Shown here piece after piece: positions 1 through 64,000 of a stretch of DNA of 64,000 nt (position 1 is its first letter; every line of letters starts with the position of its first letter). This DNA comes from Syntrophorhabdus sp. PtaU1.Bin058 (GTDB lineage: Bacteria; Desulfobacterota; Syntrophorhabdia; Syntrophorhabdales; Syntrophorhabdaceae): the NCBI GenBank assembly GCA_002067975.1, contig MVRS01000074.1, forward strand, positions 1-64,000. The letters run 5' to 3'. Position numbers and translations under genes: made by a program. The notes below the pieces were generated by a model. The model worked only from the letters and a program-made list of their open reading frames with translations, searched no databases and was not told the origin of the DNA.

Positions 1-56
1 TCAGGGAAGGCGGCAAGACCGTAGGCGCTGGGGTAGTCACCGAGATCAGCGAGTAA
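1..56 (+). CDS. tuf: Elongation factor Tu, C-terminal end (partial)
   Basis: Only the last 17 codons are inside the window. The peptide [17 protein letters not shown] followed by TAA is the conserved end of EF-Tu domain 3, the GTPase that delivers aminoacyl-tRNA to the ribosome. It sits 10 bp before rpsJ, the usual str-to-S10 operon junction. The 5' part lies outside the window, so nothing can be said about the rest of the gene. Confidence 0.9.
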
Positions 57-66
57 AGGGGGAGGG

Positions 67-372
67 ATGAGGCAGCGAATCAGGATATGCCTGAAAGCCT
101 TTGATCATAGATTACTTGATCAATCGGTGAAGGAGATAGTTGATGCGGCAAAGAAAACGGGTGCGCAGGTAGTCGGACCGGTACCGTTACCGACAAAGAT
201 ACAGAAATACTGCGTATTAAGGTCACCCCATATAGACAAGAAATCAAGGGAACAGTTTGAGATAAGGACGCACAAGCGACTGATAGATATCGTTGAACCC
301 ACCCAGCAGACCGTAGATGCATTGATGAAGCTCGAACTGGCTGCAGGTGTGGACGTGGAGATCAAATCGTAG
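67..372 (+). CDS. rpsJ: 30S ribosomal protein S10
   Basis: 101-residue S10, full family length, with the conserved RICLKAFDH start and the GPVPLPT and [13 protein letters not shown] blocks. S10 sits in the 30S head and also acts as NusE in antitermination. It starts at an ATG after a GGGGGAGGG Shine-Dalgarno. Normally rplC (L3) follows. Here only 8 bp separate its stop from rplD, with no trace of L3 between them. Confidence 0.97.
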
Positions 373-380
373 GAGCGGTT

Positions 381-1004
381 ATGGCATTAGTGGATGTATT
401 AAATACTGAGGGAGCAAAGGTCGGAGAGGTTGAGATCAGCGATGCTGTCTTCAACTGCGAGGTAAAACCCCACCTTATCCATGATGTGGTGAAGATGCAG
501 CTTACGAACAGGAGAAGAGGCACCGCATCGGTAAAGACAAGAAAAGAGGTAAAAGGCGGGGGGAGAAAACCCTACAGACAGAAAGGGACCGGCAGGGCGA
601 GACAGGGCACCTCAAGGTCGCCGCTGATGCCGGGCGGCGGCTCCGTATTTGGTCCGAAACCGAAGGATTACCGTTATGCTGTGCCGAAGAAGGTAAGAAA
701 GAATGCCCTGAAGTCGGCCCTTACCGTGCGGCATACAGGGTCGAGCATGAAGGTCCTCGACAAACTGGAGCTCCAGGGTATCAGCACGAAGAACTTCAAC
801 GGTATCGTGAAGACCCTGAACCTCACGAAGCCTCTCTTTGTTATCGAAACAAAGGACGAGTTTGTCGAAAGGTCGGCGCGAAACATACCCTACGTGAAGA
901 TCCTGAAATGCGACGGGCTGAACGTTTACGATATCATCAGGCATGACCAGCTTGTACTGACAATAGATGCATTACGGAAGATAGAAGAGGTGTTGGCGTC
1001 ATGA
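381..1004 (+). CDS. rplD: 50S ribosomal protein L4
   Basis: 207-residue L4. The central loop [19 protein letters not shown] (about residues 60-80), which reaches into the exit tunnel, identifies it. L4 is also the autogenous repressor of the S10 operon in enterobacteria; no matching leader can be judged here because the operon promoter is outside the window. It follows rpsJ directly, without rplC, and overlaps rplW by 4 bp (ATGA), so the two are probably translationally coupled. Confidence 0.97.
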
Positions 1005-1294
1005 ACGAGTACGATATTATACGTCGCCCCATAATAACAGAGAAGAGCACATTGATGAAGGACAATGGGAACCAGTATGTGTTCGAGGTCCACCGGGATG
1101 CAAACAAGATAGAGATCAGGCATGCCGTTGAAAAACTCTTCAAGGTAAAGGTCCTTTCCGTAAGCGTCAGCAACCTGGAAGGCAAGAAGAAGAGACTCGG
1201 CAGATTCGCCGGAAAGCGCTCTGACTGGAAAAAGGCGATCGTGAAGCTGAGTCCCAAGGATAAAATATTGATTTTTGAAGGTGCAGGTGCATAA
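1001..1294 (+). CDS. rplW: 50S ribosomal protein L23
   Basis: 97-residue L23 with the typical [10 protein letters not shown] start and a basic C-terminal half ([19 protein letters not shown]). L23 lies at the tunnel exit and docks trigger factor and SRP. The start codon overlaps the rplD stop (ATGA) and the stop overlaps the rplB ATG by one base (TAATG), so the reading frames are tightly coupled. Confidence 0.97.
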
Positions 1295-2121
1295 TGGGCG
1301 TAAAAGAATATAAACCTACCTCGGCAGGCAGGAGATTCATGAGTGGTCTTACCTTCGAGGAGATCACCAAAAAGGGGCCCGAGAAATCACTGATTGTCTC
1401 CAAGAAAAGAACGGGCGGAAGAAACCATACCGGGAAGATCACCACCAGGCACATCGGCGGCGGACACAAGAAAAGATACAGGATCGTTGACTTCAGGAGG
1501 GATAAATTTGAGATCCCCGGCAAGGTCGACGGCATAGAATATGATCCCAACAGGTCTGCGAATATCGCCCTCATCCATTACGCAGACGGTGAGAAGCGGT
1601 ATATCATCTCGCCGCTGGGACTGAAGGTGGGCGATACGATTGTTGCCAGCATGAAACCCGATACGGAGATCAAGGAGGGAAACTCGCTCCCCTTGAAGTT
1701 TATACCCCTCGGTACCTTTGTCCACAACGTGGAGATGAAACCCGGAAAAGGCGGACAGCTCGCACGGAGCGCGGGGAACTACGCGCAGCTTGTGGCAAAG
1801 GAAGGCGGATACGGACACGTCAGGCTGCCTTCGGGCGGGGTCAGGCTGATCAACCTTTTATGTATGGCAACGATAGGTCAGGTGGGAAATATTGACCATG
1901 AAAATATCACTATCGGCAAGGCCGGAAAACCGAGATGGCAAGGGGTGAGACCGACCGTTCGCGGGACGGCAATGAACCCCGTTGATCACCCCCTCGGCGG
2001 CGGTGAAGGAAGATCGAAAGGCGGACGGCATCCCTGTTCCCCCTGGGGACAACTGGCAAAGGGCATGAAGACGAGGAAAAACAAGAGAACCGATAAGTTT
2101 ATTATAAAGCTCAGAGGGTAG
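1294..2121 (+). CDS. rplB: 50S ribosomal protein L2
   Basis: 275-residue L2, normal length, with the RNA-binding core and the near-invariant [16 protein letters not shown] segment whose histidine region lies near the peptidyl transferase centre. It ends in the usual basic tail. Position between rplW and rpsS is canonical. Confidence 0.98.
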
Positions 2122-2130
2122 GAGGTTTTT

Positions 2131-2421
2131 GTGGCGAGGTCTTTAAAGAAAGGGCCGTTTCTGGAAGAGAGACTGTTAAAGAAGGTCGAGGATGCACGAT
2201 CCTCAAAGGGCGCAAAGGTAATAAAAACGTGGTCGAGGAGATCGACGATCACCCCTGAATTTGTCGGGTTTACCTTTGCCGTCCATAACGGAAAGAAGTT
2301 TATCCCGGTATTCGTTACTGAAGAGATGGTGGGACACAAGTTCGGTGAGTTCTCTCCTACAAGGACATTCCACAGCCATTCAGGCGACAGAAAAGCAAAA
2401 GTGGTCAAGAGGAAGGAATAG
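2131..2421 (+). CDS. rpsS: 30S ribosomal protein S19
   Basis: 96-residue S19 (ARSLKKGPF start, [12 protein letters not shown] near the end), a 30S head protein. The start is GTG: it follows a TAGGAGG Shine-Dalgarno at a good distance, and the family N-terminus begins exactly there. It ends 4 bp before rplV. Confidence 0.97.
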
Positions 2422-2425
2422 GGTC

Positions 2426-2758
2426 ATGGAAATCGTGGCAAAAACAAGGATGATCAGGATATCCCCGCGCAAGGTCAGGATCGTGGGAGATCTGATAAAG
2501 AAGAAGAATATCAACGAGGCCTCGGGGATGCTCACGTATATGCCCCAAAAGGCATCGTTTATCCTGAAGAAGCTTCTTGACAGCGCCATAGCAAATGCGA
2601 AACAGAAGAAATATGTCGATATCGACAACCTCTATGTCAAGAATGTCATCGTTGACGGCGGACCGACACTGAAGAGATTTTTACCAAGAGCGATGGGAAG
2701 GGCGACAAAGATCAGAAAGCGGATCAGCCACATTACGCTCGTATTAGACGAATCATAG
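2426..2758 (+). CDS. rplV: 50S ribosomal protein L22
   Basis: L22, 110 residues from the ATG at 2426. An open frame extends upstream to 2261 but lies within rpsS and does not match the family, so the short form is chosen. The motifs RISPRKVRIV and the tail GRATKIRKRISHITLVL are typical. L22 lines the exit tunnel together with L4. Confidence 0.96.
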   Translation: MEIVAKTRMIRISPRKVRIVGDLIKKKNINEASGMLTYMPQKASFILKKLLDSAIANAKQKKYVDIDNLYVKNVIVDGGPTLKRFLPRAMGRATKIRKRISHITLVLDES

Positions 2759-2771
2759 ATTTGGAGGTTAA

Positions 2772-3416
2772 ATGGGTCAAAAGACACATCCGTTCGGTTT
2801 CAGGCTTGGAACAATCAAGACATGGGACTCCAAGTGGTTTGCCTCGAAGAACTATGCGAAGTTTCTGCATGAGGACATAACGATAAAGGGCTACCTGAAG
2901 AAGAAACTCTACCAGGCGGGGATCTCGAAGATCGAGATAGAGAGGGCGGCCAATAAGGACAAGAGGGCAAAGATCAACATCTACACGTCCAGGCCGGGAC
3001 TCGTTATCGGGAGAAAAGGGGCCGAGGTAGAAAACCTGAAAAAGGAACTCCAGCAGATCACCGACAAAGAGGTGATCCTGAATATTACGGAAGTCAAAAG
3101 ACCCGAGGTCGACGCGCAGCTCGTCGCAGAGAATATTGCCCTGCAGATCGAGCGTCGTGTTTCCTTCAGGAGGGCGATGAAGAAGAATGTTACACAGGCG
3201 CTCAAGTTCGGCGCCAAGGGAATAAAGGCGATGTGCGCCGGAAGGCTTGGCGGCGCAGAGATGTCGCGTACGGAATGGTACCGGGAGGGAAGGGTGCCTC
3301 TGCAGACCATACGGGCCGATATAGATTACGGCGTCGCCGTGGCGAGCACAAAGTACGGCGTCATCGGGATAAAGGTCTGGATCTTCAAGGGTGAAATATT
3401 TCAGGAGGCAAGATAA
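2772..3416 (+). CDS. rpsC: 30S ribosomal protein S3
   Basis: 214-residue S3 beginning [13 protein letters not shown] type II KH domain contains the GRKG loop of [10 protein letters not shown] around residues 75-85, and the C-terminal domain carries [20 protein letters not shown]3 forms part of the mRNA entry gate. The stop codon overlaps the rplP ATG (TAATG). Confidence 0.98.
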
Positions 3417-3832
3417 TGCTTGCACCAAAGAGGGTTAAATACAGAAAACAGCAGAAAGGCAGGATGAAAGGCGTTGCTGCGAGAGGGAACAGGGTAACCT
3501 TTGGAGACTACGGCCTGCAGGCGCAGGAGGCCGGCTGGATAACATCGCGGCAGATCGAGGCGGCAAGGATAGCGCTTACAAGGTATGTAAAGAGGGCCGG
3601 GAAGGTCTGGATCAGGGTCTTTCCCGACAAACCGATCACGAAGAAGCCTGCGGAGACAAGGATGGGCAAGGGAAAAGGACCCAGCGAGGGTTGGGTGGCA
3701 CCGGTAATACCCGGAAAGGTCCTTTATGAGATCAAGGGTGTTCCTGAAGATAAGGCAAGAGAGGCCTTGAGAATAGCCTCGTTCAAGCTTCCCATTGCGA
3801 CAAAGTTTATAGCGAGAAGTGAGGAACAATGA
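3416..3832 (+). CDS. rplP: 50S ribosomal protein L16
   Basis: 138-residue L16 ([13 protein letters not shown] start, [14 protein letters not shown] centre), which organises the A-site side of the 50S subunit and is needed late in assembly. Overlaps rpmC by 4 bp (ATGA). Confidence 0.97.
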
Positions 3833-4023
3833 AAGGCAGGGAACTGAAAGAGCTGACCAGAGAAGAGCTTTTAAAGAAAAAGAAGGACGCCAAGGAAGAA
3901 CTGTTCAATCTGCGGTTCCAGCACTCGACGGGACAACTGGAAAACACCGCACGGTTGAAGCTTTTAAAAAGGGATGTGGCGAGGATAGAGACGGCCTTGC
4001 AGGAAAAGACGTCAAAGGCATAA
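3829..4023 (+). CDS. rpmC: 50S ribosomal protein L29
   Basis: 64-residue L29: two helices, with the [10 protein letters not shown] and RRDVARI-like (here KRDVARIET) signatures. Located near the tunnel exit. A 54-bp gap to rpsQ follows; it contains no recognisable gene. Confidence 0.96.
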
Positions 4024-4077
4024 TATACGGCTGTGGGCCGGGATGCAAACGGCTGAAAGCTGAAATTCGAGGTTGGC

Positions 4078-4389
4078 ATGGAAGCGAAAGAGAAGGCGAA
4101 CAAGAAAAAGATGACAGGTATCGTTGTAAAAGATAAGATGGACAAGACCATCGTCGTTGAAGTAGAGAAGGTTTTGCAACATCCGAAATACCACAAATAC
4201 ATCAAGAGAAAAAAACGGTATAAAGTACACGACGAAAAGAATATCTGCAAACTGGGTGACGAGGTGTCAATCATCGAATCAAGACCGATCAGTAAAGATA
4301 AGCGGTGGCTCATAAAGGAAATAATAAAGAAAGAAGAACCTTTCTTAGCTCAGAAAGAGGTGGTTGGCGATGATACAGGCGAGATCTAA
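4078..4389 (+). CDS. rpsQ: 30S ribosomal protein S17
   Basis: S17 of 103 residues. The OB-fold core ([17 protein letters not shown] ... [19 protein letters not shown]) is standard, but about 15-20 residues are added at the C-terminus compared with the common 82-88 residue form. That tail ([20 protein letters not shown]) is encoded over the ribosome-binding site and first codons of rplN, a 20-bp overlap, so the tail may exist mainly as a coupling device. Confidence 0.95.
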
Positions 4390-4738
4390 GCTTGAAGTGG
4401 CAGACAACTCCGGCGCTAAAAAGCTCGGTTGTATAAAGGTTCTTGGCGGATCGAGAAAGAGGTACGGTACGGTCGGGGACATTATTGTAGCGTCTGTGAA
4501 GGAGGTCATCCCCAACTCGAAGGTCAAAAAGGGCGAGGTGGTGAAGGCGGTTATCGTGAGGACAAAAAAAGAGATCAGAAGGATTGACGGGTCCTACGTG
4601 AAATTCGACGATAATTCCGCGGTTATTATCAACCAGTACAACGAGCCGGTCGGGACAAGGATCTTCGGCCCTGTTGCAAGGGAACTCCGGGCGAAAAAGT
4701 TCATGAAGATCGTTTCCCTGGCCCCGGAAGTTGTGTGA
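4370..4738 (+). CDS. rplN: 50S ribosomal protein L14
   Basis: 122-residue L14 starting [17 protein letters not shown], exactly the family N-terminus. A TTG two codons upstream (4364) is possible, but AGAGGTGG at 4355-4362 is better spaced for the ATG at 4370. L14 sits at the subunit interface (bridge B8). Confidence 0.97.
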
Positions 4739-4746
4739 GGAATACT

Positions 4747-5070
4747 ATGGAAAAACATTACCACGTTAAAAAGAACGACCTTGTGATGGTCACGAACGGT
4801 AAGGATAAGGGCAAGACCGGCAAGGTCTTACGGATCATTAAAAAGAAAGACCGGCTGATCGTTGAAAAGGTAAACATGGTCAAGAGACACGTGAAGCCGA
4901 GCCAGAAATCCAAAGGCGGCATCATGGAAAAGGAGAGCCCCATCCACCTGTCCAACGTCATGCTCTACTGCGAGAAATGCGCAAAACCGGTAAAGGCGGG
5001 AAAGCGGATCCTTGAAGACGGGAAGAAGATACGTTTTTGCAAAAAGTGCGAAGAGGTCTTAGATAAGTAG
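4747..5070 (+). CDS. rplX: 50S ribosomal protein L24, zinc-ribbon form
   Basis: 107 residues from the ATG at 4747, chosen over an upstream GTG (4735) because GAGG at 4736-4739 spaces correctly. A KOW motif ([13 protein letters not shown]) lies near the N-terminus. The C-terminal half has two CxxC pairs (CEKC ... CKKC), the zinc-binding version of this assembly-initiator protein. Confidence 0.95.
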
Positions 5071-5079
5071 GAGGCATTG

Positions 5080-5622
5080 TTGAAAACGGCGTATATGGAA
5101 TTTTATGAAAAAGAGGTCAGATCGGCGCTGATGAGGAGATTCCAGTATAAGAATGTCATGGAGGTGCCGAAGATAGAAAAGATCACGGTGAACATCGGGC
5201 TCGGCGAGGCCCTCCAGAATGTCAAGGTCCTCGACAGCGCGGTCGGAGACGTAAAACTCATCACCGGACAAAAACCCGTTATCACGAAGTCGAAGAAATC
5301 GATTGCCTCCTTCAAGCTGAGAGAGGGGATGTCAATCGGCTGCATGGTGACGCTCCGAAGGGAGAGGATGTATGAGTTCCTTCATAAACTTGTCTATATT
5401 GTCCTTCCGCGGGTGAGGGATTTTAAAGGTGTTTCCCCCAAGTCATTTGACGGGCGGGGCAACTATACACTTGGTTTGAGAGAACAGATCATATTTCCCG
5501 AGATCGAATACGATAAGATCGATAAGGCAAGGGGAATGAACATTACCATCGGGACAACGGCAAAGACGGATGAAGAAGGTTTCGAGCTTCTGAAATTAAT
5601 GGGAATGCCTTTCAGGAGTTGA
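5080..5622 (+). CDS. rplE: 50S ribosomal protein L5
   Basis: L5, 180 residues from the TTG at 5080. TAGGAGG ends at 5074, too close for the TTG at 5077, so 5080 is preferred. The block [16 protein letters not shown] identifies the family. L5 binds 5S rRNA and contacts S13 across the subunit bridge. Non-ATG starts recur in this operon (rpsS, rpsE, rpmD, rpsM, rpsD). Confidence 0.95.
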
Positions 5623-5633
5623 CGGAGGAGTTA

Positions 5634-5819
5634 ATGGCAAAAAAATCGATGATGGAAAAGGCAAAGGCAACACCAAAATATCAGGTAAGGGTCCATAACA
5701 GGTGTACTATCTGCGGAAGGCCCCGCGGCTATTTGCGTAAATTTCATATGTGCCGGATATGCTTCAGGAACCATTCACTGAAGGGCGAAATACCCGGCGT
5801 CATAAAATCAAGCTGGTGA
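5634..5819 (+). CDS. rpsN: 30S ribosomal protein S14, zinc-dependent (type Z)
   Basis: 61-residue S14 of the short type Z class. The two CxxC pairs (CTIC and CRIC) bind zinc, and the end [11 protein letters not shown] is typical. The ATG at 5634 follows GGAGGAG. This class contrasts with the ~100-residue zinc-free S14 of many Proteobacteria. Confidence 0.97.
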
Positions 5820-5828
5820 GGGGGATTC

Positions 5829-6230
5829 ATGGCCACTGTAGATCCTATTGCTGATATGTTGACACGGATACGGAATGCCATCATAGCACGCCACGAATCC
5901 GCTGACATACCCTATTCCAATATGAAATTTGCCATATCAAAGATACTGAAGGAAGAGGGGTATATAAAAAATTACAAGACCTTCATTGACGAGGCCAGGA
6001 AGAAGTTCCTCAAGGTTTACATACACTACGACGAGAACAACAAAAGCGTCATCACCGGTCTCCGGAGGATCAGCAAGCCGGGGAGAAGGAAGTATGTGGG
6101 CACCGTTGAGATCCCGAGGTTGAGGAAACGGATAGGTCTTATCGTGATCTCCACTTCGAAGGGGATCATGACGGACAGGAGCGCGATAAAAAATAAGGTG
6201 GGAGGGGAGCCCCTCCTTGTTGTTTGGTGA
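5829..6230 (+). CDS. rpsH: 30S ribosomal protein S8
   Basis: 133-residue S8: DPIADMLTRIRNA at the N-terminus and the C-terminal STSKGIMTDR ... GGEPLLVVW. S8 binds 16S helix 21; in E. coli it also represses the spc operon. Ends 8 bp before the rplF ATG. Confidence 0.97.
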   Translation: MATVDPIADMLTRIRNAIIARHESADIPYSNMKFAISKILKEEGYIKNYKTFIDEARKKFLKVYIHYDENNKSVITGLRRISKPGRRKYVGTVEIPRLRKRIGLIVISTSKGIMTDRSAIKNKVGGEPLLVVW

Positions 6231-6238
6231 GGTGTGAA

Positions 6239-6775
6239 ATGTCGAGGATAGGCAGAAAGCCTGTTATTTTGCCTCAGGGCACAAAGCTGGAATTGAAGGA
6301 CGGCGAGATCATTGTATCAGGGCCAAAGGGTTCATTGCGGAGACCGTCCCTGGAAGGTCTTGCCATTGATATTGACGGCAACACTGTCGTGGTGCGGCGA
6401 AACAGCGAGGACAAGAAGACAAAGGGTCTTCACGGGCTCATGAGGACGCTGATCGCAAACATGGTCGATGGTGTTTACAAAGGGTTTGAAAGGAAGCTTG
6501 AGATCGTCGGTATCGGATACAGGTCCGAATTACAGGGCGACAATATCGTCTTCTACCTTGGTTATTCTCATCCCATCACGTTCCCTCTGCCGGCCGGTAT
6601 CTCGGCCCAGGTGGAAAAACAGACGCTCCTGACGATCAAAGGCATCGATAAAGAGCTCCTCGGGCAGACGGCGGCAAAGATAAGGGCCCTGAGAAAACCT
6701 GACGTATATAAGAACAAAGGCGTCAAATACGCCGGTGAGGCATTGAGGAAAAAGGCCGGCAAAAGCGGCAAGTAA
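6239..6775 (+). CDS. rplF: 50S ribosomal protein L6
   Basis: 178-residue L6 ([12 protein letters not shown] start; tail [21 protein letters not shown]). The open frame runs back to 6224, but TGAGGTG at 6228-6234 points to the ATG at 6239, which gives the family N-terminus. L6 lies near the GTPase-associated centre. Confidence 0.97.
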
Positions 6776-6786
6776 GAGGTGAGACG

Positions 6787-7152
6787 ATGCAAAGGAAAGA
6801 GAAGGTAGCGGCAAGGGAGAAGAGAAAGAAGAGGATCCGCAAGACGATCTCCGGGACTGCCGTTAAACCGAGGCTGTGTGTCTATAAAAGCTTAAGACAG
6901 ATATATGCGCAATTGATCGATGATTCGCAGGATAAGGTAATAACCGCTGCATCGACGCTGACGAAAGAAGTGTCCGCAACGGTAAAGTGCGGCGGCAATG
7001 TCGAAGCCGCGAAAAAGGTCGGAGAATATATTGGTAAAAAGGCAGTCGGCATGGGTATCGGCCAGGTTGTCTTTGACCGGAACGGGTTTAAATATCATGG
7101 GAGGATAAAGGCCTTAGCTGATGGTGCAAGAGAGGCAGGTTTACAATTTTAA
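6787..7152 (+). CDS. rplR: 50S ribosomal protein L18
   Basis: 121-residue L18, with the basic N-terminus ([15 protein letters not shown]) and the C-terminal [23 protein letters not shown]. It attaches 5S rRNA to the 50S subunit together with L5. Confidence 0.97.
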
Positions 7153-7164
7153 GAGGAGGTTGTA

Positions 7165-7671
7165 TTGGCAGAGAGAAAGCGTATAGAACCAGGTGAGCTT
7201 GAGCTGCAGGACAGGTTGGTCTATATAAATCGTGTCGCAAAGGTTGTTAAAGGCGGCCGGAGGTTCAGCTTCAGCGCCATCGTTGTCGTCGGCGACGGTA
7301 ACGGTCGTGTCGGATTCGGACTCGGCAAGGCCAATGAGGTCCCTGATGCCATCAGAAAGGCAGTGGAGAGGGCAAAGAAGAGCATTATCGAGGTTCCCGT
7401 CAAAAAAGGGACGATCCCCCATGAGATAAAGGCCAGGTACGGGACAAGCGAGGTATTTATGAAACCGGCCAGCGAAGGGACCGGCGTTATTGCGGGAAGG
7501 GCCGTGCGGGCCGTTGTTGAGGTGGCCGGCATAACGAACATACTTACCAAATGTTACGGGTCCCGGAATTATCATAATGTAGTAAAGGCGACAATCAAGG
7601 GGCTTGCCACGTTAAAGTCGCCAGAGGTCTCATTGAAACAGCGGGGCAAAGCAAAGGTCGAGGAGGGATAA
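7165..7671 (+). CDS. rpsE: 30S ribosomal protein S5
   Basis: 168-residue S5: the double-stranded-RNA-binding N-terminal domain ([20 protein letters not shown]) and the C-terminal fold with [13 protein letters not shown]. Start is TTG at 7165 behind AGAGGAGGT. S5 affects decoding accuracy and mRNA unwinding. Confidence 0.97.
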
Positions 7672-7672
7672 C

Positions 7673-7858
7673 GTGAGTCACCTCAAGATCAAATGGACAA
7701 AGAGTTTTATAGGATGCACACAGGACCAGCGCGATACCATACGGAGTCTTGGTCTTAAAAGACTTTACCAGGAAAAAACGGTGAAAAATACACCTGAGAT
7801 ACGGGGTATGGTGAAGAAGGTGATTCACCTTTTAACGATTGTGGAGGATGTCCGGTAG
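7673..7858 (+). CDS. rpmD: 50S ribosomal protein L30
   Basis: 61-residue L30 (LKIKWTKSFIGCTQDQRDTI ... GMVKKVIHLLTIVE). GTG start one base after the rpsE stop; its stop is directly followed by the rplO ATG. L30 is absent from some bacteria but occupies its standard place here. Confidence 0.95.
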   Translation: MSHLKIKWTKSFIGCTQDQRDTIRSLGLKRLYQEKTVKNTPEIRGMVKKVIHLLTIVEDVR

Positions 7859-8302
7859 ATGAAGCTGTCAGACTTGAGACCGAAAGAAGGATCGACAAAG
7901 AAGAAAAAAAGGGTAGGACGGGGCACCGGTTCCGGACACGGTACTACTGCAACATATGGAAACAAGGGCCAGCGCTCGACAAGCGGCGGCACGAAGAAAA
8001 AGGGCTTTGAAGGCGGCCAGATGCCCCTCACGAGGAGGATCCCCAAAAGAGGATTTAAAAACCCCTTCAGGAAGGAATATTCCCTCATCAAGATAGGGGA
8101 CCTCGCCGTATTCAAGGGACAGGAAAAGGTAAGCATAGAGGATATACTGAGATCGGGGTTTATCAAGAAGATGAAAGACGGGATCAAACTTCTTTCCGAC
8201 GGCGAGATCGATTTCCCGATCAAGATCCAGGTGCACAAAGCATCTGAGCGTGCCGTTGAAAAGATAAAGGCCCAGGGTGGAGACGTGGAGGTACTGATTT
8301 AA
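7859..8302 (+). CDS. rplO: 50S ribosomal protein L15
   Basis: 147-residue L15. The glycine/lysine-rich N-terminal arm (GTGSGHGTT, then FEGGQMPLTRRIPKRGF) threads through 23S rRNA. The stop overlaps the secY ATG by one base (TAATG), as in most spc operons. Confidence 0.97.
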   Translation: MKLSDLRPKEGSTKKKKRVGRGTGSGHGTTATYGNKGQRSTSGGTKKKGFEGGQMPLTRRIPKRGFKNPFRKEYSLIKIGDLAVFKGQEKVSIEDILRSGFIKKMKDGIKLLSDGEIDFPIKIQVHKASERAVEKIKAQGGDVEVLI

Positions 8303-9609
8303 TGGGGGGTTTCCAGAACATCGGGAAGATCCCCGAGCTTAAGCGGAGAATAATAGCCACGCTTGCTCTCCTGGCGGTTTACAGGATAGGTGTTCATATC
8401 CCCACGCCGGGGATCGACGGAACGGTGCTGGCAGGCATCTTCGAGAGGGCGCGGGGCACCCTGCTCGGTTTTTTTGATATGTTTGCCGGCGGCGGCTTAG
8501 AAAGACTTTCCGTATTTGCCCTCGGCATTATGCCTTACATCAGCGCCTCAATTATCCTGCAGCTCCTTACCGTCGTTGTACCGACCCTTGAGAGGCTTTC
8601 AAAGGAGGGAGAGGCAGGCAGGAGAAAGATAACCCAGTATACGCGGTACGGCACGGTGATCATAAGCCTCATCCAGGGCTTCGGCATCAGCATCGGTCTG
8701 GAGCAGATGAGGGGTGCCGGAGGCGAGATGGTTGTTTATAATCCGGGCTGGAGCTTCAGGCTCATGACGATGATAACCCTTACCGGAGGGACTTCCTTTA
8801 TCATGTGGCTCGGGGAACAGATCACGGAAAAGGGCATAGGCAACGGGATATCGCTGATAATCTTTGCAGGCATAGTAGCGCGGATGCCGAACGCGATCGC
8901 CGGCACGATGACCCTTGTAAACTCAGGCGAGATGAACTGGTTTGTGGTGCTCCTGCTGATCGCGATGATGCTTGTCGTCGTTGCCTTCATCATATTTATG
9001 GAGACATCGCAGAGGAGGATACCCGTCCAGTATGCCAAACGGGTCGTGGGCCGCAAGATGTACGGCGGCCAGGCGACACACCTGCCCCTCAAGATCAATA
9101 CGGCAGGCGTGATCCCTCCCATATTCGCCTCTTCGATCATCATGTTCCCTGCAACGATCGCAAATTTTATTCAGCATCCCTATATGAAAAGATTTTCAGA
9201 GATGCTTACGCCGGGAACGATCCTCCATGAATTGTTGTATGTGGGTTTTATCATCTTTTTCTGTTTTTTTTACACGGCCATTGTTTTCAACCCCGACAAC
9301 GTGGCGGACAATATGAAGAAATACGGCGGATATATACCGGGTATAAGGCCCGGCAAGAAGACCTCTGAGTTTATCGAGAGGATACTTTCCAGGGTAACCT
9401 TTATCGGCGCAGTATATATCTCTTTTGTATGCGTCCTCCCGACCCTGTTGGTGAGAAAATTCAACGTTCCTTTCTATTTTGGAGGCACGGCGCTTCTTAT
9501 CGTGGTGGGTGTCGCCCTTGATACGATACAGCAGATAGAATCTCATCTTATCCTCAGGCATTATGACGGGCTCGTTAAAAAATCGGCGCGGGTTAAAGGA
9601 AGAAGATGA
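8302..9609 (+). CDS. secY: Protein translocase subunit SecY
   Basis: 435-residue SecY with ten predicted membrane helices, starting with the plug-side segment IGVHIPTPGID and including the MPYISASIILQLL helix and the cytoplasmic loop RRIPVQYAKR. It forms the inner-membrane protein-conducting channel with SecE and SecG. Usually followed by adk and map; here a 94-bp spacer with 7-bp repeats separates it from map and adk is missing. Confidence 0.98.
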   Translation: MGGFQNIGKIPELKRRIIATLALLAVYRIGVHIPTPGIDGTVLAGIFERARGTLLGFFDMFAGGGLERLSVFALGIMPYISASIILQLLTVVVPTLERLSKEGEAGRRKITQYTRYGTVIISLIQGFGISIGLEQMRGAGGEMVVYNPGWSFRLMTMITLTGGTSFIMWLGEQITEKGIGNGISLIIFAGIVARMPNAIAGTMTLVNSGEMNWFVVLLLIAMMLVVVAFIIFMETSQRRIPVQYAKRVVGRKMYGGQATHLPLKINTAGVIPPIFASSIIMFPATIANFIQHPYMKRFSEMLTPGTILHELLYVGFIIFFCFFYTAIVFNPDNVADNMKKYGGYIPGIRPGKKTSEFIERILSRVTFIGAVYISFVCVLPTLLVRKFNVPFYFGGTALLIVVGVALDTIQQIESHLILRHYDGLVKKSARVKGRR

Positions 9610-9640
9610 TAACGAAACCGGATTGTGAATGCAGGTCGCC

Positions 9641-9682
9641 GTTTGTTGCTGATAGCTGCAGGCTGGCTGCTGATCGCCGTGG
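9641..9682 (+). repeat. 7-bp tandem repeat island in the secY-map spacer
   Basis: Five consecutive 7-bp units, GCTGATA, GCTGCAG, GCTGGCT, GCTGATC and GCCGTGG, run from 9648 to 9682. This is the only such island inside the ribosomal operon, and it occupies the place where adk normally lies. The same GCTGATA-type words recur at about 15109 and 47994-48025. Confidence 0.8.
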
Positions 9683-9703
9683 CGAGTTGGCGCGTATTAC
9701 AGG

Positions 9704-10453
9704 ATGATTATTCTGAAGAGCAGGGAAGAGATAGAAAAGATAAGGGTTGCCAGCAAATATGCTATTGAAATCCTTATATATCTCGGACAATTTGTCAGGG
9801 AAGGTTTGAAGACCATAGAGCTTGAAAGGTTGTGCGAAGAGAAGATACGCAAGATCGGTCATGTAAAACCGGCATTTAAGGGATATAACGGCTACCCCTA
9901 TTGCCTCTGTGTTTCCGTAAACGATGAGGTTGTACACGGTATGCCCGGAGAAAGAATATTGAAGGACAATGATATTGTGAGTCTCGATTTTGGCACCCGG
10001 TACGATGGTTTTTGCGGAGATGCTGCAATTACATATGGTATCGGGAGTATCCCGAAGAGGACGGAAAAGCTGCTCGCCGTTACCGAAGGCGCCCTCTATA
10101 AAGGGATTGACGAAACAAAGGCAGGAAAAAGGCTCCACGATATCTCCCATGCCATTCAATCTCACGTGGAAGGGGCCGGGTTTTCCGTTGTGCGTGAGTT
10201 TGTCGGTCATGGGATCGGGAGAAATCTCCATGAGGAACCACAGATCCCCAATTATGGAGAAAAAGGGACCGGTATACGCCTGAAAACAGGCATGGTGCTG
10301 GCGATTGAGCCAATGGTGAATATGGAAAAAGGCGATGTCGTGATCAGGGAGAACGGATGGACCGCAGCGACAAAGGATGGAAGCCTCTCGGCCCACTTTG
10401 AGCACACCGTTGCCATAACCGAAAAGGGAACAGAGATACTGAGCGTACTGTAA
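9704..10453 (+). CDS. map: Methionine aminopeptidase, type I
   Basis: 249-residue type Ia enzyme that removes the initiator methionine from nascent proteins. All five metal ligands of the family are visible: D95 (SLDFG), D106 (CGDAA), H169 (VGHGIG), E202 (AIEPM) and E233 (FEHTVAI). It has no N-terminal zinc finger. The Shine-Dalgarno (ACAGG) is weak. Followed 7 bp later by infA, the normal order. Confidence 0.97.
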
Positions 10454-10460
10454 AGTAATT

Positions 10461-10679
10461 ATGCCAAAAGGTGAAGGGATAGAGATTGAAGGGACTGTAA
10501 TTGAGCCGTTGCCGAACGCCATGTTCAGGGTTGAGCTTCCCAACGGACACAAGGTGCTTGCCCATGTATCGGGTAAGATGCGTATGCATTATATCAAGAT
10601 ACTCAGAGGCGACAAGGTCGTGGTGGAGCTTTCGCCCTATGACCTGACACGGGGCAGGATTATCTATAGAGTAAAGTAG
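10461..10679 (+). CDS. infA: Translation initiation factor IF-1
   Basis: 72-residue IF-1, a single S1/OB fold ([21 protein letters not shown] ... [14 protein letters not shown]). It blocks the A site during initiation. Placed between map and rpmJ as in many bacteria that keep infA in the spc-alpha region. Confidence 0.97.
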
Positions 10680-10688
10680 GAGGTTTTC

Positions 10689-10802
10689 ATGAAGGTCAGG
10701 CCTTCTGTCAAGAAGAGATGTGACAAATGCAAGATCATTAAGAGAAAAGGTATAGTGCGGATCATCTGTGAAAATCCGAAACATAAGCAGAAGCAAGGTT
10801 AA
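10689..10802 (+). CDS. rpmJ: 50S ribosomal protein L36, zinc-binding form
   Basis: 37-residue L36 beginning [15 protein letters not shown]11, C14, C27 and H32 form the zinc site of the standard (C+) form. The ATG follows TAGGAGG. It lies between infA and rpsM, its usual position. Confidence 0.96.
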
Positions 10803-10813
10803 GGAGGAACAAC

Positions 10814-11179
10814 GTGGCAAGAATTGCAGGTGTAGATATACCGCGGGACAAGAGGATAGAGATAGCCCTGACGTACATTTACGGTATCGGGAGGACCCTC
10901 TCAAACCGGATTCTCGGCGAAGCCGGTATTGACCCTAACAAGAGAACCAATGCCCTGACAGATGAAGAGATCGCAAAGATACGGGATATTCTGGAGAGAA
11001 CTTATAAAGTAGAAGGTGATTTACGGAAAGACGTAAGCATGAGCATCAAGAGACTCATGGACATCGGATGTTACAGGGGCTTGCGGCACAGAAGGGGCTT
11101 GCCGGTCAGGGGACAGAGGACGCGGACTAACTCCAGGACGCGGAAGGGTCCGCGCAAGACCTCGATGAAACGAAAATAA
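10814..11179 (+). CDS. rpsM: 30S ribosomal protein S13
   Basis: 121-residue S13: [25 protein letters not shown] at the start and the basic C-terminal [22 protein letters not shown] that reaches the decoding region. GTG start after AAGGAGG. S13 forms bridge B1 with L5. Confidence 0.97.
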
Positions 11180-11191
11180 TGAGGTGTGTAG

Positions 11192-11581
11192 ATGGTAAAG
11201 ACGAAAAAAACCGGTAAGAAGAAGGTAAAGAAGAACATCCCCGTCGGCGGGGTTTACATCCAGTCGAGTTTCAATAATACTATCATTACCATTACCGACC
11301 CTCAGGGACATGTGGTTGCATGGTCGAGCGGTGGCGTTGTCGGTTTCAAAGGCTCGCGGAAAAGCACGCCTTTTGCAGCCCAGCTTGCAGCAGAGAACGC
11401 GGCAAAGAAGGCAATCGAGAACGGCATGAAGACCGTCGATGTGTACATCAAAGGACCTGGGGCAGGAAGGGAGGCGGCGCTCAGGGCTCTTCAGAGTGCA
11501 GGGCTTAAGATCCATCTCATCAGAGATATAACGCCGATACCGCATAACGGGTGCAGGCCGCCTAAAAGAAGAAGAGTGTAA
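11192..11581 (+). CDS. rpsK: 30S ribosomal protein S11
   Basis: 129-residue S11 with [21 protein letters not shown] and the end [19 protein letters not shown] platform protein next to the E site. The N-terminus is unusually lysine-rich, a common variable region. Confidence 0.97.
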
Positions 11582-11592
11582 GGAGGCAAGCT

Positions 11593-12213
11593 TTGTCAAG
11601 ATATGTAGGGGCATCATGCAGGTTATGTAGACGTGAAGGGATCAAGCTTTTTCTCAAGGGGGAGAGATGCTATACAGAGAAATGCGCGATTGAGAAGAGA
11701 AACTACCCGCCCGGTGTGCACGTTGAGACCAGGGGAAAATTTCTTGAATATGGATTGAGGCTAAGGGAAAAACAGCGCCTGAGAAGGATTTACGGACTCA
11801 GTGAAAAACAGTTTAAAAGATTTTTCGAAATGGCGGAGCGCAAGCAGGGTATCACGGGAACAAATTTCCTTGTTTTGCTCGAGAGAAGGATCGATAACAT
11901 GGTCTTCAGATTTGGATTTGCAACGTCCCGGAAAGAGGCGAGGCAACTGGTATCGCACAGCCATATTTTAGTCAACGGGAAAAAGGTGAGCACGCCGTCA
12001 TTCCTTGTAAAACCGGGCGATGAGATCTCGGTGAAACATAAAGACTTGCCAAGTGTTAAAAATGCCCTTGAATCAGTGGTGAGAAGAGGAATCCCGTCGT
12101 GGATCGAACTGGATAAAGACAATATGAAAGGTACAGTCAAGCTTCTGCCTGCACGCGACGATATCACGATGCCTATTAAAGAACAGCTCATCGTAGAATA
12201 CTATTCAAGATAG
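11593..12213 (+). CDS. rpsD: 30S ribosomal protein S4, zinc-binding form
   Basis: 206-residue S4. The N-terminal cysteines (CRLCRREG ... CYTEKC) make the zinc-binding version. The S4 RNA-binding domain (RLDNMVFRFGFA-like, here RIDNMVFRFGFATSRKEARQLVSHSHILVNG) is in the centre. TTG start at 11593 behind AGGAGG at 11581-11586. It initiates 16S assembly. Confidence 0.96.
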   Translation: MSRYVGASCRLCRREGIKLFLKGERCYTEKCAIEKRNYPPGVHVETRGKFLEYGLRLREKQRLRRIYGLSEKQFKRFFEMAERKQGITGTNFLVLLERRIDNMVFRFGFATSRKEARQLVSHSHILVNGKKVSTPSFLVKPGDEISVKHKDLPSVKNALESVVRRGIPSWIELDKDNMKGTVKLLPARDDITMPIKEQLIVEYYSR

Positions 12214-12239
12214 CTTTGCCCCAAGGAGGGTAGATACCT

Positions 12240-13259
12240 ATGTTTGAAAAAAACTGGCAGGAACTTATAAGGCCGACAAAGATCGAAATAGAGAAGAAAG
12301 AGCATGACTATGTGAAGTTTTCCACGGAACCTTTTGAGCGGGGATATGGGATAACAATAGGGAATTCAATAAGAAGGGTTCTCCTTTCTTCCATTATGGG
12401 CGGCGCCATTACCTCTGTCTGGATCAACGGCGTGGAACATGAATTTTCTACGATCAGAGGGGTTAAGGAAGACGTAACGGAGATCATCCTGAACCTGAAA
12501 AAGGTTGTTTTAAAGGTTACCGATGATAAGCCGAAGACTTTAAAGATAGACGTGAAGGATAAAAAAGAGGTCAAGGCAGGCGACATTTCTCACGACGGCG
12601 GTGTCGAGGTGATCAACCCGGACCTTCATATTGCATATCTGAGCGACGATGCGCAATTATATATGGAGATGAAGGCGCAACTCGGGCGGGGATATTTATC
12701 TTCTGAGTTGAATATCGACGAGAACGATCCTATCGGCACAATACCTGTCGATGCCATCTTTTCTCCCATCAGGAAGGTGAGTTACAACGTAACGCAGGCA
12801 AGGGTCGGCAGAAGGACGGACTACGACAAGCTGACCATGGAGATCTGGACCGACGGCAGCGTTGATCCTCTGGACGCGCTTTCTTTCGGGGCGAAGATCA
12901 TCAGGGAGCAGATGAAGATCTTCATCAACTTTGAAGAGATTGAAGAGACCGATGTAGTTGAGGACAAGATAACCGACAAACATGACTTCAATGAAAACCT
13001 CTTCAGGAGCGTTGATGAGCTTGAACTGTCCGTGAGAAGCGCGAATTGTCTGAAAAATGCCGATATCAAGTACATAGGGGAGCTCGTTCAGAAGACGGAG
13101 CAGGAGATCCTGATGACGAAAAATTTCGGCAGAAAGTCTTTGAACGAGATCAAGGAGATCCTTTCCTGCATGGGATTGCGTCTCGGGTTGAAACTGGACA
13201 GTTTCCCTCCGAGAGATGACTTAGACAAGATGCTTCTCAAGAAAAAAGATCACATATAG
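12240..13259 (+). CDS. rpoA: RNA polymerase alpha subunit
   Basis: 339 residues. The N-terminal assembly domain ([20 protein letters not shown]) spans roughly residues 1-235. After a linker follows the C-terminal DNA- and activator-binding domain ([14 protein letters not shown] ... [14 protein letters not shown]). Standard length and order between rpsD and rplQ. Confidence 0.98.
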
Positions 13260-13268
13260 AGGTTTACC

Positions 13269-13856
13269 ATGAGGCACATGAATCGAGTCAAGACGTTGAA
13301 CAAAAAGAAGGGTCACAGAAGGGCGCTGTTCCAGAACCTGGCGAATGCCCTTTTCAATCATGAGAGTATAAAGACCACGAGCGCGAAGGCCATGGAGCTG
13401 AAGAAGGTTGCCGACAGGCTCATTACCCTGGCAAAGAGGAAAGACACTCACTCCATGAGGCTCACCTTCGCAGTCTTAAGGGACAAGGAGATAGTGCGAA
13501 AGCTTTTTACCGATATAGGCGAGCGGTATAAAGAGATCAACGGGGGGTACACGCGGGTCCTTAAGATCGGTAACAGAAAAGGCGACAACGCCCCCATGGC
13601 TGTTATAGAGCTTACCCAGAAGAAAGAGAAAGAAGAGAAAAAGGAAAAGACCGAGAAAAAGAAGGTAACGGAAACAAAGGCCAAACCAAAAGCCAAAGCT
13701 AAAGCCAAAGAAGAAAAAAAAGAGACGCCCGCCAAGAAGGAAAAAAAGGAAAAGGCAGCAAAAGAGAAGACCGAAAAGACAGAGGCAAAAGAGAAAAAGC
13801 CGAGAAAGAGGGCGGCGAAGAAAGAAACAGAAACAGAGGTAGAAGCTAAGGAATAA
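13269..13856 (+). CDS. rplQ: 50S ribosomal protein L17 with long charged tail
   Basis: 195 residues. The first ~118 are ordinary L17 (RHMNRVKTLNKKKGHRRALFQNLA). The remaining ~77 are almost only K, E, A and T, absent from the typical 115-130 residue protein. Long lysine-rich L17 tails occur in some anaerobes; the tail is probably disordered and lies on the ribosome surface near the tunnel exit. Last gene of the superoperon. Confidence 0.95.
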   Translation: MRHMNRVKTLNKKKGHRRALFQNLANALFNHESIKTTSAKAMELKKVADRLITLAKRKDTHSMRLTFAVLRDKEIVRKLFTDIGERYKEINGGYTRVLKIGNRKGDNAPMAVIELTQKKEKEEKKEKTEKKKVTETKAKPKAKAKAKEEKKETPAKKEKKEKAAKEKTEKTEAKEKKPRKRAAKKETETEVEAKE

Positions 13857-13880
13857 CGTCCCCGATAAACAGTCTTCTAC

Positions 13881-13954
13881 TGGGAGATCGTTCAACGGCA
13901 GGACAACGGACTCTGACTCCGTGAATAGGGGTTCAAATCCCTTTCTCCCAGCCA
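13881..13954 (+). tRNA. tRNA-Gln (anticodon CUG)
   Basis: 74 nt. The acceptor stem TGGGAGA/TCTCCCA pairs completely. The anticodon stem ACGGA/TCCGT encloses loop CTCTGAC, giving anticodon CUG. The T arm is AGGGG-TTCAAAT-CCCTT with one G-T pair. Discriminator G and an encoded CCA (13952-13954) complete it. It lies 24 bp after rplQ and may be co-transcribed with it. Confidence 0.95.
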
Positions 13955-13968
13955 ATATTCTAAAAGCA

Positions 13969-14000
13969 AGCGGGTTGGCTCTCAGCCAACCCGCTTTTTT
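13969..14000 (+). terminator. Rho-independent terminator after tRNA-Gln
   Basis: A perfect 12-bp stem AGCGGGTTGGCT / AGCCAACCCGCT with a 3-nt loop runs into six T residues. It ends the tRNA transcript and probably the alpha operon. Confidence 0.92.
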
Positions 14001-14048
14001 CAGACCAAACGGTATCAATTTGCTGCAAACAATATTTGATACGAATCC

Positions 14049-14077
14049 TTGACAGAGTCCCTGCTCTTATATACGAT
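14049..14077 (+). promoter_or_regulatory. Sigma-70 promoter for the hydrolase gene
   Basis: TTGACA (14049-14054), a 17-bp spacer, then TACGAT (14072-14077). The predicted start near 14084 lies downstream of possible upstream start codons of the next frame, which supports the hydrolase start at 14103. Confidence 0.7.
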
Positions 14078-14102
14078 TTGGGCATATTGTGAGGAGGCGG
14101 AT

Positions 14103-15044
14103 ATGATGAAGGTTCAAATAGATATTGTTCCGGCAGGCGGCGGATGCAGGTGCAAGGCAATTGCAAGACATCTGGCGGGATTGGTCGGCTGTCTGGTGCT
14201 CTTAGTATTGACAGTCGGGGCGGCGCAGGCGCAGACGCAATGGCCCCATGTCGTCCTGTCCAGAGACGGTGTCCCGATCTCCTATGAGGTCTACGGTTCC
14301 GGGGAGCCGACACTTGTGTTCGTGCATGGCTGGAGCTGCGATGCCCGATACTGGCGCGCCCAGTTGCCGTACTTTTCCAGGAACCACCGCGTGGTCACGC
14401 TTGACCTTGCCGGCCACGGTCACTCCGGTATTACGCGCTCGCAATACACCATGTCTGCCTTCGGAGAGGATGTGCGGGCGGTGACGGAGGCAACGGGCAG
14501 CCGCAGCGTCATCCTGATAGGACACTCCATGGGCGGCTCGGTGATCGCAGAGGCAGCGCTGCTCATGCCGGACCGCGTTATAGGGCTCATAGGCATAGAT
14601 ACGCTTGACAATATCGAGTACCCGATGACGCGCGAAGAACTTAAAAAGATGACAGCCCCCATGGAGAAGGATTTCCGAACAGGAAGCCGCCGGTTCGCAG
14701 AGGGGATGATCTCGCCCCGCACCGATCCATCGCTCCGCGAGTGGATCCTCTCGGATATGTCCGCTGCGCCCTCGGCTGTTGCCCTGAGCGCGATGAAGGA
14801 GATGATGTCCCAGTACGTCACGGGGGAGGCGGCTAAGATATTCGAGAAGATCCGCATCCCCGTTATAACCGTGAACGGGGACCTGTGGCCAATTAACTAT
14901 GAAGCAAACCGGAGGCACATGTCTTCTTTCGATGCGATCGTTATCAGGGAAGCGGACCATTTTCTGATGATGGACCGTCCGGAAGAATTCAATAAGGCAT
15001 TGGAGAAGGCGGTCAATACGCTTTCAGGCAAACCGGCTCGTTAA
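14103..15044 (+). CDS. Secreted alpha/beta-fold hydrolase
   Basis: 313 residues from the ATG at 14103 (GAGGAGG at 14091-14097; a second ATG follows directly). A signal peptide with hydrophobic stretch LAGLVGCLVLLVLTVGAAQA predicts export. The body is a hydrolase_1-type domain: oxyanion segment FVHGWSCD, nucleophile elbow GHSMGGS, and a C-terminal histidine in READHFLMMD. The substrate cannot be told from sequence; esterase or haloperoxidase-like members look similar. It has its own promoter and terminator-flanked position, so it is probably monocistronic. Confidence 0.85.
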   Translation: MMKVQIDIVPAGGGCRCKAIARHLAGLVGCLVLLVLTVGAAQAQTQWPHVVLSRDGVPISYEVYGSGEPTLVFVHGWSCDARYWRAQLPYFSRNHRVVTLDLAGHGHSGITRSQYTMSAFGEDVRAVTEATGSRSVILIGHSMGGSVIAEAALLMPDRVIGLIGIDTLDNIEYPMTREELKKMTAPMEKDFRTGSRRFAEGMISPRTDPSLREWILSDMSAAPSAVALSAMKEMMSQYVTGEAAKIFEKIRIPVITVNGDLWPINYEANRRHMSSFDAIVIREADHFLMMDRPEEFNKALEKAVNTLSGKPAR

Positions 15045-15051
15045 AAGACAC

Positions 15052-15123
15052 GTGGATAGCCGTCAGCCATCAGCACACAGCCGTCAGCTGAAACAAAAAA
15101 GGCTCTAAGCTGATAGCTTTTTT
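15052..15123 (+). repeat. 7-bp repeat island between hydrolase and copA
   Basis: Units of the TCAGCCA/TCAGCAC/ACAGCCG type (15060-15091) are followed by GGCTCTAAGCTGATAGCT and a T run. AAGCT-GAT-AGCTT before six T residues could act as a small terminator for the convergent genes. The second half closely matches the block at 47971-48020. Confidence 0.75.
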
Positions 15124-15154
15124 CTGAATACTATGAATTATGCGCTGTATCCGC

Positions 15155-17341
15155 TTACTCCCTGAATAATTTCAACCGCAAAGAGTTGCTCACGACGGAG
15201 ATGGAGCTTACGACCATTGCCATGGCGCCGAACATGGGCTCTAAGCGTATGCCGAAAAAGGGATACAACGCGCCGAAGGCAATGGGGATGCCGATAATGT
15301 TATAGATGAAGGCCCAGAAAAGATTTTCCTTGATGACCCAGAGGGTCTTCTTCGAGAGCTTGATGAGTGTCACGAGCCGTGAAAGCTGACCCTTCATGAG
15401 TACGATATCCGCAGATTCAATGGCAATATCGGTCCCTTTGCCCATTGCGATGCCGACGTGGGCCGTGGCAAGCGACGGTGCGTCGTTGATCCCGTCCCCT
15501 ACCATCAACGTGACGCCCTTCTTCTTGAAATCTCCCACGATCTCAGCCTTTTTATCAGGGAGTATGCGGTAGAAATATGTATCGATGCCGACCTTTTCAC
15601 TGATCGTCTTTGCGCCTTCCATGCTGTCGCCGGTGATCATTGCCGGCTCTATGCCCATGTCTTTCAGGTCTTTCACCACCCCGCCTGCCTCATCCCTCAC
15701 CTTGTCGCTGAAGGTGAGGATACCCATAAGGCCTTTCCCGCTCCACACGAGGACAGGGGATGTTCCCTGTCTTTCCTTTTCATGATAGCTCGCCCGTATC
15801 GACTGGTCGAGCGTCCTCCCCGCATCCTCATAGAGGGCGACATTGCCGACGAAATATTCACTGCCGTCGATCTTTCCCCTGATGCCCTTGCCGACGATCG
15901 CCTCAAAGTCGTCGACCTTCACTGCCTCGATATTCAGTTCCTCGGCCTTTTTCCTCAACGCCTCGGAGAAGGGGTGCTCCGACTGTTTCTCCAGGTTAAA
16001 GGCGACGTGCAGAATATCCTTTTCGGAAAAATTGTTAAGAGGGGTTATCCCGGAAAGAACGATCACACCCTCGGTGAGGGTCCCTGTCTTGTCGAACAGT
16101 ATATGCCGGACCTTATTTGTCAGTTCGAGGGACTCCGCATTCTTTATGAGGATCCCCTTTTTGGCCCCTACGCCGGTGGATACCATGATCGCCGTCGGGG
16201 TGGCGAGTCCCAGGGCACAGGGACAGGCGATGATAAGAACGCTCACAAAGGAGAGGAGGGCGTTTGTGATCTTCGGTTCGGGGCCGACGATAAACCACAC
16301 AAAGAAGGCAACGATGCTGATGAGTATAACGATGGGCACAAAGACCCCTGCAACCTTGTCGGCGAGTCGCTGGACCGGCGCCTTCGTGAACTGTGCCTCT
16401 TCCACAAGGCGGATGACCTTCGCAAGGATCGTATCCTTCCCGATCCTCGTTGTTTGAACCGTAATGGATCCCTTTCCGTTTATCGTCCCGCCGATGACCT
16501 CGTCGCCGACGGTCTTTGAGATGGGCATGCTTTCGCCGGTTATCATCGATTCGTCAACGTAGGTCTTCCCGTCCGCCACCGTCCCGTCGATGGGTATCTT
16601 CTCTCCCGGCCGGACGAGGACCGTGTCGCCCACCTCGAGGGAATCTGTTGGAACGCGAACCTCTTTCCCTTCTTTTAAAACAATGCACTCTTTCGGTGAG
16701 AGCTCATAGAGCATCTTGATCGCCGTATAGGTCCTTGTCTTCGCCTTTGATTCAAAATATCTTCCAAGGAGTATAAGGGTGATGATCGTGGCGCTGGAAT
16801 CGAAGTACGTCACCGGCATTATACCGGCTGCGGCGATAACATGGGGAAAGAACGTGACGAAGGCGCTGTAGAAAAACGCAGCCGACGTGCCCACGGATAT
16901 GAGCGTATTCATATCGGCAGTGAAGTGCTTGAGGTTAAGGAGGGTCGATCTATGGAACCTCAGACCGAAGAAGAACTGAACAGGTATTGCAAGGAGGAGG
17001 AGTATAAAATTGCTATAGGGCAGGACCGTCCACATGGAAAAGACCATGATCACGGCGCTGAACGAGACGGACCATATAAAATCCCTTTTCAGCACCGCCT
17101 CTTCCTTCTGGGCCCTGATCGTCACATCCGCTTCTATGTCCACGTCGTAGCCTATATCGCGGATGATGGAGATGACCTCCTTCATCTCAAGCTCCCTTTT
17201 GGGGAGGATAACTGCCTTTTTCAAAGGGAAATTAACGCGGGCCTCGCCGATGTCGTTGAGTTTGTTTAATTCCCTTTCGATACGCGCCGCACATGCTGCA
17301 CAGCTCATGCCGGTAATCGGTAATTCAATCTTTTCGGGCAT
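15155..17341 (-). CDS. copA: Copper-exporting P1B-type ATPase
   Basis: 728 residues from the ATG at 17341 (preceded by GGAGG); the frame continues 20 codons upstream without family similarity. One N-terminal heavy-metal domain has CAAC at residues 14-17. It is followed by the membrane CPC motif ([11 protein letters not shown]), the phosphorylation site DKTGTLTEG, the nucleotide-binding SEHPFS and the hinge [12 protein letters not shown] in the seventh and MVVSS in the eighth helix are the Cu(I) signature (P1B-1), so the protein should pump Cu(I) out of the cytoplasm. No copper chaperone or regulator gene is adjacent. Confidence 0.93.
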
Positions 17342-17372
17342 ATCGCCTCCAGTGATCCGAAATGATATTTTA

Positions 17373-17401
17373 AATATAAGACGGTCTTGAGGAAATAACA
17401 A
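17373..17401 (-). promoter_or_regulatory. Probable sigma-70 promoter for copA
   Basis: Read on the minus strand: TTGTTA (17401-17396), 17-bp spacer, TATATT (17378-17373), about 32 bp before the copA start codon. No clear CueR-type dyad was seen. Confidence 0.5.
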
Positions 17402-17443
17402 TGATTTGGTGCCGGCCGCAGCCGCCCTTTCTTCATTCTCTGT

Positions 17444-17472
17444 TTGATTTCAAGCACTTTTTGGTGTAATGT
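17444..17472 (+). promoter_or_regulatory. Possible promoter of the polysaccharide cluster
   Basis: TTGATT (17444-17449), a 17-bp spacer and TAATGT (17467-17472), 18 bp before the first glycosyltransferase gene. Moderate match only. Confidence 0.4.
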
Positions 17473-17490
17473 AACAAAATTGGCAGAAAC

Positions 17491-18333
17491 ATGGCAAACA
17501 AGACATTCGATAAAAAAGATCCTGGTTCTCCGAACTCCGAACTCCGAACTCCGAACTCTACACTGCCCTTATCCGTCTACATGATCACATACAACAACGG
17601 CGCGACGATCGAGGGGGCGCTGAAGAGCGTTGCCGGCTGGGCCAGCGAGCTTATTGTCGTCGATTCCCACAGCATTGACGGGGCAATCGAGACGATCCAG
17701 AGATATACCGATAAGCTCTACCAGTTCGATACAACGGATATGCGCGAGAAATACCAGTCTGCACACAACCTGTGCAGCAACCCCTGGGTGCTCTTTATCG
17801 ATGCCGATGAGTGGCTTACGGAGGAATTTAAGAGAGAAGTGGCCGGCATCGTTACCGGCGAAACCCCCTGCAGCGGCTTTATCGCCCACAGGAGAAACAT
17901 CTATCTCGGCAGGGAGATCAGGCACGGCGGCTGGTATCCCGATTACGAGATACGGCTGTACAGAAAGGACAGGGGAAACTGGCAGGGCGGTATCCACGCG
18001 AAGATCCACGTTGACGGAAAGATAGGGACGCTGAAAAGCCATTACATGCATGCACCTTATGCGGACACGGCGCATCAGATCAGGACGATAGACCGCTATT
18101 CTGAGGCGTTTGCAGGCGACCTCTACAGGTCGAACCGCCATTTTCACCTTTTCAATATGCTCGCAAGACCGGTTTACCGTTTTTTCCGGGACTATATCCT
18201 CAAGATGGGTTTTCTTGACGGCATACCGGGGCTCATCATCTGTGCCTCGACGATGTACTATGTATTTATGAAACATGCGAAACTATGGGAAATGGAGAAG
18301 AAATATGGGAGGAATAAAGGGATTCAGGAATAA
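17491..18333 (+). CDS. Glycosyltransferase family 2 (WaaE/KdtX-like)
   Basis: 280 residues. A GT-A domain starts at about residue 28 (LSVYMITYNNGATIEGAL), with the metal-binding DADEW around residue 110 and basic membrane-association helices near the end. Similar proteins add a glucose to the LPS inner core. The first 27 residues do not belong to the fold: they are encoded partly by a 7-bp repeat (17528-17555). The true start is uncertain, but no other ATG precedes the conserved LSVYMITYNN. First gene of the LPS cluster; its 3' end overlaps the next gene by 29 bp. Confidence 0.85.
   Translation: MANKTFDKKDPGSPNSELRTPNSTLPLSVYMITYNNGATIEGALKSVAGWASELIVVDSHSIDGAIETIQRYTDKLYQFDTTDMREKYQSAHNLCSNPWVLFIDADEWLTEEFKREVAGIVTGETPCSGFIAHRRNIYLGREIRHGGWYPDYEIRLYRKDRGNWQGGIHAKIHVDGKIGTLKSHYMHAPYADTAHQIRTIDRYSEAFAGDLYRSNRHFHLFNMLARPVYRFFRDYILKMGFLDGIPGLIICASTMYYVFMKHAKLWEMEKKYGRNKGIQE
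17528..17555 (+). repeat. Four perfect CTCCGAA heptads inside a coding start
   Basis: Four exact copies of CTCCGAA, read through as part of the N-terminus of the glycosyltransferase (PNSELRTPNS). This is the same 7-bp period as the intergenic islands. Confidence 0.9.
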
Positions 18334-19300
18334 AGAGGTGATCATCACGGGAGGGCTGGGGTTTATCGGCAGTAATCTTGCCATAGCGCTTGTCAGGCTC
18401 GGCGCCCGCGTAACGATCATTGACAATATGCTCCCGAGGCAGGGCGGGAGCCTCTTCAACATCAAGGATATCGTGGACAGGGTAAAGGTGAATTTTTCCG
18501 ACGTGAGAAACGAGCTTTCCATGAACCACCTCGTGAAGGGAAAGGATTATATCTTCCACCTTGCCGGACAGGTAAACCACGTTGACAGTATGCGAAACCC
18601 GATACAGGACCTCGATATCAACTGCAGGGGCACGCTCGTTCTGCTCGAGGCCCTTCGCCAATATAACACCAATGCAAAGGTGATCTTCGCAGGCACCCGC
18701 GGCGAATACGGGTCGAGCGTCAAGCTCCCCGTCGATGAAGACCACCCCACAAACCCCAAGGGGATCTATGCGGTCACGAACCTCACGGCCGAAAAGATGG
18801 TCCTCGTCTATGACGACATCCACAAGATCAGGGGCACGTGCCTGCGGATCACAAATACCTACGGGCCCAGACACCAGATGATGCACGACGAGTACGGCGT
18901 CTTCAACTGGTTCATACGCAAGGCAATAGACAACGAGGACATCCCTGTCTTCGGTGACGGACGCATCCTCAGGGATTTTCTCTATGTCGATGACCTCGTT
19001 GAATGTATGCTCATGACGGCAACGACCGATGCTGCCTACGGGGAGGTCTTTAATGTAGGGACAGGGGTGCCGGTCAGCTTCTACGATCTTGCGAAGACGA
19101 TCGTCAGGATCACAGGAGCGGGAAGGACAAGATTTACGGAATTCACACAGGAGAGAAAAGAGGTCGAGCCGGGCGATTACTACGCGGACATCAGCCATAT
19201 AAAAAAGGTGGTCGGGTGGAAGCCGGAGACGTCTCTGGATCAGGGGATCCGCAAGACCGTGGCGTACTACAGGAAACATAGAAATGAATACTGGCGTTAA
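18305..19300 (+). CDS. NAD-dependent sugar epimerase/dehydratase (extended SDR)
   Basis: 331 residues from the ATG at 18305, which overlaps the previous gene. A Rossmann motif GGLGFIGSN lies at the N-terminus, and the fold resembles RmlB, GalE and GDP-mannose dehydratase. The active-site YxxxK is altered: Y155-A-V-T-N159 has Asn where the catalytic Lys is expected. It probably makes or modifies an NDP-sugar used with the next gene's aminotransferase, but the missing Lys leaves the activity open. A hairpin of 7-bp repeats follows before the next gene. Confidence 0.82.
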   Translation: MGGIKGFRNKEVIITGGLGFIGSNLAIALVRLGARVTIIDNMLPRQGGSLFNIKDIVDRVKVNFSDVRNELSMNHLVKGKDYIFHLAGQVNHVDSMRNPIQDLDINCRGTLVLLEALRQYNTNAKVIFAGTRGEYGSSVKLPVDEDHPTNPKGIYAVTNLTAEKMVLVYDDIHKIRGTCLRITNTYGPRHQMMHDEYGVFNWFIRKAIDNEDIPVFGDGRILRDFLYVDDLVECMLMTATTDAAYGEVFNVGTGVPVSFYDLAKTIVRITGAGRTRFTEFTQERKEVEPGDYYADISHIKKVVGWKPETSLDQGIRKTVAYYRKHRNEYWR

Positions 19301-19364
19301 ATCCGAATGAAGGCCGTAAGGCGTGAGGCGATTTAACCCCTTACGGCTTACGCCTTACGGATTT
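19299..19364 (+). repeat. Inverted 7-bp repeat island within the LPS operon
   Basis: Left arm of GTAAGGC and GTGAGGC words (19314-19330), right arm the reverse complement CTTACGG/CTTACGC (19340-19360), enclosed by AAATCC/GGATTT. It can fold into a hairpin. Bases 19315-19339 are identical to 40853-40877. Confidence 0.88.
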
Positions 19365-19382
19365 AATAAGGGGAATGAAATT

Positions 19383-20492
19383 ATGATCGTAAAGATGTTT
19401 AACTTGGAGCGGGAACATGAGGACATAAAGAAGGACCTGCTCAGGATCTTTGAGGATGTCCTGTCGGGTGGTGAATTTATACAGGGAAAAGAGGTGAGGG
19501 CCCTGGAAGAGTCTTTCGCCTCATATATCGGGGTAAAATACGCAATAGGTGTTGGAAACGGCACCGACGCAATCCGCATCGGCGGTCTTGCCCTTGATCT
19601 GAAGGCAGGAGATAAGTTTGTGACGACCCCCAACACCTATGTCGCCTCTGCAATGGCCCTCTCCATGCAAGGCCTGGTGCCGCTCTTCTGCGACATCGAG
19701 CTTGAGACATACAACATGGACCCCGAAAAACTCGAAGACCTTTTAAAAAGGGAGAGGGACATCAAGCTCTGCATACCGGTACACCTCTACGGCCATCCGT
19801 GCAGGATGGATGAGATCATGGGGATCTGCAAGACCTATGGCGTGAAGGTCATGGAAGACGCCTGCCAGGCGCACGGGGCCCTGTACAAAGACAGGAAGGT
19901 GGGTGGTTTCGGCGATGTGGCCGCCTTCAGCTTCTATCCCACAAAGAACCTTGGCTGTTACGGAGACGGGGGTATCGTTGTGACCGATTCCGAAGAGGCA
20001 TACAGGAAGGCGATCATGCTCAGGAACTATGGCCAGACAGATAAACACGTCCACGCGATCGAGGGCTTCAATTCGAGGCTCGATGAGGTCCAGGCGGCGT
20101 TTTTGAGACATAAGCTGGAGTACCTCGATCAGTGGAATGAGAAGAGACGGCACATCGCGTGGTTTTACCGGAAGGAGCTTGAGGATACGCCGCTTGTTCT
20201 CCCCGCAGAGGCCCCCTGGGCGCACCACGTATATCATGTCTATGTCGTGAGGTCGAAAAAACGCGACGATCTCCGCCAGTACCTGAGCGACAACGGCGTC
20301 TCGACGCTCATCCATTACCCGACGCCGATACATCTCCAGGGCGCATACGGCAGCCTCGGTTTCAGGAAAGGGTCTTTTGTCAACGCCGAGCAGGCAGCCG
20401 GGGAGATCATCTCGCTCCCTATGTACCCGACGTTGAAACAGGACGAGATACTCCATGTATGCGGGTGCATACGGGAATTCTACGGTCTATGA
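19383..20492 (+). CDS. DegT/DnrJ/EryC1-family sugar aminotransferase
   Basis: 369 residues from the ATG at 19383; the frame upstream is the repeat island and is not counted. PLP-dependent fold type I. The Schiff-base lysine is K188 in SFYPTKNLG, and the PLP-ring aspartate is D159 in MEDACQAHGA. Such enzymes transfer an amino group from glutamate to a keto-sugar nucleotide, here presumably the product of the adjacent SDR enzyme. Its stop overlaps the next gene (ATGA). Confidence 0.9.
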   Translation: MIVKMFNLEREHEDIKKDLLRIFEDVLSGGEFIQGKEVRALEESFASYIGVKYAIGVGNGTDAIRIGGLALDLKAGDKFVTTPNTYVASAMALSMQGLVPLFCDIELETYNMDPEKLEDLLKRERDIKLCIPVHLYGHPCRMDEIMGICKTYGVKVMEDACQAHGALYKDRKVGGFGDVAAFSFYPTKNLGCYGDGGIVVTDSEEAYRKAIMLRNYGQTDKHVHAIEGFNSRLDEVQAAFLRHKLEYLDQWNEKRRHIAWFYRKELEDTPLVLPAEAPWAHHVYHVYVVRSKKRDDLRQYLSDNGVSTLIHYPTPIHLQGAYGSLGFRKGSFVNAEQAAGEIISLPMYPTLKQDEILHVCGCIREFYGL

Positions 20493-21622
20493 AGATCCTC
20501 CAATTATTCAGCGACTGGAAGTGGACAGGACCTGCGGAGCCGGTGGTGTCGCTCTGCGAGGTCATGAACGCCCAGGGGATTGACGTGACGCTTGCCTACA
20601 GGAAGACCCCCCTTGAGTTTCGCGAGAGGACCGTTGAGAAACAGGTAAAACAGAGGGCAATGCGCTATTACGACGGACTGAGGCTGAACAGGTATTTTTC
20701 CTTCAGGGACTGGTCTTACGACATGCAGCATTTAAAGGATTATGTGGGGAGGGAAAAGATCGATATCATCCATACGAACCTCTCCCACGACCACTACACC
20801 GCCGTTATTGCGATGCTCTTTGCAGGCATGAGGCCGTTGATAGTACGGACAGACCATAAGAGAGACGGTATGCCGGATAATCTTTTTATGTCCTGGGCGC
20901 TCCGCAGGACAGACGGGATCGTGACCTATAGTGAAAGGCTGCGGAGACAGGATGTAAAAAGATTCGATTTCCCCGACGAAAGGACATCCGTTATCACGCC
21001 GGCGATAAAGTTATATGACGGCCCTGTAAGGGACATGCGGGATGAACTCGGCATCAGGCCCGGTGAGAGGGTCATCGGGGTTATCGGGCGTCTCAAGCCC
21101 GACCGCGGATACGAGATCATACTCAGGGCGTTTAAAAAGGTGAAAGACCGTCAGGACGGGGTCAGGCTCCTTGTAATGGGCAGGAGCTCCCAGATAGAGA
21201 AGAGCATAAAGAGGCCGCTCGCTGAGCTTGGCATTGAGCAGGACGTGATCCTTGCAGGGTACAGGGTGGAGGACTATTTTTCCGTTATTGCGACCTTCGA
21301 TATCTTTATCATAATGAGGGCGGGGAGTGACGGCTCGGCGAGGGCGCTGCGGGAGGTCATGGGCATGGGAAGACCTGCCATAGTCTCAGATGCGGGCATG
21401 CTCCCCGAGCTTGTTGATAACGGGAAAACCGGTTTTGTTACGACCTGGGATGAAAATGACCTTTCGAAGAAGATGGAGGCCCTGCTCCAGGATGAGGGCA
21501 TGAGAAAGACCTTTGGGGCCAATGCAGCCAAAACGGCCAAGGAGAAATGGGATTACCGGGCACAGGCCGGACAGCTCAGAAATTTTTATGAAAGGCTTAT
21601 GCGTATGGGGAAAAGAAAATAA
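20489..21622 (+). CDS. Glycosyltransferase family 4 (GT-B)
   Basis: 377 residues from the ATG at 20489. The second Rossmann domain carries GVIGRLKPDRGYE and the EX7E-like region REVMGMGRPAIVSDAGMLPELV. A cytoplasmic-face retaining transferase of the surface-polysaccharide pathway; donor and acceptor cannot be predicted. Starts within the stop of the aminotransferase, so it is translationally coupled. Confidence 0.87.
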   Translation: MKILQLFSDWKWTGPAEPVVSLCEVMNAQGIDVTLAYRKTPLEFRERTVEKQVKQRAMRYYDGLRLNRYFSFRDWSYDMQHLKDYVGREKIDIIHTNLSHDHYTAVIAMLFAGMRPLIVRTDHKRDGMPDNLFMSWALRRTDGIVTYSERLRRQDVKRFDFPDERTSVITPAIKLYDGPVRDMRDELGIRPGERVIGVIGRLKPDRGYEIILRAFKKVKDRQDGVRLLVMGRSSQIEKSIKRPLAELGIEQDVILAGYRVEDYFSVIATFDIFIIMRAGSDGSARALREVMGMGRPAIVSDAGMLPELVDNGKTGFVTTWDENDLSKKMEALLQDEGMRKTFGANAAKTAKEKWDYRAQAGQLRNFYERLMRMGKRK

Positions 21623-21645
21623 TTCTCCTGAATTGAATTAACACC

Positions 21646-22779
21646 ATGAAGATAGGCATAGCGATCTATAATTTTAATCCGAAAAAAGGCGGCGCTGAAC
21701 GGTACGCCTATGACATCGCCACGATCCTGAGCAGAAAGGGGCACGAGATCTTTCTCTTCTGCTCGCTGGGGGTAGAGGTGCCGGGGATCACCCTGGTGAG
21801 ATTCAATACAATGCCGTTCCCGCGCTGGCTCAGAAACTTCTCCTTCGCGCTCAATCACAGGAAATACGTGAAGCTCTTTAACCTTGATATCATGCTCGGT
21901 TTCGGTAACACCTTTGATCTCGATGTATACCAGAGCCACGGCGGCGTGCAGCGTATCTGGATGGAGAGGGAGATCGCAAGCTACGACGATCAGAGGGAGC
22001 GTTCCGTGAAGGCGTTCCTCTTGCGCAGCAGCATCAACCAGATGATGCAGCGCTGGATCGAAGAATATCCTATCAGAACCGGGAGATATTCCAGGATCGT
22101 TGCCATCTCCGATATGATAAAAGGGCACATGACCGAGCATTATAACCTTACCGACGACAGCATAGACGTTGTGTACAATGGTGTGGATACGGAACGCTTC
22201 AGGCCGGCAGCAATGATGCCCGAGGGACCTCCGAGGATACTCTTTTCAGCAGGGAATTTCCGGCTTAAGGGCCTTTCTCCGTTGCTTTTTGCACTGGGTG
22301 AGGTTTCAAAAGAGACGAAGGACTTCCGCCTCATGGTCATGGGCAGGGGGAGAAAAGAAAGATATATGGAGATGGTAGATGCACTGAACATCGGGAACAA
22401 CGTGACCTTTCTCGGGGAGTCTTCTTCGCCGGAGGACGTTTACCGCGACGCCCATATACTCGTGCACCCTACCTTCTACGATGCCTGTTCACTGACGACG
22501 ATGGAGTCAATGGCATCGGGGCTTCCGACGATCACAACAAAGTGGAACGGCGCAGCGACCCTCATCTCTGAAAGGGAGGGCTATGTCATTGACGAGCCAC
22601 GTAATGTCGCCAGCCTCGCATCGGCAATAAAGGCATTGCTCGACAGGGACCGTATGCGCTCCATGGGCAAGGCTGCCCGGGCGAAGCTTGAAGACTTCAC
22701 TATCGAGAAGAACGCAGCAGCAATGGAAAGGATATGTAAAGAAGCGGCAGACTCAAAACAGGGTAAAGGCAGTCGATAG
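21646..22779 (+). CDS. Glycosyltransferase family 4 (WaaG-like)
   Basis: 377 residues. It begins KIGIAIYNFNPKKGGAERY, the GGAER acceptor-side loop of WaaG/RfaG-type LPS core glucosyltransferases, and has a C-terminal donor site with TTMESMASGLPTITT. Gap to the previous gene is 23 bp. The final codons and the TAG stop (22777-22779) belong to the first TCGATAG unit of a repeat island, so the island has probably trimmed or extended the original C-terminus. Confidence 0.88.
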   Translation: MKIGIAIYNFNPKKGGAERYAYDIATILSRKGHEIFLFCSLGVEVPGITLVRFNTMPFPRWLRNFSFALNHRKYVKLFNLDIMLGFGNTFDLDVYQSHGGVQRIWMEREIASYDDQRERSVKAFLLRSSINQMMQRWIEEYPIRTGRYSRIVAISDMIKGHMTEHYNLTDDSIDVVYNGVDTERFRPAAMMPEGPPRILFSAGNFRLKGLSPLLFALGEVSKETKDFRLMVMGRGRKERYMEMVDALNIGNNVTFLGESSSPEDVYRDAHILVHPTFYDACSLTTMESMASGLPTITTKWNGAATLISEREGYVIDEPRNVASLASAIKALLDRDRMRSMGKAARAKLEDFTIEKNAAAMERICKEAADSKQGKGSR

Positions 22780-22932
22780 TCGATAGTGAATAGCAGAAAA
22801 CCAGTCGATAGTCGATAGTATATCGTATATAGTGGACTGCAAAAGCAGCATCTAAGGCCTCTTTCGGTCTACGATATACGAATTACAATATACGATTTTC
22901 TACGAGCTATTATTTATCTGCCGATGGCTGAC
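22768..22932 (+). repeat. 7-bp repeat island between convergent glycosyltransferases
   Basis: TCGATAG/TGAATAG units (22768-22820) are followed by ATATCGT/ATATAGT words and then an inverted CGATATA/CGAATTA block (22871-22905). Positions 22768-22793 equal the reverse complement of 58541-58566 in all 26 bases. The region holds no gene. Confidence 0.9.
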
Positions 22933-22937
22933 CGCTG

Positions 22938-23849
22938 TCAAAAATACGTCTTTATGAACTTTACGAGATAATCGATCCTGGACAGCTTGCCGGGCTTTGT
23001 CCTGATCCCTTTTATGTAGCACTCTCTGGCAAGTCCCTTGTCGCCTGACGCGTAGTACCTCCGGAAGAGCTCCATGTAGCGGTTGGCGATGAGGTCTTTG
23101 CGGAGGTAGTCGAGGGCGCCCTTATAATAAGGGTCGTCGACAACGGCCGTTACGAAGTCGATGCCCTGTCTCTTCAGTTGTTCGATATTGTGGCGGAGGC
23201 TGTCAGGGTGGCTGAAGGTGATGGCCGTGGGCGTGGCAAGGAAATAGCCCTTTCTCTGAAAAAAGACCTTGGTAAAATAGACAATATCCTCACCGTTCGA
23301 TATGTGTGTGGGAAAAGAGAACCTCTTTGCGACAGCGGTGCGCATGAGGACCGCGCAGGTGGCAAAGGAGATGCGGCGACAAAGGAGGTCTTCGTATAAC
23401 CTTTCCGAAAAAAAGCTCTGTCCCGTTTTATCATGGAGATACGGCGTCTCATCAGGGGTATGCTTGGAAAGGGTGGAGCTGATAACAAAGTCGGTGTCCT
23501 TATGTTCGGTAAGGATCCGGACACGCATCTCGATGGAATCCGTTGTCAGGGCATCGTCGGCATCGAGGAAGGTAATGAAGCTGCCTTGCGCCTCCTCAAG
23601 TCCTTTGTTCCTCGCCGACGAGACACCCCGGTTGTCCTGGTAGATATACCGAATCTTGTCGCGAAGCCCTTCAACGACCGCGCGGGTATTATCCGTTGAA
23701 CCGTCGTCAACAACGATGATCTCGAGATTCCTGTATGTCTGTTCAAGGCACGACGTGATCGCCGTCAACAGATAGTTCGCATAGTTGTAGGTTGGGATGA
23801 CGATCGATACGAGGGGATTATTCTCTGCTGCTTCCATAGTGTTTGACAT
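22938..23849 (-). CDS. Glycosyltransferase family 2
   Basis: 303 residues. GT-A motifs LVSIVIPTYNYANYL, VVDDGSTDNT and FLDADD are near the N-terminus. It is the only minus-strand gene of the LPS cluster, convergent with the preceding GT4. No good Shine-Dalgarno is visible before the ATG at 23849; the ATG at 23837 is an alternative. Probably an inverting transferase acting on surface glycans. Confidence 0.87.
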   Translation of the reverse strand: MSNTMEAAENNPLVSIVIPTYNYANYLLTAITSCLEQTYRNLEIIVVDDGSTDNTRAVVEGLRDKIRYIYQDNRGVSSARNKGLEEAQGSFITFLDADDALTTDSIEMRVRILTEHKDTDFVISSTLSKHTPDETPYLHDKTGQSFFSERLYEDLLCRRISFATCAVLMRTAVAKRFSFPTHISNGEDIVYFTKVFFQRKGYFLATPTAITFSHPDSLRHNIEQLKRQGIDFVTAVVDDPYYKGALDYLRKDLIANRYMELFRRYYASGDKGLARECYIKGIRTKPGKLSRIDYLVKFIKTYF

Positions 23850-23920
23850 GAGGTGATCTCAAGATATTAATGCGTTTATACCTCTCGTGTTGTCAAGGAT
23901 TTTTTGGGATGGGCATCTGC

Positions 23921-24002
23921 GTCGATTATCGATCATCGTCTATATAGTGACGAGTATTCACTCTTGGCTCTCTGCTCTCAGCTCTCCGCTCTCCGCTGCC
24001 TT
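23921..24002 (+). repeat. 7-bp repeat island upstream of the carbamoyltransferase
   Basis: CGATTAT/CGATCAT/CGTCTAT words (23921-23944) are followed by CTCTCTG, CTCTCAG and two CTCTCCG units (23968-23996). Confidence 0.83.
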
Positions 24003-24029
24003 TCTCTATGGTCGGGATTGCTTTTGCGA

Positions 24030-24058
24030 TTGACTGGCCGGGGTTCTCCTGTTATATT
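24030..24058 (+). promoter_or_regulatory. Sigma-70 promoter for the carbamoyltransferase operon
   Basis: TTGACT (24030-24035), 17-bp spacer, TATATT (24053-24058). The start would lie about 47 bp before the GTG at 24112 and would serve the three-gene run ending at 28324. Confidence 0.65.
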
Positions 24059-24111
24059 AGGAAAATTTGTATGTTACGGTATTCAGGTAAAGACGTCTAT
24101 AGGGGTATTAC

Positions 24112-25899
24112 GTGAACATATTGGGTCTTCATATATTCGGACACGACACCGGCGCTGCCATTATATCAAATGGCCGCATCTGGGCCATCGGCGAAGAGAG
24201 GCTCGACCGGAGAAAGCACTCCGGCTACTTCCCTCATCTCTCGGTGAAGTATCTCCTTCAGGCTGCCGGGCTTAAAAGCATCAACGAGATCGACCTTGTT
24301 GTCGGGGTCACACGATATAATAAGGAAGGAAGCAACGTCACCGTCGGTTCGATCAGGGAGGACCTCGGTTACACCGGCAGGGTCCATACGGTCTCCCACC
24401 ACGATGCCCATGCGGCAAGCGCCTTCTGTGCATCGCCCTTTGACGAGGCGGCCATAATGGTCGTTGACGGGCTGGGGAGCAAGTCCGTTGAGATCGAGAC
24501 CGGCAAGGAGCTTCCCTTCTCGCTCCGGGGATTGACGATCAAAGAGCAGAAAGACCGCGAAGAGGTCCAGTCGTTCTACAGGGCGCAGGGGAATGAGCTG
24601 ACCCAGATACGGAAAGACTGTACGGTCCCGGGATACATGAACGGGCTGGGCCTTGTCTATATGGGGGCATCGGTGTTTCTGAATTTCGGTGATTTCGGCT
24701 CAGGGAAGGTGATGGGGCTTGCGCCCTACGGGGGGCGACCAGGCAAGACAATAGATCCGGGGTTCTTCGATGTTGTAGACGGTGTTGCGCTTACGAAAAG
24801 CGAAAAGAACTTTGTACGGCACAACGATCTTTTTCAGAGGCAGTTCTTTCCCGACCTGCCCCGCCGCGAAAACCAGAAGCTGCCCGATGATGTCTATACG
24901 GAGATCGCCTATGCAGTGCAGAAGACAACCGAAGAGGGCCTTATTGAGATAGCGCGATACCTATACCGGATAAGCCCGAGCAAAAACCTCTGCTACGCAG
25001 GCGGCGTCGGCCTGAACAGCGTGGCAAATAAAATGATACTCGACAATACGCCCTTTGAGAATATCTTTGTCCAGCCCGGCTCCTGCGACTCGGGCATTGC
25101 CCTTGGCTGCGCCCTCTACGGCGCCCATTTTGTTGAAAAGGAGGAACCGGGGAAGTACCGGTTCAGGAATGCGTACCTCGGCAGGACTTACAGCGAGGAT
25201 GAGATCCTTGAGACATTGCGCGCTACACCGAACATCCGGTTTACAAAGGAACAGGATATTGTAAAAAGATCCGCCGGACTTCTGGCTGACGGGAAGATAC
25301 TCGGCTGGCTGGAAGGCGGGAGCGAGATCGGTCCCCGTGCCCTGGGGCACAGGAGCATCATCTGCGATCCGAGAAAGCCGGAGATGAAGGACGTCCTGAA
25401 CGCAAAGGTAAAGCACAGGGAAGGGTTCCGCCCCTTTGCGCCGTCGGTCCTCCTGGAGCACGTCTCCGAATACTTCGATCTCGATTGCGAGAGCCCCTAT
25501 ATGCTCCTCATCGCCGCGGTCAAAGAGGACAAACGGGCAATGGTCCCTGCGATCACCCACGTTGACGGCACCGCGCGGGTCCAGACAGTGACAAAGAACA
25601 ACAACGGCAGGTATTACGACCTCATCAGGGAGTTCTACAATATTACCAACGTACCGGTTATACTCAACACCTCTTTTAATATCGCCGGTGAACCTATTGT
25701 AGAGACCCCGCAGGATGCCCTGAGATGTTTCATGTCCACCGAGATGGACTATCTGGTTATCGATGACTATCTTGTTGAAGCTGCCGGCCCCAAAGAACTT
25801 GTCAAGGGACCTGTTGCCGATGAAAACAAGCTGAAGGCGGTTGATATCAGAGGCGGCAGGGGTTTAAAGAGATGGCTCGCAGGTTTCAAGAAGCGATAG
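24112..25899 (+). CDS. Carbamoyltransferase, NodU/CmcH family
   Basis: 595 residues, GTG start (AGGGG upstream). The N-terminal kinase-like domain has the metal-binding HHDAH (residues 96-100) and VDG. The C-terminal YrdC-like half has GPRALGHRS and the end block VILNTSFNIAGEPI. Family members use carbamoyl phosphate and ATP to carbamoylate a hydroxyl, for example on Nod factors, antibiotics or O-antigen sugars. Its place between glycosyltransferases suggests a carbamoylated sugar in the surface glycan. Confidence 0.92.
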   Translation: MNILGLHIFGHDTGAAIISNGRIWAIGEERLDRRKHSGYFPHLSVKYLLQAAGLKSINEIDLVVGVTRYNKEGSNVTVGSIREDLGYTGRVHTVSHHDAHAASAFCASPFDEAAIMVVDGLGSKSVEIETGKELPFSLRGLTIKEQKDREEVQSFYRAQGNELTQIRKDCTVPGYMNGLGLVYMGASVFLNFGDFGSGKVMGLAPYGGRPGKTIDPGFFDVVDGVALTKSEKNFVRHNDLFQRQFFPDLPRRENQKLPDDVYTEIAYAVQKTTEEGLIEIARYLYRISPSKNLCYAGGVGLNSVANKMILDNTPFENIFVQPGSCDSGIALGCALYGAHFVEKEEPGKYRFRNAYLGRTYSEDEILETLRATPNIRFTKEQDIVKRSAGLLADGKILGWLEGGSEIGPRALGHRSIICDPRKPEMKDVLNAKVKHREGFRPFAPSVLLEHVSEYFDLDCESPYMLLIAAVKEDKRAMVPAITHVDGTARVQTVTKNNNGRYYDLIREFYNITNVPVILNTSFNIAGEPIVETPQDALRCFMSTEMDYLVIDDYLVEAAGPKELVKGPVADENKLKAVDIRGGRGLKRWLAGFKKR

Positions 25900-25931
25900 C
25901 GCGGACAGGGACCAATCCTCTTAAGAATCCT

Positions 25932-26918
25932 ATGAAGAAGATCCTCTTTTTCACCCACAACATTTTTACGAAAGAGAACCCGCGGGGTTACAGGATCCAC
26001 CAATACTTCCCGTACCTGGAGAAAAGCGGCTTCACGGTCACGCTGCTGACAACAAAGACGGGTCTCCCCAGGGTGCTCCGGGAGATCATGCAGTCAGACA
26101 TAACCTATGTCCAGCGGGTGCTGCTCAATCCCTTCAAGCTGTCTCTTTTCAGGAGGCTTTCGAAAAGGATGGTCTACGATTTCGATGACGCGGTGATGTA
26201 CGGAAGCCGGGGCGTGAGCACAACGCGGCAGAAGAGGTTTGAAGGCATGGTAAAGGCCTCGGACGTTGTGCTGTGCGGCAATAACTTTCTCGCAGATGAG
26301 GCAGGGAAATACAAAGCGACAGGCGTCCATTATATCCCTACGGTCGTCGATATCGGTGAATATCCGGTGAAACAACACGAGCCGAAGAGGCCCTTTGTCA
26401 TCGGATGGATAGGGAGCAGCGCAACATTGAAATACCTCGCCGATATACGTGGGTTATTGGATTACTATGCTGACCAGGAAGGCGTGGAGTGCAAGGTGGT
26501 CGCCGACAAACCCCCTGAAGGGATGAAAAAGGGGATGCTCTTTGAACAATGGGATTACGACAGGGAGAAGCAGTCGATCCTGAGTTTCGATATGGGGATC
26601 ATGCCGGTAAAGGACGATATCTGGTCCCTGGGGAAGTGCGGCCTCAAGCTGATCCAGTATATGGCCGCAGGGCTTCCCTCGGTTGCCCACCCTGTCGGCG
26701 TTGTGCAGGACATGATCGTAGACGGGTATAACGGGTTTTCCAGGAAGGACACTGAAGGCTGGAAGGACGCTATCGACAGGCTCCGGGGAGACGTTGACCT
26801 GCGGAGGGCCATGGGGACGGCCTCGAGGAAGATCGCCGAAGAACGTTATTCCCTGGATATATGGGGACCGAGGGTTGCAGAGGTCCTGGATGCACTTATA
26901 GATGGAACAACACGATGA
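25932..26918 (+). CDS. Glycosyltransferase, GT-B family 4-like
   Basis: 328 residues from the ATG at 25932; the frame continues 20 codons upstream into the previous gene. It begins KKILFFTHNIF and has donor-site motifs IGWIGSSATLKYL and KCGLKLIQYMAAGLPSVAHPVG. The first domain contains YDFDDAV, seen in several LPS transferases. Coupled to the double-kinase gene by an ATGA overlap. Confidence 0.85.
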   Translation: MKKILFFTHNIFTKENPRGYRIHQYFPYLEKSGFTVTLLTTKTGLPRVLREIMQSDITYVQRVLLNPFKLSLFRRLSKRMVYDFDDAVMYGSRGVSTTRQKRFEGMVKASDVVLCGNNFLADEAGKYKATGVHYIPTVVDIGEYPVKQHEPKRPFVIGWIGSSATLKYLADIRGLLDYYADQEGVECKVVADKPPEGMKKGMLFEQWDYDREKQSILSFDMGIMPVKDDIWSLGKCGLKLIQYMAAGLPSVAHPVGVVQDMIVDGYNGFSRKDTEGWKDAIDRLRGDVDLRRAMGTASRKIAEERYSLDIWGPRVAEVLDALIDGTTR

Positions 26919-28324
26919 AGGAATTCCGGATAAAAGGCATGAAGTGGTTCCTTGACGACGAAGGGCTCGCAGCCGTGCTTGAAAAACTGCCGGAGGTGAC
27001 GGATGCGCGGAGGCATTATGTTGCAATGCCCTATAAAAAAGGAAGGGTCTTCATAAAGACCTTTGTCGAGAAAGGGGCCCTCGGCGCACTGAGGAACAGG
27101 ACCGTTCCCAGGGGCAAGAAGGAATATATGACAGGGAAGCGGCTCGCCTCGATGGGGATCAGGACGCCGGGGTGCCTTGGATACGGGGTCGGCAGGAGGC
27201 GCTCCTGTGTGGTCCAGGATTGGATCGACGGGGATGGCTTCGTCCGTGTCTTTTTCCGGCACGGGTACCGCGAACGATTGATCCCTGCACTTGCAGGGCT
27301 TCTCAGGAGGTTGAAGGATAACGGTGTCTGTCATAATGACCTCCATCTCGACAATGTGCTTGTGTCCGGCGATCTCCTGTATCTTATTGACCTCCACAAG
27401 ACAAAGATCAAAGACGCCTTGAACGATAAAGATGAGCTTTCCAACCTCACCCACGCCCTTACCATGATCTATGAAGACTTGAGCGAGAAAGAGAAGGAAC
27501 TCTTTTTTGAGCTGTATGGAAATACGATGATACAAAAGGCGGTTGAAGGAGAGATCAAGAGGTTGTGGAGGAGGTGGATCGAGAGCAAGAAGAAAAGGGC
27601 ATTCCAGGAGACCTCAAAGATCGTGCGCAGAGGGGAACGTCTCTATGTTGCGGGAATGGAAGATCGCGGGAAAGGCGCCTTTGTCCAGAGGCTGAAAAGT
27701 GACAAGAAGGTAAAGGTCGAGCGATACAGCGACCACGTCAGGAAGATATATAAAGGCAGGAGGCGCTTAGAGAAGGCATGGAGGAACCATATTGTCCTCC
27801 TGTACCTCAACATGGCGATCATCCCCCATGCGTATTATGTAAGATTGCCGTCGCTTTTTTCAGGGGGCTTTATCGCGATGGAGGACCTCGGGGGTAAAGG
27901 GAGAGAGCTCGACAGGCATCTCGACGGCATATACGATGGCCTGAATACTACTCAAAGGCACAGGTTCGTTAATGCCTTCTCCAATTTTATGAAAGGGGTG
28001 ATCGGCCAGGGCGTCGTGCACAACGACGTGAAGGGCTGCAACATCTTTGTCGTCGATGATAATGTCTTTTTCTTTCTCGACGTTGAGGATATTGTCTTTG
28101 AGCATGTTGACGAGGCAATATTGACCAGGATGCTTGTACAGTTAAATACTACGATACCGAAAAGGATCTCCGTCAGCGACAGGCTGAGGTTCTTCGCAAG
28201 ACTTACGCGGGCGCTGAACGTTGACAGAAAAGGGGTCCTCAAAAAGGTCGTCGAAGAGTCCCTCAAGGGTGAGATCGTCTATGAAGGGGTGTCGGGACTG
28301 AAGAGAGAACAGTGGAACCTATAA
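26915..28324 (+). CDS. Two-domain LPS kinase-like protein (tandem WaaP/KdkA-type kinases)
   Basis: 469 residues from the ATG at 26915, about twice the usual 230-270 of LPS sugar kinases. Two kinase-like units follow each other. Unit 1 has a candidate ATP lysine K48, catalytic loop H140-N-D-L-H-L-D-N147 and metal aspartate D159. Unit 2 has K277/K280 in a basic segment like WaaP (RKIYKGRRRLEKAWRNH), loop H369-N-D-V-K-G-C-N376 and D389. Both keep the Asp, Asn and Asp expected of active kinases. It probably phosphorylates two positions of core heptose or Kdo, but two independent functions or one regulatory half are possible. Last gene of the LPS transcription unit. Confidence 0.85.
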   Translation: MKEFRIKGMKWFLDDEGLAAVLEKLPEVTDARRHYVAMPYKKGRVFIKTFVEKGALGALRNRTVPRGKKEYMTGKRLASMGIRTPGCLGYGVGRRRSCVVQDWIDGDGFVRVFFRHGYRERLIPALAGLLRRLKDNGVCHNDLHLDNVLVSGDLLYLIDLHKTKIKDALNDKDELSNLTHALTMIYEDLSEKEKELFFELYGNTMIQKAVEGEIKRLWRRWIESKKKRAFQETSKIVRRGERLYVAGMEDRGKGAFVQRLKSDKKVKVERYSDHVRKIYKGRRRLEKAWRNHIVLLYLNMAIIPHAYYVRLPSLFSGGFIAMEDLGGKGRELDRHLDGIYDGLNTTQRHRFVNAFSNFMKGVIGQGVVHNDVKGCNIFVVDDNVFFFLDVEDIVFEHVDEAILTRMLVQLNTTIPKRISVSDRLRFFARLTRALNVDRKGVLKKVVEESLKGEIVYEGVSGLKREQWNL

Positions 28325-28335
28325 TGAGGAAACAC

Positions 28336-28463
28336 CTGTTCAACGTTCTATGTTCAACGTTCAAGGTTAAAAAACAGATACTCTATGATCGATAATCGAC
28401 ACTGACGGCTGTGTGCTGACTGCTGACGGCTTTTTGCCATTCACCACTCACTATTCACTGCCT
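28336..28463 (+). repeat. 7-bp repeat island, three word families in series
   Basis: TTCAACG/TTCTATG/TTCAAGG units (28338-28367), then CTGACGG/CTGTGTG/CTGACTG units (28401-28430), then ATTCACC/ACTCACT/ATTCACT (28439-28459). It lies between convergent genes and contains no open frame of note. Confidence 0.88.
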
Positions 28464-28507
28464 TTATTCTGCCGATGCTCGTCCTTATGGAAGATCTGGA
28501 TTTATTT

Positions 28508-29509
28508 TTATGGGATTGCGTCGAAGATGGTTCCTTCTGCCTGCCTTGGACCGTTGATCAGTGTGAAGGTCCCTATCGGCAAATCGGATTCTTCCCGCGA
28601 GATTGACAGGCCATGTTCTTCAAATCCCTTCATGTTGTCGCGCCTGTGACCGAGGAGGTGCGTGACGTCCCTTTTGTTGAGAATGACCGTGACGTCCCCC
28701 TTCATCGATTCGCGTTCGGCAACTGCCAGGACGGCACGATAGAACCCGAACGATTTTACTAAGTAACCGAAGGCGGGATGATAGTATCCGGCCACGATCC
28801 TCTCTTTCAGTATCTCGTTGTCCGTAAGCCCCATCTTGACGACCTTTATATCATGGCGCAGGGCATTGAGGTAGATATAGAGCGCCCTTTCAAGGACCTC
28901 TCTGAACTCGACGGGCACAAACCTCTTTTCCTGATAGAGGGTATGAAGGGGGGTTTCTTTCAAAACGGCGAGGGGATAGATCCTTATATAATGGGGTTTG
29001 AGACGGACCATATTCGCCCCCGTCTCCCTGATGTCGTCAAAGGTCTCGTCCGGCAAACCCACCATGAACTGGAGGGCAACCTGAAAACCTTTGTCCTTCA
29101 GGGTATGAAAGGCCAGGAGGAGATCTTCGGCAGTGTGTTTCCTGTTGAGCATTCTGAGAATGTCATTATTAAAGGACGGTATGCCGAGCTCGATAACGGT
29201 GACGCGCTGTTCCCGGAGGATGTCGATCAACTCCTCATTGAGCGGTACGGGCTTTGTGGAGATCCTGAAATTTGTGATATTCTCCCGGTAATCATCGAAA
29301 TATCCGAATATCCCTTTGAGGACATCAGGGCTCAGGCCGAATATATTGCCGCCGAAGAGACCGACCTCATAGGTGCCTTCTTTTTGCGGGAGGGATCTTT
29401 CTATCAATCGCCGGATGTCAATATCGTTCCGGGCGGTAATGTATCCCTGATTGCAATAGATACATCGATCATGACAACCGAGATGCGTGAGAAAGACCGG
29501 GACGATCAT
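28508..29509 (-). CDS. Elp3-like radical SAM protein
   Basis: 333 residues. The [4Fe-4S] cluster motif CHDRCIYC uses C12, C16 and C19 (CxxxCxxC), followed by the SAM-site sequence LFGGNIFGL and GLPDETFDD. The architecture resembles the Elp3/oxygen-independent coproporphyrinogen oxidase superfamily, but the acetyltransferase domain of true Elp3 is missing. In Deltaproteobacteria a gene of this kind often sits beside rnc, as here (9-bp gap). The reaction is unknown; tRNA modification is a reasonable guess. Confidence 0.85.
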   Translation of the reverse strand: MIVPVFLTHLGCHDRCIYCNQGYITARNDIDIRRLIERSLPQKEGTYEVGLFGGNIFGLSPDVLKGIFGYFDDYRENITNFRISTKPVPLNEELIDILREQRVTVIELGIPSFNNDILRMLNRKHTAEDLLLAFHTLKDKGFQVALQFMVGLPDETFDDIRETGANMVRLKPHYIRIYPLAVLKETPLHTLYQEKRFVPVEFREVLERALYIYLNALRHDIKVVKMGLTDNEILKERIVAGYYHPAFGYLVKSFGFYRAVLAVAERESMKGDVTVILNKRDVTHLLGHRRDNMKGFEEHGLSISREESDLPIGTFTLINGPRQAEGTIFDAIP

Positions 29510-29518
29510 GACGGACCG

Positions 29519-30193
29519 TTACTTCTGTTCTTTGTTGCTGAATTGATTCAGGAGCGCCCTTGCTGCATGCTGTTCCGCCTCTTTCTTGCTTTTCCCTGTT
29601 CCCTTTGCGCGGAACTCCTTCCCGATGCAGACGGATACGGCAAAGCCTTCCTTTGTTTTTCGTGTAAATTTGTACTTTGGGAGCAGCCCCCATTTTTTCT
29701 GGGAATATTCCTGAAGGACATTTTTCGGGTTCTTCTCCGTCAGTTTTTCTTCGTTGAAATAGGGCAGGAAGAACTCCTTGATTACCTTGGTTACCTTTCG
29801 CATACCGCCATCGAGGTAGATGGCGCCGATGAGTGATTCGAGCATATTCGACAAGACCTTGGACTCTTCCGGCACATTGTTTTCGCCGTTACCGTAGGCC
29901 ATGTGTTTCCATAACTCGATCTTGTTCGCTATCTCTGTGAGGGTTTCACGTTTCACGAGGCTTGACCGCGCGTTGCTGAGAAACCCCTCGTCCCTTTTCC
30001 GGTATTTTTTATAAAGAAGTATGCTGATGACGCTGTTCAGTATTGCATCCCCGAGGTACTCGAGTTTTTCGTTTTGCGATTGCCGGGATTCCTTTTTTTC
30101 ATTAAACCAGGAACTGTGGGTTATTGCCTCCTTGAGGAGTTCCTTGTTTTTGAATACGTAATGAACGGTCTTTTCTAAGGAGGTAGGGTACAT
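29519..30193 (-). CDS. rnc: Ribonuclease III
   Basis: 224 residues. The signature NEKLEYLGDAIL carries catalytic E45 and D49; the second acidic pair is in ESLIGAIYLDGG. A C-terminal double-stranded RNA-binding domain follows (PKNVLQEYSQKKWG ... GKSKKEAEQHAARALLNQF). It processes rRNA precursors and other duplex RNAs. The many hairpin-forming repeat islands of this genome would be natural substrates if transcribed. Confidence 0.97.
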   Translation of the reverse strand: MYPTSLEKTVHYVFKNKELLKEAITHSSWFNEKKESRQSQNEKLEYLGDAILNSVISILLYKKYRKRDEGFLSNARSSLVKRETLTEIANKIELWKHMAYGNGENNVPEESKVLSNMLESLIGAIYLDGGMRKVTKVIKEFFLPYFNEEKLTEKNPKNVLQEYSQKKWGLLPKYKFTRKTKEGFAVSVCIGKEFRAKGTGKSKKEAEQHAARALLNQFSNKEQK

Positions 30194-30200
30194 AACATTC

Positions 30201-30278
30201 GGCTGAGAGCAGAGAGCTTAAGAGCAGAGAGGATGAATTTTTTCAGGCTCTCCGCTCCTCGCTCTTAGCTCTATTCTA
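30201..30278 (+). repeat. Inverted 7-bp repeat island between rnc and acyl-CoA ligase
   Basis: Left arm GCTGAGA, GCAGAGA, GCAGAGA (30202-30230); right arm GGCTCTC, CGCTCCT, CGCTCTT, AGCTCTA (30246-30275), the reverse complement class. The ligase stop codon (30278-30276) is formed by the last unit. Confidence 0.85.
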
Positions 30279-31856
30279 TATCTTAAATGCTTCTTCTCTT
30301 CCTGAGTACTGTTTTCTTAGTTTCGGCTTTTCTATTTTGCCCGTCGGGTTCCTGGGTACTTCGCCGAAGAAGACCTTTCTCGGCCTCTTGTATTTCGGAA
30401 GCCCTTCACAGAATTTCAGGACCTCTTCCTCGGTCAGTTTCTTGCCGGGTGCAACGTCAACGATAACGGCGACAATCTCGCCGAGCCGCTCATCAGGCAG
30501 CCCGATCGCGGCGATGTCTTTCACGTTCGGGTTCGTATGGAGGAAATCTTCGACCTCGACGGGGAATACGTTCTCGCCGCCGGTGATAATGACATCTTTC
30601 TTCCGGTCAACGAGCCAGATAAAGCCATCCTCATCCTCCCGCGCCATGTCACCGGTGTAAAGCCACCCGCCTACCAGTGTCTTTGCCGTTGCCTCAGGAT
30701 TTCTGTAGTATTCCCTCATAACCCCGTCGCCGCGGACAATAAGCTCTCCCGGCTCGCCCTTCTTTACAACCTTGCCGTTTTCATCAACGATCTGCGTCTC
30801 CCAGTTAAATCCGGGTTTGCCGATGGAGCCTATCTTGTGCTCGTTGCCGATGCCGAGGTGTACGCAGCCCGGACCCGTCGACTCGCTGAGGCCGTAGTTC
30901 GTATCGTACTGCATGTTCGGGAAGTATTTTTTCCAATGCTTGATAAGCGCAGGCGGTACCGGCTGAGCCCCGATGTGCATGAGACGCCACTGGTCAAGCT
31001 TGTAGTTGGAGAGCTTCAGTTCCCCGCTGTCGATCTTCAGGAGGATGTCCTGGGCCCAGGGGACGAGCAGCCAGACGATGGTCCCGCCTTCCTCGCTCAC
31101 TGCCTCCAGGGTCCACTCCGGCGAAACACCCTTCAGGAGCACGCCCTTTGCCCCCACGATGAAGCTCCCGAACCAGTGCATCTTTGCGCCCGTATGGTAG
31201 AGCGGCGGGATAAGGATGAAGACGTCGTTTTTCCTCTGCCAGTGGTGGGCGTTCTCCGTGATGCATGCGCTGACCATGTTCTTGTGGGTCAGCAGGATCG
31301 GCTTGGGCTGACCGGTTGTCCCGGACGTGAAATAGAGACCGCAGGGGTCTGCAAAGGTAATCTCCACATCAAGGGGCGTCGCCTTCGCGGCATCGACAAG
31401 CTTTCTGAATGATTCTGCATAGGCAGGGATGTTCTGCCCCACGCAGATGTAGTGTTTCACCGTCGGCAGCTGGTCCTTTATCGCTTCGATCCGTTTCGCA
31501 AATTCTTCATCGTAGACAACGACCGTTGGTTCTGCCACATCGCAGCAATATTTCACATCTTCCGCGGTAAAGCGGAAATTAAGGGGTACGACCCAGGCGC
31601 CTGTCCGTACGATCCCGAAGTACGCGACAAGCCAGTCAAAGGAATTCATCATAAAGTGAACGACCTTGTCGCCCCTTTTTACCCCTTTTGCCGTAAGGAC
31701 ATTGGCAAATTGATTCGCCTGGTCGTCAAACTGCTTCCAGGTAAACTCGACCCTTTTCTTTTCGGCGGGTATTCTCTCCACAAGCGCCACGTCGTTCGGA
31801 AACCTGCGGGCGTTTCTTGCGAGGATCTCGCCTATGTGTACATATACGTCACCCAT
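30276..31856 (-). CDS. AMP-forming acyl-CoA ligase (fatty or aromatic acid)
   Basis: 526 residues, complete ANL-family enzyme. It carries the P-loop-like FTSGTTGQPKP (about residue 175), YGLSEST (A5), GWLYTGD (A7), the hinge DRKKDVIITGG and the C-terminal catalytic lysine in NPTGKIEKPKL. It converts a carboxylic acid, ATP and CoA to acyl-CoA, AMP and PPi. Substrate choice cannot be read reliably. It is divergent from a second, similar ligase 120 bp away, suggesting joint control. Confidence 0.92.
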   Translation of the reverse strand: MGDVYVHIGEILARNARRFPNDVALVERIPAEKKRVEFTWKQFDDQANQFANVLTAKGVKRGDKVVHFMMNSFDWLVAYFGIVRTGAWVVPLNFRFTAEDVKYCCDVAEPTVVVYDEEFAKRIEAIKDQLPTVKHYICVGQNIPAYAESFRKLVDAAKATPLDVEITFADPCGLYFTSGTTGQPKPILLTHKNMVSACITENAHHWQRKNDVFILIPPLYHTGAKMHWFGSFIVGAKGVLLKGVSPEWTLEAVSEEGGTIVWLLVPWAQDILLKIDSGELKLSNYKLDQWRLMHIGAQPVPPALIKHWKKYFPNMQYDTNYGLSESTGPGCVHLGIGNEHKIGSIGKPGFNWETQIVDENGKVVKKGEPGELIVRGDGVMREYYRNPEATAKTLVGGWLYTGDMAREDEDGFIWLVDRKKDVIITGGENVFPVEVEDFLHTNPNVKDIAAIGLPDERLGEIVAVIVDVAPGKKLTEEEVLKFCEGLPKYKRPRKVFFGEVPRNPTGKIEKPKLRKQYSGREEAFKI

Positions 31857-31892
31857 AATTACTCCCTCCCCAATTATCCGGTAATTTTAATG

Positions 31893-31921
31893 TTGACAAA
31901 CAACACTGTTCAATTTATCAT
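31893..31921 (+). promoter_or_regulatory. Strong sigma-70 promoter between divergent ligases
   Basis: TTGACA (31893-31898), 17-bp spacer, TATCAT (31916-31921), reading towards the ligase at 31978. The -35 box lies inside an inverted repeat TGTTG-ACAAA-CAACA (31891-31905), a possible operator. Confidence 0.75.
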
Positions 31922-31977
31922 GCTAAAAATCGTAAAGCAATATAAAAACAGTAACATAAACACAAAAGGAGGGTATT

Positions 31978-33576
31978 ATGAATTTTGCAAGATTTTCGGG
32001 TCTCAATGCCAGTAAGTTCCCCAAAAGAGAGTTCATCATCGAGAGTTATCCGTCAAAAAAGATGCGACGATGTCTTACCTGGGAACAGTTTGATGAGCAG
32101 GCGAACAAGATCGCCAATTACCTGATGAAGGACTGTGGCGTCAAGAAGGGTGACATCGTTGTTCACCTTATGATGAACTCGATGGAATGGTATGCAAGCT
32201 ATATAGCCGTACTCAAGACAGGTGCAACAGTAACGCCTCTCAATTTCCGTTTCGCAAGCGCGGACATCAAGTATGCAGCGGATGTCACAAAATGCAAGGC
32301 CTTCATGTTCGGAGAACAGTTTAACGCAAGAATGGAACCGATCATGAAAGATATGGACTATTGCAAACACTTCATCTGCCTCGGCAACACCATCCCCGCA
32401 GGTGTAAAATCCTACAACGAAATCCTCGAAAAAGGCGATGCGTCCGGGGTCTGTGTCGAAACGGGCGATGACGATATGGCAGAACTCATGTTCACCTCCG
32501 GCACGACAGGGGCGCCGAAACCCGTGTGCCACACCCACAATACACTCTTCTATATCGGCATAGGCAATGCCCTTACCTATAATGAAGGGTACAACAGTGT
32601 GTACCTCGCGCCGCATCCGTACTATCACAGCGGCACGCTCTTTCTTTCCTTCCCGTGTTATATAGCGGCAGGCAAGGTCCTTATGCCGATGGAGCTGCAG
32701 CCTGAATTTTATCTCCAGTCAATGGCAGAGGAGAAATGTACAGGCGGCTGGAATACGGTCCCTACATGGTCCGACGTGATAAACGCCATAAAGTCCGGCC
32801 AGGTAGACCTCAAAAAATATGACCTTTCTGCCCTTTTGCACATAGAGATCGGCGCTCAGCCGGTTCCTTACATCCTCCTTGAGGATTCAAAGAAGATCTT
32901 CCCCAAGCTCCCGATCGCAAACATATATGGTATCACGGAAGGCGGCGGCGGCGGTCTCACGAACTGTTATGACGAAGACATCATGAGAAAACCCGGTTCC
33001 ATCGGAAAGGCGACAGCCTTTATGGAGGCCAAGGTCGTTGACAACGAGGGCAAAGAGCTTCCTGCCAGCGGTGTCGGCGAACTGCTTATCAAGGGACCGC
33101 GGCTCATGAAAGAATATGCCTTCAACCCCGAGATGACGGCCAAGACGATCAAGGACGGCTGGCTCTATACCGGCGACCTTGCATATAAAGACGATGAAGG
33201 CTTCATCTTCTTCGCTGACAGGGCAAAAGACCTGATCATCAGGGGCGGCGAGAACATCTTCCCGGCTGAGATCGAAGACGCCCTGAGGAAGCATCCCAAG
33301 ATCCAGGACGTTGCCGTTCTCGGTTATCCTCACCCGAGGCTCGTTGAGATCGTTATGGCGATTATCCAGCCCAAGGAAGGCCAGACCATTGCCGACGAGG
33401 AGGTCATCAATTTCGTAAAGGAGAAGGGTCTCGCGAAATACAAATGGCCTGAAAAGATGGTATATACCGCCATCCCGAGAAACCCTGCAGGCAAGATCGA
33501 GAAGCCGAAACTGAGGGACATCTACGTAAAGCCTGCAAAAGAGGCAATGGAGAAGGAGTTCAAGAAACAGTCGTAA
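31978..33576 (+). CDS. AMP-forming acyl-CoA ligase
   Basis: 532 residues, ATG after AAGGAGGG. ANL motifs are intact: FTSGTTGAPKP (about residue 178), IYGITEGG, GWLYTGD, DRAKDLIIRGGENIFPAEIE and the terminal NPAGKIEKPKL lysine. It is similar to the divergent ligase upstream over the whole length, so the pair may descend from a duplication. A strong terminator follows at 33604, so the gene forms its own unit. Confidence 0.92.
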   Translation: MNFARFSGLNASKFPKREFIIESYPSKKMRRCLTWEQFDEQANKIANYLMKDCGVKKGDIVVHLMMNSMEWYASYIAVLKTGATVTPLNFRFASADIKYAADVTKCKAFMFGEQFNARMEPIMKDMDYCKHFICLGNTIPAGVKSYNEILEKGDASGVCVETGDDDMAELMFTSGTTGAPKPVCHTHNTLFYIGIGNALTYNEGYNSVYLAPHPYYHSGTLFLSFPCYIAAGKVLMPMELQPEFYLQSMAEEKCTGGWNTVPTWSDVINAIKSGQVDLKKYDLSALLHIEIGAQPVPYILLEDSKKIFPKLPIANIYGITEGGGGGLTNCYDEDIMRKPGSIGKATAFMEAKVVDNEGKELPASGVGELLIKGPRLMKEYAFNPEMTAKTIKDGWLYTGDLAYKDDEGFIFFADRAKDLIIRGGENIFPAEIEDALRKHPKIQDVAVLGYPHPRLVEIVMAIIQPKEGQTIADEEVINFVKEKGLAKYKWPEKMVYTAIPRNPAGKIEKPKLRDIYVKPAKEAMEKEFKKQS

Positions 33577-33603
33577 TACGCGGAGGCAATAACCCTGAGC
33601 ACC

Positions 33604-33635
33604 AAACGCCCGCCGGTTCGGCGGGCGTTTTCTTT
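33604..33635 (+). terminator. Rho-independent terminator of the ligase gene
   Basis: Nine-bp GC stem CGCCCGCCG/CGGCGGGCG with loop GTT, extended by AAA/TTT pairs and followed by TTTTCTTTT. Confidence 0.92.
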
Positions 33636-33700
33636 TATCCCGGTTTTTTCATCAGGTTCAGCGCTTGTATCGGTATGTCCCCGCAAACACGCTGGATAAG

Positions 33701-33880
33701 GGCAGTGAATAGCAAAAAGCCGTCAGCAGTCAGCACACAGCCATCAGCAATAAGTAAGGTCTATCTGGTCTTGCTCGTCTTAACCTTGAACGTTGAACAT
33801 GAACGTTGAACAGATTTTTGTTCACGACTTACGGGTTTTTCGATATACGATCTACACCCTGCCATGATCGGTCATCGGGG
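33701..33880 (+). repeat. Long 7-bp repeat island before the XRE-cupin gene
   Basis: Word blocks in series: GTGAATAG-type (33704-33712), GTCAGCA/CACAGCC/ATCAGCA (33722-33748), TTGAACG/TTGAACA (33786-33812), ACGACTT-ACGGG (33824-33834) and CGATATA-CGATCTA (33841-33854). This explains most of the 380-bp space between 33577 and 33956; the rest holds the terminator and a promoter. Confidence 0.87.
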
Positions 33881-33921
33881 TCCGGCACCAGGGTCAATAT
33901 ATACAAAAGTAAATATTTTCC

Positions 33922-33949
33922 TTGACAACTATTTATTTATTGATACAAT
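33922..33949 (+). promoter_or_regulatory. Promoter of the XRE-cupin regulator (leaderless?)
   Basis: TTGACA (33922-33927), 16-bp spacer and TACAAT (33944-33949), preceded by TG as an extended -10. Transcription should begin about 33956, on or next to the GTG start codon at 33957. Confidence 0.65.
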
Positions 33950-33956
33950 TTGATCT

Positions 33957-34481
33957 GTGGAAGTGGGAAATAAGATACGGCAGATCAGAAAGAAACAGAA
34001 CATGAGCATGAAGGAGTTGGCGAAGCGGGTCGGGCTCAGCTATCTTACCATCCAGAGGATCGAGACGGGGGAGGTCAGTCCGTCGGTGGCTGTTCTGTCC
34101 GAGATCGCTTACTGCCTGAAATATCCCATCTCCGGTTTTTTTGACAAGGAAATAGGCATACAGCTTATAAAAAAGGCCGACCAGCCCGAGATAGAGTCTT
34201 CCACGCTGACGCTCAAGCTGCTTGTTCCCAAAGGTCTTATCAACGACAAGATATCCGTTAGTCTCGGAAAAACAAATATAGGTAAATGCGTAGATCTACA
34301 TAAGAACCAAGGTCTCGAAATAACATATATTTTAAAGGGCAGATGTCGTAAAACCTACGACAATAAGGTCCTTGAACTGGAGGCCGGCGATATCGTCTGC
34401 TTCGACGCCGAGCGGCCTCACTCAGTAGAGGCGCTTGAACCCATGGAGTTTATAAACTTTTACTTGCGACAGGTCCCGTGA
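33957..34481 (+). CDS. XRE-family regulator with C-terminal cupin domain
   Basis: 174 residues. The N-terminal helix-turn-helix (GNKIRQIRKKQNMSMKELAKRVGLSYLTIQRIETG) spans residues 4-60. The C-terminal cupin (about 100-170: LEITYILKGRCRKTYDNKVLELEAGDIVCFDAERPHSVEAL) probably senses a small molecule. The GTG at 33957 or the one at 33963 must be the start, since helix 1 begins there, and no Shine-Dalgarno is seen. It lies just before livK and is a likely controller of the transporter/ligase genes. Confidence 0.88.
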   Translation: MEVGNKIRQIRKKQNMSMKELAKRVGLSYLTIQRIETGEVSPSVAVLSEIAYCLKYPISGFFDKEIGIQLIKKADQPEIESSTLTLKLLVPKGLINDKISVSLGKTNIGKCVDLHKNQGLEITYILKGRCRKTYDNKVLELEAGDIVCFDAERPHSVEALEPMEFINFYLRQVP

Positions 34482-34525
34482 CACAGGGATTTGGTTTACA
34501 TAAAAACACATTATAAGGAGGGATT

Positions 34526-35794
34526 ATGACAACATGGAAGGTATTACCTAAGATCGTGATATTGCTGGTTGCTTTTCTTTTCCTGTCGTCTCAGGCGGCC
34601 TTTGCGGCACCGGCAGAGAAGGGGAAGCCGATCGTCATCGGCGTTCCAAGTTCATTTAAATCGATAGAAGCGGCAGATGGATTGAAGGCTATCACGCTGG
34701 CGGTCGAGGAGATCAACGCAAAAGGCGGGGTCAAAGTAGGTAACGAAAAGAAAATGCTAAAGATCGAATCTATCGAAACAAGGGACATGGAGCCGGGCGT
34801 GCCGCTTGCCGATGCATTGCTGGCTAACGAGAAGCTTATTCTTGAAAAGAAACCAAACGTGATTATCCAGGGGCCGACGAGGTCCGAGGTGCTCCTTGCT
34901 GCTATGGATCTGTATGCACAGTACAAGATCCCGAGCATCAACAATGCCGTGGCGTCGAAGTTCGTGGACAAGTATCTCTCTAATCCTGAAAAGTACAGAC
35001 ACTGTTTCAGGATGTTCGACGGCAAGTATGTCGTTGCCGGACTCGGGGATGTGATGGCCAAGATGAACAAGGACTATGGATTCAAGAAGGCATATATAGT
35101 AGTGCAGGATGCCATCTGGGCGGTTGGGATCGCCAACGGCATGAATGCGTGGTATAAGAACAACGGCTGGGAAGTGGTAGGATTCGACAAGTATCCTACG
35201 GGCGCCTCGGACTTTTCCAGCACCCTTATAAAGGCAAAACAGGCAGGAGTCCAGGTCATCTTCTGCATCTTTGACATGCCTCAAAGCGGTATTCTCGTAC
35301 AACAATGGAAAGACATGAAGATACCGGCGGTCTTTGCCGGATTTATCTCACCGCTTATGGGATCAAAGGCCTGGACGACCTTCGGAGATAAGATCGAAGG
35401 TGTCATCAATATCTGCTTTGACGGGGGTAACCTGCCGCTGGAAAAATATCCCCCTGCAAAAAAGTTCTATGAGGCCTACAAAAAGAGATGGGGAGAGATG
35501 CAGGTCGGGCATAAGCCTGCCGTTGACTACGATGGTGTATACGCTATGGTGGGCGCAATCGAGAGGGCAGGGTCCCTTGACCCTGACAAGATCGCCAAAG
35601 AGCTTGAAAAAACAAATATGGTAGGATGTACCGGCAGGATCCATTTCAAAGACCACCAGTATGTATTCGGCGTAGACCCGAAGATTGACGCAATCTCCGC
35701 TGTATACCAGTGGAAGAAAGGCGGGAAAAGGGTCCCCATATTTCCTGACAGCATCGCAGAGGGAGTTATCGAAAAACCTGCTTCAATGAAATAG
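34526..35794 (+). CDS. ABC transporter substrate-binding protein, Liv/HAAT type
   Basis: 422 residues, ATG after AAGGAGGG. A signal peptide (VLPKIVILLVAFLFLSSQAAFA, cleavage probable before APAEKG) directs it to the periplasm. The body is the Peripla_BP_6/Leu-Ile-Val-binding fold. It is the capture subunit of the five-gene transporter. Members in degraders often bind aromatic or other carboxylates instead of amino acids; the ligase genes around it favour that reading. Confidence 0.9.
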   Translation: MTTWKVLPKIVILLVAFLFLSSQAAFAAPAEKGKPIVIGVPSSFKSIEAADGLKAITLAVEEINAKGGVKVGNEKKMLKIESIETRDMEPGVPLADALLANEKLILEKKPNVIIQGPTRSEVLLAAMDLYAQYKIPSINNAVASKFVDKYLSNPEKYRHCFRMFDGKYVVAGLGDVMAKMNKDYGFKKAYIVVQDAIWAVGIANGMNAWYKNNGWEVVGFDKYPTGASDFSSTLIKAKQAGVQVIFCIFDMPQSGILVQQWKDMKIPAVFAGFISPLMGSKAWTTFGDKIEGVINICFDGGNLPLEKYPPAKKFYEAYKKRWGEMQVGHKPAVDYDGVYAMVGAIERAGSLDPDKIAKELEKTNMVGCTGRIHFKDHQYVFGVDPKIDAISAVYQWKKGGKRVPIFPDSIAEGVIEKPASMK

Positions 35795-35802
35795 GAGGGG
35801 GC

Positions 35803-36663
35803 GTGCTCGTCTACGGATTTATCAACAGCGTGATCCTGATGATGATTGCACTTGGGTTCAGCATAACGTTCGGAATCAGCAGGGTTGCCAATTTTTCCCA
35901 CGGTGGGTTCTATATATTGGGAGGAATTCTTACGTGGTACGGCCTTATCAAACTGGGCCTGCCTTATTTCCTCTCGGCAGGCCTTTCAATAATTATCGTC
36001 GGAATTATCGGGGCCGTTATGTACCGGGTTGTCCTCGTTCGCCTGAGGGGCCTTGAGCTTTCCGAGGTCATCGCAACCTTTTCTCTGGGGATTGTGATCC
36101 TTGAGCTTCTGAGGGGACTCGGGGTGTTTGGTTATGAATTCAGAAACCCAGTGTTCATAGACGGCTCTGTCGAGATCTTTGGTGTCGGCGTTGGCATACA
36201 GAGGATTATCATCGTCTGCGCCGGCGCTGTCCTCCTCCTGATCCTCCATGTCTTTGTCCACCACACGAAGATGGGGCTCGCGTTCAGGGGCGTGGCCCAG
36301 CAGGAGCACACTGCCTTATCGGTCGGCATTAATCCCGACCAGGTCTCCATGCTGAGCCTGGCCATGGGTTCGATCATGTGCGCCCTTGCCGCAGTTCTCA
36401 TCTTGCCACTCGGCGTTATCTCGGTGGACGAGGGATATGACATACTCATAAAGGCATTGGCGGTCTGTATTATCGGAGGGCTCGAAAGCACGCTCGGGGT
36501 ACTCGTGGCCGCCTTCATAATCGGCTATATTGAGGTGCTTACTTCCATGTACATCTCCTCGTCGCTCACGTCCGTTATCCCCCTGGCATGCATGCTTGTG
36601 ATTCTCCTGATCAGACCTTCGGGAATATTCGGTAAATCCAAAGAGATTGAGGAGCGGGTATGA
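35803..36663 (+). CDS. livH: ABC transporter permease, LivH type
   Basis: 286 residues, hydrophobic, about eight membrane helices. GTG start after AGGAGGGGG. LivH features: ALGFSITFGISRVANFSHGGFYILG near the start and the EAA-like loop ALAVCIIGGLESTLGVLVAAF. Overlaps livM by 4 bp (ATGA). The symbol denotes family, not proven amino-acid transport. Confidence 0.9.
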   Translation: MLVYGFINSVILMMIALGFSITFGISRVANFSHGGFYILGGILTWYGLIKLGLPYFLSAGLSIIIVGIIGAVMYRVVLVRLRGLELSEVIATFSLGIVILELLRGLGVFGYEFRNPVFIDGSVEIFGVGVGIQRIIIVCAGAVLLLILHVFVHHTKMGLAFRGVAQQEHTALSVGINPDQVSMLSLAMGSIMCALAAVLILPLGVISVDEGYDILIKALAVCIIGGLESTLGVLVAAFIIGYIEVLTSMYISSSLTSVIPLACMLVILLIRPSGIFGKSKEIEERV

Positions 36664-37685
36664 GCACAGAGCGCAGAAGGGAAAGGATCGACAGACCTAT
36701 CAAGGCAGTAACGGATGACATCTTCTGCCTTTCGTCGATGCGCGAGATCGCATATCTCGTCATACCGCGCATCCTGCCCATTGTAGGTCTCCTGCTTCTT
36801 GGATTCCTCGTCCCCACTTATTGGAGAAAAGTGATTGTCATAACCTTCATAATGGGAATGATGGCCCTTAGCTGGGACTTTATGGCCTCCTGCGGGCTCA
36901 CATCGCTTGGCCAGGCCCTCTTTTTTGCGATTGGGGCATACAGCTCAGCGGCGGTGAATCACTATCTCGGGCTACCCATATATCTTTCCATCCCGCTGGG
37001 AACCCTTATCGGCGCGATCATCTCCACGGCCTGTATCTATCCTGCCCTCGGGCTTAGAGGCATATACTTCTCAATGGTGACCCTCATCATACCCCTCATG
37101 CTCATGCGTGTCGTGGAGACAACGGGTATCCTCGGAGGGACTGAAGGCATCACGGGCCTGACCCATTTCCCCGGCATGTTTATTACTACAACGATCAGTA
37201 TGGCTGCCCTGTGGGCTACGTTCTTCGGCCTGAGACGACTCATCGATTCCGATTACGGGCATATCTTCGTTGCATTGAAAGATAACGACAGGGCCGTCGA
37301 GGCATCAGGCTTAAGCATCCGGTGGTTCAAGGTCCAGGCCATTTTCATAGGAAGCGCCATATGCTGTTTCTGCGGCGCCTTCATGACCCACTACTACATG
37401 AGTGTCGGCATGTCCGCCTTTGCCGTGGACCTGTCTATATTTCCTATTGCAGCGAGCGTAGTGGGAGGGATGGGAACACTTGCAGGACCATTGCTTGGAG
37501 CGATCATCCTCGGTCCTCTTTCAGAGGCGCTCAGGACCTTTGGTTCTTTCAGGGTTGTTATCTATGCCGCGCTTCTCGGCACGTTCATCGTCACGCTCCC
37601 CGAAGGTCTGTTCCCTTACTTGGCCAGAAAGTATCAACAAATAGAGAGATGGGTGGAGGCCCCCGGTGGAATATCTGAAGATTGA
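36660..37685 (+). CDS. livM: ABC transporter permease, LivM type
   Basis: 341 residues, about nine membrane helices. It has a longer cytoplasmic N-terminus than LivH (RRERIDRPIKAVTDD) and the LivM core SCGLTSLGQALFFAIGAYSSA and VVGGMGTLAGPLLGA. Pairs with LivH to form the translocation path. Its 3' end overlaps the ATPase gene by 20 bp. Confidence 0.9.
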   Translation: MSTERRRERIDRPIKAVTDDIFCLSSMREIAYLVIPRILPIVGLLLLGFLVPTYWRKVIVITFIMGMMALSWDFMASCGLTSLGQALFFAIGAYSSAAVNHYLGLPIYLSIPLGTLIGAIISTACIYPALGLRGIYFSMVTLIIPLMLMRVVETTGILGGTEGITGLTHFPGMFITTTISMAALWATFFGLRRLIDSDYGHIFVALKDNDRAVEASGLSIRWFKVQAIFIGSAICCFCGAFMTHYYMSVGMSAFAVDLSIFPIAASVVGGMGTLAGPLLGAIILGPLSEALRTFGSFRVVIYAALLGTFIVTLPEGLFPYLARKYQQIERWVEAPGGISED

Positions 37686-38406
37686 GAACCTCAGGAAGAC
37701 ATTCGGCGGTGTAGTAGCTGTCGATAACGTCAGTTTCGATGTTGAACAGGGTACCCTCCTCGGAATAATCGGACCGAACGGGTCAGGCAAGACCACAACG
37801 GTGAACCTGATCACGGGATTTCTCAAGCCCGATTCCGGCAAGGTGTTGTTCAAGGGACGGGATATCGCAGGCCTTCGGGCATCGAAGATCACAAACCTCG
37901 GCATCGGAAGGACATTCCAGATGGTAAAGCCCTTTTACCGTTTGCCCGCCTTCAAAAACCTTGTCGTGCCGCTTTTCTCTCCACGGGTAAAAAGGATGGG
38001 CGGCCACTATGGCGAAAAAGACACACTGGCCCTCGATATCCTTGAGGACATAGGTTTTGAGAGGGATTCTGCCGTGCCTTACAAACCGGCCAGCATACTT
38101 CCCCATGGATATCTGAAACGACTCGAGATGGCGAGGGTGATTGCCCTTCAAAGCGAGCTCATCGTCTTTGACGAGCTTTATTCGGGACTGACCCTGGCGG
38201 AAGTGGCGAGCATATCGCCCATGATAGAGAAGCTGATCGAAACCGGTAAGACGATCATTATGGTGGAGCATCGCCTGAAAGAGCTTTTCAAGATTGCCCA
38301 TAAGATAGTAGTTCTGGATCAGGGCAAAAAGATCGCGGAAGGCAGTCCCAGGGAGATCATGAAACAGCCGAGCGTTAAAAAGGCCTACCTCGGGGTGGAA
38401 TTATGA
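37666..38406 (+). CDS. livG: ABC transporter ATPase, LivG type
   Basis: 246 residues, GTG start inside livM. Walker A is GPNGSGKTT. The signature loop is LPHGYLKRLEMAR, and Walker B is LIVFDELYSGL, where the usual proline after DE is leucine. The H-loop is in MVEHRLKEL. LivG-type proteins typically have LPYGQQRRLE, so this copy is somewhat divergent but keeps all catalytic residues. Confidence 0.9.
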   Translation: MEYLKIENLRKTFGGVVAVDNVSFDVEQGTLLGIIGPNGSGKTTTVNLITGFLKPDSGKVLFKGRDIAGLRASKITNLGIGRTFQMVKPFYRLPAFKNLVVPLFSPRVKRMGGHYGEKDTLALDILEDIGFERDSAVPYKPASILPHGYLKRLEMARVIALQSELIVFDELYSGLTLAEVASISPMIEKLIETGKTIIMVEHRLKELFKIAHKIVVLDQGKKIAEGSPREIMKQPSVKKAYLGVEL

Positions 38407-39170
38407 GTATGTTGTCCGTAAAAAACCTTACCGTATTTTATGAAAACGCAATCGCCATAAACAAACTGTCCATCTCTGTCAATAAGGATGAGATCGTGGG
38501 TGTCATCGGGCCCAACAGCGCAGGCAAGACCACGCTGATGAACACGATCTCCGGTCTGATGCTTGACACGAAACTAAAGGAAGACCGGAGGGGCGGCATA
38601 CGGATCAGCATCTTCGGTTCGGTTGAATACCTCGATGAAAATATCACCAACCTGTGGCCGGACAAGAGGGTAAGAAAGGGTATTGCCCTGTGCAGGGAAA
38701 GACATCCTGTGTTCGGGGAGAGCGACGTTGAGGAGAACCTCAAGATCTCGGGATACCTCAGTTCAAAGGAACAGGTGAAAGAATCCCTGTCCCTTGTATA
38801 TGATACATTTCCCAAGCTTCTTACGATGAGACGAAGAAAGGCAGGGCTCATGAGCGGCGGGGAACAGCAGATGCTTGCCATAGGGATTGCCCTTATGGCA
38901 AGGCCACGGCTTTTACTTCTTGACGAACCGCTGCTGGGCTTAAGTCCCAACATCCAGGCCCAGCTTGTAGAGGCGATTCAGAAGATCAAGCAGCAGACAA
39001 ATATGACGATCCTTATCACCGAGCAGTTCGCGAGACCGCTCATCCCGATTATTGATCGCGGGTATGTCATCGAAAACGGCATGTTCGCGTTCGGGGGCAG
39101 TAAAGACGAGCTTTATGACAACCCCGATGTACGAAAAGCCTATTTCGGAGTGGACTACGATGAGGAATGA
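38403..39170 (+). CDS. livF: ABC transporter ATPase, LivF type
   Basis: 255 residues. Walker A GPNSAGKTT, signature LMSGGEQQMLAIG, Walker B LLLLDEPLLGLSP. Between Walker A and the Q-loop region it has extra residues (about 50-75, around RISIFGSVEYLDENITNLW) compared with common LivF. Starts within the livG stop (ATGA) and ends 11 bp inside the next gene, an acyl-CoA ligase, so transport and activation are expressed together. Confidence 0.9.
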   Translation: MSMLSVKNLTVFYENAIAINKLSISVNKDEIVGVIGPNSAGKTTLMNTISGLMLDTKLKEDRRGGIRISIFGSVEYLDENITNLWPDKRVRKGIALCRERHPVFGESDVEENLKISGYLSSKEQVKESLSLVYDTFPKLLTMRRRKAGLMSGGEQQMLAIGIALMARPRLLLLDEPLLGLSPNIQAQLVEAIQKIKQQTNMTILITEQFARPLIPIIDRGYVIENGMFAFGGSKDELYDNPDVRKAYFGVDYDEE

Positions 39171-40779
39171 GTGTATATATGAAGCCTTTTTGAGAACGGT
39201 TGCAAAATACACAAGCAAGGTTGCCCTCGTATATCTTGGGGACAAATATTCTTTTACAAAATTGAAGAAGCTGGCGGAACGGGTCGGCACCGGTTTCTAC
39301 AAACTCGGAGTTCGTCCGGGAGACAGGGTGATGCTTTACATCCCGAACTCCCCTCAATGGATCCTGGCCTGGCTTGGTCTCCAGTATATCGGCGCAGTTG
39401 CCGTACCGGTAAGCCCCATCTACACGGCCCACGACATGGGATACATTGCCCGTGATTCCGGAGCGCGGGTGATACTCTGTAGCGACACGAATTTCGGTTA
39501 TGTGAAGCGGGTAAAGGCTGAAGGGGTTCCCCTCGATACGGTGATCGTAACAAACATAGCAGACATGCTCCCCTGGTGGAAACGGTATATCGGGTTTGCT
39601 TTCGATAAGATCCCGGATGGAAAGGTTGATGCGAACGATATATACACGTGGGACAAACTTTTAAGGACCGAGGCCGATCCGTCGTGCATGGTAACTTCAA
39701 AACCTGACGATATCATGCAGATCCTGTACACGGGAGGCACGACAAAATTTCCCAAGGGCGTTCCCTTTACCCACACGGTCTTTATTGATGGTCTTATGGC
39801 CCAGCTCAAGGTCAGCGAGCCTATCATACCGCTGGATCAGAACAGGATTGTCCAGGGTGCTCCGCTCTTTCATATCCAGGGCGAGATATTCAGCCTGGGC
39901 CCCATCTGTCTTACCGGTTCAACGGTTATTCTTATGCCGAGGGTGAACCTCGACGCTATTTTCCTTTACGTGAAAAGATACCATGCAACAACACTGTTCG
40001 GTGTCCCTGCCCTTTACAGGATGTTTCTTGACCACGACAGGATTGATTACTACGACCTCTCGTCGCTGAAATACTGCTTTACCGGTGGCGATGTGATCCC
40101 CACCGAGGTGATGAGGAGGTGGAAACAGAAATTCGGCGTACCCATCTCTCAGGGTTACGGCACCACGGAGACCGTAGGCGGCGTGACCATGGTGCCCGTT
40201 GGGGGAGATTGGCCTGAAGATTCGATCGGCCCTGTCCTCTCTATCAAGAAGGTAAAGATCGTTGATCCCGATACGCTCGAGGAGGTGCCTGTAGGCCAGC
40301 CCGGCGAGATACTCGTCCATTCCGATCCGATGATCGACCGTTATTGGAATAAGGAAGAGGAGACGCGCGAGTGCTTCGTGAATATAGACGGTCTGTTGTG
40401 GTACCGTACCGGGGATATCGTTCGGGCTGACGACAAGGGGTACCTCTACTTTGTCGACCGGACCGCGGATATCATCAAGCATAAGGGCTACCGCGTATCC
40501 GCCTCGGAAATAGAGGCCGTTCTGAAGGACCATAGCGCCGTTATCGCCGCTATTGCGGTAGGCGTCCCTGACAGGCGCGTAGGCGAAAGGATAAAGGCCT
40601 TCGTTGTCCTGAAAGAAGACGTCGAGGGTGTGACGGGATATGAACTGATCCGGTGGTGTAAGGACAGGCTGACGTCATACAAGGTGCCGGAATATATCGA
40701 ATTCAGGGACATGCTCCCGAAATCGAAAGTCGGCAAGTATCTGCGCAGGGAGCTAAGACAACAGGAACGCAAGAACTAA
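39160..40779 (+). CDS. AMP-forming acyl-CoA ligase coupled to the transporter
   Basis: 539 residues from the ATG at 39160, whose codon lies inside the end of livF. The P-loop reads YTGGTTKFPKG (residues 190-200) instead of the common YTSGTTGxPKG. Other motifs are normal: GYGTTE, WYRTGD, DRTADIIKHKGYRVSASEIE and the terminal lysine in KVGKYLRREL. It resembles long-chain or aryl acyl-CoA ligases. Translational coupling with livF suggests that it activates the imported acid at once, trapping it in the cell. Confidence 0.9.
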   Translation: MRNECIYEAFLRTVAKYTSKVALVYLGDKYSFTKLKKLAERVGTGFYKLGVRPGDRVMLYIPNSPQWILAWLGLQYIGAVAVPVSPIYTAHDMGYIARDSGARVILCSDTNFGYVKRVKAEGVPLDTVIVTNIADMLPWWKRYIGFAFDKIPDGKVDANDIYTWDKLLRTEADPSCMVTSKPDDIMQILYTGGTTKFPKGVPFTHTVFIDGLMAQLKVSEPIIPLDQNRIVQGAPLFHIQGEIFSLGPICLTGSTVILMPRVNLDAIFLYVKRYHATTLFGVPALYRMFLDHDRIDYYDLSSLKYCFTGGDVIPTEVMRRWKQKFGVPISQGYGTTETVGGVTMVPVGGDWPEDSIGPVLSIKKVKIVDPDTLEEVPVGQPGEILVHSDPMIDRYWNKEEETRECFVNIDGLLWYRTGDIVRADDKGYLYFVDRTADIIKHKGYRVSASEIEAVLKDHSAVIAAIAVGVPDRRVGERIKAFVVLKEDVEGVTGYELIRWCKDRLTSYKVPEYIEFRDMLPKSKVGKYLRRELRQQERKN

Positions 40780-40801
40780 GATCAAGACAGATACGCCGGA
40801 T

Positions 40802-41055
40802 AAGGCAGTAGATAGTCAATAGCGAGAAGCATAAACCCCGTAAGTCGTGAGGCGTAAGGCGTGAGGCGATTTAACCCTTTACGACTTACGCCTTACGATT
40901 TACGGATGTTCCGGGTTCTTTTACAGTTCGCTATATACGATATACTATTCACTTCTTTTTCCGCCGAATGTTCTTTTGGGAATCTCGATATACGAACTAC
41001 GATATACGGTTTGTTGCAGTAGTCCCCTCACGACTTACGATTTACGACTTACGGG
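40802..41055 (+). repeat. Largest 7-bp repeat island, nested inverted blocks
   Basis: Blocks: GATAGTC/AATAGCG (40810-40824); GTAAGTC, GTGAGGC, GTAAGGC, GTGAGGC (40840-40867); its reverse complement (40877-40904); ATATACG/ATATACT (40932-40948); CGATATA, CGAACTA, CGATATA (40986-41006); and CACGACT-TACGATT repeats (41028-41054), again complementary to the first GTAAGGC block. It fills most of the 393 bp between the ligase and the next gene. Confidence 0.9.
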
Positions 41056-41172
41056 TGTGTCGCTATGAGTTGCCTTTCCGTGAAAAACGGAGAATTTGGG
41101 GCTTGACTTTGATCATCGTATCTGGCCTATATATCTTACCAGATCTTCTCAGGACACGTGTCGAGTGTGAGA

Positions 41173-41832
41173 ATGGACAGTGCGAAGACCGATCATAACC
41201 CCATGGAATGCCTTTCCCCGACCTTTTTCATTGATAGCGACAACCCGGCGATAAGGGATGTAGCCGGGAAACTGACGTCAGAACATATGGGGGATGTCGA
41301 GAAGGCGGTCAGGCTTTTTTATTTCGTCCGCGATCAGATCCGCTACAACCCGTATACCCCGCGGTTCCTCCCGGAGCATTTCAGGGCGAGTGAAACATTG
41401 GCGCGGGGCGAGGGGTTCTGCGTACAGAAGGCCACGCTCCTTGCAGCCCTTTCAAGGGCGGTAAAGATCCCTGCAAGGCTCGGCTTTGCAGTTCTCCGCA
41501 ACCATTGTCTCCCCGAACGGCTGTCGGCGCTCCTCATCAACGATGAGATCCCCGACCACGGGTATGCCGAGCTTTTCTTGGAAGGCAAATGGATAAAGGC
41601 CACACCTGCCTTTGACGGGTATACGTCCGGCAGGAACAGGATGGTACCCGTGGAATTCGACGGCATCCATCACGCATTGCTTCCGTCGCTCACTGTCGAG
41701 GGTAAACTCCATATCGAATATCTCTCCTTCCGGGGGGAGTATGACGATATCCCCTTTGAGCTGCTCACAGAATGGCTTTCTTCCTCGCTCACCCCTTTGG
41801 GGAGGAAGGTTATCCTTGAGGACCATGGCTGA
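41173..41832 (+). CDS. Transglutaminase-like cysteine protease family protein
   Basis: 219 residues from the ATG at 41173 (a GTG at 41158 and an ATG at 41203 are alternatives). The papain-like triad is visible: C83 in GEGFCVQKA, H129 in DHGYAEL and D148 in TPAFDGY. No signal peptide is seen, so it is probably cytoplasmic. Family members cleave or modify amide bonds; the substrate is unknown. A possible promoter (TTGACT at 41103) lies upstream but its -10 spacing is poor. Confidence 0.83.
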   Translation: MDSAKTDHNPMECLSPTFFIDSDNPAIRDVAGKLTSEHMGDVEKAVRLFYFVRDQIRYNPYTPRFLPEHFRASETLARGEGFCVQKATLLAALSRAVKIPARLGFAVLRNHCLPERLSALLINDEIPDHGYAELFLEGKWIKATPAFDGYTSGRNRMVPVEFDGIHHALLPSLTVEGKLHIEYLSFRGEYDDIPFELLTEWLSSSLTPLGRKVILEDHG

Positions 41833-41837
41833 TCGTG

Positions 41838-41857
41838 GGGACCGGATGACCGGTCCC
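41838..41857 (+). terminator. Hairpin after the transglutaminase-like gene
   Basis: An 8-bp stem GGGACCGG/CCGGTCCC with loop ATGA begins a few bases after the stop codon. There is no proper T run (TGATCTTT follows), so termination is uncertain; it may protect the transcript end. Confidence 0.5.
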
Positions 41858-42036
41858 TGATCTTTGGATCCGGGACAGAAAGTAATCAGAACAATTCGCA
41901 TCATCACCCTTCATTACCCTGACCGAACACGCAAGTAACGTAAAATTCTTAAGGAAAAGTTTTTTAGGTCGATAATCAGGTTTAAACAAGGGCATGATTG
42001 ATTTTTACATGCCATAAATCCACGAGGAGGCTCATA

Positions 42037-42432
42037 ATGTACAAGATTGAGAAAAAGGATTACGGTTTCTTTATCACTTTCTCCGGTTTCGTAAAGGCTG
42101 ATGAAATGAAGCAGTGGGTTGCAGAGTCCGGGAAGGCCTTGGCGGGCCAGCCCAAAGGATTTGGTATATTTGCAGATTTGCGTGAACTGAAGCCATTGCC
42201 CTCGGATGCTCAGCAACTGATGGAGGAGGGACAGAAGCTTTACAAACAGAAGGGAATGGTGCGTTCCGTTGTAGCCCTGAACAGCGCTACCATGACAATG
42301 CAGTTCCAGAGAATTGCAAAAGAGACCGGTATCTACGAATGGGAAAGGTACGTCGATGCCTCCAGGATACAGAATTGGCAGCAAGTGGGTGTTGACTGGA
42401 TCAAGAACGGCATAGACCCCGACAAAAATTGA
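42037..42432 (+). CDS. Small protein resembling STAS/SpoIIAA-like domains
   Basis: 131 residues from the ATG at 42037 (GAGGAGG upstream). The pattern, two beta strands (YKIEKKDYGFFITFSGFV), an amphipathic helix, FGIFADLRELKPL and a C-terminal WQQVGVDWIK, looks like single-domain STAS/SpoIIAA-like proteins, but I cannot assign it firmly. No membrane segment. Single gene between a hairpin and a repeat island. Confidence 0.6.
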   Translation: MYKIEKKDYGFFITFSGFVKADEMKQWVAESGKALAGQPKGFGIFADLRELKPLPSDAQQLMEEGQKLYKQKGMVRSVVALNSATMTMQFQRIAKETGIYEWERYVDASRIQNWQQVGVDWIKNGIDPDKN

Positions 42433-42473
42433 TCATCACAGATTCCCACGGGCAAGCCCCGGTAAAATAAGGA

Positions 42474-42504
42474 AGCAGAGAGCATGGAGCAGAGAGCTGA
42501 GAGT
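42474..42504 (+). repeat. Short 7-bp repeat island
   Basis: GCAGAGA, GCATGGA, GCAGAGA, GCTGAGA (42475-42502), the same words as at 30202-30230. Confidence 0.85.
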
Positions 42505-42508
42505 AAAA

Positions 42509-42603
42509 TACCAGCGAGTTCACGAGCGAGAGGGGGAGGCTCCACGGACCGGGGCACCCACCCGGTGGGTGGGTCGCGTGGAGGGGGCGACGCAAGCCCC
42601 GGG
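42509..42603 (-). repeat. REP-like nested hairpin element (inverted copy)
   Basis: An outer inverted repeat CTCCACG (42540-42546)/CGTGGAG (42577-42583) encloses an inner perfect stem ACCCACCC (42556-42563)/GGGTGGGT (42567-42574). The flanks GGGGGAGG and GCGACGCAAG also match, in reverse complement, the elements at 47740-47935. Confidence 0.85.
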
Positions 42604-42655
42604 ATTATGTGTGTTTTCTCCGGCTGCAAAAGGGTATAATAAAGATCTTGTTGAG

Positions 42656-43441
42656 ATGACACACGAATTTGACGGGAAGAAGTATGAAGAGGCGTCTGCC
42701 CACCAGAAGGAATGGGGCTCGGCCCTCATAGGGGAACTCGATCTCCAGGGGGATGAGCGCGTTCTTGACCTTGGGTGCGGGGATGGCGTTTTGACCGCAC
42801 AGATTGCCGGCCTTGTACCCAACGGACGGGTCACAGGTATCGACGCCTCGCAAGGCATGATCGAGGCAGCCCTGCCAAGGACGCGCGATAACCTCCGGTT
42901 TATCCTGATGGACATCAACGCTATCGGCTTCCACGAGGAGTTTGACGTCGTTTTTTCAAACGCGACACTGCACTGGATCAAAGACCACAGGCGGCTTCTC
43001 CGGCACGTACGACGCTCCCTGCGCGACATGGGGAGGGTCCGCTTCAACTTTGCAGGAGAAGGCAACTGCCTTTACTTCTTCAGGGTGATCCGGGAGGCGA
43101 TGTCGCTGGAGAAATACTCCCCGTACTTTGCCGGCTTCCAATGGCCGTGGTACATGCCTCCCCTTGACGAATACAGGGAACTCGTTAAAGAGGCCGGTTT
43201 TCATGAAGCCAGGGTCTGGGGAGAGAACGCCGACAGGTACTTCCCGGACACGGACACAATGGTCCGCTGGGTCGACCAACCAAACCTTGTGCCTTTTCTG
43301 CCGTGCATCCCGGAGGAGCAGAGGGCCGGGTTCCGGGAATGGGTTGTCAAAAGAATGATAGAAGAGACACAACAGCAGGACGGAAGATGCTTCGAGACCT
43401 TCCGCCGGATCAACGTCTCGGCAAGAAAACAGGTACGATGA
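42656..43441 (+). CDS. SAM-dependent methyltransferase (Tam-like)
   Basis: 261 residues from the ATG at 42656. The frame runs back into the REP element, which is not considered coding. Class I motif VLDLGCGDGVLT (residues 36-47), acidic loop GIDASQGM, and FSNATLHWIKDH typical of trans-aconitate methyltransferase relatives. The true acceptor is unknown. Convergent with the next gene. Confidence 0.85.
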   Translation: MTHEFDGKKYEEASAHQKEWGSALIGELDLQGDERVLDLGCGDGVLTAQIAGLVPNGRVTGIDASQGMIEAALPRTRDNLRFILMDINAIGFHEEFDVVFSNATLHWIKDHRRLLRHVRRSLRDMGRVRFNFAGEGNCLYFFRVIREAMSLEKYSPYFAGFQWPWYMPPLDEYRELVKEAGFHEARVWGENADRYFPDTDTMVRWVDQPNLVPFLPCIPEEQRAGFREWVVKRMIEETQQQDGRCFETFRRINVSARKQVR

Positions 43442-43477
43442 GCAATCCGATACGGCGGAAGGCCCTCCACGATGTAG

Positions 43478-44074
43478 TCATCTCATCAGCCGCCGCATCG
43501 AATAATTGTAAGCGACAATCTGCCAGACGATCAACACGAGGATGACCGTTGTGCCGGAGACAGGCAGGCCCCTGTAAGAGAATATGTCCTGTTTTTGGAT
43601 CCTCTCTTTCGGTCTGTCCTGTTCGCCGTTCTTCAGCAGGTCGAAGCCCAAGCCCAATGTAATGAACCCTGTTTTGCCGTTAACGGCATTTTCCGGCGGC
43701 ACTTTATAGATGGAGACATGGAAACAGGAGAGGCAAAAGAGGAGGATCAGGAGGGCAAGAGAGGTCAGCATTGCCGTCTTGGCAGCCTTTCCCGTTAATA
43801 TGGCTTCGCGTTCGTCACGTTCCCGTATAAATGTAATCTTTGCTATGACCTGATCCCGAAAGGGTCCGGAAACCACCAACCGGACACAGAGATACATGGA
43901 AAGCACCATCCACAGCGCGAAAACGAGTCCCATGAAATTGTTCATGAGCCTGCCGAAGCCGGCGTGATGGCTTACGGCCCCGGCACCGTAAAGGTAAGAA
44001 AGGCCTGCAAGTACGGCGATTACGGGAATCCCGCACAAAAAAACCTTCAATAGTATTGAGTCGACCCTCTTCAT
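43478..44074 (-). CDS. Membrane protein of an XRE-associated pair
   Basis: 198 residues with about four membrane helices (residues 8-30, 45-66, 100-122, 172-192) and a cytoplasmic segment RERDEREAILTGKAAKTA between helices 2 and 3. Similar DERE-containing membrane proteins are commonly encoded right after a small XRE regulator, as here (ATGA overlap). Function unknown; possibly a sensor or anti-regulator. Confidence 0.7.
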   Translation of the reverse strand: MKRVDSILLKVFLCGIPVIAVLAGLSYLYGAGAVSHHAGFGRLMNNFMGLVFALWMVLSMYLCVRLVVSGPFRDQVIAKITFIRERDEREAILTGKAAKTAMLTSLALLILLFCLSCFHVSIYKVPPENAVNGKTGFITLGLGFDLLKNGEQDRPKERIQKQDIFSYRGLPVSGTTVILVLIVWQIVAYNYSMRRLMR

Positions 44075-44301
44075 TGTACCTCCTCCTCAACCGAAAAGAT
44101 TGTATGTATGTCTGTTTTAAAGTAACGGGCAATGCGGAACGCCAGCTCAAGTGAAGGGTTGTAGCCGCCCCCTTCGATCGCAATGATCGTCGCCCGCGTC
44201 ACCCCCACTTCTTTTGCGAGCTGTTCCTGGGTTATCCGCTGTTCCGCCCTGAGGACGTGCAGGCGATTGACTATCTTGAGTTGCAGCAGGGACTTGGACA
44301 T
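44071..44301 (-). CDS. Small XRE-family transcriptional regulator
   Basis: 76 residues, almost all a helix-turn-helix: NRLHVLRAEQRITQEQLAKEVGVTRATIIAIEGGGYNPSLELAFRIARYF, ending in the FSVEEE segment common to YozG-like regulators. Its promoter contains a near-perfect palindrome over the -35 box, pointing to autorepression. Co-translated with the membrane protein that follows. Confidence 0.9.
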   Translation of the reverse strand: MSKSLLQLKIVNRLHVLRAEQRITQEQLAKEVGVTRATIIAIEGGGYNPSLELAFRIARYFKTDIHTIFSVEEEVQ

Positions 44302-44332
44302 TTTTTACACCCTCTGTTTTATTGTTGGCTCA

Positions 44333-44361
44333 ATTGTATACTTTAAATGACATAATGTCAA
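44333..44361 (-). promoter_or_regulatory. Promoter with palindromic operator for the XRE pair
   Basis: On the minus strand: TTGACA (44361-44356), 17-bp spacer, TACAAT (44338-44333). The 13-bp near-palindrome TGACATAATGTCA (44348-44360) covers the -35 box and spacer. Confidence 0.75.
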
Positions 44362-44408
44362 GTTTATTTTTCTTTTATACGAAAAAAACATATACCTGCA
44401 CGTTATCC

Positions 44409-44435
44409 TTGACAGAAATGATGCAATGATATAAA
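44409..44435 (+). promoter_or_regulatory. Promoter of the HD-GYP gene
   Basis: TTGACA (44409-44414), 15-bp spacer, TATAAA (44430-44435) preceded by TGA, an extended -10. The short spacer lowers certainty. It is divergent from the XRE promoter and 48 bp from the operator. Confidence 0.55.
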
Positions 44436-44468
44436 CAGACAGAAAACCCCTTCAGGAGAACGACATAC

Positions 44469-45728
44469 ATGCAACGTCAAATCACAGTTAACCTTGGTAA
44501 TCTTGTTCTCTCGCTTTCTGATGCGATGGATCTGGCCAGTCCCTTGTTAACCCAGCATCAGCAAAGGACGGCATTTGTTGTGTGGGAGATGGGAAAGGCC
44601 GCAGGCATCCCGAATGGAAGGCTGGAAACGACCTTCATAGCTGCGTTGCTTCACGACATCGGTGCCTTTTCGCTGGAGGAGAAGATCACCCTGCGAAACT
44701 TTGAAGTCGAAAATGTCGAGACCCATTGTATGCGCGGTGAAATCTTACTCAGCAACATACCGTGGCTGAAGGACTCGTCAAAGATAATCAGGTTTCATCA
44801 CAAGGAGTGGCAGGACTGGGAAGAATCGATTGAAAACCCTCTTGTCTTTGAATCGCAGTTATTATTTCTCGCCGACTTTCTCGAGCGTCAGGTAAAACGG
44901 GATCACTATATCCTTCATCAGCATGAAGATATCATCTCGCAAATAAAGTCTTCATCGGGTTCGTTATTTCACCCTCAGGTTGTAGACCTTTTCCTCGCAG
45001 TCTCCGGCAGTGAAGAATTCTGGCTGGACTTGGTTTCTCACAGGTTATATTCCCTCCTTCTTAACGAGGGCCCTTTCAGGAAGATAGAGATAGAGCTTTC
45101 GGATATATCCCTCATATCCGAATTGTTCAGGAATATAATCGACTTCCGTTCACGGTTTACCTCAACGCACTCTTCAGGCGTTGCCGCATCCGCTTCTATG
45201 CTGGCAAGACTTTTTGGCCTTGCCGAAACAGAGGTAAGGCTCATGGAGGTTGCCGGCAACCTCCATGATATAGGCAAGCTGGCAGTACCCAACAGCATCC
45301 TGGAAAAACCGGCCAGCCTGACCACGGAAGAGATGGCTATCATGAAATCACACACATACTATACGTATTTTGTTGTCGATACCATCGGCGGCCTCCAGCA
45401 GATTGCCGAATGGGCCGCCTATCATCACGAGAGGCTTGACGGTTCCGGATACCCCTTCCATTGTACGGCAAAGGAATTGAACACCGGCGCACGCATAATG
45501 ATGGTCGCAGATATGTTTACCGCACTGGCTGAAGACAGGCCGTACAGAAAGGGCATGAACAAAGAGGAGATCATCCGTATCCTTAAGCAGTTTTCCGACC
45601 GTCACCTTCTGGACGACCGGATAGTGAAGCTTCTCTTTGAGAATTATGAGATTATTTTACCCCAGGCAATGGAAAAACAGGCTGCTGCAAGGGAATTCTA
45701 CGAAAAGCAATTTCCCGCTATTAAATAA
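44469..45728 (+). CDS. Tandem HD domain / HD-GYP signalling phosphodiesterase
   Basis: 419 residues. The first HD unit has LLHDIG (H62-D63) and FHH (H110-H111). The second is a complete HD-GYP domain: NLHDIGK (H266-D267), HHERLDGSGYPF (from H319) and RIMMVADMFTALAEDRPYR. HD-GYP proteins hydrolyse cyclic di-GMP (some also 3',3'-cGAMP) with a bi- or trinuclear metal site. There is no response-regulator domain, so the first HD unit may sense or be a second enzyme. No membrane segment. Confidence 0.88.
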   Translation: MQRQITVNLGNLVLSLSDAMDLASPLLTQHQQRTAFVVWEMGKAAGIPNGRLETTFIAALLHDIGAFSLEEKITLRNFEVENVETHCMRGEILLSNIPWLKDSSKIIRFHHKEWQDWEESIENPLVFESQLLFLADFLERQVKRDHYILHQHEDIISQIKSSSGSLFHPQVVDLFLAVSGSEEFWLDLVSHRLYSLLLNEGPFRKIEIELSDISLISELFRNIIDFRSRFTSTHSSGVAASASMLARLFGLAETEVRLMEVAGNLHDIGKLAVPNSILEKPASLTTEEMAIMKSHTYYTYFVVDTIGGLQQIAEWAAYHHERLDGSGYPFHCTAKELNTGARIMMVADMFTALAEDRPYRKGMNKEEIIRILKQFSDRHLLDDRIVKLLFENYEIILPQAMEKQAAAREFYEKQFPAIK

Positions 45729-45735
45729 TATAACC

Positions 45736-45907
45736 TGTAAGTCGTGAGCGAAAAGCTGTTCAACGTTCAAGGTTCTACGTTCAACGTTTTTTAAATTCAT
45801 ACCTTCCACTGTTCTGCCTGGCCCATTCAATCTCTCTGTTTTGTGTTAACATTGAACGTTGAACATAGAACATTGAACGGGTGTTATTTTTCTACGCCTT
45901 ACGGAGT
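45736..45907 (+). repeat. 7-bp repeat island with nested inverted arms
   Basis: Outer arm GTAAGTC-GTGAG (45737-45748) and inner arm GTTCAAC, GTTCAAG, GTTCTAC, GTTCAAC (45758-45786) face the inner partner AACATTG, AACGTTG, AACATAG, AACATTG (45848-45877) and the outer partner CTACGCC-TTACGG (45892-45904). It separates convergent genes. Confidence 0.9.
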
Positions 45908-45915
45908 TATAGTCT

Positions 45916-47496
45916 TCAGACATGCCTGAAGGCGTTCTTGACGGTCTCTTCCCTGACCGGTCTGGTAACAAGGGAAACAACGATAAACACGATAAATGAG
46001 ATTGGCAGGGCGATGATCTGTGGGTCGATCATGTTCCAGGGGTGGCCCGCGAGGGTATCCGATCTGAAGAAGAACCTGCACATGCCGAATGCCTGCGACT
46101 CCTGTTCGTGGAAAAAGAGCATCCAGAAGAGGGACACGAAAAACCCGCATAGGATGCTTGCCTTTGCCGCAGCCTTTGTCCCATTCCTCCAGTAGAGCCC
46201 GAATAGGTACGCGGGTATGAATGTGGCGCCGCAGAGACTGAAGAAGAAGGCGGTGGCAACGGCGATGATGCTTTCCGGAAGGATCAATCCTATGAAGAGC
46301 GTTGAGAATATACTGAACACGATCCCGACGCGCGTCACGATCGTGATCTCTGCAACGGATTTGCCCCTGAGCAGGGCCTGTTCGAAGATGTCCCGCGAGA
46401 GCGATGTGCCGAGGGTATGGAACTGGCTGCTGTTGGCACTCATGGCAGCGGACATGAGGGTGACGAGAAAAAGCGCGACGAACCACCGGGGATAGAAGCG
46501 GTCGATATAAAGCGGTATGATCTTATCGATGTTCCCCTGCACGGCCGTGATCGGCAGTTCGGTATAATTGTTGTAGAAGATCACGTTCGTCAGTGCCCCC
46601 ACAGCAAAGGCAATGCCGGTGGTGAGTAATACAAAGATTGCCGCAAAGGGGATAGACCTGTTGATTTCCCTGTCTGACTTGAGGGTCATGAAACGGATAT
46701 TCAGTTGCGGCTGGCCTATGACGCCGATCCCGACACCCATGATCATCGTTGTGATGACGTACCACCAGACCGGTGACGCTGCTGCTGGCATGGACGTGAA
46801 CCCCCTGTGTCCCGCTTCTTTCAGGTATTGAGGGATAAGAGGCGTCAGCTTTGTGAGGGCCTCATGGGCGTTCACGATCCCCCCTGCTGCATGGTAGGTA
46901 TAGATGCCGACGGCGGCCATAACGACGACCATGATAATGCCCTGAAACACAGAGGTATAGAGGACGCCTTTTAACCCGCCCCATATGACGTAGCAGGCCG
47001 TGATAAGCAGGAAGGCGAGATAGGCCGTTGAAAAGGGGACATTCAGATAGACCTCGATAAAACGTGAGATACCGATGAGGACTGCTGCTGTGTAAACGGG
47101 CATGAAGATGAGAACCACGAGACCTGAAAACCCCTGCACGAACCGCGATTCGTATCGCCTGCCGAGAAGCTCCGGGAAGGTATGTGCATCGAGCGCCTTG
47201 CCCATCTTGCGCGTCCTCTTCCCGAAAACCACAAAGGCAATCCAGATGCCGATCATTATATTGAGAACGGTCAGCCACGAGAGGCTAAAACCGTATAGCG
47301 CGCTTACGCCGCCAAACCCGATGATCGCCGATGTACTTATATGTGTGGCGCCGTAGCTTAAGCCCATCGTGACAGGGTGTACCTGCCTGCCGGCGAGCAT
47401 ATAATCGGATACGGTTGTGGTGCGGCGGTACCCGAGGTAGCTCAGGTAAACCGTTATGACGAGATATACAAGGGTAAACGTTATGAGGTAGAACAT
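45916..47496 (-). CDS. Sodium:solute symporter (SSF family)
   Basis: 526 residues, about 13 membrane helices. SSF features: SDYMLAGRQVHPVTMGLSYGATHISTSAIIGFGG near the start, FPELLGRRYES, and the second signature region with MSAAMSANSSQFHTLGTSLSRDIFE. It is related to PutP/PanF-type transporters; the solute is unknown. A small membrane protein is encoded directly upstream (4-bp gap), an arrangement seen for several symporters. Confidence 0.9.
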   Translation of the reverse strand: MFYLITFTLVYLVITVYLSYLGYRRTTTVSDYMLAGRQVHPVTMGLSYGATHISTSAIIGFGGVSALYGFSLSWLTVLNIMIGIWIAFVVFGKRTRKMGKALDAHTFPELLGRRYESRFVQGFSGLVVLIFMPVYTAAVLIGISRFIEVYLNVPFSTAYLAFLLITACYVIWGGLKGVLYTSVFQGIIMVVVMAAVGIYTYHAAGGIVNAHEALTKLTPLIPQYLKEAGHRGFTSMPAAASPVWWYVITTMIMGVGIGVIGQPQLNIRFMTLKSDREINRSIPFAAIFVLLTTGIAFAVGALTNVIFYNNYTELPITAVQGNIDKIIPLYIDRFYPRWFVALFLVTLMSAAMSANSSQFHTLGTSLSRDIFEQALLRGKSVAEITIVTRVGIVFSIFSTLFIGLILPESIIAVATAFFFSLCGATFIPAYLFGLYWRNGTKAAAKASILCGFFVSLFWMLFFHEQESQAFGMCRFFFRSDTLAGHPWNMIDPQIIALPISFIVFIVVSLVTRPVREETVKNAFRHV

Positions 47497-47500
47497 AATC

Positions 47501-47683
47501 TCAAGGGAGCTTCTCTATCAGTTCGATCTCTTCTTTTTCCCAGCGTATCTCTTCTTTGTAGTCCCCATCCTTTTCCATCGACCCTTTGTGCCAGTTTATG
47601 ATCCCGTATATGACGCAGAAAATGGCTGAAACAAAGGTGAGGATAAATCCTGTAAAAATCCAGATGTCCTGAAAACCCAGCAT
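47501..47683 (-). CDS. Small membrane protein, symporter accessory type
   Basis: 60 residues: one membrane helix (about residues 8-30, WIFTGFILTFVSAIFCVIYGIINW) and a charged cytoplasmic tail (KEEIRWEKEEIELIEKLP). It lies 4 bp before the symporter gene in the same operon. By position and size it matches the small accessory proteins of SSF symporters. Confidence 0.75.
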   Translation of the reverse strand: MLGFQDIWIFTGFILTFVSAIFCVIYGIINWHKGSMEKDGDYKEEIRWEKEEIELIEKLP

Positions 47684-47739
47684 GGTATTATTTCATTAGC
47701 ATGGAGATTTTTGAACTGTCAAGAACAATTACTGGGGCT

Positions 47740-47935
47740 CACGTCGCCCCCTCCACGAACAAGGTCCGTGGAGCCTCCCCCTCGCGCTCAAGAATTCGCT
47801 ACAAAATATATACCTGGTACCCGGTCGCCCCCTCCACGCGACCCACCCACCGGGTGGGTACCCCGGTCCGTGGAGCCTCCCGCACCCACTTCGTGGGTAC
47901 CCGGCTCAAGAATTCGCTACAAATATTATTTACCG
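47740..47935 (+). repeat. Two tandem REP-like nested hairpin elements
   Basis: Unit 1 (47740-47820) is the short form: CTCCACG (47751-47757)/CGTGGAG (47767-47773). Unit 2 (47821-47935) is the long form: outer pair at 47832-47838/47869-47875 and inner stem ACCCACCC-ACC-GGGTGGGT (47841-47859), plus a third hairpin ACCCAC-TTC-GTGGGT. Both end with AAGAATTCGCTACAAA. The inverted relative is at 42509-42603. No gene is seen between 47684 and 48271. Confidence 0.87.
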
Positions 47936-47944
47936 GGACACCTG

Positions 47945-48083
47945 CGGTCAGCAGTCAGCATACAGCTATCAGCTAAAACAAAAAAGGCTTTAAGCTGAGA
48001 GCTGATGGCTGATAGCTGAAAGCTGGTGGCCAAAGAAGTCGTCAACGTCGAATATCGATAATAGATCATCGGGTATCGAGTTT
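47945..48083 (+). repeat. 7-bp repeat island
   Basis: GTCAGCA, GTCAGCA, TACAGCT, ATCAGCT (47947-47974), then GCTGAGA, GCTGATG, GCTGATA, GCTGAAA (47994-48021), the reverse-complement class, then CGAATAT, CGATAAT, AGATCAT, CGGGTAT (48050-48077). Confidence 0.9.
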
Positions 48084-48099
48084 GCGCGTCAAATTCCGG

Positions 48100-48128
48100 T
48101 TGACTTCATGAACATCGTTGGATATTCT
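48100..48128 (+). promoter_or_regulatory. Sigma-70 promoter of the pentapeptide gene leader
   Basis: TTGACT (48100-48105), 17-bp spacer, TATTCT (48123-48128). Transcription would begin near 48135, about 137 nt before the coding region, giving a long structured leader. Confidence 0.65.
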
Positions 48129-48135
48129 TATTATA

Positions 48136-48206
48136 TATAAGGCAAACCTGATGGGTTTAGGAACGCGCCGTGCGTTTCTAAAGGTATTGTAAAAGGATGG
48201 TCGGGC
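48136..48206 (+). promoter_or_regulatory. Riboswitch-like structured leader (GEMM-resembling)
   Basis: The leader starts with GGCAAACC (48141-48148), then a small stem AAACC/GGTTT, then an 11-bp hairpin TTTAGGAACGC/GCGTTTCTAAA with loop GCCGT (48156-48182), and ends with AAAGG ... GGATGGTCGGGCC. The first and last blocks resemble GEMM-I (cyclic di-GMP/cGAMP) riboswitches, but the GNRA loop and the ACGCAAAGC block are not intact. It sits directly before an intrinsic terminator, the usual expression platform. A divergent or different aptamer is equally possible. Confidence 0.35.
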
Positions 48207-48244
48207 CGCCACCTGGAGAAGAATCCGGGTGGCGTTTTTATTTT
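48207..48244 (+). terminator. Intrinsic terminator in the leader of the pentapeptide gene
   Basis: Eleven-bp stem CGCCACCTGGA/TCCGGGTGGCG (one T-G pair), loop GAAGAA, then TTTTTATTTT. It lies 28 bp before the start codon of the next gene, in the same direction, so it should act as a conditional attenuator. Confidence 0.85.
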
Positions 48245-48271
48245 GTTGCAATAATAAAAAGGGAGGTCAAT

Positions 48272-48637
48272 ATGACAAAACAAGTAATGTATCTGTTCGC
48301 AGCAATCGTATTACTCCAGGCGATGTTTTTGACGGGGATGGGCTATGGGTTCAACGCCGCAGACCTTCAGAAAGTCAACAGCACAAACAAGTGTGAAAAG
48401 TGCGACCTGTCGAACGCGGACTTTTCCAATATAGATATGTATGGAGCATACCTGGTAGAAACAAACCTCACAGGGGCCAACCTTTCCGATGCAAGCTTCA
48501 ATGACGCCAACCTCACGGGGGCAAACCTGAAAGGGGCAAACATCAAAGGGGCAAATTTTTCAGGCGCGAAGCTGTCTAACGCCATATGGGTTGACGGCAG
48601 AAAGTGCCAATCGGGATCGGTAGGCAAATGTAAATAG
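48272..48637 (+). CDS. Exported pentapeptide-repeat protein
   Basis: 121 residues from the ATG at 48272 (GGGAGG upstream). A signal peptide or anchor ([18 protein letters not shown]) is followed by about ten A(N/D)LxG-type pentapeptides (residues 44-104, such as [21 protein letters not shown]) that form a right-handed beta helix. Cysteine pairs bracket the helix: C41/C44 before and C112/C120 after it, consistent with disulfides outside the cytoplasm. Expression probably depends on the leader at 48136-48244. Function unknown. Confidence 0.88.
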
Positions 48638-48653
48638 CCCTTTCTCTCTGTAC

Positions 48654-49349
48654 CTATAGGTGATTGATCCCATCCCCTTTATTGTCTTCTTTCATCTTCT
48701 TTTCGAGATATCCCTTGGCGATGTCTTTTCCTCCCAGGCCGCAGGCTATAGCGAGGGCGAGGATGACCCCTCCAAAGGTTATGGCAAAGGCGATAAGAAT
48801 GGTCTCCCTCCCTATCCCGAGCTGCTCCAACGCCATTGTGCATGATAATATGAAGACCGTGAATTTCACAAATTTACTGAGCAATCCGGAGTATTTAATG
48901 CCGGCATTCACCGACGCGATAAGCACGGCACGCCTGAAGAAGTTGCTCAGGAGATAGCCTATTATCAAGATGAAGGCCGCAATAAACATATTGGGGATAT
49001 AGAGAAAGAATCTTTCCAGCAATTGTTCTACGGTGGGTATCCTGAGGTTTTGCATGGATACTATCAGAAAGGTAAGGACAATGATCCACCCAATTATCTT
49101 GGAGATGAGGACCGAGAGGGACTCCCTGATTCCGCTCCTGGAGAGGGCTTCGACGATACCTGACCTTTCCAGAAATTTATCAAGTTTTATGGTCCTGAAA
49201 AATTTCTGGAAGATCATCCTGATGATAACGGCAAGGAATATCCCGATAACCAGGAGGAGGATCGATGCGAAAAGATTCGGCAGAAAGTAGAGCAGTTTTT
49301 CATAGCATTTTTCAAAAGGCTCAACGATAATTCTCTGAAAAATATTCAT
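48654..49349 (-). CDS. Mechanosensitive-channel-related membrane protein (conserved TM helix family)
   Basis: 231 residues with two copies of the conserved TM-helix unit (PF05552 type): LPNLFASILLLVIGIFLAVI near residue 25 and IPNMFIAAFILIIGYLLSNF near residue 120. The final CGLGGKDIAKGYLEKK resembles the pore-helix end of MscS relatives. The beta domain of MscS is absent. Last gene of the minus-strand osmolyte cluster, 15 bp after the glycosyltransferase gene. Confidence 0.85.
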   Translation of the reverse strand: MNIFQRIIVEPFEKCYEKLLYFLPNLFASILLLVIGIFLAVIIRMIFQKFFRTIKLDKFLERSGIVEALSRSGIRESLSVLISKIIGWIIVLTFLIVSMQNLRIPTVEQLLERFFLYIPNMFIAAFILIIGYLLSNFFRRAVLIASVNAGIKYSGLLSKFVKFTVFILSCTMALEQLGIGRETILIAFAITFGGVILALAIACGLGGKDIAKGYLEKKMKEDNKGDGINHL

Positions 49350-49364
49350 GTTCCATACCCCCTT

Positions 49365-50642
49365 TTATTCATCCCAATTCCTGATGAGGAAGTCTTTCTT
49401 TGCTTCGAACGTCGAACGGAGATTTTCGATCTTTTCCTCAACCTCCCGTGCGCCGCTGTCCAGTGTTTCCATAACGAACGAGGCCGTCCTGCCTATGTAG
49501 AGCGGGGTCAGGGATTTTAGAAGATGCTCCCTGTTCATTACCCTTCTGTGTGCTGCAAGGATAAAGCTGTAGATCGTCTCGACCCAGATCTCGTCCGGTA
49601 TCCTGAATGTCTTTTTTCTGCTGCCCGTCAGTTTAGTAAAAAAATTGTACAGCTCTTTTGACATAAATTCCTTCCAGAAAACACCCAGTTCTTTGATGCC
49701 GAGCGAAAAGCGGTCTATCATCCTTTCCAGATTTACATTGACCGGCTCAAGGCCGACATCGTACTGAAATCCAAGCGTAGGGACAGGCTTGGACGATCTG
49801 ACGGGTTTCCATACTGCAGAATAGGTCTCCATAAGATCGAGCGCCGCGCTCACCACCTGGTACAGCATTGCGCTCAAATCCGCGCCGGGGTCCTTTGCGT
49901 CGTGGATCTTTGCCCCGAGATATGACTGGCATATCGGGAAATTGTTCGCAATGGCAGTGGTCGTCATCCATATATCTATGCCGTATCGCGCGACATCCGT
50001 TTCCCACACCTCCTTGGCCAGATAAAAGCCGGCCAGTTTTCCTGAAAAACCGAAATCGCCGCCGATGGGTTGCCTGACACGCTCACCGTAAAGGGCGCTT
50101 GTTAAAGGATAGACTATGCTGTTTGTAATGGTGCCGTCATATTTGTGCCTCTGGTAAAGAGGGGCAACGTAATCAAAACCCCCTTCGAGGACGGGCTTGA
50201 CGAGAAGCTCGATCCATTCAGGGGTGATGCTTCTCAGGTCCGAGTCAACAACGGCGCAGGCCTTTACCTTAAGGGTGTTGGCGATCTCAAAGATTGCCCT
50301 GAATGCGCTCCCCTTGCCGGGAATCCCCTGGTATGGGGTCACGATCTTAAAAAAGGGGGCCGCCTTCCGCGTTATAAGGATTGTTTGAAAGTCATCAACC
50401 GTTGTATCCCGGACGATCTCCTTTGTCCCGTCGGTTGAGCCTCCGTCTGAATTAACGAGAAGCGTCTTTTGCTCGGGGAAATATTTTGCAAGACCTGCCT
50501 GTACGGCCCTCACTACGTGGCCTATCGTGTGGGCGTTGTTATAGCTCGGGATCCCTACGAGGATATCGGCCTCCCCGATCCCTTTGGCCTGTTCATCAAG
50601 AGGGTTGTTTTCCGTGATGTTGTCCATCTCATCCTTCGCCAT
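49365..50642 (-). CDS. Predicted glucosylglycerate synthase (GpgS/GT81-like)
   Basis: 425 residues from the ATG at 50642, which overlaps the TGA of treY. GT-A fold: ILVGIPSYNNAHTIGHVV, NSDGGSTDGT, the metal-binding DSDLRS and acceptor-side QPIGGDFGFSGK, followed by GIDIWMTTTAI. This matches the glucosyl-3-phosphoglycerate/glucosylglycerate synthase group, which makes the compatible solute glucosylglycerate. No GpgP phosphatase is nearby, so the one-step enzyme using ADP-glucose and glycerate is the better guess. The adjoining trehalose genes support an osmolyte role. Confidence 0.75.
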   Translation of the reverse strand: MAKDEMDNITENNPLDEQAKGIGEADILVGIPSYNNAHTIGHVVRAVQAGLAKYFPEQKTLLVNSDGGSTDGTKEIVRDTTVDDFQTILITRKAAPFFKIVTPYQGIPGKGSAFRAIFEIANTLKVKACAVVDSDLRSITPEWIELLVKPVLEGGFDYVAPLYQRHKYDGTITNSIVYPLTSALYGERVRQPIGGDFGFSGKLAGFYLAKEVWETDVARYGIDIWMTTTAIANNFPICQSYLGAKIHDAKDPGADLSAMLYQVVSAALDLMETYSAVWKPVRSSKPVPTLGFQYDVGLEPVNVNLERMIDRFSLGIKELGVFWKEFMSKELYNFFTKLTGSRKKTFRIPDEIWVETIYSFILAAHRRVMNREHLLKSLTPLYIGRTASFVMETLDSGAREVEEKIENLRSTFEAKKDFLIRNWDE

Positions 50643-53600
50643 CACTTCACCTTGTCAAGGAGGGCAACCGGGTAATTTGCAAGGACCTCCCCGATGTATA
50701 AGACATTGGATTGTTCGTGAGTGCGCACCTGCACGATCTCATCGGTAAAGACATTACGATACTCTGCCCCTTCCTTCTCAAAGGGCACTGCAACAAAGGT
50801 GTTGTCCCACACGGCGCTGCCAAGCGGGAGATCGGTGTGGCGGGGTATGATCCTTGAAAAAAATCTTGGCGCCACGGTTATTGCTATTGCATCAGCCTTT
50901 TTTCTTGCGAATGCGCATATATTTTCCCACTTCCCGCCATCGGTTATCAACGGAATATACCTGCCGGTATCGAAGAGGTACCCGTTTTGTCTCCGGTAGT
51001 GGAGGGCCTTGTATATGAGGTACATCTTTATCATACCGTCATGCCTTGAATCGGTTAAGCGATGCGCAAGGGTCGCAGCGTCCCCGTCCTTTTCATATTC
51101 TTTTAATTGTTCAAAGGTCTTGATCCTTTTCCCGTAATCCACCGGTCTTCTGTTGTCAGGGTCAACAAGCGCAAAATTCCATAATTCGGTACCCTGGTAA
51201 AAATCGGCAACACCGGGCGATGTTATCTTGAGGAGTGTCTGCGAGAGAGAGTTATAGATGCCGTAATCGGAGACCATGTGTTGGAATACAAGGAAGTCCT
51301 CGAGGAACATATTATCCTCGGAACCCGTCATGACGGCATCAATGAAAACGTTCATAGCATCTTCGTAGACGGCGTCCGGGTTGATCCAGCTCGTATGTTC
51401 CTTTGCCTCCCTCGAGGCCTTCTGCATATAATCTTTGATCCTCTGTGTAAACACCGCATATTCTTCTGTGTCGACAGGTCCCCCGATGGGCCACACGCCC
51501 AGCAGGGTCTGATACAACAGATATTCTTCGTTCTGATCCGGCACCGGACGATTATCCACGATGATCTTCTTTTTTACGTTATACCTGGCCCACTTCGTAA
51601 GGCATCCGTTCCATATATCGGGGAGCTCGGAGAGGACATTGATACGTGCGCGCACATCCTCGCTCCTCTTGCAGTCATGCGTTGACGTTGTTATCAGCGC
51701 ATGAGGCCATGATTTAATGCGCTCTATGTTCTGACCGTGAAATGTCTTGAGCGACGTACCGAACCTGTCGGGACTTCCCCCGACCTCGTTGAGGGAGGTG
51801 AGGCGATTGTAGATGTAAAATGCCGTATCCTCAACGCCTTTGGCCGTTACGGGGCCGGTGATCTGTTGGAACCTCATTGTGAAGTCGAGCCATTCGGACC
51901 TGTCGTCCTCACTGAAACCGTCAGGGAACCTCAATAGCAGGACGTCCCGGATAAAATCGAAGATGGACTGGTTCAGGGCAGGGTTCCTTTTTTTTGCCTT
52001 TGATATCGCGAGGTCTATGTAGTGGGAGTCCCGTTCGTTTATCTTCCACGTGGTGATATACGTCCTGTATACCGGAAAATAGGCGATGATCTCGATAAGG
52101 GCCTTTATGAGGCTGTTTAATGTAAAATCCCTTGTATGCCTGTTTTTCTCAGAGAGCCTGTTGAGATAATGGCCGATCATGTTGACCTCGCCGGACATGG
52201 CAACCTGCATTACCAGTTTTTTCTTTTCATACATGATGTCCTGAAAACCCGTACTGGTCTTTGTAAATCTCCTGTATATCCTTTCAAAGGCCTTTCCGCT
52301 GTTCGTGTCGACGAATATCCCGCTGACGGAGTTAAGGAATACGTACCCCGTTGTGCTGAAGATCGGCCATTCCTCGGGCATGATCTCGCCTTTGGTGAGT
52401 ATCTTTTCGCCGATGATATAGAACGGCTTGTAATCAGGGTCTGCATTGAGCATCTCCTTATACCTGTTGACGATCTCCTCGTCCGCTTCGGCGTTGAGGT
52501 AATCAATAGGGAGCTGCGCCTCTTTCTTTACCCTTTCGATATATGCCCGCCTCAATTGTACGAAGCATTCTTTCTGAAGACGATGAAAATATTCCGAAGG
52601 GTTGTACAGCCCGTCAGGATGATCGACCCGCAAGCCCGTTACCTTGCCCTCTTTGATGAGTTCGAAGATAAGTTTATGCGTCTCCCTGAATACGTCTTCC
52701 TTCTGCATATGCAGGGCGCCGAGGCCGTTTATATCGAAAAACCTCTTGTAGTTTATCTCTTCGGCGGCGACGCGCCAGTGTGAGAAGCGGTATATCTGCT
52801 CTCGTAAAAGGTTATCGAGAAGGTCAAAACTTTTCGGCTCCCCCTTGACGCCGTTAAACGTCCTCACGTTTTCGTCGATAAAATCTCTGATCTCATTGCA
52901 TTCCCCGTAAAGCTGCCGGAGGCGCCTTTTGATGATCTCCTTCTCCCTGCGCCTCTCCTGAACCTTCTCCGGACGGCTTTCAGTATAGGAAGGGAGGTGG
53001 TTAAGGGCGGTAATGATACTCAGCAGTTCCGTATAATGGGGATTGTTTTTGTGAAGTGCGCGTCGTAGCGCATCAATATTGTGGTTGAGGATGTGGGTAT
53101 AGGTTTTGGGCATCACCGGGAATTTAAAGTCATAGTAGTGTATGAAAAAGGAACCCTCTGAAAACGACACGGTCAGCTCCTGGTTTTCCAGGACCTTTCC
53201 ATATTGCTCCCCGAGAAAAGGGAGAAGGATCTTGTCGGTAAGCTCCTTCTTCACGGGGTTCCAGTCGATGTCAAAAAAATGCGCGTACGGCGAACTCGGC
53301 CCGTTTTCCAGGACATCCGTCCACCAGGTGTTCTCAAAGCTCGCTATGCACATGTGGTTGGGGACAATATCGAGTATCTGTCCCATGTCCCTGCTCTTAA
53401 GCTCTGTAATGAGTCCCTCGTACTCCCCTTCTGTGCCGACCTCGGGGTTGAGGGCGTGCGGGTCGACGACATCATATCCATGGAGACTCTCCCTGGATGC
53501 CTTTAAATACGGAGAGGAGTATATATCGCTGATCCCCAGATCATAGAGGTATTGTACGATCTTTGCGGCGTCGTTGAACGTAAAGGAGGCGTTAAACTGT

Positions 53601-53653
53601 AATCGATACGTTGATGCTGGGATTCTTGGGGTGAGGAGTTTCTCTTTCTTCAT
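50642..53653 (-). CDS. treY: Malto-oligosyltrehalose synthase
   Basis: 1003 residues from the ATG at 53653, one base after the stop of the GH57 gene; the frame continues 12 codons upstream without support. A GH13 enzyme: ASTYRLQFNASFTF at the start, the catalytic region GLRVDHPDGLYNP, and GVEDTAFYIYNR. It turns the reducing end of a malto-oligosaccharide into a terminal trehalose unit. It is somewhat longer than the common 700-950 residues. TreZ, its partner, is two genes upstream. Confidence 0.95.
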   Translation of the reverse strand: MKKEKLLTPRIPASTYRLQFNASFTFNDAAKIVQYLYDLGISDIYSSPYLKASRESLHGYDVVDPHALNPEVGTEGEYEGLITELKSRDMGQILDIVPNHMCIASFENTWWTDVLENGPSSPYAHFFDIDWNPVKKELTDKILLPFLGEQYGKVLENQELTVSFSEGSFFIHYYDFKFPVMPKTYTHILNHNIDALRRALHKNNPHYTELLSIITALNHLPSYTESRPEKVQERRREKEIIKRRLRQLYGECNEIRDFIDENVRTFNGVKGEPKSFDLLDNLLREQIYRFSHWRVAAEEINYKRFFDINGLGALHMQKEDVFRETHKLIFELIKEGKVTGLRVDHPDGLYNPSEYFHRLQKECFVQLRRAYIERVKKEAQLPIDYLNAEADEEIVNRYKEMLNADPDYKPFYIIGEKILTKGEIMPEEWPIFSTTGYVFLNSVSGIFVDTNSGKAFERIYRRFTKTSTGFQDIMYEKKKLVMQVAMSGEVNMIGHYLNRLSEKNRHTRDFTLNSLIKALIEIIAYFPVYRTYITTWKINERDSHYIDLAISKAKKRNPALNQSIFDFIRDVLLLRFPDGFSEDDRSEWLDFTMRFQQITGPVTAKGVEDTAFYIYNRLTSLNEVGGSPDRFGTSLKTFHGQNIERIKSWPHALITTSTHDCKRSEDVRARINVLSELPDIWNGCLTKWARYNVKKKIIVDNRPVPDQNEEYLLYQTLLGVWPIGGPVDTEEYAVFTQRIKDYMQKASREAKEHTSWINPDAVYEDAMNVFIDAVMTGSEDNMFLEDFLVFQHMVSDYGIYNSLSQTLLKITSPGVADFYQGTELWNFALVDPDNRRPVDYGKRIKTFEQLKEYEKDGDAATLAHRLTDSRHDGMIKMYLIYKALHYRRQNGYLFDTGRYIPLITDGGKWENICAFARKKADAIAITVAPRFFSRIIPRHTDLPLGSAVWDNTFVAVPFEKEGAEYRNVFTDEIVQVRTHEQSNVLYIGEVLANYPVALLDKVK

Positions 53654-53654
53654 T

Positions 53655-56108
53655 TTAACCCTCAGAGCCTTTATGGAGCACCGCGTCAACGTTGAAATAT
53701 ATCAACTCGCCCAGTTGCCTGAAATGCTCCACCCAGGCCTCTGCTCCCTTATCGCCATTCGCTGCCCGGGGGGAAAGATCCCCGAGGGAGCCCTTTGCGA
53801 TCCTGTAATATATATTCTGTATTGTCCAGTAGTCTATGTCAACGGGGATCGACTTAAGCAGCGCAATGATGCCCTGGACCCTCATAAGGAGCGGGAGATT
53901 TGCATGGTCGCCGGCAAGTTCCGTCATAAAGCCTTCGAGCCTGCGTCTCACAATAGACTCGGCATCGGCAGGATCGAGGGATACCTTCCATTTTTTTATC
54001 TCCTTTACTATGGCGCCTATCCGCTCGAGGTCAATATCGTCTTTCTGGAATTCGTTCTTGATGGATGAAAGGAGGGCGTGCTCTGCGGCGGCGATAAAGA
54101 TCTTCGGGACAGGCAGCCCGGCCTCCTGCAAAAAACCCATCAATATGCGGTCGCTATCAAAGATCTTCTGATAGACCCTCTCATAATTTTCGATCGTCTC
54201 TCGCAGTATCACCCGCAGCACCTCCCTCTGCTTATCGAGGAAGAGGTGCGCAAGGGAATAGTTGTGCATCCCGAAGTGGGTATCCATGAGGTGAATGATG
54301 CTCGCAACGTCGCCCTGTTCAAAGGCGCTCGCTATGTCACGCTTCATTGCGCTGTATGGTTGATCGCCGAGAAACGATCGTACGCCGCCGTTGAAGATAT
54401 GGCCTCCGAGATAGAGCATGCAGTAGCTGATATCCTCCGCGTCGCCCGTTATCTTTGAGGCAACGGTTATCTTTCCGACATCGAGCCTTTTCCCGCCGGA
54501 ACTGATTGACTGCCGGTCCTTCCTCTGCACGTTATAGCTGAACACGTCGGCATCCTCGGGATATTCCTCGATCACCGAGCTGACCGCATAGTGCGCCGCC
54601 ACCTTCTTCAGGTCAACCATGGCAGGCTTGACAAACCTTTCATATATTGCAGCCCCGTCGCCGTATTCCTGAATATTGCTCTTTGCCCTTCCCAGTTTTT
54701 CCAGGAAGGCCGGTTCTATATTGTCCTCGGATAGTTCCACGGCAAGCTGTATTGCCCTGACGGCATACTTGAGCACCTGTATCGTCTCGATCCCGGAAAG
54801 CTCGTCAAAGAACCAGCCGCAGCTTGTGTACATCAGCATGGCGTGTCTCTGCATCTCGAGCAGCTTGATGACGGTTATTTCATCGTCGCGGTTCAGGTCT
54901 CCTGTTCTGTGCATTTGAATAAATTCATCAAAACGGCTGCGGGAGCGGTCAAGGATTATCTCGATGTAGTCATTTCTCGCCTGCCATGGATACTTCAGGT
55001 ATCTTCCCGCGTTCTTTTCATAGATAACGAAAAGGTTATCCCTTAACCAGTCAAATGCCTCGCGCAACGGTGCCCTCCAGGACTGATTCCATCCGGGATG
55101 CCCGCCCGAGCTGCACCCGCAATCGCTTCTCCATCGCTCTATACCGTGGTAGCAACTCCACGAGGTGTTCTCGAAGATCTGTACCTCGTGGGAAGGCGGG
55201 TATTTTGCAAGGTACTCCCCGTAGTTCGTAAGTTGTGCAAGTCCTTCACGCTCTATGAAATCGAGGGCGTACGCGAGGGCCATCTCGCCGAACCTGCGAT
55301 GATGTCCGTAGGTCTCGCCGTCTGTAGCGATGTTGAGAAACTGCGGCCACTTCCTGGCATCGGAAAAGCCGGTGAGCAGGCGTTTTGCAAAATCCTCTCC
55401 CCTGTCGAGTATCTTTTCGAAGGCAACCGCACCGGATATGGGTCCGTCATAGAAGAATATATTGATCTTGCGGCCTGAGGCAAGCCTCAGGAGGTATGCC
55501 CTCGCCGGGTCGATCCTCGCATTACTCACGTCCTTCCATCTCCCCGTTCCTATCTTCCGCACCCTGGAGGCCTGGCCGGGGGCAAGGATGACAAAGAGTA
55601 TCCCCAGTTCCGCGAGCATATCAAGCGTCTCCAGGTCAACTGCCGTCTCCGGCAGCCACATGCCTTCCGGCAGCCGCCTGAACCTGTATTCGAAATCCTT
55701 TATCCCCCATATTGCCTGGGTCCTTTTGTCCCGCTCATGGGCTAAGGGCATTATAATGTGATTGTACGACTGGGCAATTGCATTTCCGTGGCCCGACCTT
55801 TTTTTAATGCCTTCCCTGTCCGATTCAAGTATTGCCTTATATACCTCAGGCGAGTTGTGCTCCATCCACGACAGGAGAGTGGGGCCGAAATTAAAACTTA
55901 TTTTTGAATAATTGCTGACTATCTCCATGATACGGTTGTCGCCGTCAAGGATGCGGGATGCGGAGTTCGGCGCATAACATTCGGCGTTTATTCTCGCGTT
56001 CCAGTCGTGGTATGGATAGGCGGAGTCCTGCACTTCAACGGCCTCAAGCCAGGGGTTCTCCCGCGGAGGCTGATAGAAATGGCCGTGAATACATATATAC
56101 CGATCCAT
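53655..56108 (-). CDS. GH57 family glycoside hydrolase with DUF3536
   Basis: 817 residues. The N-terminal GH57 domain (CIHGHFYQPPRENPW, with the HGHF metal/substrate histidines; LPEGMWLPETAVD; ATDGETYGHH holding the likely acid Asp) is followed by a helical C-terminal region of the DUF3536 type. GH57 enzymes include alpha-amylases, 4-alpha-glucanotransferases and branching enzymes. Between treZ and treY it takes the place usually held by the TreX debranching enzyme, so supplying linear malto-oligosaccharides is a plausible role. Confidence 0.88.
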   Translation of the reverse strand: MDRYICIHGHFYQPPRENPWLEAVEVQDSAYPYHDWNARINAECYAPNSASRILDGDNRIMEIVSNYSKISFNFGPTLLSWMEHNSPEVYKAILESDREGIKKRSGHGNAIAQSYNHIIMPLAHERDKRTQAIWGIKDFEYRFRRLPEGMWLPETAVDLETLDMLAELGILFVILAPGQASRVRKIGTGRWKDVSNARIDPARAYLLRLASGRKINIFFYDGPISGAVAFEKILDRGEDFAKRLLTGFSDARKWPQFLNIATDGETYGHHRRFGEMALAYALDFIEREGLAQLTNYGEYLAKYPPSHEVQIFENTSWSCYHGIERWRSDCGCSSGGHPGWNQSWRAPLREAFDWLRDNLFVIYEKNAGRYLKYPWQARNDYIEIILDRSRSRFDEFIQMHRTGDLNRDDEITVIKLLEMQRHAMLMYTSCGWFFDELSGIETIQVLKYAVRAIQLAVELSEDNIEPAFLEKLGRAKSNIQEYGDGAAIYERFVKPAMVDLKKVAAHYAVSSVIEEYPEDADVFSYNVQRKDRQSISSGGKRLDVGKITVASKITGDAEDISYCMLYLGGHIFNGGVRSFLGDQPYSAMKRDIASAFEQGDVASIIHLMDTHFGMHNYSLAHLFLDKQREVLRVILRETIENYERVYQKIFDSDRILMGFLQEAGLPVPKIFIAAAEHALLSSIKNEFQKDDIDLERIGAIVKEIKKWKVSLDPADAESIVRRRLEGFMTELAGDHANLPLLMRVQGIIALLKSIPVDIDYWTIQNIYYRIAKGSLGDLSPRAANGDKGAEAWVEHFRQLGELIYFNVDAVLHKGSEG

Positions 56109-56123
56109 AACCCTCCCGGTCTT

Positions 56124-57956
56124 TTATGCCCTTCGGTAGATGACCGCGCTCGATGGGCTCAGTGAAACAGGGGTCCTGCCATGACAGGATGTTATAACGC
56201 GATCCGCTGTCCCCTGGCCCATGCCTCCCCATTCTGCGGAGGAAGAGTCGAGCACCCTTTCCCATGTGCCTTTTTTGATTGCAGGTGAAACAGATACAGA
56301 CCTGTCATTGAAATTATAAAAACAGAGTATCTCTTCATCCTTATGCCATCTTCTCACGAAAAGGACCTTGTCTTCCGTAAACCCCTTTACCTCCATCGCT
56401 TTTTTTGAGAGATTTTTCAGGGAAGGAATGGTCTTCCGCAGGTCGATCAGGTGTTTGTAAAATTCATAGAGCATCCTGTGAGTTCCCTGTGAACAAAGGC
56501 CGATGTTCAACATAGAGGCGAGGAAGGTGCCTTCGGCCTGGGGGTCGGCCATCGGGCCGTCCCATCCGAAGGAAGAAAATTCTTCGCTTCTCCCCTTTTT
56601 TACTGCTTCGATGAGGGCCGCATCCGAGTGGTGTATAAAATAATTGAAGGGCGCCGTTTCCCCGTATTCTTCCCCCATAAACAGAAGAGGAAGAAAAGGC
56701 GACAGGATCACTGCGGCAGCGGCAAGCTTGAGCCTTTCCTGCGAATGCTTCGGACTGAGCCTGTCGCCGTGCCTCCGGTTGCCCACCTGATCGTGGTTCT
56801 GCGAGAATACGATGAACTGTTCCGCCGGTCTCCTCCTTGAAGAATTTCCGTGTCTCCGCTTTCTGTAGACGGAATACTCGCCGGAATAGACAAAGCCCTC
56901 GCGATATGCCTTGACTAAGTGTGACAGTTTCCCGAAGTCCCGGTAATAACCGTCCGATTCGCCTGTTATGAGCGTATGCAGGGCATGATGGAAGTCGTCG
57001 TTCCACAGGGCGTTGATACCATATCCGCCGTTTTTATGAGGTTCTATGACCCTTGCATCGTTGAGATCGCTCTCCGTAATGACGTAGACGTTCCTTCCCA
57101 GTTCTTGCGAAAGCACGTGAACCGATTCCGCAAGCTCCTGCAAAAAATGTCTTGCGCTGAAATCGAAGATGCCGTGTATCGCGTCGATCCTGAGGGCGTC
57201 GATGTGGTATCGCGAGATCCAGTGCAGCGCGTTGCTGATGAAATAATGCCGTACCTCGTCGCTGTATGGCCCGTCAAAATTTATCGCGTCTCCCCAGGGC
57301 GTCCTGTACCGATCGGTGAAATAGGGCCCGAAATCGCCGAGATAATTTCCCTCAGGCCCAAGGTGGTTGTAAACAACGTCGAGTATGACCGCAATGCCCG
57401 CCTTATGGCATGCGTTGACAAGAAGTTTAAGGCCATCGGGCCCGCCGTAAGAATTTTGCGGCGCAAAGGGATATGTCCCGTCGTATCCCCAGTTCCTTTC
57501 ACCGGGACATTGCGCGACGGGCATCAGTTCTATGGCGGTGATGCCGAGGTCCGTCAGATAGGGCAGGCGGGATATTATCCCTTCGAAGGTGCCTTCGGGC
57601 GTGAAGGCGCCCACGTGCAGCTCGTATATTACGTAATCCGGGAGCAATATGCCCTTCCAGTGAGCGTCCTCCCAGAGGAACGACCCGTGGTCGACTATCC
57701 GGGATGGGCCGTGGACGCCATGAGGTTGAAAGTGAGACACCGGATCGGGCCTGTCGAGTTCATTATTAAGTCGATAAAGATAGAGCGTCCCGGGGAATGC
57801 GTCTTCCACAAAGGTTTTCCAGTATCCCTTTGGGTCCTTTTCCATGGGTATCAGCCGTGCCCCGGCATCGTCCGTCTTCACGGAGACCTCATGCGCAAAG
57901 GGGGCCCAGACAGTAAAAACGCTCTTACCGTGTCCCTGATAATGAGAACCGATCAT
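56124..57956 (-). CDS. treZ: Malto-oligosyltrehalose trehalohydrolase
   Basis: 610 residues. An N-terminal CBM48-like domain (FTVWAPFAHEVSVKTDD) precedes a GH13 barrel: VILDVVYNHLGPEGNY, the nucleophile aspartate in ALRIDAIHGI, the acid/base in VITESDLND and FSQNHDQVGNR. It releases free trehalose from the TreY product. The gap to the GH57 gene is 15 bp. Confidence 0.95.
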   Translation of the reverse strand: MIGSHYQGHGKSVFTVWAPFAHEVSVKTDDAGARLIPMEKDPKGYWKTFVEDAFPGTLYLYRLNNELDRPDPVSHFQPHGVHGPSRIVDHGSFLWEDAHWKGILLPDYVIYELHVGAFTPEGTFEGIISRLPYLTDLGITAIELMPVAQCPGERNWGYDGTYPFAPQNSYGGPDGLKLLVNACHKAGIAVILDVVYNHLGPEGNYLGDFGPYFTDRYRTPWGDAINFDGPYSDEVRHYFISNALHWISRYHIDALRIDAIHGIFDFSARHFLQELAESVHVLSQELGRNVYVITESDLNDARVIEPHKNGGYGINALWNDDFHHALHTLITGESDGYYRDFGKLSHLVKAYREGFVYSGEYSVYRKRRHGNSSRRRPAEQFIVFSQNHDQVGNRRHGDRLSPKHSQERLKLAAAAVILSPFLPLLFMGEEYGETAPFNYFIHHSDAALIEAVKKGRSEEFSSFGWDGPMADPQAEGTFLASMLNIGLCSQGTHRMLYEFYKHLIDLRKTIPSLKNLSKKAMEVKGFTEDKVLFVRRWHKDEEILCFYNFNDRSVSVSPAIKKGTWERVLDSSSAEWGGMGQGTADRVITSCHGRTPVSLSPSSAVIYRRA

Positions 57957-57976
57957 GTTCCGGCACCACAGGGTTT

Positions 57977-58264
57977 TTATTTAAATCTTGTTTTAACGTT
58001 GTCCAGCGTGGTTTTCAGGTCTTCCCAGATCTTTTCAATGCCGGTCGCAACGTCTTCCCATGCGCCCTCGCCCTTATTCTTCAGTTCCTCTAATCTTTGT
58101 GCGGCCGTCTCCTTTTTCTGATTCAGCGTCTCAATCTGCTTAGCATACTCGTTCCTGGTATCGGCCTTGACCTTTTCTTTTTTTGCAATAAGTGCATCGA
58201 TCTGTGAGTTCCATTCCTTCAATTGGCCCGTGAGTTTTTCGATATACATTTCCCTTTTATTCAT
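57977..58264 (-). CDS. Small coiled-coil protein, stress-associated type
   Basis: 95 residues, highly charged, heptad-like helix over residues 5-65 (IEKLTGQLKEWNSQIDALIAKKEKVKAD), then a short linker and an amphipathic end. No signal or membrane segment. Similar small coiled-coil proteins are widespread in Deltaproteobacteria and cyanobacteria in stress clusters. Precedes treZ by 20 bp, so probably first gene of the treZ-GH57-treY unit. Confidence 0.7.
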   Translation of the reverse strand: MNKREMYIEKLTGQLKEWNSQIDALIAKKEKVKADTRNEYAKQIETLNQKKETAAQRLEELKNKGEGAWEDVATGIEKIWEDLKTTLDNVKTRFK

Positions 58265-58330
58265 TGGTCACCCCCTGATTGTTAATTGGTTATTACATTA
58301 TACATGAAAGCCTACCAGAAAAACAAATCC

Positions 58331-58568
58331 CGTAGCCGTAGCGTAAGGGACAGTGAATAGTATATAGTATATCATATATAGCGAACCGCAAGAAGAACCA
58401 ATGCCCGATACTGAATACTATAGCATAGCGCAAAGCGCAGGGCGCATAGCGGAACACCCGTAAGGCGTAAGGGAAAAGCCGTTCAACGTTACAACAAACA
58501 AAATAGACAGAGCCGGTTTCTTGTGTCTTTCAACTATCTACTATTCACTATCGACTATCGACTGCCTC
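58331..58568 (+). repeat. Long 7-bp repeat island between glgC and the coiled-coil gene
   Basis: Words in order: GAATAGT/ATATAGT/ATATCAT (58364-58384), GCATAGC/GCAAAGC/GCAGGGC/GCATAGC (58423-58450), GTAAGGC-GTAAGGG (58460-58473), GTTCAAC (58480), and TCAACTA, TCTACTA, TTCACTA, TCGACTA, TCGACTG (58530-58564). The last block is the exact reverse complement of 22768-22793. This fills the 303-bp gap; no gene is seen in it. Confidence 0.92.
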
Positions 58569-59839
58569 TATGAGATCTTAAGGTTGTTAATAACAGATCC
58601 GTCCTGGAAGGACAGGGCGTTGAAGTCGGTCTTAGCGGCCGTGGGGTACACGATGCAGTTCGTGCCTATCTGTGTTTGATCGGGGATCTCGGCCCATTTT
58701 CCGATGAGGGTTATACCGGAATTGAGCTGTTCCGGAAATTCGGTATTCACGTTTTCAGGATTGCCGATACCGAGGGTGCAATTCCTGCCGATCACCACGC
58801 GCTTATCAACGATACACCTGTTAACGGAGGCACCCGATTTTACAACGGTATCATGCATAATGACAGAATCTTGGATAAATGCACCTTTTTCCACGATCAC
58901 ACCGGGAGAGAGTACCGAGCGCCGGACCCGACCCTTGATAACACAACCGGGTGAGATTGCCGAATTGAATACCTCTGCTTCATCGGTAATGCGGATGGGC
59001 GGACGGTCGTAAGAGGGGCCTTCGGCGATAACGTTCGTCTTGGTTTTCCACGCTTCAGGATTGAGGCGCGATCGCGGGTCCAGGAGGTCCATGTTGGCGT
59101 CCCAGTAAGCCTGGATGGTTCCCACATCCTTCCAGTAACCTTTAAAAGGATACGCGTATACATTCCCTTCACGCATGGCCTTCGGGATTATGTGGTGTCC
59201 GAAATCGATCTTGTCTGTTTTTTTCAGCATAGCAACGAGGTAGTCCCTGTCAAAGACGTATATCCCCATGGATGCAAGGGTTGAGCGCGCCCGCTTTGGT
59301 TTTTCCTCCCAGTCGATGATCCTGTGCTTGCCGTCAATAATGCCGATACCGAAATTGTGTGTCTCTGCCTCGGGGACCTGGATCATGCCTATTGTTACCT
59401 TTGCATTGTGATCGCGATGGAACCCGACAAGCGAACCGTAGTCCATTGCGTAGATGTGATCGCCGGAGAGGATCAGTACGTTACTGTAATCCCTGGCGGA
59501 GGTGATAAAGTCCAGGTTCTGCCTCACGGCGTCTGCTGTTCCTTTATACCAATCCCAATCCTTTTCGCCTGTCTTGGGCGGCAGTATCTTGATGCTTCTC
59601 GTGCGGCCCGACAGGTCCCACGCAGAACCGTCGCCGATATGATCCATCAATGAAAGGGGCTTGTATTGTGTAAGAACGGCTACCTTGGTGAGACCCGAAT
59701 TTGCTATATTGCTCAATGTGAAGTCGATGATCCGGTATATGCCCCCAAAGGGAACTGCCGGTTTTGCCCTGAGGCGCACCAGGATATTTAATCTGCTGCC
59801 GATACCGCCGGCCAGGAGAATGGTAAGGGTCTTCCTCAT
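58568..59839 (-). CDS. glgC: Glucose-1-phosphate adenylyltransferase, catalytic-type
   Basis: 423 residues. The N-terminal nucleotidyltransferase keeps the signature LAGGIGSRL, RAKPAVPFGGIYRIIDF, the metal site GDHIYAMDYG and the WEEKP lysine. The C-terminal left-handed beta helix (hexapeptide repeats) carries regulatory sites in known enzymes. It makes ADP-glucose from ATP and glucose-1-phosphate. Overlaps its paralogue upstream by 4 bp (ATGA). No glycogen synthase gene is in the window; TreT and the predicted glucosylglycerate synthase are likely users. Confidence 0.93.
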   Translation of the reverse strand: MRKTLTILLAGGIGSRLNILVRLRAKPAVPFGGIYRIIDFTLSNIANSGLTKVAVLTQYKPLSLMDHIGDGSAWDLSGRTRSIKILPPKTGEKDWDWYKGTADAVRQNLDFITSARDYSNVLILSGDHIYAMDYGSLVGFHRDHNAKVTIGMIQVPEAETHNFGIGIIDGKHRIIDWEEKPKRARSTLASMGIYVFDRDYLVAMLKKTDKIDFGHHIIPKAMREGNVYAYPFKGYWKDVGTIQAYWDANMDLLDPRSRLNPEAWKTKTNVIAEGPSYDRPPIRITDEAEVFNSAISPGCVIKGRVRRSVLSPGVIVEKGAFIQDSVIMHDTVVKSGASVNRCIVDKRVVIGRNCTLGIGNPENVNTEFPEQLNSGITLIGKWAEIPDQTQIGTNCIVYPTAAKTDFNALSFQDGSVINNLKIS

Positions 59840-61074
59840 TGGATGGTATCCCCCGGTGCAAAGTGACTTTTCTTGAAATGCTCCGGGCCGAGGTTCGGGA
59901 ATATCGTTACCCCGTGAGATATCGTAATGCCTTCCGGTATGTCCGTGCCGCGTCCGATAATGCAGAGCTTGCCGGCATCATGGGCTTCACCTACTCTGGC
60001 GTTCCTCCCTGCACGGACCTTGTTGTCGGCGATTGTCCTCGTGATCCTGGCGTTCCTCCCTATCTTTGTGTCGAAAAAGAGTATTGAATCCTTTACCACC
60101 GCACCACTATCTATCTCAACCCCGGAGAAGAGTATCGAGTTTATTACCGTACCCTTTATACGGCATCCTGAGTAAAGGAGGGAGTTTTTTATTATCGCAG
60201 AAGACCCTACGAATGCAGGTTGCCTGTCCTGGATGTCCCAGTGGGCCAGATTTGTAACCACGTCCCAGGTATCTATAGCTAATCCCGGGTTATTACCCAG
60301 CAGGTCCATGCTCGTCTCCCAGTATTCCTGAGGTGTGCGGGTATATCCCCAATACCCGGAATGCTTGAAGCCGTAAACCCTGTACCGTTTGAGGAGTGCA
60401 GGGATAATGTCTCTGCCGAATTCATGAGAGCTTGCCCGTGCATTTGCCTCGAGGGCCTCAACGAGGACCTCGGGCCTGAAGACATATATGGTAAGGGATG
60501 CCCAGTCAAAGGCAGGCCGGTCGGGCTTTTCGATATATTTCAGCAACCTCCCGCCGCGGGCATCTTCGTCCTGAATCAGGCCGAGACCAAACCGGTGAGC
60601 GCCTTCGCGGGGGACCTTCGTGAAGGCCACGGTGAGATCGGCCCTTTTTTCACGGTGAAATTCGATTATATCCCGGTAGTCCATCCTGTATACATGGTCT
60701 CCGGATAGTATGAGAATAAGATCGGGTTGATTAAGCCTTATGAAATCGAGATTCTGGTAAACGGCATCAGCAGTCCCCTTGTACCAGTCAGACTCGCCCA
60801 GCCCCTTGAAAGGGGGCAGGATCGTTGCAAAGCGCTTCCTCCCTATCATGCCCCAGGGCGCTCCGTTTGAGATGTGCTCCATTAGATGAAACGGTCTGTA
60901 TTGGGAGAATATCCCCACGCGTCCTATGCCGGAATGCATGAGGTTGCTCATGGGGAAATCGATAATCCGGTAAAGCCCGCCGAAAGGCAAGATGGACTTG
61001 GGCCTGAAGAAGGTGAGCACGCCCAGATCATCTACCCTGCCGCCGGCCAAGATCAATGCGAGGACGTCTTTCAT
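59836..61074 (-). CDS. GlgC paralogue, possibly a regulatory subunit (GlgD-like)
   Basis: 412 residues, same architecture as the downstream GlgC. GDHVYRMDYR and YIEKPD are kept, and FRPKSILPFGGLYRIIDF is close to consensus. But the glycine-rich triphosphate loop is changed from GxGxRL to GRVDDLGVL, so the arginine is lost. In Firmicutes a GlgC/GlgD pair forms a heterotetramer with a weakly active GlgD; this pair could work alike. Overlap with glgC ensures equal expression. Confidence 0.85.
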   Translation of the reverse strand: MKDVLALILAGGRVDDLGVLTFFRPKSILPFGGLYRIIDFPMSNLMHSGIGRVGIFSQYRPFHLMEHISNGAPWGMIGRKRFATILPPFKGLGESDWYKGTADAVYQNLDFIRLNQPDLILILSGDHVYRMDYRDIIEFHREKRADLTVAFTKVPREGAHRFGLGLIQDEDARGGRLLKYIEKPDRPAFDWASLTIYVFRPEVLVEALEANARASSHEFGRDIIPALLKRYRVYGFKHSGYWGYTRTPQEYWETSMDLLGNNPGLAIDTWDVVTNLAHWDIQDRQPAFVGSSAIIKNSLLYSGCRIKGTVINSILFSGVEIDSGAVVKDSILFFDTKIGRNARITRTIADNKVRAGRNARVGEAHDAGKLCIIGRGTDIPEGITISHGVTIFPNLGPEHFKKSHFAPGDTIQ

Positions 61075-61207
61075 GGGAGAAACCTCTCAACGTTCTGCGG
61101 CAATGAACAATGTGCCCGTATCACGGCCGATATTTATACTATATCATGCCGAAGCCCTGTTTTTCCAGAAATAGACCATATTATCCTTCATCGTACACCA
61201 TATTTCG

Positions 61208-61660
61208 CTATCGTACCCATACGTAGTCCTTGTGGATCCACCCGGTATCCTTATCTTCATCGATTATCTTGATCCATGATCCCTTCCTCTTGAGTACCCT
61301 GGCTGAATAATATTTTTCCATGGGCTTATCGAACCGTTTCTCGTAATGCAGGCCCGGCCCTGTCCGCACGTTCACCCCTTCTGTATTTACAACAACACAA
61401 CGGTATTTGCTTGTTAAAAGATTCCTGTATACCCAGAGGACCGTATTGTCCACGTCCTTAACCGCATACCAGTTGCCCGACAGGGATACACCGACCTTTT
61501 CAAAGGGCATATACCTGTACACTGTCCAGCCTATTTCATAGTTTGTACCAGGACCTGTCCGGAGGTTTGCCTCTTTCACTTTTACGCAGAGCGCATCAAG
61601 GGTGCTGCTGCACACTATGAATAAGAAACATACAAAGATAAGGGTACGGCCTGTTTTCAT
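61208..61660 (-). CDS. Exported protein with two bacterial SH3 domains
   Basis: 150 residues from the ATG at 61660 (GGAGGGC upstream). Signal peptide (TLIFVCFLFIVCSSTLDA), then two SH3b repeats: EANLRTGPGTNYEIGWTVYRYMPFEKV and GVNVRTGPGLHYEKRFDKPMEKYYSARV, each closed by a W-containing strand. Such domains bind cell-wall peptides in the periplasm. Its place between treT and the glgC pair is odd; it may signal envelope state. A 133-bp gap follows to the GlgC paralogue. Confidence 0.85.
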   Translation of the reverse strand: MKTGRTLIFVCFLFIVCSSTLDALCVKVKEANLRTGPGTNYEIGWTVYRYMPFEKVGVSLSGNWYAVKDVDNTVLWVYRNLLTSKYRCVVVNTEGVNVRTGPGLHYEKRFDKPMEKYYSARVLKRKGSWIKIIDEDKDTGWIHKDYVWVR

Positions 61661-61692
61661 GATGCCCTCCTTCGGATTTATTGTGATGTATT

Positions 61693-62904
61693 TCAAAGTT
61701 CTATGATGCTTTTGCCCTTGTTCTCTATTGCGTACCACACAGAAAGGTAATCACGTACCTGCCTTGTGATGAGGAAGTTCTTCCTTACAAATTCTCTGGC
61801 CCTTTCCCCCATTGTCTTTGCCATTTCGGGTGCGTTGAGTAGTTGCCTGATCCTGAAGGCAGTTCCTTCAATGGAGTGGACGAGAAACCCTGTGACGCCA
61901 TGGGCAATCTGCAACGGGATGCCCCCCACGGCCCCGCCGATCACCGGTTTGCCCTTCCACATCGCCTCTGCCACAGTAAGACCGAACCCCTCCTTCAGTG
62001 ATTTCTGGAGGACCACGCCGGCAACCCTTTGTAAGGCGTTAATGTCCCGGTCACTGAACGGGGGTAAAAGCAGGATAATGATATCGGGGTCATCGGCTGC
62101 GAATTCTTTCACCTCTTTCAACATCATTGACCCTTCAGGGTCATCGGTTGCAGGGCTTCCCGCGAGGACCAGGACGCAGTCATTATACTTTTTAACCATC
62201 CTGTATGCCTTTATAACACCAAGGGGGTCCTTGAATTTGTCAAATCTCGATACCTGGAGTATTATGGGCCTGTCGAGGGGTATGCCCAACCTTTCGACGG
62301 TCTCATTTATCTCTTCACCCGTAAGTTCCCTGTTTTTTTCGCTTAAAGGGTCAATTGACGGGGAAATGATGAATTCGTCCATGTTCATTGCCCGCGCAAA
62401 CTTTGCCACGGAAAATATCACGGCATCGTATTTCAATGCATACCGCCCAAGTGCGTTATATACATCTTTGAACGGGTTTGATACATCGATATGGCACCGC
62501 CAGATCCAGGAGCCTTTTTTCCTGAATTCCACAAGGGGACCTGGCTGCGGGTCATGGATCAGCACCGCATCTGCATCGAGGTCGATGTTGGCGGCATTCT
62601 GTCTGTTCACTTCAAAATGGTGTTGCCACATCTCCTCCGTGATGATCTCCTTGTTCCCCTGAAGTGCGTTATGGATCTTCTTGGTTATCTCAAAAAATAC
62701 CTCGTCGCCCTTGATTACCTCCCATCGTGCGTCAATACCGAGGCTCCGGAGGATAGGGATCATCCTCTGCAATATTTCCGCTACCCCGCCTCCTTCACGC
62801 GTGGAATTGACATGGAGGAAGGACCGTCCATGGAAGACGCCGGCAAGTCTCTGGAGGAGCAACAGATCGCCCTTGGGCGATGTACCTGTATATTGGTTGA
62901 TCAT
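61693..62904 (-). CDS. treT: Trehalose glycosyltransferring synthase
   Basis: 403 residues. The segment FLHVNSTREGGGVAEILQRMIPIL at the N-terminus is characteristic of TreT. The GT4 donor domain has ILQVSRFDKFKDPLGVI and the EX7E motif EGFGLTVAE. TreT joins NDP-glucose (often ADP-glucose) with glucose to form trehalose, reversibly. Adjacent GlgC proteins would supply ADP-glucose. It overlaps the DUF5752 gene by 4 bp. Confidence 0.9.
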   Translation of the reverse strand: MINQYTGTSPKGDLLLLQRLAGVFHGRSFLHVNSTREGGGVAEILQRMIPILRSLGIDARWEVIKGDEVFFEITKKIHNALQGNKEIITEEMWQHHFEVNRQNAANIDLDADAVLIHDPQPGPLVEFRKKGSWIWRCHIDVSNPFKDVYNALGRYALKYDAVIFSVAKFARAMNMDEFIISPSIDPLSEKNRELTGEEINETVERLGIPLDRPIILQVSRFDKFKDPLGVIKAYRMVKKYNDCVLVLAGSPATDDPEGSMMLKEVKEFAADDPDIIILLLPPFSDRDINALQRVAGVVLQKSLKEGFGLTVAEAMWKGKPVIGGAVGGIPLQIAHGVTGFLVHSIEGTAFRIRQLLNAPEMAKTMGERAREFVRKNFLITRQVRDYLSVWYAIENKGKSIIEL

Positions 62905-63569
62905 TCTTCTACCCCCATGGCTTCCATGTCGCCTCTCAATTCTTCCTCTATTTGTTCTTCAATGTGTTTCCTTATGTTTTCTATATTATGCATAAAGGGG
63001 TCTATTGCCCGGATCCTTTCCGCCAATCCCTTTTTCCCCAGGGATTCTTCAATCCATTTTGAAAAATCGTCTATCCCGCCGCCGACACGCATCCTTGCCT
63101 CATAGAAATGATAGTAAATGGACCCGATGTCCACATATTTTATAGCCATGAGAAATTCGGCAAGGTTCTTTGCCTTTAATCCTATGGGAAATACGAGGGT
63201 TACCGTCTCGTTAAAAAAGAATTCATCCCCGCGCATGGCTTCTCTGGGTTCCGGAAATCTCTCAAGGTAGTCGTCAACGACATATAACAGTTCTTTACGG
63301 AGGCCCTTGATATTATCGAATTCGTAAGGGTCTATGCTGGACAACTGCTCTGCCAGGGATCGTTCCTCGAGGCTCTCACCGGCCCAATGGGCGAAATCGT
63401 TTGTATACTCAAGGATGTGTTCTTTCAGGAAATACTGATAGGTGTGGTGGAATATGCAATCGTCGGAAACGCGGGCTATCATATCTCTCAGCGTATGGAG
63501 GTTCCCCGCCTTTTTCCCCGTTGATTTCAGTATGCTCGTGCACTGTTTGAATTCGAATCCTTCGATCAT
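62901..63569 (-). CDS. DUF5752 family protein with internal duplication
   Basis: 222 residues from the ATG at 63569, which overlaps the stop of the channel gene. Soluble and helical. Residues 5-100 and 117-212 are clearly repeats of one another: FEF/FFF, KKAGNL/LKAKNL, HTYQYF/HFYEAR, DFAHW/DFSKW, ESLEERSLAE/ESLGKKGLAE and IDP/IDP. The function is unknown. Such proteins tend to sit beside treT, and the ATGA overlap with treT indicates a linked role. Confidence 0.8.
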   Translation of the reverse strand: MIEGFEFKQCTSILKSTGKKAGNLHTLRDMIARVSDDCIFHHTYQYFLKEHILEYTNDFAHWAGESLEERSLAEQLSSIDPYEFDNIKGLRKELLYVVDDYLERFPEPREAMRGDEFFFNETVTLVFPIGLKAKNLAEFLMAIKYVDIGSIYYHFYEARMRVGGGIDDFSKWIEESLGKKGLAERIRAIDPFMHNIENIRKHIEEQIEEELRGDMEAMGVEE

Positions 63570-64000
63570 TTTTCCCAACCTTTTTCCTCCCTGAGGTAGA
63601 CCGTTCTGTGGGGAAAGGGTATCTCAATGCCTTCTTCTCCGAATCGTTTAAAGATCTTTTTTCTTAATTCGTGCTGCGCGAGGTATTGATCGGTGAACTC
63701 CTGTACCTGGCATATGAGGGTGAAATCGAGGGAGCTGCTGCCGAAGCCCGGTATAAACCTTACAAAGGGTGCGGGGTCCCCAAGCAGTCCCGGTATGTTC
63801 CCGACAGCCTTTTCCACCTCTTCGATGAGTACCTTTTCCACCTTTTCCGGGTCAGAGGAATAGCTGACAGAAACAGGTATCAAAAGCGACATCCTTTTTT
63901 CCGGAAGGTAATAGTTCGTTACGATGCTTTTGGCGAGCTTACTGTTCGGGATTATCACCATGTTATTGGGCAGCATCCTTATCCTCGTTACCCGCCATGT
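63566..64000 (-). CDS. MscS-family mechanosensitive channel, C-terminal part (partial)
   Basis: The gene enters from beyond the window; 144 residues are visible. TWRVTRIRMLPNNMVIIPNSKLAKSIVTNY is the middle beta domain of MscS, and the following alpha/beta domain ends with GIEIPFPHRTVYL. Such channels release solutes on sudden hypo-osmotic shock. It is coupled to the DUF5752 gene and heads the osmolyte cluster as far as can be seen. Confidence 0.9.
   Translation of the reverse strand, partial: TWRVTRIRMLPNNMVIIPNSKLAKSIVTNYYLPEKRMSLLIPVSVSYSSDPEKVEKVLIEEVEKAVGNIPGLLGDPAPFVRFIPGFGSSSLDFTLICQVQEFTDQYLAQHELRKKIFKRFGEEGIEIPFPHRTVYLREEKGWEK

Follow-up and report, generated by a model that had tools for sequence, protein, structure and literature searches.

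The outer membrane is held together by phosphates of the LPS core, which in Pseudomonas also underlie intrinsic drug resistance. In the window, by which is meant the whole stretch of 64,000 nucleotides analysed from Syntrophorhabdus sp. PtaU1.Bin058, one gene raises the question of whether a single protein carries two LPS-kinase-like domains, and what a second domain would do. The initial annotation described it as one protein with two complete domains of this kind, which may phosphorylate two sugars in one pass or in which one half may control the other. The features of the gene are the following.

26915..28324, + strand, LPS-kinase-like gene with tandem domains, 469 amino acids
26915..26918, + strand, ATGA overlap of the glycosyltransferase stop and the kinase start (sequence)
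26915..27619, + strand, N-terminal kinase domain, residues 1-235, WaaP-like (PF06293 and WaaP fold match)
27056..27058, + strand, K48, beta3 lysine of domain 1 (kept in 54/54)
27122..27124, + strand, E70, alphaC glutamate of domain 1 (kept in 53/54)
27332..27355, + strand, catalytic loop 1, HNDLHLDN, residues 140-147 (translation, alignment)
27389..27397, + strand, metal-binding motif 1, D159-L-H161 (DLH, compare WaaP D188-L189-H190; alignment)
27620..28321, + strand, C-terminal kinase domain, residues 236-469 (own AlphaFold2 model, fold matches)
27743..27745, + strand, K277, probable beta3 lysine of domain 2 (invariant in 48 homologues; VVK-Y match by eye)
27776..27781, + strand, A288-W289, at the alphaC glutamate position of domain 2 (A/S/G in 52/54, then Trp in 54/54)
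28019..28042, + strand, catalytic loop 2, HNDVKGCN, residues 369-376 (translation, alignment)
28079..28087, + strand, metal-binding motif 2, D389-V-E391 (D-x-[ED]; D389 in 53/54, E or D at 391 in 54/54)

One reading frame and two predicted kinase folds

The motif positions first proposed (H140-N-D-L-H-L-D-N147, D159, H369-N-D-V-K-G-C-N376 and D389) are all exact in the translation. The kinase frame (26915-28324) and the glycosyltransferase gene before it share 4 bases (ATGA) where the stop of one meets the start of the other, which makes translational coupling plausible. An alternative ATG upstream, at 26861, would give a kinase of 487 amino acids, but it is position 26915 that coincides with the start of the alignment in most close relatives.

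Structure prediction with AlphaFold2 (31 sequences) gave two kinase folds for the full chain of 469 residues, with a mean pLDDT of 93.3 and a pTM of 0.80; the C half modelled alone reached 94.6 and 0.89. The single fold that would have contradicted the initial annotation did not appear, and the frame 26915-28324 is confirmed, at the level of the predicted structure, as one protein with two complete kinase domains. In VIA-align comparisons the best structural match of the N half was WaaP (6dfl; Z 17.2, rmsd 3.6, 198 residues aligned), with PRPK tied at Z 16.4. The C half matched PRPK (Z 16.7), WaaP (Z 16.1, rmsd 4.0, 211 aligned) and Bud32 (Z 15.5). Foldseek alone placed Bud32/PRPK on top, with WaaP absent among the best 50 matches and WbdD (4azt) among the matches found. 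These results indicate that both halves have kinase folds of the RIO/Bud32/WaaP class, within which the fold scores do not tell sugar kinases from PRPK/Bud32 (Z within 1). A phmmer search of PDB sequences returned nothing useful for the tandem kinase.

Unequal halves and the proposed function

Conservation was counted in an alignment of 54 tandem homologues. In the N half K48, D142, H144, N147 and D159 are invariant, E70 is kept in 53 and H140 in 52. The C half is as constrained in its catalytic loop and metal site: D371, K373 and N376 are invariant, and H369 and D389 are each kept in 53 of the 54. In comparisons with five close relatives the N half gave a dN/dS of 0.16-0.21 and the C half one of 0.11-0.19, values which indicate that both are maintained by similar purifying selection. 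The automatic alignment misplaces the beta3 lysine of the C half in some divergent rows, and K277 was assigned from the 48-member set; PA5006-type members, discussed below, have VVKxY or LLKRY at that place when inspected by eye.

The two halves differ at the alphaC helix. Where the N domain has E70, the C domains have Ala, Ser or Gly (52/54), followed by a Trp in every homologue. The sole acidic residue of this helix in the C half of the 469-residue protein, E286, is not conserved. The single-domain WaaP, WapP, WapQ and KdkA-like proteins that were compared all have an acidic residue at the E70 position, and E78 of WaaP pairs with its catalytic lysine (PMC6147952). Judged from the alignment, loss of the alphaC Glu makes the two halves unequal, and the C half is a separate unusual subclass in which the catalytic loop and metal residues are kept and the Lys-Glu pair is lost. 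Phosphate transfer there may not proceed in the usual way.

We infer that the substrate is the LPS core and that both halves are catalytic. The protein would act in the cytoplasm on nascent lipid A-core, in the heptose region, with the GT4 glycosyltransferase encoded next to it as its partner. Each domain would bind ATP/Mg and add one phosphate, the N half as a WaaP-like kinase and the C half as an atypical kinase lacking the alphaC Glu; the phosphates would be placed at two inner-core positions, or the second would be added onto an existing one. That the tandem kinase makes two core phosphorylations in this manner, with a WaaP-like N half, an atypical C half and a GT4 partner, is the likeliest and most economical of the readings, its chances being put at about even. 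In the literature searched, no enzyme activity has been reported for any member of the tandem family.

The main rival is that one half is catalytic and the other regulatory or positioning: the N half would phosphorylate a core sugar, and the C half, resembling a pseudokinase, would bind nucleotide or glycan and so control it. The missing alphaC Glu and the invariant Trp, set against the acidic residue of the N domain and of single-domain LPS kinases, speak for this reading, but in the C half the HxD motif, K373, N376 and D389 are no less conserved than their N-half counterparts. Furthermore, in the Pseudomonas matsuisoli family it is the N half that is more variable, with Gln often in place of the HxD His and DGG/DGA in place of DLH; HGDLKGHN and DLDA persist in the C half. 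A regulatory C half is possible, at somewhat better than one chance in four. In the members L102-L106 of that family the His of the N-domain HxD is replaced by Gln (QDDLHLDN type) and DGG/DGA stands instead of DLH, so that in this lineage the N half is the less typical kinase domain of the two.

Gene neighbourhood, family membership and distribution

The kinase lies in a group of glycan genes on the same strand.

17491..22779, + strand, upstream glycan genes: GT2, NDP-sugar epimerase/dehydratase, DegT aminotransferase and two GT4
24112..25899, + strand, carbamoyltransferase (PF16861, PF02543; Pfam, synteny)
25929..26918, + strand, GT4-type glycosyltransferase, conserved partner of the kinase (weak Pfam GT4 matches; synteny)

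The proposed coupling to a glycosyltransferase gene is borne out by the ATGA overlap and by the recurrence of the adjacency: the GT4 partner (GT4c) lies beside the kinase in many genomes of the order Syntrophorhabdales and in five loci from other families of the phylum (L034, L035, L037, L038 and L039), with a gap of ~600 bases in L034 and L038. The carbamoyltransferase adjoins the kinase only in the genus of the window, in L080 and, at about 30% identity, in gammaproteobacteria; the window copy is about 30% identical over its full length to the WapO-type gene beside the gammaproteobacterial tandem kinase.

The surface-glycan setting named in the initial annotation also holds, and the glycan is most likely the LPS core. 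Heptosyltransferase genes occur in the cluster of the tandem kinase in other Desulfobacterota (L033, L037, L041, L042), as do HldE-type genes in L033, L075 and L077; both point to the LPS inner core. The kinase cluster of the window contains no heptosyltransferase gene, which weighs against the LPS-core reading. The genome from which the window comes has the Kdo transferase KdtA, two heptosyltransferases and an HldE-type kinase domain, the last two on contig C189.

Could the kinase serve another surface glycan, phosphorylating or capping the end of an O-antigen or exopolysaccharide as WbdD does, with the partner glycosyltransferase as the polymerase? The NDP-sugar epimerase, aminotransferase and several glycosyltransferase genes of the window operon would suit such a role, as would an EPS-type priming glycosyltransferase (L033) and an XrtA/PEP-CTERM-type amidotransferase (L051) near the kinases of relatives, and the presence of WbdD among the Foldseek matches. 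However, heptosyltransferase or HldE genes share the cluster in several families, the gammaproteobacterial homologues reside in a waa cluster, and there is no methyltransferase domain such as that of WbdD. A role in another glycan is therefore improbable.

With respect to known families, PF06293 (Kdo/WaaP) matched the whole protein at 37.3 bits and the N half alone at 33.9, above the gathering cut-off of 21.3. The C half alone had no Pfam match, so that standard annotation, seeing only the N half, would miss the second domain. In the relatives L033, L034, L086, L087 and L088 Pfam reports two Kdo stretches, and in these members the two-domain architecture is visible in the databases. The protein falls well below the equivalog cut-offs for WaaP (RfaP; NF011703, 19.3 bits vs. 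170) and KdkA (NF002475, 29.4 vs. 142). Its N-domain profile matched the WaaP profile with an E-value of 1.8e-25, and WapP and WapQ gave profile matches to both halves. PADLOC matches were weak and kinase-generic.

The best NCBIfam match was arch_bud32, at 39.7 bits, and PRPK and Bud32 structures score within 1 Z of WaaP; both would fit a protein kinase or ATPase of the Bud32/RIO type. That reading is very unlikely, since 39.7 bits is far under the cut-off of 125 while the PF06293 score clears its threshold, the N domain matches the WaaP profile and the neighbours are glycan genes. A Bud32 identity was rejected on its score.

Among the 46 Syntrophorhabdales genomes searched, 44 gave a match, 41 of them full-length and 3 partial; two of the partial matches (G003, G007) run off contig ends and the third (G027) begins at residue 54. 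A profile search of the phylum sample found the tandem form in a single frame in about 60 of 247 genomes. In the Pseudomonas matsuisoli family 58 of 59 genomes have the tandem protein (57 full-length), colinear over both domains. Members outside the order include P. matsuisoli itself (L090), two gammaproteobacterial MAGs (L087, L089), a proteobacterial MAG (L085) and a Desulfobacterium MAG (L088), whose proteins have 457-483 residues with HxDLHLDN and HxDxKxxN; a Brocadiaceae MAG (L086) has a tandem protein of 567. No relative was found in a scan of viral contigs or by plasmid tblastn. The order-level alignment was used for the scan of genome contigs, as the alignment that included all distant members was too diverse.

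Two exceptions were seen. In G098 (C2:21599-22204 and 22290-22937), a relative within the phylum, two single-domain kinase genes adjoin, possibly an unfused counterpart, and in G285 (C157:34868-36444) the tandem kinase is seemingly split into two frames by sequencing error or decay. These two loci are what could be cited for the idea that two kinase genes were joined recently, by fusion, by a frameshift or as an artefact of assembly. That idea is scarcely credible and was rejected for the family, because the frame is single and open almost throughout the order, in about 60 of the 247 genomes sampled from the phylum and in 57 of the 59 from the Pseudomonas family. The joining of normally separate genes that would have overturned the initial annotation is not seen, and the search it proposed for the same architecture did find it. 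Its premise that LPS core kinases are single-domain proteins fails, since a colinear two-domain protein is near-universal in the P. matsuisoli family and common in Desulfobacterota. By these sequence comparisons the tandem kinase is no one-off; it belongs to a widespread, little-noticed family.

PA5006 and other known kinases

In the comparisons PA5006 of P. aeruginosa PAO1 was represented by the protein at the syntenic place in P. matsuisoli, along with homologues from 57 other genomes of the family. The gene order in P. matsuisoli is waaC-waaG-waaP-wapP-wapQ-tandem-(unrelated dehydrogenase)-carbamoyltransferase (wapO), and the published order PA5011-PA5005 is the same, with PA5006 in the place of the tandem gene (PMC8005017). 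The surroundings in L087 and L089 are similar. In L089 (5182-7134), L087 (4047-5435) and L085 (6620-8008) a WaaP-like domain lies in frame behind an extra upstream segment, which is glycosyltransferase-like in L089 and L087; waaG and waaP of P. matsuisoli are separate.

The profile of the order aligned with the PA5006-type profile (L085, L087, L088, L089, L090) over 367 columns covering both domains, with an hhalign probability of 99.5% and an E-value of 1e-22. In a domain tree the C domains of the order and of the PA5006 type form one branch (98/88), apart from the N domains and from single-domain WaaP, WapP and WapQ; WapP and WapQ are each a separate clade with 100% bootstrap, whereas the tree does not resolve the N domains. 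The C-domain branch favours one ancient origin of the tandem but, with the N domains as they are, does not prove it. As judged by these profiles, the 469-residue protein belongs to the WaaP/KdkA (PF06293) superfamily as a member with two domains, and it is colinear with its PA5006-type counterpart in Pseudomonas.

The papers found go no further than to call PA5006 a putative LPS kinase (PMC8005017; PMC8707732). It interacts with PA2576 and PA3694 and self-associates, and a fragment is cited as ending at residue 493 (PMC8707732), a length that suits two domains. In the literature searched, which took in only a minority of subscription papers, no paper calls PA5006 two-domain or deals with tandem or two-domain LPS kinases, and neither an assigned role nor LPS core phosphorylation activity is reported for it.

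The Pseudomonas core carries mono-, di- and some triphosphates (PMC8005017), and an unusual second kinase site could add a phosphate of the di- or triphosphate type. That there is a family of two-site LPS-core kinases across Desulfobacterota and Pseudomonas, whose atypical C domain, with its invariant Trp and no alphaC Glu, adds a second, chemically different phosphate, is a speculative extension and rather unlikely. As doubtful, and to the same degree, are its candidate products, heptose-region di- or triphosphates to which no enzyme has been assigned. Nevertheless, PA5006-type proteins, seen as tandem kinases of wide range with a distinct C domain, become a testable candidate for unexplained phosphates, those for which the known kinases may not account. 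The architecture is shared between the 469-residue protein and Pseudomonas, and the bifunctional idea is plausible.

The PA5006/PSPTO_4997 type resembles the 469-residue protein in the order of its two kinase domains, which are colinear over the 367 aligned columns, and in its C domain, where a DLK-type loop, Dx[ED] and a Trp beside the missing alphaC Glu recur. Its gene, too, has a carbamoyltransferase gene of that family in the vicinity. It differs in being about 20% identical to the 469-residue protein, in an N-domain motif of DGG/DGM rather than DLH, and in its neighbours waaP, wapP and wapQ, none of which lies beside the kinase in the window; only the carbamoyltransferase is common. Conversely, the GT4 partner gene belongs to the 469-residue kinase, unlike the PA5006 type.

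WaaP, the heptose I kinase (PDB 6DFL), has the fold of the N half, its DLH metal motif, beta3 Lys and alphaC Glu, but is single-domain, with an HRD loop lacking the DLHLDN signature. The Kdo kinase KdkA belongs to the same superfamily as the tandem protein. A separate single-domain KdkA-like kinase is encoded in the genome of the window itself (L052:1348-2142, contig C181; 93.9 bits vs. the cut-off of 142). WapP and WapQ, putative core heptose kinases, are, in contrast to the tandem protein, single-domain. WbdD, the O9a kinase-methyltransferase, likewise has two domains, one of them an EPK-like sugar kinase, and acts in concert with a glycosyltransferase; its second domain, however, is a methyltransferase, whereas that of the tandem protein is predicted to be a second kinase.
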